Made by a program: the position numbers and the translations under genes. A DNA stretch of 23,812 nucleotides from a virus. The stretch is from positions 1 to 23,812 of the IMG/VR virus record IMGVR_UViG_3300030012_000846. One strand, written 5' to 3'. Each line of letters opens with the position of its first letter. Position 1 is the stretch's first letter. This document shows, one piece after another, positions 1 through 23,812 of the stretch. Under the pieces are notes generated by a model. That model searched no databases, was not told where the DNA came from, and saw nothing but the letters and a program-made list of their open reading frames with translations.

Positions 1-126
1 AAAGATTTGGCTGGACTAGATCCAGATGGTAATATGGAAAGAGCGGGTATGCGATTAGGTAATGCACCTAACGGTAGCCGTGGTGCAGAAGCGGCAAGAA
101 TGTTCGCTGAAGTTAACAAAGCATAG
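1..126 (+). CDS. 3' end of an unidentified virion-module gene (partial)
   Basis: An open frame runs in from the left edge and stops at TAG 124-126, giving the last 41 residues, which include GNMERAGMRLGNAPNGSRGA and end in EVNKA. I do not recognise the family. It is followed 12 bp later by the next rightward gene, so it is probably the last part of another gene of the same virion operon. The fragment is too short to assign a function. Confidence 0.6.
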   Translation, partial: KDLAGLDPDGNMERAGMRLGNAPNGSRGAEAARMFAEVNKA

Positions 127-138
127 AAGGGTAAGACT

Positions 139-987
139 ATGGCAGAAACAACAGCAACAACGATTACGGACTTACCCGAATATCAAAAAGAATATTTACA
201 AGAGATTCTGCAACGGGCACAAGCTCTGGGTAAACAAGCGTACACGCTTCCATCTTACCAGGTTGCAGAGCGTACACCTATACAACAACAAGCTACGAAC
301 CTAGCTACACAAGGTATCGGTGCGTATATGCCTATGTTACAGGCAGGAGAAAGAGCCACCGCTGCTGGTATTGCGGCTGCCGAAAGTCTGTTAGATCCGA
401 CTGCGGCTATGGCGTTTATGAATCCATTTCAACAGGCTGTTTCTGACGAAATAAACCGTGCATATGACATTCAGGCCAGAGACGCTGGACTCGCTGCTGT
501 TGGACGGGCGGGTGGTCCTTCTGCTTTTGGTGGATCTAGAGCCGAGATAGCAAAACGTGAGATAGATAGAAATCGAGCCTCGGCCCTTGAACGAGCACAG
601 GCACAAGCTTTTAGTCAGGCACAACAACAACAGTTGGCACGGGCACAGTCGGCGTCACAAGGGCTGGGTAGCTTGGGTATGCAACAGGCTAAACTTGGCG
701 AGGCGTTCCAAGGTCTCAACATCAACGACATTAACATGCTATCTGCTCTTGGTGGTCAGGAACAACAGCAGCGTCAGAGAGAACTGGATGCAGCAAGACA
801 GACACAATATCAAAATGTCATGCAGCCGTACCAACAACTTGGATTTTACTCAGATATATTCCAAGGTATGCCAACATCTCAGACTACGTTTACATCGCAG
901 CAGTCTCCAGATCCTAGCATGTTGTCACAGATTGGTGGTCTTGGTATGGGACTTTATAGTCTCGGTAAAGCTGGAATGTTTGGTTAA
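139..987 (+). CDS. Ala/Gln-rich virion protein, probable internal/ejection-type
   Basis: This 282-aa protein starts at an ATG preceded by an AAGGG ribosome site. It is rich in Ala, Gln and Arg and mostly helical-looking. Residues about 35-60 contain a YQVAERTPIQQQA stretch, and around 125-135 there is a GGPSAFGGSRAEIAKRE motif; Q-rich runs follow (SQAQQQQLARAQ), then a Gly/Met-rich tail. Phage proteins with a P-x-Y-Q-x-x-R...Q-Q-A start and an A-F-G-G-S-R motif occur next to large ejection proteins in podovirus-like genomes (from memory). Its place directly before two large structural-type proteins supports a virion or DNA-injection role. There is no signal peptide or clear membrane segment. 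The function is inferred from context, not from a catalytic motif. Confidence 0.7.
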   Translation: MAETTATTITDLPEYQKEYLQEILQRAQALGKQAYTLPSYQVAERTPIQQQATNLATQGIGAYMPMLQAGERATAAGIAAAESLLDPTAAMAFMNPFQQAVSDEINRAYDIQARDAGLAAVGRAGGPSAFGGSRAEIAKREIDRNRASALERAQAQAFSQAQQQQLARAQSASQGLGSLGMQQAKLGEAFQGLNINDINMLSALGGQEQQQRQRELDAARQTQYQNVMQPYQQLGFYSDIFQGMPTSQTTFTSQQSPDPSMLSQIGGLGMGLYSLGKAGMFG

Positions 988-1002
988 GGCAGGAGTTTAA
1001 CT

Positions 1003-2598
1003 ATGAATGTAATGAACCGCAAATTGTTTGCTAATCGAAATGCTCGTCGAAAACTGGCGAACATGGGCGGTATAATGACTTCGTCTCCAGAGCTTATGCA
1101 AGCAGGGCAGATGTTTCAAGTCGGGGGACAGATCGGATCTCCCACCGCACAGAAAGTAAAAACTGTAAAAGCTCCTTACTCTGGAATAATGTATGATGTA
1201 TATACTGATGGTCGAGTCGTAGAGACCAATTCTGGTAGAACACTTGACCCAATGAACGCGGTCCAAGCAACTATAATTAATGACGTAAAAGCATTGCCAA
1301 GTGTTACCAATGAAAACTCAGGGATTATCGCGGCGTCCCCTGTCCTTGACAAGGAGCTAGGATCTACAACTTTAAACATGGCACTTGATGCGATTGATAA
1401 ACGTCAAGCTGAAGGTAGAATATCACCTGCTGATGCAAATTTTGAAAAAATAATTGCTATGGGTAGATTGTCTAAAATTGAAAAACAGTATCCAGAGGCT
1501 GTGGATTATGGTCTTGAGCTTATAATGCCGCCTATCCCTCCGTCTGAAAAAAATGATGAATCCAACCCATATCAAGCTGACATTGACGCAGCGGTAGAGT
1601 CGTTTACTGGAAAAAAAACATACGGCGGTAGACAAGAACGAGATAAAAATGTGGTTCCCAAACAAGGTTCTGCTACTTCAGGGGGTCGAAATGTACCAAG
1701 AGAAACAGACACAGAAAATGTTGATAAACCTACTGTGCTTCCTGAAATTGAAGTAACAGGTAAGTCAGACGAAACAAAATCTGAAATCACCAGCACAGAA
1801 AAAAAGAATGCGAATCAAAATTTAAAAAATATTAATTCCGCAATTAGTAACCTTGAAACAGGGGCTAATGTAGCGGAAGCAGGATTAAGTGCTGCTCTTG
1901 AAAACTCTGGTGTAGAAACAAAAGATCTTAGCCTCAAACAAAAAGTAGAATCAATGGAGGATTTGTTTGCTGGTATCTTTGGTGAAACTGATGAAGACAC
2001 AAAGAAAGCAAATCTTTTAACAGCGGCGTATACCTTCTTTCAAATAGCAGCGGGTGCTTCTCCTAACGCCCTCACTAACATAGCTAACGGTGTAACGTTG
2101 GGCATGGAAGAACTTATGAAACGTCAACAGGCGGGTAAGGACCGTAAAGATAAACTTAAAATTATGGCAGTCGAACAGGTGTTTGCAGAAAAAGCCGCAG
2201 AAAAAGATGCTCAACTACGCAGAGAACTTGCCGCAGCAAAAGCTGGATCTGGTTATAGAGATCCTCGTAACCCGATAGATGCTTTCTTAAATGCAAAGAG
2301 TGACGCAGAAGGACTTTTGACGGACATTACTTTCCGTAAAACTTTACTTGAACAAAACAACGTTGCTCCTGAAAATCAAGAAGCTTGGTTAGACCAATGG
2401 TCAACCAATAGAGCAATGAAGACTGTTCAAAGCGCGTACGGTAGCCAAACACCAGAGTTTGGTGGCACACAGACGCAAGCACCTGAGTCTTACTTCGAAG
2501 CTAACCGACCAAAAAATAAAGGTGCTGTTTATACCTTTGATGGAGTTACCTACAAGAATGACGAAGTTACAGGTAAGCCAAGTCAGATTTCTGACTAA
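1003..2598 (+). CDS. Large hypothetical virion protein with GGIM-SS-PELM leader
   Basis: This 531-aa protein has a good AGGAG ribosome site 7 nt before ATG. Its N-terminus (residues 1-42) contains NRKLFANRNARRKLANMGGI followed by MTSSPELM and a VGG motif; this leader pattern recurs in otherwise different marine phage structural proteins (recalled, not searched). Residues about 190-290 are polar and Lys/Glu/Thr-rich, probably disordered. Residues about 325-385 (LFAGIFGETDED to GVTLGMEELMKRQ) are the most ordered-looking part, with a short Ala-rich hydrophobic stretch, followed by a Lys/Glu/Ala helical segment. No enzyme motif is seen. It sits between the 282-aa and 1365-aa proteins, so an internal virion or ejection role is likely but unproven. 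Confidence 0.7.
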   Translation: MNVMNRKLFANRNARRKLANMGGIMTSSPELMQAGQMFQVGGQIGSPTAQKVKTVKAPYSGIMYDVYTDGRVVETNSGRTLDPMNAVQATIINDVKALPSVTNENSGIIAASPVLDKELGSTTLNMALDAIDKRQAEGRISPADANFEKIIAMGRLSKIEKQYPEAVDYGLELIMPPIPPSEKNDESNPYQADIDAAVESFTGKKTYGGRQERDKNVVPKQGSATSGGRNVPRETDTENVDKPTVLPEIEVTGKSDETKSEITSTEKKNANQNLKNINSAISNLETGANVAEAGLSAALENSGVETKDLSLKQKVESMEDLFAGIFGETDEDTKKANLLTAAYTFFQIAAGASPNALTNIANGVTLGMEELMKRQQAGKDRKDKLKIMAVEQVFAEKAAEKDAQLRRELAAAKAGSGYRDPRNPIDAFLNAKSDAEGLLTDITFRKTLLEQNNVAPENQEAWLDQWSTNRAMKTVQSAYGSQTPEFGGTQTQAPESYFEANRPKNKGAVYTFDGVTYKNDEVTGKPSQISD

Positions 2599-2615
2599 CG
2601 TTAAGGAGGCCAAAT

Positions 2616-5600
2616 ATGGCTGAAGAACCAAAGTTTGAAATTATTGACCCAGGAACTCCATCCGAAGAACCAAAGTTTGAAATCATTGACCCAGGAACCC
2701 CTGAAGCTAAACCAGAAGGGGAATACGACCCAGAAGAATACGAAGGTGTAGCTCAAGAGTTTTTTGAGGGCGTCGCTTCTGGTGGAACAAAAATAGTTCA
2801 AGGTGTCGTTGAACTTGGGGCGTTGCTTTCTGACGCAACTAGGGGAACTGATTACCACGATGATGTGGTTGAGTCATTTGAATCCTTTCGTGCAGGATTG
2901 GGCATAGATCCCAAAGGTATATCGGGAGCAATTGGTGAAGTGGGAACTCAGTTTGTTGTTCCAGGTGTAGCCGCTGCTCGTGTGGTGGGCGGACTCAATG
3001 CTTTAGCTAAAACAGGTAGACTCGGTAAAACTGCGGCACAACTAGGTGCCGCTGGTGTAGCTGATGCTGTTGTTGCAACCAATGACACCATGACAATAGG
3101 AGATTTTTTTGACGCAGGACCCACTAAAACAGGTGATTTAGTTGGTTTAGAGGCAGAAGAAAGAGCCATACAAGGTTTAGCGGACAAACTCAAAGTTGGT
3201 GTAGAAGGTGCCGCGGGGGTCGTAGTCGCTCCCTTTGCTCTTCGTGTAGTAGGTGAAGTAGCGGGTAAAGGTGCTACAGCGGTGGGTCAAATACCTGGAG
3301 CTACTCAACTGGCATCAGTTGCAAAAGCAACAGGTAAGAAAATAGGTAGACCTCTTGCCCAGATCGAAGAAGCTCGTCGAATGGGGGAAACGCAAAGTCC
3401 TTTCAAGAATGGGATTGCAGACGCACTGGCTACGCTTCGATACCGAGGTATCCTTCCACAAGAGGTCGCAGATTCCCGATCCTTGATTCCTGGATTGACT
3501 GAAGCTGAAGTTCGTGTCGCTAATAAACTTACCACACAACTAGATCAGGAGATTGATAAGGTTGTTAAGATAGCTGCCAAAAACACAGAAGATTCTACTG
3601 CGCTTGCAAAGAGTGACGTGTTTAACACTATTGATAAATATTTGACCGACCCAGTGAGAGCAGAAAAAGCAAAATTTTTAAAGTCTTTGCCAAAAGCTTT
3701 ACGACAGCCAGTGTCCAAAATGCGTACTCACCTTGATCAGTTGAGCCAACGTATTGTTGACAGTGACTTTATCAAGACCAATGACTTCTATGTAAAAGAA
3801 ACCAAGAAGACTATATCTGAAACTATCAAGGGAAACCTTGGGTCGTATCTAGCTCGTAGGTATAGGGCGTTAGAAGATCCTGCATTTAAACCATCTGATG
3901 AAACGCTACGAATGGCAGCGTCAAAGTTCAGAGAAGATCCTGTTGCAGTGCAGAATGAACTACAAAAAATAGCGGAAAGTGGTAAGAAGACTACAGCAGA
4001 GTTGGGTTTATCTGACGATTTTAAACTTCTTGGACAGGTAACTGAAGACCAAGCTCGTATTGCTCGTGATAATTTTCTTGAAGGATACAAAAGAAAAGCA
4101 AATGTGAAACCTGTTAAAGGTATTAGTCGTGTTGCCGAACAGAGATTAAAAACGGATCAGTTTATCTCCCGTAAAAACCTCAAAGAATATCAACGTGCTT
4201 TGCTTGGTGAAATTAAGAACCCCCTAGAGAACTATGTTGCAACCGTTTCAAGAATGGCAGAATTCAATGCGGTCGATAATTATTTTGCAAACATTCGTAG
4301 GATAGCAGAGCAAACGCCTAACGGTATAGGTAAGATCTTTCGTAAACCACCCGAGGGAGGTTTTTCTAAGACAGCAAGAGACACGCTCAACGAAGAAGGG
4401 TACGTGGTTCTCGGGTCTGGGAAGGGCAGTAGTAGAGCAGACAAAAGTGTCGAGGAAACTCTTGACACCTCTGGTTGGGGATCGCTGCATGGTTTTGCTG
4501 TGCCAGAACGTGTATATCAAGACTTGACTCGTACAGTTGTGGGTGACACAGGTTGGATAGGCAATTCTTTACGTGCTACTTACTCTGGTTTTCTTAGAAC
4601 CAAAGGTCTTGCACAGTATGGTAAAACCATACTTTCTCCCGTCACACAAATACGAAACGTTACCACAGCTTCTGCGTTTGCAGCGGCACAAGGAAACATT
4701 GGTAAGGGTGCAAACCTTTATGAATCTGTGCGTCTTGTTTTTGAAAACCTCAGAAGATTGCCAAAGGAAAAACTTGCACAAGAATATGCTGATTTACAGA
4801 GGCTTGGTATTGTAAATAGTCAGGCTGAGTTGCGCGAACTACAAGAACTTGTTCGTAAGGGCTTTGGTTTTGTTGACGATGTAGATGGAGCAGTGACAAA
4901 AGGCTTTGGCTCAAAGCTCTCTGAACTTCCTGTCATAAGATGGTCGAAAAAAGCTGAAGCTTTGTATCAAGGCGGCGATGATATTTGGAAGGTATATAAC
5001 TTTGTTTTCGAACAAAATAAACTTCGCAATGCTTTAGGTAATATGTCGGCTGGAGATAGAGCAACTTATGTTGCTAGGAAGGGTGGCAATATAGACGAGC
5101 TAGATAAGTTTATAAAAGAAGAAGCTGCAAGTATCGTTCGTAATAACGTACCAAACTATAATTTGGCTCCCGAAGCTATTAAATCATTGCGTCGTGCCCC
5201 TGTCGGTAACTTCATAGCCTTTCCGTATGAGATTATTCGAACAGGGATAAACACAATTGCTCGAGGTATCGATGAACTTGCAGATGCAAACGTTGAGATT
5301 CAAAAGATTGGATTGCGTAGGCTGACAGGTGCAGCGACAACGTTTGCGGTTTTTCCCATAGGGCTATCAGCTTTAGGTTACGCTATTTCTGGAGTCAGTC
5401 GAGAAGAAATGAAATCGTACCAACGGTCTTTGGCTGCTCCTTGGGAAAAGAATGCTCGTTTGATTCCAACGGGACGACATGAGGATGGTACACCTCGATA
5501 TGTAAATTTTAGTTATTCTAACCCGTATGACATGTTAGAACGCACAGCTATCTCTGCTCTCAACGCTTTCCAACGAGGAGAGTTAGAAGGTAGGTCAACC

Positions 5601-6713
5601 ACTAGACTGGTATCTGATGCAGCGTTTGCTTCTCTTGGAGAACTGATCTCTCCATTTACAGAAGAGTCCATGGCTCTTGCTGCTTTCAGAGACGTGTTAG
5701 ATCCTGAAGCAGAAAATCCAATCATGAGAACGTTAGGACAAATTGGTCGTGGTGGTAAAACTATTACAGGAGCCAAAATCTACAACCCTGAAGACAATGT
5801 CGGAGATAAATTAGCTAAGTCTTTCAACCACATAGCCGATACTCTTCTTCCATCTATAGTTCCCTTGGACGAGAGCGGTGGAAGGCTTGAGCCTAGCCGT
5901 TTTGCTCGAGGTTTTATAAATGATTTAAATCTCAACGAGACACTAGGTATAAAAGAAGAAGATCGAATGGGACGTGTTCGAGACCTGTCTCAAGAATTAG
6001 CCAGAGCCTTCACAGGTGTGACAGAGTCTGACTCACAAGCTAGTCAGGGTTTGAGATACAAAGGATACGAGTTTGCAAAAGCAAGACAGGATGCTTCAAA
6101 CATATTCAACTCTTTGGCTCGTCGTCCCAATGTAACAAAAGAGCAATTGCTTGAGGCATACAAAGATGCAAACGAAGCAAGGTTCAGAGCATACAACAGA
6201 TTTTATAACACACTAAAAGACATTGAAGGTTTGGGGTTAGACTATTCTGAAGTTATGCGTATTTTAAAAGAAGCAAACATAAGTGGTGTAGATGCTCTGT
6301 CCATTGGGGTGTACGAACCATTCGAGGTTAGTAAATCTGTTCTAGAAAACATGGCAAGGAATGGAACTCTGGATGAAGTTCCTTGGAGTGAGATTACAGA
6401 CCTAATGAGTGAATCCACGGACAGAAGTTTTTTTAGGGACGAAGAACCAACTGTAGAAAGAGAAACTCAACAGCCACGATTTGAAATCATTGATCCAGGT
6501 ACACCGTCTCAACAGCCACGATTTGAAATCATTGATCCAGGCACGTCATCTGAGATGATTGTTCCTAGTGCACAACCTGCTATATCTACTGCACAAGTTA
6601 AACCAAAAACTCCAAAACAGGTTCAGGAAAAACAAAGAACTGTATTGGGTACAGCAAGCAATCCTGCGACAGCGTTAGCCGACCTCTTGATCTCTCAGGG
6701 ATCTACAGGTTAA
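2616..6713 (+). CDS. Giant virion/ejection protein with terminal peptide repeats
   Basis: This 1365-aa protein has an AAGGAGG site 6 nt before ATG. The peptide EEPKFEIIDPGTPS is repeated in tandem at residues 3-30 and, as QQPRFEIIDPGTPS, at 1285-1312. Residues about 50-170 are Gly/Ala-rich and amphipathic. The middle is long and helical. Residues about 843-885 (VPNYNLAPEAIKSLRRAPVG then FIAFPYEIIRT) resemble the large polyvalent-protein-associated domains (LPD38-like, recalled) of phage proteins. A hydrophobic stretch (TFAVFPIGLSALGYAISGV, about 909-927) could insert in a membrane. Size, amphipathic nature and position at the end of the virion module suit an internal virion protein ejected with DNA, like T7 gp15/gp16. 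No lysozyme or transglycosylase signature is visible. Its stop overlaps the stop of the convergent gene, leaving no room for a terminator. Confidence 0.8.
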   Translation: MAEEPKFEIIDPGTPSEEPKFEIIDPGTPEAKPEGEYDPEEYEGVAQEFFEGVASGGTKIVQGVVELGALLSDATRGTDYHDDVVESFESFRAGLGIDPKGISGAIGEVGTQFVVPGVAAARVVGGLNALAKTGRLGKTAAQLGAAGVADAVVATNDTMTIGDFFDAGPTKTGDLVGLEAEERAIQGLADKLKVGVEGAAGVVVAPFALRVVGEVAGKGATAVGQIPGATQLASVAKATGKKIGRPLAQIEEARRMGETQSPFKNGIADALATLRYRGILPQEVADSRSLIPGLTEAEVRVANKLTTQLDQEIDKVVKIAAKNTEDSTALAKSDVFNTIDKYLTDPVRAEKAKFLKSLPKALRQPVSKMRTHLDQLSQRIVDSDFIKTNDFYVKETKKTISETIKGNLGSYLARRYRALEDPAFKPSDETLRMAASKFREDPVAVQNELQKIAESGKKTTAELGLSDDFKLLGQVTEDQARIARDNFLEGYKRKANVKPVKGISRVAEQRLKTDQFISRKNLKEYQRALLGEIKNPLENYVATVSRMAEFNAVDNYFANIRRIAEQTPNGIGKIFRKPPEGGFSKTARDTLNEEGYVVLGSGKGSSRADKSVEETLDTSGWGSLHGFAVPERVYQDLTRTVVGDTGWIGNSLRATYSGFLRTKGLAQYGKTILSPVTQIRNVTTASAFAAAQGNIGKGANLYESVRLVFENLRRLPKEKLAQEYADLQRLGIVNSQAELRELQELVRKGFGFVDDVDGAVTKGFGSKLSELPVIRWSKKAEALYQGGDDIWKVYNFVFEQNKLRNALGNMSAGDRATYVARKGGNIDELDKFIKEEAASIVRNNVPNYNLAPEAIKSLRRAPVGNFIAFPYEIIRTGINTIARGIDELADANVEIQKIGLRRLTGAATTFAVFPIGLSALGYAISGVSREEMKSYQRSLAAPWEKNARLIPTGRHEDGTPRYVNFSYSNPYDMLERTAISALNAFQRGELEGRSTTRLVSDAAFASLGELISPFTEESMALAAFRDVLDPEAENPIMRTLGQIGRGGKTITGAKIYNPEDNVGDKLAKSFNHIADTLLPSIVPLDESGGRLEPSRFARGFINDLNLNETLGIKEEDRMGRVRDLSQELARAFTGVTESDSQASQGLRYKGYEFAKARQDASNIFNSLARRPNVTKEQLLEAYKDANEARFRAYNRFYNTLKDIEGLGLDYSEVMRILKEANISGVDALSIGVYEPFEVSKSVLENMARNGTLDEVPWSEITDLMSESTDRSFFRDEEPTVERETQQPRFEIIDPGTPSQQPRFEIIDPGTSSEMIVPSAQPAISTAQVKPKTPKQVQEKQRTVLGTASNPATALADLLISQGSTG
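2622..2705 (+). repeat. 42-bp in-frame tandem repeat, N-terminal tag copies
   Basis: Two 42-bp units encode EEPKFEIIDPGTPS and EEPKFEIIDPGTPE at residues 3-30 of the 1365-aa protein. The units differ at a few, mostly synonymous, positions. The same peptide returns near the C-terminus at 6468-6551. Confidence 0.95.
6468..6551 (+). repeat. 42-bp in-frame tandem repeat, C-terminal tag copies
   Basis: Two 42-bp units encode QQPRFEIIDPGTPS and QQPRFEIIDPGTSS at residues 1285-1312 of the same protein. The core FEIIDPGT is identical to the N-terminal pair about 3.8 kb away, with EEPK replaced by QQPR. The two C-terminal units are nearly identical in DNA. Confidence 0.95.
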
Positions 6714-6913
6714 TCCTCTACCTCAATCCTAACGCCCTTGCCCCCGAACATTCTAACCAGTTCGTCAGCCATTCCCTCTGTCTCGTTCAAGAGATCTTCG
6801 TCTCCAACCAATGCAGCTAGATCAATGGTCCAACCCACAAAGTCCATGAGGGCTTCGACTTGCATGGGATGCATTTGTCTAAGTCCAAGTGTTTTCATAT
6901 CTGGTTCAATCAT
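6710..6913 (-). CDS. Small acidic hypothetical protein
   Basis: This 67-aa protein starts MIEPDMKTLGLRQMHPMQVE and ends RMFGGKGVRIEVED. I chose the ATG at 6913 because it overlaps the stop of the polymerase gene in an ATGA and has GGGGAG upstream; a longer start at 6928 would lie inside the polymerase gene. It contains helices (VEALMDFVGWTIDLAALVGD) that suit a small helical protein. It is the last gene of the leftward replication operon and its stop overlaps that of the 1365-aa gene on the other strand. I do not recognise a family. Translational coupling to polA suggests co-expression only. Confidence 0.75.
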   Translation of the reverse strand: MIEPDMKTLGLRQMHPMQVEALMDFVGWTIDLAALVGDEDLLNETEGMADELVRMFGGKGVRIEVED

Positions 6914-8811
6914 TCTACTTCTCCCCAATCAGGTTTAATATCTACGTCAATCTTGGAAGGGACCTTGAGTGGCACTCCTGTCTCCATAATCTCCTTTATT
7001 CTGCCAATCTGTTCGTCGTTCTCTATGTTGAAACATAGCTCATCGTGAACCGTTAGCATAGGAATAAGTCCCTCGTTGTAACAATCAAGCATCGCCTTCT
7101 TTGTTTGGTCGGCTGCTGACCCTTGGATCAATCTGTTTAGTGCCTTGTATGTGAAGGCCCGTCTGATCTGTTTGCCGTACTCCTTCTGTGCTTCGTCGTG
7201 AGGTAGGGGTTTGCCTACTCCAAAGGTGACAGGCTCCCAAAGATGAAACCTGCACTTACGGCCCAGTAGAGTGCGTATCTGACCGTTGTCTGATGCCTGT
7301 TTAGTGGCAAGGTCTGCTAGTCCTTTAACAAATGGCACCTTATCACGGTGTTGTTGGATCAAAATTTTTGCGTCATCCGCAGGTATGCCAAGCTGATCTG
7401 CCAGTTTTGCTACACCCATACCATACATGATCCCAAGGTTTACGGTCTTTGCTTGTTTTCTTGTGATCCCTGCCAGATCTGCCACCATTTGATGGAGATC
7501 CACATCCCCTGTGTTGAACTCATCTACGATGTCATCGACCACAGCGTGGCGTAGATGTGTGGGTACAGACGCTGCAAAGTGTACCAACAACCTCGGCTCT
7601 TGGCTCGAGTAATCAAATGACCCCCACTGGCAATCATCCTCCGGTATAAATAATCCACGGATCATCTTCTTGATGTCGGGATCTCGGGCAGGAATCTGCT
7701 GTAAGTTTGGGTTGGATGATGAGAAGCGTCCAGTAACTGTGCCTCCTTCATCTCTTCGTGTGGAGTGTAACTCTGTGTGTATCCGTCCGTTGTGCTCGTG
7801 GCGCAGTATACTGTCAATGAACGTAGAGTCTGCCTTGTCAAACTCACGTAGCTTAACCAGAGCCTGACAGACCTTCGATGGGTGATCAATCAGAAACGAC
7901 TTAGTAAACGATGGCGCACCCTTCTCTGTGGTAAAGTATTCCATGTCCAATTTATCAAACATCTTTTGGATAGAAGCAGAAGCCCAGATGTCCACCTCCA
8001 TCCCTGCTTCCTTTTCGATGTACGAGCGCAACTCCTTGGTCTTGGATCTAATCAGCTTCTTGTTTTGTTCAGCTTTGTCCAGATCTACACGCACACCGTT
8101 GGTTCTCATGTCCAACATGCAGCGTATCAGATCTGTTTCTACGTTCCAGATATGCCAGAGTTCTTGCTCCTCGAGTTGTATCTTCAAGGCTTCCCACAGT
8201 TTGAGTGTGGCAACGGCATCCTGCTCGGCATACGATCCCACGTACTTAGGCGGTAGCTTGTACATCTCTGCTTTTGGATCTACGCCCCACTCCTTGGCTG
8301 CTGCCTGTAGGAGTTTCTCATCTTTTCGAAGCTGCACAAAGTCCCGAGCCATTGCATCTAGCCCAAAAGACCAACGGTTCTCGTCCACCAGTGCGCCAGT
8401 AATCATCGTGTCAATGATCCGGCCCTGTATCTCTATGCCCTCGGCTCTCATCCATCCTGCATCGTAGGTTGCATTGTGCATGATCACGTTCATGTCTGGA
8501 ACAGCCATTTGTTTCTTCAGCCACTTGAGCGTGAACTTTGGATCTAAGTTGTGTGCGTTTTCGTGCCGGATAGGGAAGTATCCTTTGTATTCCCCTGCTG
8601 CCACAGCCACACCAATGATGTGTCCGTCGTTACGTGCCCATCCTGGCCCCAGTGTTTTGATGTTAGGATCGTAGGTTTCCAGATCTACAGCTACATCTTT
8701 GTAGCCTGTTAAGTCTGGATATTCTGGTGGTATGTTCCAGTCCTTGTCTATTAGATCTAGTTCCCCTTTAATCTGATGGTGCAAATCGCTACCAAACAGG
8801 TTTACCTGCAT
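6910..8811 (-). CDS. polA: DNA polymerase I family (family A) with 3'-5' exonuclease
   Basis: This 633-aa replicative polymerase starts at the ATG at 8811, which has GAGGAG just upstream and lies 1 bp after the preceding stop. The 3'-5' proofreading domain shows Exo I (D43, E45 in AVDLETYD), Exo II (N113-D117 in HNATYD) and Exo III (Y194-D198 in YAEQD). Polymerase motifs are A (D400 in SFDYSSQEPR), B (R451, K455, Y463 in RKQAKTVNLGIMYG) and C (H589, D590, E591 in TVHDE), so all catalytic residues are present. There is no 5'-nuclease domain, as is usual for phage PolA. The residue aligned with E. coli Phe762 is Leu459. It is encoded with helicase, primase and SSB-like protein in one operon and most likely replicates the phage genome. 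Confidence 0.97.
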   Translation of the reverse strand: MQVNLFGSDLHHQIKGELDLIDKDWNIPPEYPDLTGYKDVAVDLETYDPNIKTLGPGWARNDGHIIGVAVAAGEYKGYFPIRHENAHNLDPKFTLKWLKKQMAVPDMNVIMHNATYDAGWMRAEGIEIQGRIIDTMITGALVDENRWSFGLDAMARDFVQLRKDEKLLQAAAKEWGVDPKAEMYKLPPKYVGSYAEQDAVATLKLWEALKIQLEEQELWHIWNVETDLIRCMLDMRTNGVRVDLDKAEQNKKLIRSKTKELRSYIEKEAGMEVDIWASASIQKMFDKLDMEYFTTEKGAPSFTKSFLIDHPSKVCQALVKLREFDKADSTFIDSILRHEHNGRIHTELHSTRRDEGGTVTGRFSSSNPNLQQIPARDPDIKKMIRGLFIPEDDCQWGSFDYSSQEPRLLVHFAASVPTHLRHAVVDDIVDEFNTGDVDLHQMVADLAGITRKQAKTVNLGIMYGMGVAKLADQLGIPADDAKILIQQHRDKVPFVKGLADLATKQASDNGQIRTLLGRKCRFHLWEPVTFGVGKPLPHDEAQKEYGKQIRRAFTYKALNRLIQGSAADQTKKAMLDCYNEGLIPMLTVHDELCFNIENDEQIGRIKEIMETGVPLKVPSKIDVDIKPDWGEVE

Positions 8812-8812
8812 A

Positions 8813-9097
8813 TTATTTCTCCTCAATGAACTCCGCACCCAAGGCGGTGTATCCTGCTTTATCGATCCACGAATCCTCGTGGTCTATTGTTTCTATTAGT
8901 CTGCTCGTTTTTACCCAGTCCATCATCAACGTGACGTGGGCCGGAGTTATTTGACCATGCTTTTCTATGGCTCCTTCTACTATTATATTCCATCCATCGG
9001 CTATGCGTTGGTGGTTCTCGTATGCATCACCGTAATCCTTGGCCCTGTCACCATGGATTAGTTTTGCTGCTGTCTCTAAAACCTTTTGGCGTTTCAT
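8813..9097 (-). CDS. DUF6378-like phage protein
   Basis: This 94-aa protein begins MKRQKVLETAAKLIHGDRAK. The pattern HGDRAKDYGDAYENHQRIAD, then ITPAHVTLMMDWVKTSRL, then DSWIDKAGYTALGAEFIE matches what I recall of the DUF6378 family, common in phages and of unknown function. The family's helices and conserved acidic residues are loosely like all-alpha NTP pyrophosphatases, but that is inference. The ATG at 9097 overlaps the helicase stop as ATGA; an alternative in-frame ATG at 9142 would add 15 residues inside the helicase gene. It sits between helicase and polymerase, so a nucleotide or replication role would fit. Confidence 0.8.
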   Translation of the reverse strand: MKRQKVLETAAKLIHGDRAKDYGDAYENHQRIADGWNIIVEGAIEKHGQITPAHVTLMMDWVKTSRLIETIDHEDSWIDKAGYTALGAEFIEEK

Positions 9098-10623
9098 ATC
9101 GTGTACCTGTAATTTGTTTTTGCTTGAAGTAAGTAGAGACAATGTCTTGCTCTGGTTATGCCAACGTAGAACGCTCGATGCTCATCGTCGGGGTAATCGG
9201 TTTCGCTACACGCCTTGGTCGTACCTAGATACACCAAACAGTTGTCATCCTCACCACCTTTCATGGCATGAAAAGTAGACAACTTGATTCTAGGTTCCGA
9301 TAGTAAGTCGTCACCGCGTCTTGCCATGGCTGCAATGTATTCTTGTTCCACTGATCCAACACGTAGAATTTCGTATCCACCTTGCTCTGCACCAACCAGT
9401 AAACCGTATTCCTTTTGTAGATCATCCATCGTTAATTCTGCATCAGGGGCTAGTACGTCTAGCCTCTGCGTAAAGCCACGTTTTACCACAGCATTCTGAC
9501 CCTGCTTGGGCACAGACGAATACAGATCCTTGATCCTTTGCAGTCCAACCTTCTTGTCCTGACACAGATCACTCCATGTAAACAAATTGGAAACCAGTTT
9601 ATCTGAGATGCTTGGTCGGCCTTTGATAGAAAACTTGAAGCCCATCTCTTTGATCTTCTTTGCCATGTCGTGGACAAACCCATTGGTTCGAGCCATCAAA
9701 GTCCACGATCCCTCGTGCAGTGGTGCATCCTCGAGGTGGTATATCCACTCGACAAGTCCTTCTTCGTCTCGAGGCTTGAATACTTTCAGGTGACGATCAT
9801 CAATCCTGTTTGCAATAACCTTTGCTAACTTGTGCACAGAACTAGGTATTCTATACGACTGATCCAATACCTCTATGTTATCCGTGCATGTGTTAAAAAG
9901 TTGCACGTCCACCCCTGTCCATCGGTGTATCGCTTGGTCGTCATCCCCTGCAATATACACCTGATCAGCATGGTCAGCTATCTTCGACACCATCTCCCAC
10001 TGCATCGGTGTAAAGTCTTGTGCTTCGTCAACAAACAAATAGTCGAGACTGGGTGGTTCACCCACCTGAATGTACTTGTCGATCATGTCCACATAGTCGA
10101 ACTTGTTCGTAGCTCGTTTGTACTCCTCAATCTGATTGTGCAACTGCACCAACTTAGGGTAGTGAAGGGATCTATCAGCAGCTTCGTTATACTCTTGATC
10201 CAAAGTTACCATGCGTAAACGTGCACGACCTACCATCTGTAGGTAGTCGGCTCCCGATCCACCAATCGATGGCATAGCTAAACCATCGTCGAGTACGTTT
10301 GACATCTTACCCTCGAACGTCAGGCCCACATCACGTCCTACGTTGTCGTAGTCCTCCTTGTTCATGATGTCTGTTACCTGTAACCCCAAGCCCCTGAATC
10401 CAAACGAATGGCTTGTTCTCATAAACGGAAAGTCTTTCGGCTCCAACTGAAACTCGGCACAGGCACGACTTACCATCTCTTCAATAGCCTTACGTGTAAA
10501 AGATATAACTCCAATACGAGAAGGACTCGTGCCACGGTCCAATGCGCCACGGATTTCTTCAATCAAACGGTAGGTCTTACCACAGCCAGGTGGCCCCAAT
10601 ATTAATTTAGCTTTGGGTATCAT
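9094..10623 (-). CDS. Superfamily 1 DNA helicase, UvrD/Rep-like
   Basis: This 509-aa ATPase has the SF1A motifs in order: Walker A GPPGCGKT (10-17), Ia region ISFTRKAIEEM (40-50), Walker B VDEAQD (198-203), motif III AGDDDQAIHRW (225-235), motif IV QSYRIP (255-260), motif V STFHAMKGGEDD (449-460) and motif VI YVGITRARH (486-494). It is shorter than UvrD (about 720 aa) and has small 1B/2B insertions, like phage helicases. It should unwind DNA 3'-5' using ATP at the phage replication fork or in repair. Its start lies 17 bp inside the preceding AlpA-like gene and its stop overlaps the next start as ATGA. Confidence 0.95.
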   Translation of the reverse strand: MIPKAKLILGPPGCGKTYRLIEEIRGALDRGTSPSRIGVISFTRKAIEEMVSRACAEFQLEPKDFPFMRTSHSFGFRGLGLQVTDIMNKEDYDNVGRDVGLTFEGKMSNVLDDGLAMPSIGGSGADYLQMVGRARLRMVTLDQEYNEAADRSLHYPKLVQLHNQIEEYKRATNKFDYVDMIDKYIQVGEPPSLDYLFVDEAQDFTPMQWEMVSKIADHADQVYIAGDDDQAIHRWTGVDVQLFNTCTDNIEVLDQSYRIPSSVHKLAKVIANRIDDRHLKVFKPRDEEGLVEWIYHLEDAPLHEGSWTLMARTNGFVHDMAKKIKEMGFKFSIKGRPSISDKLVSNLFTWSDLCQDKKVGLQRIKDLYSSVPKQGQNAVVKRGFTQRLDVLAPDAELTMDDLQKEYGLLVGAEQGGYEILRVGSVEQEYIAAMARRGDDLLSEPRIKLSTFHAMKGGEDDNCLVYLGTTKACSETDYPDDEHRAFYVGITRARHCLYLLQAKTNYRYTI

Positions 10624-10831
10624 AGTCCTTGCCCCTTGGTCTGGTGTTGACCCAGTCTTCGATCTCCGTCAAAACCCAACGGCTCGAGGATCTCTTGTTT
10701 GTTTCGTCCCCCAAGACGATAGGTTTTGGAAAGTCTCCGGTCTGCGATAGTTTGTATATGTAGGATTTCGATACGCCTAACATGTCGGCTACCTCACCCA
10801 CTCGCAGCAGTCGATTAGAATGGGATTTCAT
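10607..10831 (-). CDS. AlpA-family HTH DNA-binding protein
   Basis: This 74-aa protein carries a MerR-type winged helix: LLRVGEVADMLGVSKSYIYK (8-27), then TGDFPKPIVLG, then SRWVLTEIEDWVNTR. This is the layout of AlpA/excisionase-like regulators, which act as transcription activators or as recombination directionality factors. Start has GGAG about 8 nt upstream. It overlaps the primase upstream and the helicase downstream by 17 bp each, so it is made with the replication proteins. No integrase lies in this window, so an excisionase role cannot be tied to a partner. It may instead be a local regulator or an origin-binding accessory protein. Confidence 0.85.
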   Translation of the reverse strand: MKSHSNRLLRVGEVADMLGVSKSYIYKLSQTGDFPKPIVLGDETNKRSSSRWVLTEIEDWVNTRPRGKDYDTQS

Positions 10832-12350
10832 TGCTGTACTCCTTCACAGGTAATTCTACTTCTTCTTCTTCGAACGCAGGTACAAACCAACAGCGAACAG
10901 TTGTTCTTATCTCGCCCTTTGGCCCACGCTTATTTATATTTTGTTTTGTTGAGTCTCCCCCTAAGTCTCGTATCATCTGGGTTATCTGTCCCCGACTTGT
11001 AATGTTGAACCGTCTGTTGTGTAGAAACTCAAGTAAACCCTCGAGTTTAAACTTAGTTGTTCCTGCATCTGTCCAAGGTTTGTTCATCAGTATTTCTTCT
11101 GGTGCCATGGCTCGGATGTTGCTTGTGCAGTATGCTTCGAGCAGATCCTTGAACTGTCCGGCTATGGTTAGTTCCTCGGGCACATCTATGTATGTTGCCT
11201 GACTCATCAAACTGTTGACCATCTGCTGCCACTTCTGTGGCTTGGTAGTCGGAGGCATAAACATACACTGCTCCATACAGGCACGTTGCCAAAGCATTTG
11301 GTTCTGCAACTGCTCTGTCGAAAGCTGTATCCGTGTGCCGTTCACATCCATAAAGTACAAACGTGGTTCCGACAACATGATCGTTAGACCACCAACTTGT
11401 GGTGCATCCGGTGCATCTTGACCTATACCAAACTTAGCCAACACACACAGAGCCGGGTCGCAGTAACTCTTGAACGGTTCGTCCTTACATGTGTAGCCGT
11501 AGTCCTTCTTCTCATGCTGTTTGATTAGTGTTGCCACCTCCTGCGATTGCAGTGGCGGAGAGAACAAAGTTCGATTGTATTCTTCTACAGAGTTCTGCCA
11601 ACTGTCAGGAAACTTCTGTTTGCAGTACGCTGCTATCATAAAGAGAAGCTTGTTCCTTGGTTCTGACTGCGGTCCGTCTGCAAATATGTGACGCAAACAA
11701 GGAGGTCCGTCTTCGAAATGATTTCTCACAGCTTGTGTGGCTCGTATAGCTTCCAAGTCAGATAGGTTTACTCGCCTTTTGTCCACCGCATCCAGGAACT
11801 CATCCAGTTCCATTGCTTCAATCTTTTTGTTGTAGCAAAACCTTTGAGGTATCTCAGCATCGAAGTACGGCATGTTAATAAAGTTACCAACATCTCCGCG
11901 CTCGGCTATAATTTGATCCTGCTTTGGAAAGATCTCGCACCCACTGTGCCCCAATAGTATAGACATCTCTGTTAGATACTCACGGATAACAGCAGCAGGT
12001 TCCCAGTCTTTGAGAAACACATACAGATGTGCACCTCCCGATTTGGATCGGCAATGCAGTAAGGGCAGATCCAACTTGCGGATCTTTTCTTGTAATTCTT
12101 TGTGATTCAGATCGTAGACATCCACATCGATGGCTCCGAACTTACACATGTTATCTTCGTTGATCGGGATGGCCCCGACACCCTGCTTGCCGTCGATGTG
12201 CCCTTGCACAATCTCCTCAGTCAGCGGTTCTCGAACGATCCTGCTTTTACCTTCAGCCTTACCGTCACGTCCTACTCGACCAACGGTAGTCGTTCCATGT
12301 GCCGCTGCTGCACCAGTGTAGGCAGCAAGCAGTCTTTTCGCTTGTGACAT
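10815..12350 (-). CDS. Archaeo-eukaryotic-type primase (TOTE-like AEP)
   Basis: This 511-aa protein has the AEP metal site FGAIDVDVYD (D75, D77), then SKSGGAHLYVF (102-112, nucleotide-binding H108), EIFPKQ (139-144) and GNFINMPYF (155-163). This string is what I recall for the primase domain of TOTE conflict elements and related phage primases. Four cysteines follow: C218 in PPCLRH, then C288, C297 and C302 in YTCKDEPFKSYCDPALC, a layout like the Fe-S/Zn C-terminal module of primase large subunits. The region after 310 may be winged-helical. It likely makes primers for PolA. The C-terminus is EYSNEIPF, resembling the SSB tail. The start has CAGGAG upstream and follows a hairpin that may attenuate its expression. 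Confidence 0.85.
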   Translation of the reverse strand: MSQAKRLLAAYTGAAAAHGTTTVGRVGRDGKAEGKSRIVREPLTEEIVQGHIDGKQGVGAIPINEDNMCKFGAIDVDVYDLNHKELQEKIRKLDLPLLHCRSKSGGAHLYVFLKDWEPAAVIREYLTEMSILLGHSGCEIFPKQDQIIAERGDVGNFINMPYFDAEIPQRFCYNKKIEAMELDEFLDAVDKRRVNLSDLEAIRATQAVRNHFEDGPPCLRHIFADGPQSEPRNKLLFMIAAYCKQKFPDSWQNSVEEYNRTLFSPPLQSQEVATLIKQHEKKDYGYTCKDEPFKSYCDPALCVLAKFGIGQDAPDAPQVGGLTIMLSEPRLYFMDVNGTRIQLSTEQLQNQMLWQRACMEQCMFMPPTTKPQKWQQMVNSLMSQATYIDVPEELTIAGQFKDLLEAYCTSNIRAMAPEEILMNKPWTDAGTTKFKLEGLLEFLHNRRFNITSRGQITQMIRDLGGDSTKQNINKRGPKGEIRTTVRCWFVPAFEEEEVELPVKEYSNEIPF

Positions 12351-12364
12351 TTACTGCTCCTGTG

Positions 12365-12401
12365 AAATAAAGGGAGAGCAAGTGGACAACCTCACTCTCC
12401 C
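12365..12401 (-). terminator. Intrinsic terminator/attenuator between SSB-like gene and primase
   Basis: On the minus strand GGGAGAG (12401-12395) pairs perfectly with CTCTCCC (12378-12372), with a 16-nt loop that can pair a little further, followed at once by TTTATTT. It lies in the 58-bp gap between the SSB-like stop and primase start. Partial termination would make the SSB-like protein more abundant than the primase, as replication would need. Confidence 0.65.
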
Positions 12402-12408
12402 AAGCTGC

Positions 12409-13209
12409 TTAAAACGGTATGTCTTCTCCGTCGCTATCAGAAGAACTAGAGGTGGAGTCTCCATGATCTTCTGGGGCAGCTTTCACTTCACCTGCGGCTA
12501 CGCTGTCACGAAATGACTTAGCCTCAAGCAGTAGTTCACGGTTCTCTAACAAACCGATCTTTTCGATAGCGTAGTTAAACCACGTACCTTGGTCGTTTGA
12601 CTCTTCGACAGTGGTAAACTTCCACTGTGTGCCAAACAAAGGTGGCGTGACCAACTGATCAGTCTTTGGATGCTTAACCTTTTGCATCGCAATCTGTGTC
12701 TTCCAACGACGACTGACTTTTAACTGGCTAGACTTCATGTCCACCACCACAGGTTGGAACGCACCATCTTCGTCCACGATTAGACAGTAATGTTGATCTG
12801 ATTTGACCAACTCATTTCCGTTTGGCAAAATTTCTTTTGCGCCCTGTCGTTCTGCCTTTGTCAGAACTGGATCGGTTGCTGCGATCTCGCCACGGAAACC
12901 ACCACCTTGCTCACGCGGTGTGAACTCAAGATACTTGGTGGTCTGAAAACAAGGAACAACTGTTACGCCCTCCTCGCCTGTCCAGTATTGCTTTGTCACA
13001 GTGTTGAACATGTCGCCTTGCTCTGAGCCTTCGATGTACTCAGCCTCACGCTTCTTTAACTGTGGTGACATAGCTTGCAGAATACGAACGAACGGAATCT
13101 GCATCTCCGAACTGTCATATGCTGCACCTTCCCCCGCAAATTCCAGGATGTCGTCCATGACATCTGTTGAGACTGCGGTCTCTTTTTTCTTTGCAACTGC
13201 GTTAGCCAT
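12409..13209 (-). CDS. Single-stranded DNA-binding protein-like, acidic tail
   Basis: This 266-aa protein has a beta-rich central region (about 40-220; for example EEGVTVVPCFQTTKYLEFTP, then YCLIVDEDGAFQPVVVDMKS, then GTQWKFTTVEESN) and a Ser/Asp-rich disordered tail ending SDGEDIPF. The tail closely copies the bacterial SSB C-terminus (DDDIPF), the docking peptide for replication and repair proteins. Proteins of this type in marine phages are taken as functional analogues of T7 gp2.5. It is placed between a coiled-coil protein and the primase. The start has GGAGGAAG upstream, 1 bp after the preceding stop. The OB fold is inferred; I cannot confirm it without a structure prediction. Confidence 0.75.
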   Translation of the reverse strand: MANAVAKKKETAVSTDVMDDILEFAGEGAAYDSSEMQIPFVRILQAMSPQLKKREAEYIEGSEQGDMFNTVTKQYWTGEEGVTVVPCFQTTKYLEFTPREQGGGFRGEIAATDPVLTKAERQGAKEILPNGNELVKSDQHYCLIVDEDGAFQPVVVDMKSSQLKVSRRWKTQIAMQKVKHPKTDQLVTPPLFGTQWKFTTVEESNDQGTWFNYAIEKIGLLENRELLLEAKSFRDSVAAGEVKAAPEDHGDSTSSSSDSDGEDIPF

Positions 13210-13210
13210 C

Positions 13211-13768
13211 TTACTTCCTCCTTAACTGTGCTGCATTTGAAATGAATGCCCCGAACATATCGAGGTCAATAGGTTTACCATCCGTTACTCTTTCCTTCAC
13301 AAAGGCTTTGAGGGTTGACGGATGTACATGGGTCTTGGTTGCCGGATCAAATCCTGCGTCCTGTAAGATAGCGATCACATTCTTTGCGCTGTTATCTTGA
13401 CCCTTGCCGAACGAACAAGTGACATCGTTCTTTATGATGTCGTCCAATCCGTTCTCACGCAGCCACGAAAAGGCTTCGTCTTTCCGATCCTTCGGGATCG
13501 ATGCACTGATAATCATCTTGCGCTCAACGGTGAGACCGTCTACGTCAATACGCTCTACCCCCATTTCATCCATTAGCGCAGGAATGTTTTCAACAGAGAG
13601 CCTATGCTTCTCTTGTTTCAGTGACTTGATATGATTCTCTGCGTCCTCGATTTGTTGCTCGACGTTGCGGAGACTTCGAACCAGTTGACTTAATTGTTTT
13701 CCGGTTCCAGTATCGACTGACGACAGTGCTGTCGATTCGTCGAATAGGTCTTCAAATATATCGTTCAT
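13211..13768 (-). CDS. Conserved phage replication-module protein with coiled coil
   Basis: This 185-aa protein has an acidic N-terminus, a coiled coil at about 28-60 (LVRSLRNVEQQIEDAENHIK then SLKQEKHRLS), then a beta-type segment (GVERIDVDGLTVERKMIISA) and a helical part with FSWLRENGL. It ends with THVHPSTLKAFVKERV. This layout is common in phages beside SSB-like genes (possibly DUF7173, from memory). A Gam-like role in protecting DNA ends is possible because of the coiled coil, but I see no decisive match. It is the first gene of the leftward replication operon, with a GAGGAA site 8 nt before ATG. Confidence 0.8.
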   Translation of the reverse strand: MNDIFEDLFDESTALSSVDTGTGKQLSQLVRSLRNVEQQIEDAENHIKSLKQEKHRLSVENIPALMDEMGVERIDVDGLTVERKMIISASIPKDRKDEAFSWLRENGLDDIIKNDVTCSFGKGQDNSAKNVIAILQDAGFDPATKTHVHPSTLKAFVKERVTDGKPIDLDMFGAFISNAAQLRRK

Positions 13769-13841
13769 AAGTTTTTCCTCTTCAGGGTTGATTTATGTAG
13801 TAGCCTCGTGCTATCCACATAGAGGACAATAGTGGAGATAT
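13769..13841. promoter_or_regulatory. Divergent promoter region between replication operon and SNF2 gene
   Basis: This 73-bp gap separates the leftward replication operon from the rightward ATPase gene, so it must hold or share promoters for both. A weak rightward candidate is TTGATT near 13787 with TATCCA 18 bp later. A short inverted repeat, CTAT-CCAC-ATAG, lies at about 13811-13822. I see no strong consensus for the leftward side. Confidence 0.4.
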
Positions 13842-15308
13842 ATGATGACTGTCAACTACAAATTTAAAATAAAACCTTTTGCCCACCAGGTCACGGCTCT
13901 TGAGCGTGGATGGCAGAGGCCAGAGTTTGGACTGTTTATGGAGATGGGTACTGGTAAATCAAAAGTTCTGATCGACAACTTAGGTATTCTGCACCAGAAA
14001 AAAGAAATAAACTTTGCTTTGGTGATTGCACCAAAGGGTGTGTATCGTAACTGGGTGGACAAAGAAATACCCGAGCACATGTCCGATGACATACCGCATC
14101 GAGTAATCCGATGGGTGGCTTCGCCAAACAAAACCCAACAAGCAGAGATGAGATCCGTCGGTCAAGAGTTCGATGGTCTTACAATCTTTGTAATGAACGT
14201 CGAATCTTTTTCCTCGGTCAAAGGTAGAACCGCAGGAGAATGGATGGGTCGTGCGTTTGGTCGGAATGGATTGATTGCTATCGACGAATCAACAACGATC
14301 AAGAACCACAAAGCCAAACGCACCAAAGCACTAATGAAGATAGCGTCGGCCTTCAAGTACAAAAGACTACTGACTGGTTCTCCCGTGACAAAAAGTCCGA
14401 TGGATCTGTATTCACAGTGTGAGTTCCTCCGTCCAGGTCTTCTGGGTTACGACTCCTACTATGCATTCCAAGGTAGGTATGCAGTGATGCAAAGAAAAAC
14501 TATGGGCAGCCATGCTTTTCAACAGATCGTGGGCTTTCGAAACCTCGACGAACTGACGTTAAAGATAGATCAGTTTTCCTATCGTGTGTTGAAACAAGAC
14601 TGTTTAGATCTACCAGATAAGATCTACACAGTACGATACGTTGGACTGACAAAGCAACAGCGAGACATGTACAACTCAATCAAGCAACACGCTCTCGTTA
14701 TGTTGGACAATGGCGAACTGTCCACGTCCCCCGCTGTCATCACGCAGATGCTACGTTTACAACAGATCCTATCGGGACATCTAAAAACTGACGATGGTGA
14801 CACCATATACTTTGATTCCAAACGTATGGATGCATTGAAAGAGATCCTTGAAGAGCACGACGGCAAAGCAATCATTTGGTCACGCTTTCGATACGACATC
14901 CGACAGATCACCAAGATGCTGAACGATACCTTCGGGCAAGGATGTGCTGCTTCTTACTACGGTGATACATCTGATGACGAAAGACAAAGAGCTATTAAGG
15001 ATTTTCAAAACAGTGAGCACCTGAAGTTTTTCGTGGGCAATCCATCCACCGCAGGATACGGCCTGACTTTGACCGAAGCTGATCTCGTGATATACTATGC
15101 CAATGACTTCAATCTCGAAACACGGGCACAGTCAGAGGATCGTGCCCATAGGATTGGTCAAAAGAATAACGTAACCTACGTTGATTTGATATCTGAAGGC
15201 ACAATCGATGAACGAATCGTCAAGTCCCTTCAATCAAAGATAGACATAGGTGCCAAAGTATTAGGTGAAGAGGCTAGAGAATGGCTGAAGTTGACCCCAA
15301 AGATATAA
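13842..15308 (+). CDS. SNF2-like DEAD/DEAH-box ATPase (superfamily 2)
   Basis: This 488-aa protein has the SNF2 core: FAHQ (13-16, Q-like), motif I EMGTGKSK (34-41), Ia VIAPKGVYRNW (61-71), II AIDEST (146-151; DEST rather than DEAH), III LLTGSPV (176-182), IV AIIWSRF, V NPSTAGYGLTL and VI DRAHRIGQ (433-440). It is a minimal two-domain enzyme with no large insertion, as in phage SNF2 proteins. It should use ATP to translocate on double-stranded DNA, for example to strip proteins, remodel recombination intermediates or aid replication. It is one of the few rightward genes among leftward ones. GTGGAG lies about 5 nt before the first of two adjacent ATG codons. Confidence 0.95.
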   Translation: MMTVNYKFKIKPFAHQVTALERGWQRPEFGLFMEMGTGKSKVLIDNLGILHQKKEINFALVIAPKGVYRNWVDKEIPEHMSDDIPHRVIRWVASPNKTQQAEMRSVGQEFDGLTIFVMNVESFSSVKGRTAGEWMGRAFGRNGLIAIDESTTIKNHKAKRTKALMKIASAFKYKRLLTGSPVTKSPMDLYSQCEFLRPGLLGYDSYYAFQGRYAVMQRKTMGSHAFQQIVGFRNLDELTLKIDQFSYRVLKQDCLDLPDKIYTVRYVGLTKQQRDMYNSIKQHALVMLDNGELSTSPAVITQMLRLQQILSGHLKTDDGDTIYFDSKRMDALKEILEEHDGKAIIWSRFRYDIRQITKMLNDTFGQGCAASYYGDTSDDERQRAIKDFQNSEHLKFFVGNPSTAGYGLTLTEADLVIYYANDFNLETRAQSEDRAHRIGQKNNVTYVDLISEGTIDERIVKSLQSKIDIGAKVLGEEAREWLKLTPKI

Positions 15309-15559
15309 CCAAGATCCTCGAGGAGCGTAGCGTTGGTTATGCCTCCGAACAAACAGCAGCAAAAGAGATCGCAGAACTGACCGGGCTTGACCTGGATGTA
15401 GCTAAAGCTTTCTCTCGAGGCTGGTCTCGAATGACCGCAGCCCAAGTGCGTGGCTATAAAAAATCTAGGAAGAAAAAAATTGACCCTGACGTTGCAGTGC
15501 GAGACCTAACCAGTCAGGGTCCAGTGAGACAGCAAGGCAAAGGAAAAAAAGATTTTTGA
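15281..15559 (+). CDS. Small basic hypothetical protein downstream of SNF2 gene
   Basis: This 92-aa protein overlaps the end of the SNF2 gene by 28 bp, so it is translationally linked to it. It begins MAEVDPKDITKILEERSVGY, has a helical middle (TAAKEIAELTGLDLDVAKAF) that could be a small HTH-like bundle, and ends in a very Lys/Arg-rich stretch (GYKKSRKKKIDP and GKGKKDF). The basic tail suggests nucleic acid contact. I do not recognise the family; it could be a partner of the ATPase. Confidence 0.7.
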   Translation: MAEVDPKDITKILEERSVGYASEQTAAKEIAELTGLDLDVAKAFSRGWSRMTAAQVRGYKKSRKKKIDPDVAVRDLTSQGPVRQQGKGKKDF

Positions 15560-15626
15560 GTTAGCCTTGCTTGATCCGAGGCAAGCCACAGGCAGTGGAC
15601 TTACTCGAGCAGTGTCTACTATTCTA

Positions 15627-15797
15627 TCATGCAGCTTGCCGTTCGGCAACAGCTTTTCTAATAATCACAGAAAGTTGTCGAGCCATGGATCTTTGTTCCT
15701 GATCCGCTAACTTCCGCAGCATATCATGGTCCTCCTTGAGCAGACCAACGTTCTGAAACTGCACCTTGTCTTTTTCATTTAACTTTTTACGAGGCAT
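15627..15797 (-). CDS. Ribbon-helix-helix (Arc-like) DNA-binding protein
   Basis: This 56-aa protein starts MPRKKLNEKDKVQFQNVGLL and continues KEDHDMLRKLADQEQRSMAR then QLSVIIRKAV. The beta strand QFQNVGL followed by two helices separated by RSMARQ is the Arc/MetJ-type ribbon-helix-helix layout; such proteins bind operators as dimers. I chose the ATG at 15797 because of a strong GGAGGGG 5 nt upstream; an upstream ATG at 15845 lacks one. It is the last gene of the leftward small-gene cluster and converges with the SNF2 unit. The target is unknown; candidates are the palindromes at 18929-18951 and 21670-21755. Confidence 0.8.
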   Translation of the reverse strand: MPRKKLNEKDKVQFQNVGLLKEDHDMLRKLADQEQRSMARQLSVIIRKAVAERQAA

Positions 15798-15860
15798 GTT
15801 CCCCTCCAGTTGTAGTCTATTTGTATCGAACTTATACAGCAGCAATAATCTATTTGCAAG

Positions 15861-16124
15861 TTATTCCTCGTCGAAACATTTGATGCACCGCCAAGGTATA
15901 TCGTCTCGCTTGTCTGAATAGTTTGGTATGCAATGAGCCTCGACCTCGTCGCCCTCCTGCAAATTAATCCGAGCCACTAGCCGCTTGTTAAAGAATACAG
16001 CGTCACCTTCTTCGTTTACACCAAATGCACTACCGGAATATGTCTTTGCTTCTATCAACACCAACATCTTTTGCGTTTCGAAACTTCTCTTGGTCTCAAA
16101 ATTTTGGCTCGTAGATAATCCCAT
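15861..16124 (-). CDS. Small protein with cold-shock/OB-like domain
   Basis: This 87-aa protein has AAGGAG 10 nt before the ATG at 16124. The segment from about 34 to 75 (GSAFGVNEEGDAVFFNKRLV, then INLQEGDEVEAHCIPNYSD) has the beta pattern of small cold-shock/OB domains (glycine turn, VFF strand, L-x-E-G-D-x-V strand). It ends with DIPWRCIKCFDEE, whose two Cys are too few for a full zinc site. An RNA- or ssDNA-binding role is plausible. The fold is inferred from pattern only. Confidence 0.7.
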   Translation of the reverse strand: MGLSTSQNFETKRSFETQKMLVLIEAKTYSGSAFGVNEEGDAVFFNKRLVARINLQEGDEVEAHCIPNYSDKRDDIPWRCIKCFDEE

Positions 16125-16266
16125 TTTCTTCTTGCTCCTTGTAATAGTTGAGTTCTTGTAAGAGAACCTCGATCCTTGGATCTTCTTGGTTCTCCCACTG
16201 GATATCATCGATCTGTGTCTGCGTCCTCCTTATCAAATCGCTGATCAGATCTACGTTCTTCTTCAT
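16096..16266 (-). CDS. Tiny helical hypothetical protein, 56 aa
   Basis: The frame reads MKKNVDLISDLIRRTQTQID, then DIQWENQEDPRIEVLLQELN, ending IIYEPKF. GGAGAAGGA lies just upstream of the ATG. It is Gln/Glu-rich and probably one or two helices (coiled-coil-like). It overlaps the previous gene's end by 62 bp and the next gene's start by 29 bp. I do not recognise a family. The good ribosome site and the coupled layout support it as real. Confidence 0.6.
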   Translation of the reverse strand: MKKNVDLISDLIRRTQTQIDDIQWENQEDPRIEVLLQELNYYKEQEENGIIYEPKF

Positions 16267-16372
16267 CTTCCTTCTCCCATGGTGCAGTCTTTAACGACAC
16301 CTCGTATTTTCTATTTGCAAGCTTGCGCTTGTGCCCGTTCATTTCTTTTTGCAAGTCTGTCCAACGTCTCAT
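16205..16372 (-). CDS. Tiny charged hypothetical protein, 55 aa
   Basis: This frame starts at the ATG of a TAATG overlap with the preceding stop and reads MRRWTDLQKEMNGHKRKLAN, then RKYEVSLKTAPWEKEDEEER, ending DKEDADTDR. The N-terminal half is basic and helical, the C-terminal half highly charged. It overlaps the next small gene by 62 bp in another frame, so one of the two may not be expressed. The stop-start coupling favours it being real. Confidence 0.5.
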   Translation of the reverse strand: MRRWTDLQKEMNGHKRKLANRKYEVSLKTAPWEKEDEEERRSDQRFDKEDADTDR

Positions 16373-16575
16373 TACCGACCACCGTTGTGAATTAATATAC
16401 CAGATTTTTTGAGTTGCCTAACGTAATCATCAAGTTCCTCCCTTGCGGCCCACAACTCTCGTTTTATTCCAGGCCGTGCATCTGTCCTATATTCCTCCTC
16501 TCGTAAATTATCCACCTGTCTTTTTAGCCAGTGTAGCTGTGCGGCTTGCCATCTTGATAACTGCTCGTCTCCCAT
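16372..16575 (-). CDS. Small coiled-coil hypothetical protein
   Basis: This 67-aa protein begins MGDEQLSRWQAAQLHWLKRQ and continues with VDNLREEEYRTD and LWAAREELDDYVRQLKKSGI. It is almost entirely helical and probably forms a coiled coil. GGGAGGAG lies 4 nt before ATG, overlapping the end of the previous gene, whose stop is 1 bp upstream. There is no recognised family. Confidence 0.7.
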   Translation of the reverse strand: MGDEQLSRWQAAQLHWLKRQVDNLREEEYRTDARPGIKRELWAAREELDDYVRQLKKSGILIHNGGR

Positions 16576-16576
16576 G

Positions 16577-16816
16577 TCACTCCTCCCTTCTGGGTCTTAA
16601 CTTCGGTTTGATTAACTTCGATACCTTGTCCGTCGGATAGCACCCCATCGAAATGTCATTGCCATACAGGTCGTACAGATAATCATACATGAAATCTGCA
16701 CTCCTGTTGTGCATGGCCCTCGAGCAATGCTTCTCGCTCTCGAACCATACAGCCGTTTCAATGTCGTGACCCTGCACAGTGTACGCAATCACAAGTGCCG
16801 TGAAGTATTCAATCAT
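16577..16816 (-). CDS. Small phage protein with hydrophobic N-terminus
   Basis: This 79-aa protein starts MIEYFTALVIAYTVQGHDIE, with a short hydrophobic N-terminal segment like a weak signal or membrane anchor. It continues TAVWFESEKHCSRAM and ends SKLIKPKLRPRREE. The pattern hydrophobic start, W-F-E-S-x-x-x-C-x-R-A, and a C-terminal I-x-P-K-x-R-P is familiar from small marine phage proteins of unknown role (from memory). Two Cys (in EKHCSRAM and MGCYPTD) could form a disulfide if exported. The start overlaps the previous stop as ATGA. Confidence 0.7.
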   Translation of the reverse strand: MIEYFTALVIAYTVQGHDIETAVWFESEKHCSRAMHNRSADFMYDYLYDLYGNDISMGCYPTDKVSKLIKPKLRPRREE

Positions 16817-16974
16817 GCAACATCCTTTGCCTTTTCAGCATCACGTCGCTCTTTAATACTAGCATGATATTTTTTTAAACTCGGTTTGCTTAAAATAAAA
16901 TCTTCTAGTCTCTTGTGAAAAGTTGGATCAAAGTCTGGATCATTTACAACCCTATACGGAACCCACAATGTCAT
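16813..16974 (-). CDS. Tiny hypothetical protein, 53 aa
   Basis: The frame reads MTLWVPYRVVNDPDFDPTFH, then KRLEDFILSKPSLKKYHASI, ending KERRDAEKAKDVA. It starts in a TAATG overlap with the preceding gene, whose end supplies GAGGAGG as ribosome site, and its TGA overlaps the next ATG. Coupling on both sides makes it convincing despite its size. The C-terminus is basic and helical. The family is unknown. Confidence 0.7.
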   Translation of the reverse strand: MTLWVPYRVVNDPDFDPTFHKRLEDFILSKPSLKKYHASIKERRDAEKAKDVA

Positions 16975-17471
16975 TACGAAACCTCCTCTACCTTGTTATC
17001 ACGCAATAAACGAACAATGTCTTCAATAGGTTTTAGGTTTACGCCTATGTGCTCGGCACAACCCCTATACCTATTCAACCATCCTGCAAGGTATACCCCT
17101 GCTTGTCTACGCAATTCTTCCTGTGATCTTGAACTATCAGGATCAAACGCTTCATAACCTCCGCCCAGTTTTCTATTGGCAACTGGTGAAATATACGCAG
17201 GATATTCTGTGACTTTTATGGAAGGCATCTCTGATTCGATAACTTCGCTTTTTACTATAATGCGTAGGCCAGAAGCTAATTGTCTAGCCAGGTTAAGTTT
17301 TGCTTGCCACAGCAACTCATCATCTCTGCCATGAAAAGCATCGTATGCGGGATGATCTGGTTGTGTTTCCAACCACAAAACAAACTCATCCGCTTTGAAG
17401 GTATTTCTACCTGTGTCATTCAGATAGTCATCAACCATCTTCTGACGTGTCTTCTTATTAAATTTACTCAT
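16974..17471 (-). CDS. Conserved hypothetical phage protein, 165 aa
   Basis: It has AGGAGG 8 nt before ATG. It begins MSKFNKKTRQKMVDDYLNDT. The motif FVLWLETQPDHPAYDAFHGR, then DDELLWQAKLNLARQLASGL, and later the short AYISPVANR and GGGYEAFDPD, match a family seen in phages and alphaproteobacteria (F-x-x-W-L...P-D-H-P-A-Y then a basic helix), of unknown function. The C-terminal part (EELRRQAGVYLAGWLNRYRG) is helical. It is the first gene after the pentamer array and has a candidate promoter at 17491-17519. Confidence 0.75.
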   Translation of the reverse strand: MSKFNKKTRQKMVDDYLNDTGRNTFKADEFVLWLETQPDHPAYDAFHGRDDELLWQAKLNLARQLASGLRIIVKSEVIESEMPSIKVTEYPAYISPVANRKLGGGYEAFDPDSSRSQEELRRQAGVYLAGWLNRYRGCAEHIGVNLKPIEDIVRLLRDNKVEEVS

Positions 17472-17490
17472 TAAATCTTCCTCCTATTTA

Positions 17491-17519
17491 AAATTAATTA
17501 CCGTGACTTGACATATCAA
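17491..17519 (-). promoter_or_regulatory. Candidate sigma70-type promoter for the leftward small-gene operon
   Basis: On the minus strand TTGATA (17519-17514) is followed after 17 bp by TAATTT (17496-17491). The -35 matches 5 of 6 consensus bases and the -10 is weak. It lies 20-50 bp upstream of the 165-aa gene, at the left edge of the pentamer array. Confidence 0.4.
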
Positions 17520-17522
17520 AGC

Positions 17523-18064
17523 CCATCCGAACACGACCAAACTTAACCGCCGTAATCCAACTTAACATAACTAAACTGAACCAAACGTAACTAAGCTGAA
17601 CCCAACTAAACAGATCCGCCGAAGCTCAACAGAACCCAACTCAACCCATCCCAACTTAACTCAACCGCCAAGACGTGACGAAACTCAACCAAACTCAACA
17701 CACCTCAACACACCTAAACCGCCCTACCTTAACCGAACGCAACTAAACAGAACCGAACTTGACATAACTCAACCGCCCTACCTTAACTCGACTCAACGCA
17801 ACAAACCGATACAGAACGCAACTCAACATAACCGCCAAAACTCTACAGAACTCAATCAAGACATAACTGGACATAACTTAACCGCCCAAACTCAACGCAA
17901 CTCAACTCAACAGAACGCACCCTAACGGAACCCGACGCAACCGCCTGAACAGAACTCAACAAGAACAAAACAGACCATGACCAAACTCAACGCAACCGCC
18001 TGAACACAACCGAACTCAACAAAACATAACGAAACTTAACTAAACTGAACCGCCGTACCTTAAC
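17523..18064 (-). repeat. Punctuated pentamer array: (NNAAC)k-CGCC, possible noncoding RNA
   Basis: This 540-bp gene-free stretch is built, on the plus strand, of about 100 pentamers of consensus NNAAC interrupted by ten CGCC tetramers, starting at 17548, 17617, 17666, 17720, 17774, 17833, 17883, 17942, 17997 and 18051. The intervals are 69, 49, 54, 54, 59, 50, 59, 55 and 54 bp; seven are exactly 5k+4 with k of 13, 9, 10, 10, 11, 11 and 10, and the other two carry one extra base. The NN positions vary freely (for example TG, AC, CG, TC, AA, AT, GA, TT, TA in consecutive units). Base composition is strongly biased: line 17881-17940 has A23, C25, G8, T4. There is no open frame. Neighbouring genes are leftward, so the RNA would read GGCG-(GUUNN)k. 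It could be a structured or protein-bound RNA, an origin or a DNA-binding array. Confidence 0.9.
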
Positions 18065-18074
18065 CCGTGGCACA

Positions 18075-18092
18075 GGGGCGGCGCACCGCCCC
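18075..18092. other. Perfect 7-bp GC hairpin at the head of the array
   Basis: GGGGCGG (18075-18081) pairs with CCGCCCC (18086-18092) around CGCA. In minus-strand RNA the loop is UGCG, a UNCG-type tetraloop. No T-tract follows on either strand, so it is not a standard terminator. It lies 25 bp past the stop of the 254-aa gene, and its CCGCC arm repeats the array's punctuation, so it may cap or process the RNA or compete for pairing with GGCG units. Confidence 0.75.
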
Positions 18093-18117
18093 ACTCCAAA
18101 TGTCTTCAATAAATATC

Positions 18118-18882
18118 CTATGCGGCTCTTCGAATACGTTCTTCATTCAAGAAGTCCATTAGTTCTTGAGTTTCATCATCGTAACACTCAGGATGTTCGT
18201 AGGCCAATTCTTGAACTTCGCGTCCTTCTGCTACGATCTCATCCCAAAGACCTTGTCCCTCTCCCATATCTTCAGCACTGTAAACTGAGAAAGAACCAAA
18301 CGAACCGTTACCCTTTTCCTGTCTGTTGTCTCCAAGACCACAGATCATGCCAGAGTTGGCTAACAAAGATATAACTCCCTGTGCGTTAAAGGTAGGTGTG
18401 CAGTACTTGATGGTTACCTCAGAACACCACCTTGGTAAGTACGCACGGGTGCGTATGTCTGGTGTCCTGTTCATATCAGCGGCTCGAACAACATCCATTT
18501 TAAGATAAGGTTTACCCCATATGTCTATCTTAGCTTCTGGAATATAGATCAGGCGATTAACATTTGCTTTTGTTATACCTGCGGTTTCCAAGGCCGCTGT
18601 CGCTAAACCTTTTTTAATTCCTGTTGAAGGAAAATAGAGCATGGTCTTACCATCTCTTTGTCTGTACATGGTTTCCCTAAATTCTTTTTCGGGATTATGT
18701 TTGATCTCTCTTTTTTCTGCCGCTGTTTTACGTTGCGCTCCTACAAGTAAGTCACGCATAGCTTTAGATCCCATGCTATTAAAATACATAGGCGTATCAC
18801 CTATAATTCTTAGCTTTAATAACCCTTGTTTAATAGTGTGTATTTGCACCGTTTCAGGGCTTTTTGATTTTACTGTCGCCAT
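18118..18882 (-). CDS. Conserved phage protein, possibly RAMP/Cas7-like
   Basis: This 254-aa protein has AAGGAGAG 7 nt before ATG. Features in order: LLKLRIIGDTPMYFNSM (a G-x-T-P strand-turn, about 21-37), a basic helical region with HNPEKEF (62-68), LYFPSTGIKKGLATAALETA (82-101), RTPDIRTRAYLPRW (about 139-152), VTIKYCTPTFNAQGVISLLA, then GLGDNRQEKGNGSFGSFSVY (about 181-200), and an acidic tail. Phage homologues with G-T-P-L-I, F-P-x-x-x-F-K-x-A and a Gly-rich loop exist (from memory). The pocket-like P-S-T-G-I-K-K-G and the Gly-rich loop resemble RAMP/Cas7 RNA-binding proteins; this is inference. It has its own promoter and directly precedes the hairpin and pentamer array in transcription order. 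Confidence 0.8.
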   Translation of the reverse strand: MATVKSKSPETVQIHTIKQGLLKLRIIGDTPMYFNSMGSKAMRDLLVGAQRKTAAEKREIKHNPEKEFRETMYRQRDGKTMLYFPSTGIKKGLATAALETAGITKANVNRLIYIPEAKIDIWGKPYLKMDVVRAADMNRTPDIRTRAYLPRWCSEVTIKYCTPTFNAQGVISLLANSGMICGLGDNRQEKGNGSFGSFSVYSAEDMGEGQGLWDEIVAEGREVQELAYEHPECYDDETQELMDFLNEERIRRAA

Positions 18883-18923
18883 TGGTTCTCTCCTTTTATT
18901 GGCTTCTAATTGAAAGTAATTTG

Positions 18924-18953
18924 TTTATGACACGCAAGTAATATGCGTGTCAA
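18924..18953 (-). promoter_or_regulatory. Promoter with palindromic operator for the 254-aa gene and array
   Basis: On the minus strand a perfect -35 TTGACA (18953-18948) is followed after 18 bp by CATAAA (18929-18924), four of six to consensus. Between and over them lies a perfect 8-bp inverted repeat, GACACGCA (18929-18936) and TGCGTGTC (18944-18951), with a 7-bp spacer. A protein on this palindrome would block the polymerase. Transcription would start near 18917, about 35 bp before the start codon. Confidence 0.65.
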
Positions 18954-18957
18954 GTTT

Positions 18958-19200
18958 TTATTTGACAACTTCCCAGATGCTCTCGTCTCCTGCATCCTTT
19001 CCAGTGTCCTTGATCTTCCCTGCCTTACGCAGTTGAGATAACGTCGTGCGTACAATCGTAAGCTTCACGCCCGATCTGTCCGCAATCTGTTTCGCTGTGC
19101 CAATGTCTCGGCTTAACTCTGCTAGGATCTGTTCCTTGCGCGTAAGCTTTGCGCCCGATTGCTGTTTCTTCCTGATCCTCGCCCATAATTCTTTAAACAT
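18958..19200 (-). CDS. Winged helix-turn-helix DNA-binding protein
   Basis: This 80-aa protein reads MFKELWARIRKKQQSGAKLT, then RKEQILAELSRDIGTAKQIA, then DRSGVKLTIVRTTLSQLRKA, ending SIWEVVK. Helices around EQILAEL, AKQIADRSG and TIVRTTLSQL plus the final strand pair (GKIKD...IWEVV) form a winged HTH of the MarR/replication-initiator type. I chose ATG 19200 because of AGGAG 5 nt upstream; starts at 19218 and 19230 lie inside the previous gene. It ends only about 5 bp from the promoter/operator at 18924-18953, so it is the natural candidate to bind that palindrome. Confidence 0.8.
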   Translation of the reverse strand: MFKELWARIRKKQQSGAKLTRKEQILAELSRDIGTAKQIADRSGVKLTIVRTTLSQLRKAGKIKDTGKDAGDESIWEVVK

Positions 19201-19357
19201 CTCTTCTCCTAAACTCATAAAAGATTTCATTTATCACAGCCCGATACTCCTCTTGATTGTCGAACTGATCGATTGCCAGTGACCCTACTATATCACACAG
19301 TAAGTTTAACTCTTCTTCCCTCTTATCTTCAAGCTTTGATAAATCCCACTTAACCAT
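19193..19357 (-). CDS. Small acidic helical protein, 54 aa
   Basis: The frame reads MVKWDLSKLEDKREEELNLL, then CDIVGSLAIDQFDNQEEYRA, ending VINEIFYEFRRRDV. It starts in a TGATG overlap with the preceding gene and ends 8 bp inside the winged-HTH gene. It is helical with alternating acidic and hydrophobic residues. No family is recognised. The tight coupling on both sides supports expression. Confidence 0.7.
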   Translation of the reverse strand: MVKWDLSKLEDKREEELNLLCDIVGSLAIDQFDNQEEYRAVINEIFYEFRRRDV

Positions 19358-19569
19358 CAGCCCCAGTCCTTCCGATCTTCCTCATTCCACCATCCCTCGA
19401 AGTACGCATCGACCTCCTCAACAGTCATCTCCTCCTCGATCACAATGTTCCTACCCAGGTTGTCCAACCAAATATGGGGCACTGGCTCCCGACCATAGTA
19501 CCGATCAGCCGAGCCGCGATTAGCGGCCCTCTCTTCTCGGTCCATGGCCCATGCTTTTACTCTACCCAT
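19357..19569 (-). CDS. Small hypothetical protein, 70 aa
   Basis: It starts MGRVKAWAMDREERAANRGS at 19569, where AGGAGG precedes the ATG by about 7 nt; a longer frame to 19638 lacks this. It continues with ADRYYGREPVPHIWLDN and ends EVDAYFEGWWNEEDRKDWG. The basic N-terminus and Trp/acidic C-terminus are unlike a known fold to me. It is coupled to both neighbours. Confidence 0.7.
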   Translation of the reverse strand: MGRVKAWAMDREERAANRGSADRYYGREPVPHIWLDNLGRNIVIEEEMTVEEVDAYFEGWWNEEDRKDWG

Positions 19570-19699
19570 CTTCTTCCTCCTTCTTTCCCCAGTAACGTAT
19601 GTGTGGTTTGTTGTCCGTCGCTTCACTGACCTCGACATAAATAGTGTAGCCGTTGATCATAATGTAACCCGACACAGGACTTCGAACGTCAACTATCAT
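19562..19699 (-). CDS. Tiny beta-rich hypothetical protein, 45 aa
   Basis: The frame reads MIVDVRSPVSGYIMINGYTI, then YVEVSEATDNKPHIRYWG, ending KKEEEDG. GGAGGAGG precedes the ATG by about 5 nt. The strand pattern G-Y-x-I-x-I-N-G-Y-T-I-Y-V-E-V is familiar from very small marine phage proteins of unknown role (from memory). Its stop lies 8 bp inside the next gene. Confidence 0.7.
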   Translation of the reverse strand: MIVDVRSPVSGYIMINGYTIYVEVSEATDNKPHIRYWGKKEEEDG

Positions 19700-19892
19700 C
19701 TTCCTCCTCCAATATTTCTACGTCTGTGCCCCAGACCCAATCGCCATCCAATGGATCAGGTTCATAAAAATCACCACCATCGATGTTTTGCTTGATCCAA
19801 TACCAGATCTCATTCTCTGGAATGTCGTCGGGCACATCGCCCTCCCACTCCATAAACGAAATCATATCAGCCTTCGCTCTAACCCTAGGCAT
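19689..19892 (-). CDS. Small acidic hypothetical protein, 67 aa
   Basis: It starts MPRVRAKADMISFMEWEGDV at 19892 after GAGGAGGAAG, and continues PDDIPENEIWYWIKQNIDGG, ending LEEEDDS. It is very acidic, with a Trp-rich C-terminal half (about 30-60). Its start lies 8 bp inside the Api92-like gene and it ends 11 bp inside the next one. A longer frame upstream to 20294 is only the shadow of the Api92-like gene. No family is recognised; the acidity suggests a DNA-mimic possibility, which is speculative. Confidence 0.7.
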   Translation of the reverse strand: MPRVRAKADMISFMEWEGDVPDDIPENEIWYWIKQNIDGGDFYEPDPLDGDWVWGTDVEILEEEDDS

Positions 19893-20397
19893 CGACTTCC
19901 TCCTCCTCAAACTCTGGTTGCCACGAACGATTATGTCCGTTGATGTATTCGCCCTCGAACATGCCGCCCTCGTCCTGATAGGTAGCACGAACCTTGACAC
20001 CCATCTTCTGTAACTTATCCCACACTGGAATAGGTGCACCCCATGCCGTCCAACAACGGAACGAAAACCATGACTTGGACTTCGCATCAAAGATTTCATC
20101 CGCACCCTTCTCCCTTGTGAACTCTTCCTCGATCTCAACATCGACAACGTCCCACTTCGTGCCCCAGTTCTCACAACGCCAGTCGTACCAACCTTCGACA
20201 TCATACCCACGCCACTTGACCTTTGGTGATATCCATTGCTCGAACGGCATCGGCACAACCAACTGACAGAACTGTGGGTTGTTGGCGCATCCATTGTTCT
20301 GCGGATTGTAACCGTTCCCAGTCAATCCATCCCACAACTCACGCACCAAAAAGTTTGGTCCCTCAACATAGACTTGTTGATAACAATGATTAGGCAT
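19885..20397 (-). CDS. Api92/DUF1281 (YubB-like) ferredoxin-fold protein
   Basis: This 170-aa protein starts at the second of two ATGs (20397), giving MPNHCYQQVYVEGP. The N-terminal N-H-C, then VVPMPFEQW, WYDWRCENWGTKWDVVDVEI, SFRCWTAWGAPIPVWDKLQK and YQDEGGMFEGEY are the hallmarks of the Api92-like/DUF1281 family found in phages and plasmids. The family is predicted to have a ferredoxin-like fold; its function is unknown. GGAGGAAGG precedes the start. It lies 8 bp inside the preceding gene's end. Confidence 0.85.
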   Translation of the reverse strand: MPNHCYQQVYVEGPNFLVRELWDGLTGNGYNPQNNGCANNPQFCQLVVPMPFEQWISPKVKWRGYDVEGWYDWRCENWGTKWDVVDVEIEEEFTREKGADEIFDAKSKSWFSFRCWTAWGAPIPVWDKLQKMGVKVRATYQDEGGMFEGEYINGHNRSWQPEFEEEEVDA

Positions 20398-20689
20398 CAT
20401 CCTTCCTCCTGATAAAAATCCATTTGTAGTTGTATGTGACCTCAACATCGTCTCCGATATCAAAACCCCAGTACTTTACGTCCGAACCAACGATGTCGAT
20501 GATCGGACGATCTCCCTTGCCAGACACCTTGCGTCTGCCATCAAAAGTAATTCCAATGTTCACACCACCATCAACCTTGTATGTCGTGAACTTGTCACCG
20601 CGACCAATACCTGCCGCAGTCAACCGCTTGCCCTCCAACCAAATGCGAGGGCGACCACGGTTCGCTCCTATCTTGTATTCTTGTATCAT
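20390..20689 (-). CDS. SymE/AbrB-like small protein
   Basis: This 99-aa protein starts MIQEYKIGANRGRPRIWLEG at 20689, an ATGA overlap with the methylase-like stop. RPRIWLEGKRLTAAGIGRGD, then FTTYKVDGGVNIGI resembles SymE toxins (P-x-I-x-L-x-G-x-W-L-x-x-A-G-F-x-x-G) and the AbrB swapped-hairpin fold. The rest (RPIIDIVGSDVKYWGFDIGD, then VEVTYNYKWIFI) repeats a similar beta pattern, so the protein may hold two such units. It could bind nucleic acid; no toxin role is shown. Family assignment is by pattern. Confidence 0.65.
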   Translation of the reverse strand: MIQEYKIGANRGRPRIWLEGKRLTAAGIGRGDKFTTYKVDGGVNIGITFDGRRKVSGKGDRPIIDIVGSDVKYWGFDIGDDVEVTYNYKWIFIRRKDDA

Positions 20690-21315
20690 GCTAATGCACC
20701 CCACTGTGTTGCCATCGCATCCGCGATGCCTTGATAAAATTTAGAACGCAACTTCCAACGGTCCGCGCTCGGTGGTAACTTGTGGCACTCATCTCGTGCC
20801 GTCGATCCGTCCAAACTCCCAGTCCGAACCAACTTGGGTAAATTACGCAACCATAAACATGTGCGCTTCTTTACATTGTCGTCGCTGTCATCAGCCTCCG
20901 CAAACTCCCAAGGCTGTATGCTCTGAGCAAACGGCTCATAGTTCTTGATCCTAACCTTCGCATGCTTATGCATCACAGGATTTTCAACCGCGACCATCGG
21001 TATGTGCTCCACGTTCCATACATCTGAAAACAATGCGGCACCCTCCTCGAGTTCTTGCCACATCTCATCCAACGTACGATTGGGCGGAGCCTTGTGTAAC
21101 CAACGCACACCAGAATTGCACAACCTCGTGCATGGTGGATGCATCACAGCCAACAGATCCCAGTCATCCTTCATCACGTTTCGAATGTCATCCTGAATGT
21201 GACGATTAGTAGGTCGATCCGATGGTAAGATATCACAGGACCACGCATCATGTCCCATTCTCAAGAATGCATCGCGTACTGTACCAGATGTCTCGCAACC
21301 AATAAGTACTTTCAT
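20686..21315 (-). CDS. C5-cytosine methyltransferase-like protein
   Basis: This 209-aa protein starts MKVLIGCETSGTVRDAFLRM at 21315 (ATGA overlap, GAGGAG upstream). Motif I-like IGCETSGTVRDAF (5-17, SAM site), acidic SCDILPSD (26-33), motif IV-like HPPCTRLCNSG (59-69, C62 the likely nucleophile), motif VI-like AVENPVMH (109-116) and a C-terminal motif X-like KFYQGIADAMATQWG (192-206) are present. The target recognition region is very short compared with the 320-400 aa of usual enzymes. Such compact proteins are common in phages and are annotated as DNA methylases; whether they methylate, hypermodify or are inactive is unknown. It could protect phage DNA from restriction. Confidence 0.75.
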   Translation of the reverse strand: MKVLIGCETSGTVRDAFLRMGHDAWSCDILPSDRPTNRHIQDDIRNVMKDDWDLLAVMHPPCTRLCNSGVRWLHKAPPNRTLDEMWQELEEGAALFSDVWNVEHIPMVAVENPVMHKHAKVRIKNYEPFAQSIQPWEFAEADDSDDNVKKRTCLWLRNLPKLVRTGSLDGSTARDECHKLPPSADRWKLRSKFYQGIADAMATQWGALA

Positions 21316-21521
21316 GATCCTTGCTCCTCTTTCTCTTCTCTCCATGTGCGGATGTATGATGTTTGATTTTTAAATCTCCAAAAGAAGTTCATCTCATCTT
21401 CGGGAGTTGGATCTTGACCCATGCTCCTTTGGTAGTCGATCAATTGTTCTAAAAGATCTGTCATGTTCTTGACATCACGCAAGGACATAAAGTCTTTGTT
21501 AAATGTTGTAGTGATCTTCAC
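21312..21521 (-). CDS. Small hypothetical protein, GTG start, first gene of leftward cluster
   Basis: This 69-aa protein starts at a GTG (21521) with AGGGA 7 nt upstream; there is no ATG in a good place before it. It reads VKITTTFNKDFMSLRDVKNM (first residue translated as Met), then TDLLEQLIDYQRSMGQDP, ending WREEKEEQGS. The centre is helical. It is the leading gene of the long leftward cluster and is driven from the control region to its right. The family is unknown. Confidence 0.7.
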   Translation of the reverse strand: MKITTTFNKDFMSLRDVKNMTDLLEQLIDYQRSMGQDPTPEDEMNFFWRFKNQTSYIRTWREEKEEQGS

Positions 21522-21600
21522 TTTATTTTCCCTTCTGTATTACTTGTTGAATACCCCCAATCTATACCAATTAAATAGATAGTCAAGAATTATTTTGAGG

Positions 21601-21618
21601 ACAGAAAGTACACTATAG
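21601..21618 (+). promoter_or_regulatory. Candidate T7/SP6-like phage RNA polymerase promoter
   Basis: The segment acagaaagtacactatag ends in ACACTATAG, identical over nine bases to the end of the SP6 promoter and sharing CACTATAG with T7. The upstream recognition part differs from both. No phage RNA polymerase gene is in this window and I saw no second clear copy, so this is tentative. Confidence 0.35.
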
Positions 21619-21633
21619 ACACATCTAGCCAGA

Positions 21634-21655
21634 TTTTTTGTTTTTTTTTTTTTTT
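21634..21655 (+). other. Long T-tract
   Basis: Six T, one G, then fifteen T in the plus strand. No stem precedes it that would make it a terminator. It may be a bent or rigid tract (poly-A on the leftward strand) in the control region, or may vary in length by slippage. Confidence 0.8.
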
Positions 21656-21669
21656 CATTCAAATTTAGT

Positions 21670-21755
21670 GTACTCAGCGTACTCAAACGTACTCAAGTCA
21701 AGTATACTTGTTTCAAACTGCCCTGTTCTGAGTACAATGTGAGTACAGTGAGTAC
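21670..21755. promoter_or_regulatory. Symmetric six-site operator cluster
   Basis: GTACTCA occurs at 21670, 21679 and 21689; its reverse complement TGAGTAC at 21729, 21740 and 21749. Between them is a perfect 12-bp palindrome CAAGTATACTTG (21699-21710), which contains TATACT on both strands, so it could be a shared -10 for divergent promoters. Spacings of 9-11 bp place sites about one helical turn apart, suggesting cooperative repressor or activator binding. Confidence 0.75.
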
Positions 21756-21843
21756 GTTTCTGGGAAGAAAAACCCTATATAGAACTAATTGCTAAAAATA
21801 ATTTCTTGGATTAAGTTGTGGTAGACATACAAATGAGGGGCGT

Positions 21844-22389
21844 ATGCCGAGCATAGCAAAATCTATTGAAAAAGAACATGGTCGACAGTTGACCAACCGA
21901 CAAAGAACTTTTGCAAGACACATCGTCGAAGGGATATATTCGAATACTGAATGTGCAAGGAAGGCAGGGTATACTCCTGACCTTGCTAACAAACAAGCTT
22001 CGGTTCTTCTGAACGGTCGAGACTATCCACATGTTGTTGAGTATATCCAAGAACTGAGAGAAGAAAGAGAACGACGCTATGGTGTCACAACCATTGGTCA
22101 ACTCGAACGATTGCATAAGCTGTCGCTTGGTGCCGAAGACGCAGGGCAGTTTTCTGCCGCTATCAATGCCGAGAAAATAAGATCTGCACTTGGCGGATTG
22201 ACTATCGATAGACGCGAAACAATCAACACGATTGACCAACTGTCTAGAGATGAGATCACCGCTCGACTAGCCTCCTTACAAAAACAATACCCTCAAGCTT
22301 TTGTGATTGATGGTACAGCGGAGGATGTAACAGATGAGCAAGGGACCAGAGGCGAACTTCTGGCAGTCGATCAGGAAGAACCTACCTAA
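21844..22389 (+). CDS. terS: Terminase small subunit
   Basis: This 181-aa protein starts MPSIAKSIEKEHGRQLTNRQ, followed by RTFARHIVEGIYSNTECARK then AGYTPDLANKQASVLL (about 16-56), an HTH with the N-R-Q-x-x-F-x-x-x-I/Y...A-x-x-A-G-Y pattern of the Terminase_2 family. A helical oligomerisation region follows (LREERERRYGVTTIGQLERL, then LSLGAEDAGQFSAAINAEKI) and an acidic, disordered tail. It would recognise the phage packaging site and load the large subunit, which is not found next to it. AGGGG lies only 3 nt before ATG. The last 56 bp overlap the nuclease gene. Confidence 0.85.
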   Translation: MPSIAKSIEKEHGRQLTNRQRTFARHIVEGIYSNTECARKAGYTPDLANKQASVLLNGRDYPHVVEYIQELREERERRYGVTTIGQLERLHKLSLGAEDAGQFSAAINAEKIRSALGGLTIDRRETINTIDQLSRDEITARLASLQKQYPQAFVIDGTAEDVTDEQGTRGELLAVDQEEPT

Positions 22390-22807
22390 AAAATGTTTTG
22401 CAACTAGGATTGAGAACAAACATGGCGGTGGTGTGCCTGATGTTCATATGGTCTGGGATGGGTTGCCGTTTTGGATGGAATTGAAAGTAGCAAAAAGCAA
22501 CAAGGTAAATATATCCCCACACCAAGTCGCTTGGAATATGGCCTACTACGCTCGAGGAGGGGCCAGTTTTTACTTAGTAAAGAGGGCCAAGGAGCGAGAC
22601 CTAATTTTATTTAGGGGTGATCAGGGAGCCGCTCTGTCGTCCTGCGGCCTGTCTTGCGCCCTTGGTTCTCGGTTCGAGGGCCTTGCGCCCTTGTTCTGCG
22701 CCCTGCGCCCTGTTCTTGAGGGGATCTTGCGCCCTGCGCCTTGCGCCTTGGCCCATGATAGCGACAGCCTGGACAAAAGAAAAGAGGGCCGAGGCCCTCC
22801 CCTTTAG
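22334..22807 (+). CDS. VRR-NUC (PD-(D/E)XK) nuclease with aberrant tail
   Basis: This 157-aa protein has GGAGG 9 nt before ATG. Residues 1-95 form a complete VRR-NUC domain: E27 in RIENKHGGG, D36 in GVPDVHMV, E49 and K51 in WMELKVA, Q64 in SPHQVAW, and a final strand DLILFRG. Phage VRR-NUC proteins are thought to cut branched or replicating DNA (resolvase-like). After residue 95 the frame runs into the TGCGCC repeats and through the leftward terminator, giving a Cys/Leu/Pro-rich tail of about 62 residues (for example GLAPLFCALRPVLEG). That tail is probably not part of the fold. It overlaps terS, suggesting a role at packaging or genome maturation. Confidence 0.85.
   Translation: MSKGPEANFWQSIRKNLPKKCFATRIENKHGGGVPDVHMVWDGLPFWMELKVAKSNKVNISPHQVAWNMAYYARGGASFYLVKRAKERDLILFRGDQGAALSSCGLSCALGSRFEGLAPLFCALRPVLEGILRPAPCALAHDSDSLDKRKEGRGPPL
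22654..22747. repeat. Degenerate TGCGCC heptamer repeats inside the nuclease tail
   Basis: TGCGCC occurs at 22655, 22684, 22697, 22704, 22728, 22735 and 22742; within two groups the spacing is exactly 7 bp (unit TGCGCCY). It is far richer in GC than the surroundings. The translation on either strand is low-complexity, which suggests an inserted or expanded repeat rather than conserved coding sequence. Confidence 0.85.
22775..22799 (-). terminator. Intrinsic terminator of the leftward right-end unit
   Basis: On the minus strand GAGGGCC (22799-22793) pairs with GGCCCTC (22790-22784) around a 2-nt gap (in practice a 6-bp stem with a tetraloop), followed by TTTTCTTTT. It lies 12 bp past the stop of the last leftward gene. 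It overlaps the 3' end of the nuclease frame. Confidence 0.85.
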
Positions 22808-22810
22808 TGT

Positions 22811-22954
22811 TCATTGCATAAGTATTTCTTTTAGTTCCTCGACACTCAAGCCTAGCATACTCGAGTATGTTTGAAGTGTAATGTTAGGATCTTGATCATA
22901 GTATTCTATGATCTCTTGGTCCGTCCATTCGAACATTGGTTTCGGTGTTTTCAT
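22811..22954 (-). CDS. Tiny helical protein, possible HTH, 47 aa
   Basis: The frame reads MKTPKPMFEWTDQEIIEYYD, then QDPNITLQTYSSMLGLSVEE, ending LKEILMQ. The helices DQEIIEYYD, TLQTYSSMLG and SVEELKEILM look like a small HTH, as in ASCH- or sigma-type three-helix DNA-binding modules. GGAG lies 8 nt before ATG, and it starts 2 bp after the previous stop. It is the last gene before the terminator. Confidence 0.7.
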   Translation of the reverse strand: MKTPKPMFEWTDQEIIEYYDQDPNITLQTYSSMLGLSVEELKEILMQ

Positions 22955-22956
22955 GT

Positions 22957-23637
22957 TTAGTGCTCCACTATTGCTATTGATTTTGCTTTGCTGGATCCTT
23001 TGCAAAGCTTGCAAGCTGTGCATTGGACCCGGCGTCCAGCTTCTTTGGAGGCCGGGCAAAGGATCTCGTTTGCTTTGTCCAGGTCCAATAGATCTTTGAT
23101 TACTCGGAAAGTACGACGGCCAGCGGCCCAATGTTCTTTTGCTTCCTGGTAAGTGTCCGCGGATTGCATACAGATCTCGGACATTTCGCCGGGCTGGTGT
23201 GTGTATGCTGTCCAGGTCAAAGCTTCTTTTAATAGATTGTTCCAAACATATTGTGGAACCGCTGCCGGATCTCCGTATGTTCCAAGCCTTACAAAACGGC
23301 CCCGGCCCATGTCCGTTGCCTTGCCGGGTTGATATAGTCCGGCCTTGTAAGACTTCCAAACAATCAACGGCCCTTGAAATAGTTTGACATAACAGCGACG
23401 GCCCTTGGCAAGTTTGCGCTTGGGGTCTGTCGTTACTTCGCCACGCATTATGCAAGATCCGCAGATAGAAAAATCTGCACCGGTCTTGCTGGCTTCCATT
23501 GGGTTTATATCTTTGCAAAGAATATACGTCTGGACAACGTGTCCGGTTTTAGTGTTGCGGTTGGAGTAAACCGCAACAACTACAATAGGCTTGTCGTCTA
23601 ATAGACTTGGCCCCTCATATAAAATGGCACTCTTCAT
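22957..23637 (-). CDS. Conserved Cys-rich phage protein (DUF7227-like)
   Basis: This 226-aa protein begins MKSAILYEGPSLLDDKPIVV and has TGHVVQTYILCKDINPMEAS (31-50), KTGADFSICGSC (51-62, C59 and C62), RRCYVKLFQGPLIVWKSYKA and RFVRLGTYGDPAAVP. A C-terminal cluster CPASKEAGRRVQCTACKLCK (194-213) adds C194, C206, C209 and C212. This pattern is common in phages and plasmids (DUF7227, from memory), function unknown. The Cys pairs could bind zinc or an iron-sulfur cluster. It starts in an ATGA overlap with the gene to its right. Confidence 0.8.
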   Translation of the reverse strand: MKSAILYEGPSLLDDKPIVVVAVYSNRNTKTGHVVQTYILCKDINPMEASKTGADFSICGSCIMRGEVTTDPKRKLAKGRRCYVKLFQGPLIVWKSYKAGLYQPGKATDMGRGRFVRLGTYGDPAAVPQYVWNNLLKEALTWTAYTHQPGEMSEICMQSADTYQEAKEHWAAGRRTFRVIKDLLDLDKANEILCPASKEAGRRVQCTACKLCKGSSKAKSIAIVEH

Positions 23638-23759
23638 TTTTGAATCTTTATATATTCACGAGTAACAATGTGTTTGAAATATAAAGCTTCGTCGTCTTCG
23701 TGCATGAACATATATAATTCTTTCATGACATCGAAGGCTTGCTCAAATTTTTGTTTCAT
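23634..23759 (-). CDS. Tiny acidic/aromatic hypothetical protein, 41 aa
   Basis: The frame reads MKQKFEQAFDVMKELYMFMH, then EDDEALYFKHIVTREYIKIQ, ending K. AAGGAG lies 7 nt before ATG. Its TGA overlaps the next ATG (ATGA). It is helical and Met/aromatic-rich. It is the leading gene of the right-end leftward unit, whose promoter should lie at or beyond the right edge (23760-23812); an AT-rich AGAATAAT is present there but no clear -35. Confidence 0.7.
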   Translation of the reverse strand: MKQKFEQAFDVMKELYMFMHEDDEALYFKHIVTREYIKIQK

Positions 23760-23812
23760 TGAGATCTCCTTTTCTGCTGTCTCAAGATTATTCTAAACGA
23801 TTGAGTGTAGAA

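Follow-up and report, generated by a model that had tools for sequence, protein, structure and literature searches.

A punctuated pentamer array as the probable guide-RNA locus of a phage VIPR system

The stretch of viral DNA analysed here (IMG/VR record IMGVR_UViG_3300030012_000846, 23,812 nucleotides; hereafter the window) carries an intergenic region in which a five-base unit recurs about one hundred times and is interrupted at intervals by a tetramer. What function could such an array serve? An earlier note, made from the letters of the DNA, had offered a guide-like or scaffold RNA, a protein-coated array, an origin, and a partition or packaging site as candidate roles. From the evidence presented below, the array very probably encodes the guide RNAs of a VIPR system, by which the phage would repress genes of its competitors, and the interpretation given in the earlier note is, overall, partly supported.

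Layout of the array

A two-unit segmentation model, fitted jointly to all arrays found, divides the region into 103 GKYNN pentamers and ten GGCG tetramers when the minus strand is read as sense (Table 1). An array of about 100 units had been placed at 17523-18064; it is indeed there, and the model extends it to 17498-18064. This length corresponds to about ten complete putative guides with 9-13 NN pairs each. The ten plus-strand CGCC tetramers, whose first bases are the left-hand coordinates of the separators in Table 1, are spaced 69, 49, 54, 54, 59, 50, 59, 55 and 54 bases apart. Seven of these nine spacings fit 5k+4 and the other two are one base longer, exactly as had been claimed.

Table 1. 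Coordinates of the array, its separators, two of its putative guides and the neighbouring features
Feature	Position in window	Strand	Basis or context
VIPR-type guide array (candidate vrRNA locus)	17498..18064	- (sense)	segmentation model and shuffles
GGCG separator, first in sense	18051..18054	-	CGCC scan, tetramer consensus
GGCG separators 2-5	17997-18000, 17942-17945, 17883-17886, 17833-17836	-	
GGCG separators 6-10	17774-17777, 17720-17723, 17666-17669, 17617-17620, 17548-17551	-	
Putative guide CA-TA-AA-TC-AT-TT-GA-CG-GT-CA	18001..18050	-	common to L017 and L046
Putative guide GA-AT-AA-CG-CT-TA-GC-CG-AA-AG	17724..17773	-	common to L011, L017 and L035
GC-rich hairpin GGGGCGGTGCGCCGCCCC	18075..18092	-	between vipr stop and first guide
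Vipr-like RAMP protein gene, 254 aa	18118..18882	-	directly upstream of array in sense
Putative accessory (vap-like) gene, 165 aa	16974..17471	-	directly downstream of array

The regularity of this region greatly exceeds that of 1000 dinucleotide shuffles of 17498-18064, as evident by the 48 AAC pairs at a distance of five bases (shuffle mean 3.5, maximum 10), the ten CGCC tetramers (mean 3.0) and the nine occurrences of AACCGCC (mean 0.2, maximum 3). The five-base AAC period is thus confirmed, and no comparable AAC/CGCC pattern was found elsewhere in the 23.8-kb window. The unit itself is looser than the NNAAC originally described, reading NN-[A/G]-[A/C]-C on the plus strand and G[T/G][T/C]NN in sense.

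The array RNA is not predicted to fold more stably than its shuffles (z=+1.4), an Rfam search returned no match, and no CRISPR-like repeat units were found within the array. Megablast of the window against cultured phages likewise gave no match. The hairpin that precedes the first guide is kept in close relatives and missing from CGAC-type loci; its role could lie in termination, processing or stability, and folding of the region around it is no better than that of shuffles. Low-complexity GC-rich repeats, TTGCGCCC, also occur at window positions 22640-22760, where they lie at the 3′ end of a 157-aa open reading frame. In phage 023Pt_psg01, similar GC-rich repeats (L057 15390-15470) are found close to the gene for the terminase small subunit.

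A RAMP gene and a family of arrays

Viral contigs were scanned twice by DNA pattern, blind to proteins, and of the 58 loci obtained 34 have real arrays. Together with the window and the freshwater phage DSL-LC04, these give 36 arrays and 2572 pentamers. The earlier note had proposed such a search of related phage contigs, reasoning that missing homologues, or homologues in which the AAC spacing is not conserved, would argue against function. Homologous arrays exist and keep the spacing strictly, so this test does not refute the note, which was also right that the five-base period itself is selected.

Over all 36 arrays the plus-strand pentamer consensus is NN-[A.81/G.15]-[A.69/C.24]-C.96, and the interrupting tetramer, seen in about 270 instances, is CG[C.75/A.24]C; in sense these read as G-K-Y-N-N pentamers and a G-K-C-G tetramer. 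Six-base units are rare under the segmentation model. The number of pentamers per module between tetramers peaks at 9-10, and most modules hold 8-13. The genomes of 84,980 bacterial and archaeal species contain no instance of the strict AAC/CGMC pattern, whose reach excludes GGY-type arrays.

The gene directly upstream of the array encodes a 254-aa protein, a homologue of which adjoins the array in all 34 loci with enough flanking sequence. A profile built from 24 family members matches a single PDB entry, the SUSP1 Vipr protein 36pp (E=4.4e-8), over a region that includes the G-loop GxGDxRxxxxxxFGxF, and hhalign of the family against SUSP1 Vipr taken from the phage genome gives 96.9%. The AlphaFold model of the protein (pLDDT 80) finds Csm3, Csm4, Cas7 and type VII RAMPs in the top rows of Foldseek and VIA, with VIA Z values up to 8.7. 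Pfam, PADLOC and NCBIfam do not recognise the protein. Judging from the profile and the model, the product is a single-RRM RAMP with a G-loop, as is characteristic of VIPR systems. Many enterobacterial phages also have Vipr homologues annotated as hypothetical proteins, which occur in 134 records, mostly of Felix O1-like phages (e.g. wV8).

On the other side of the array, the 165-aa gene has a homologue beside the array in 26 contigs. This family is distantly similar (hhalign 77%) to a small gene downstream of the array of the Gordonia phage Ecliptus. No homology was detectable to SUSP1 Vap1, the sole Vap family compared, Foldseek gave no match for the protein at E<=0.001, and neither PADLOC nor NCBIfam knows it. 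There are no cas genes beside the array, and its neighbours are not Cas proteins. Further genes of the phage (window positions 10815-12350 and 15861-16208) specify an archaeo-eukaryotic primase of the TOTE type and a small protein whose match to S1/CSD-TOTE is weak.

The sense orientation relative to the flanking genes is constant across loci, which show two gene orders: 254-ARRAY-165 (the window type, with GGCG) or 254-165-ARRAY (with GTCG or GGCG). The relevant RNA would be GGCG-(GUUNN)k on the leftward strand, as the earlier note had it, and this strand is also sense for the vipr and vap-like genes on either side. In HTVC023P, HTVC027P and 023Pt_psg01, which belong to the same DNA polymerase group, the 254-aa gene was not detected and the array is likewise absent. 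DSL-LC04 (L058 23068-23335) has guide-like chains upstream of a vipr-like gene that is annotated as a helix-turn-helix regulator.

According to a 2026 preprint (PMC13142463), a VIPR system has three parts: Vipr, which is a small RAMP; the accessory gene vap; and vrRNAs with 9-16 YNNGG repeats, in which the NN pairs with double-stranded DNA and one base, usually the codon wobble, is skipped. The system represses genes of competing phages and is reprogrammable. The main text of the preprint names seven types, whose triplet is GGY or ‘a related consensus’ and whose arrays vary, among them ‘staggered arrays with overlapping vrRNAs’. The Vipr profile match, the Csm3/Cas7-like fold and the adjoining gene therefore assign the element to VIPR systems. 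The statement that no described element has this design does not hold, because the vrRNAs, built from GGY/NN pentamers, are of this kind. The code is also that of SUSP1, since a detector for GKY/NN chains recovers the SUSP1 chains at the intergenic positions published for its vrRNAs; one lies upstream of vipr-vap, and two regions lie downstream.

The NN pairs and their targets

The NN dinucleotides had been considered nearly random, a view that misses the point because NN carries the information. In the interior of 133 non-redundant guides, NN correlates at r=0.854 with the first two codon positions in genes of these phages, compared with 0.26 or less for any other frame or strand, and a mixture fit places a weight of 0.68 (bootstrap 0.61-0.75) on sense codon positions 1-2. 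Single-base preference accounts for part of this correlation. The residual dinucleotide dependence correlates with codon positions 1-2 at r=0.54, a value equalled or exceeded in 74 of 2000 permutations (p about 0.04); it is less clear for their reverse complement (0.49, 25 of 500), and none of the remaining frames is followed.

NN is also retained between homologous modules. When modules from different contigs are compared, NN identity follows a bimodal distribution whose valley lies near 0.75-0.8. In homologous modules NN diverges about as fast as, or more slowly than, the two-fold K and Y positions, even though it has more alternatives. Choosing modules by NN biases this comparison, for which selections by N1 only and N2 only are fairer. 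Selection by all five positions was dropped because the constant triplets make unrelated modules look alike.

When read with a one-nucleotide skip, the guide GA-GA-TT-AT-GA-GC-TT-GG-TA, carried by six contigs, has matches in 90 viral contigs. Among 80 sites examined, 74 lie in one cluster of homologous terminase large subunits, where the guide reads the motif HDDFIDALGY in frame with the skipped base at the wobble position; a second terminase family is matched at this motif too. The guide TC-AT-CA-CT-AG-TA-GG-TG-AT, found with small changes in nine contigs, has matches in at least 120 contigs, and its target is the 5′ half of tRNA-Arg(UCU), in antisense. Since the matched contigs are redundant, these results represent two gene families, not hundreds of independent events. 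Three other guide patterns, among them one common to L004, L009, L011 and L031, gave no match at similar stringency. Local target searches in 1.1 and 3.1 Mb of contigs brought out only terminase and tRNA-Arg beyond chance. The tRNA-Arg(UCU) guide, present in the L005, L012, L013, L022 and L026 arrays, departs from the expected viral-protein target; it may be aimed at host or phage tRNA genes or at tRNA-integrated elements.

These clear targets come from sister arrays (the L005/L012/L013/L026 group), not from window guides. Through them, and through the codon-phased composition of all arrays, NN appears at the level of sequence to decode double-stranded DNA with a one-nucleotide skip, as in VIPR. 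The window guide at 18001-18050 has matches in nine contigs. Four of these (three distinct sequences) share one site at the stop-codon end of a scaffolding gene, with the wobble base skipped, and two others have an in-frame HYKSILDRET site that matches the L046 version of this guide at 20 of 20 positions. Cultured T7-like cyanophages match at only 12-15 of 20 positions of the scaffolding site. Both the stop-codon end of the T7-like scaffolding gene and, for the L046 version, the HYKSILDRET site are suggestive only as targets. For the guide at 17724-17773, searched as GANATNAANCGNYTNTANGCNCGNAANAG, no target was found: it has no viral match, and its shorter form has eight genome matches that are mostly unrelated and chance-like. 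The window guide TANGTNGANGTNGANTGNGANTCNAC has no match.

Periodic triplets are also bound by TRAP, which recognises about 11 of them separated by 2-3-nt spacers. A decoy or scaffold RNA could similarly wrap a ring or filament protein by means of GUU, with NN as mere spacers and titration or regulation as the outcome, and the 9-13 pentamers per module come close to the TRAP number. We consider this very unlikely because the adjoining protein is a RAMP homologous to Vipr, because NN is codon-phased and persists in homologous modules whose K and Y positions drift, and because decoded NN strings match a terminase motif and tRNA-Arg. Unlike TRAP-binding RNA of the trp leader, which shares the 2-nt spacers, the array has GKY triplets in place of (G/U)AG and a RAMP in place of TRAP, and its NN is informative.

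Even less credible is an element that acts as DNA, whether as an origin of replication, as a site for partition or packaging, or as a track for primase. GTT and GTC are known primase start sites, the phage has its own AEP primase, and the array is strand-asymmetric, intergenic and present once in the window. However, the array accompanies vipr into different phages and lies on either side of the vap-like gene, its triplet becomes GGY in GC-rich Gordonia phages, and pelagiphages of the same polymerase group are without it. The origin, partition or packaging site once suggested has gained no support. The earlier note also argued against neutral slippage of a pentamer, which can be dismissed almost entirely despite two weak tandem arrays reported within the array. 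Nearly every unit has a different NN, the phase is reset almost nowhere but at GKCG tetramers, and 36 arrays of diverged phages keep to one grammar. A T4/T7-like primase track, a Rho rut site, a TRAP-like ring and helical phasing of double-stranded DNA were candidates that we dropped.

A guide-RNA locus of a VIPR system, which is the guide-like option of the earlier note, is instead favored by the adjoining Vipr-like RAMP gene, the codon-phased NN and the decoded targets of sister arrays. By analogy with SUSP1, as reported in the main text of the preprint (PMC13142463), the array would be transcribed leftward, on the same strand as its flanking genes, processed at GGCG, and coated by the RAMP protein with one subunit per 5 nt. 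Each Vipr subunit would grip one G-K-Y triplet and leave NN exposed. The 9-13 NN pairs of one module would form one guide and read a double-stranded DNA target with one base skipped between pairs, usually the codon wobble. The GGCG tetramer, equivalent to a GKC triplet plus a single base, would mark the start of a guide and reset the register. The ribonucleoprotein, bound to its target, would block genes of competing phages.

A punctuated variant among known systems

The locus resembles the type II VIPR of Escherichia phage SUSP1 (PMC13142463, 36pp) in its Vipr, which has a RAMP fold and is homologous across the C-terminal portion that bears the glycine loop, in its two genes with an intergenic guide RNA in sense, and in the decoding, where one base is skipped at the codon wobble. 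As judged from the letters, the array also has the alternation of GGY or a related triplet with NN (here G-K-Y/NN pentamers), 9-16 per guide, that is expected of these guide RNAs. The triplet, however, is mostly GUU in the window family and mostly GGU in SUSP1. The Vipr of the window family is about 50 aa longer, with a helical C-terminus, and the accessory protein is not detectably Vap1. Guides lie head to tail, separated by the 4-nt GGCG, whereas those of SUSP1 are separate RNAs of about 100 nt. The constant structured 3′ tail of the SUSP1 clade guides is absent after every module in the window and its relatives, where only GGCG stands between modules.

Closer likeness is found in the Gordonia phages UmaThurman and Ecliptus, which have a Vipr homologue and tandem GKYNN modules with 4-nt punctuation; Ecliptus also shares the distantly similar small gene downstream of its array. 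Their sense arrays read GGCA-(GGYNN)8-10, repeated, with GGY for GUU and GGCA for GGCG, consistent with their high GC content. Therefore, one grammar, [GKC+purine][GKYNN]8-13, is common to marine and actinobacterial phages that differ greatly in GC. The UmaThurman (L092 4616-4935) and Ecliptus (L093 4625-4835) arrays lie beside unannotated vipr-like genes of cultured phages and are usable laboratory models. Pseudomonas phage LESphi2, a P. aeruginosa LES prophage, carries three GKY/NN guide chains (L091 3575-3879 and 3992-5064) upstream of gp9, which is vipr-like and unannotated, and of gp8, a small partner gene.

Class 1 CRISPR-Cas systems (Csm3/Cas7 with crRNA) offer a RAMP fold with a G-loop motif, periodically interrupted pairing and a filament on the guide RNA, the last of which is a prediction here. 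Unlike these systems, the array is without CRISPR repeats that carry unique spacers and without a cas operon beside it, and its period is 5 nt instead of 6 nt, with information in two of five bases.

Whole modules are common to related phages and differ in order and number. The L035 array approximates that of L011 minus a block of modules, and single window modules recur in L011, L035 and L017, in L017 and L046, in L032, and in L046. Because the kind is known and this array design is absent from the main text of PMC13142463, we call it a variant. Apparently beyond that text are GUU as the main triplet, the GKCR opening unit, the tandem arrays, which have no tails and hold up to about 13 guides, and the sharing of guides in differing order among phages. 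It is a tentative proposal that these loci form a separate VIPR subtype, in which one tail-less transcript holds about 5-13 guides that are mobile as cassettes between related phages, mostly sense and codon-phased, and in part directed at conserved targets such as the terminase nuclease motif and a tRNA-Arg gene. Under this proposal, a 4-nt GKC+purine unit opens every guide and resets the Vipr filament, and the punctuation would thus be written in the guide's own code.

Sequence by itself reproduces the gapped guide code reported for VIPR, and does so in phages beyond those that had been tested. With the GKCR punctuation rule, arrays can be split into guides and their targets become predictable. 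Related phages share and shuffle their guides, and for this reason the arrays may hold a record of the rivals that marine phages meet. The locus also raises a question that bears on CRISPR origins, namely by what means a transcript with several guides is divided when it has neither CRISPR repeats nor a tail.
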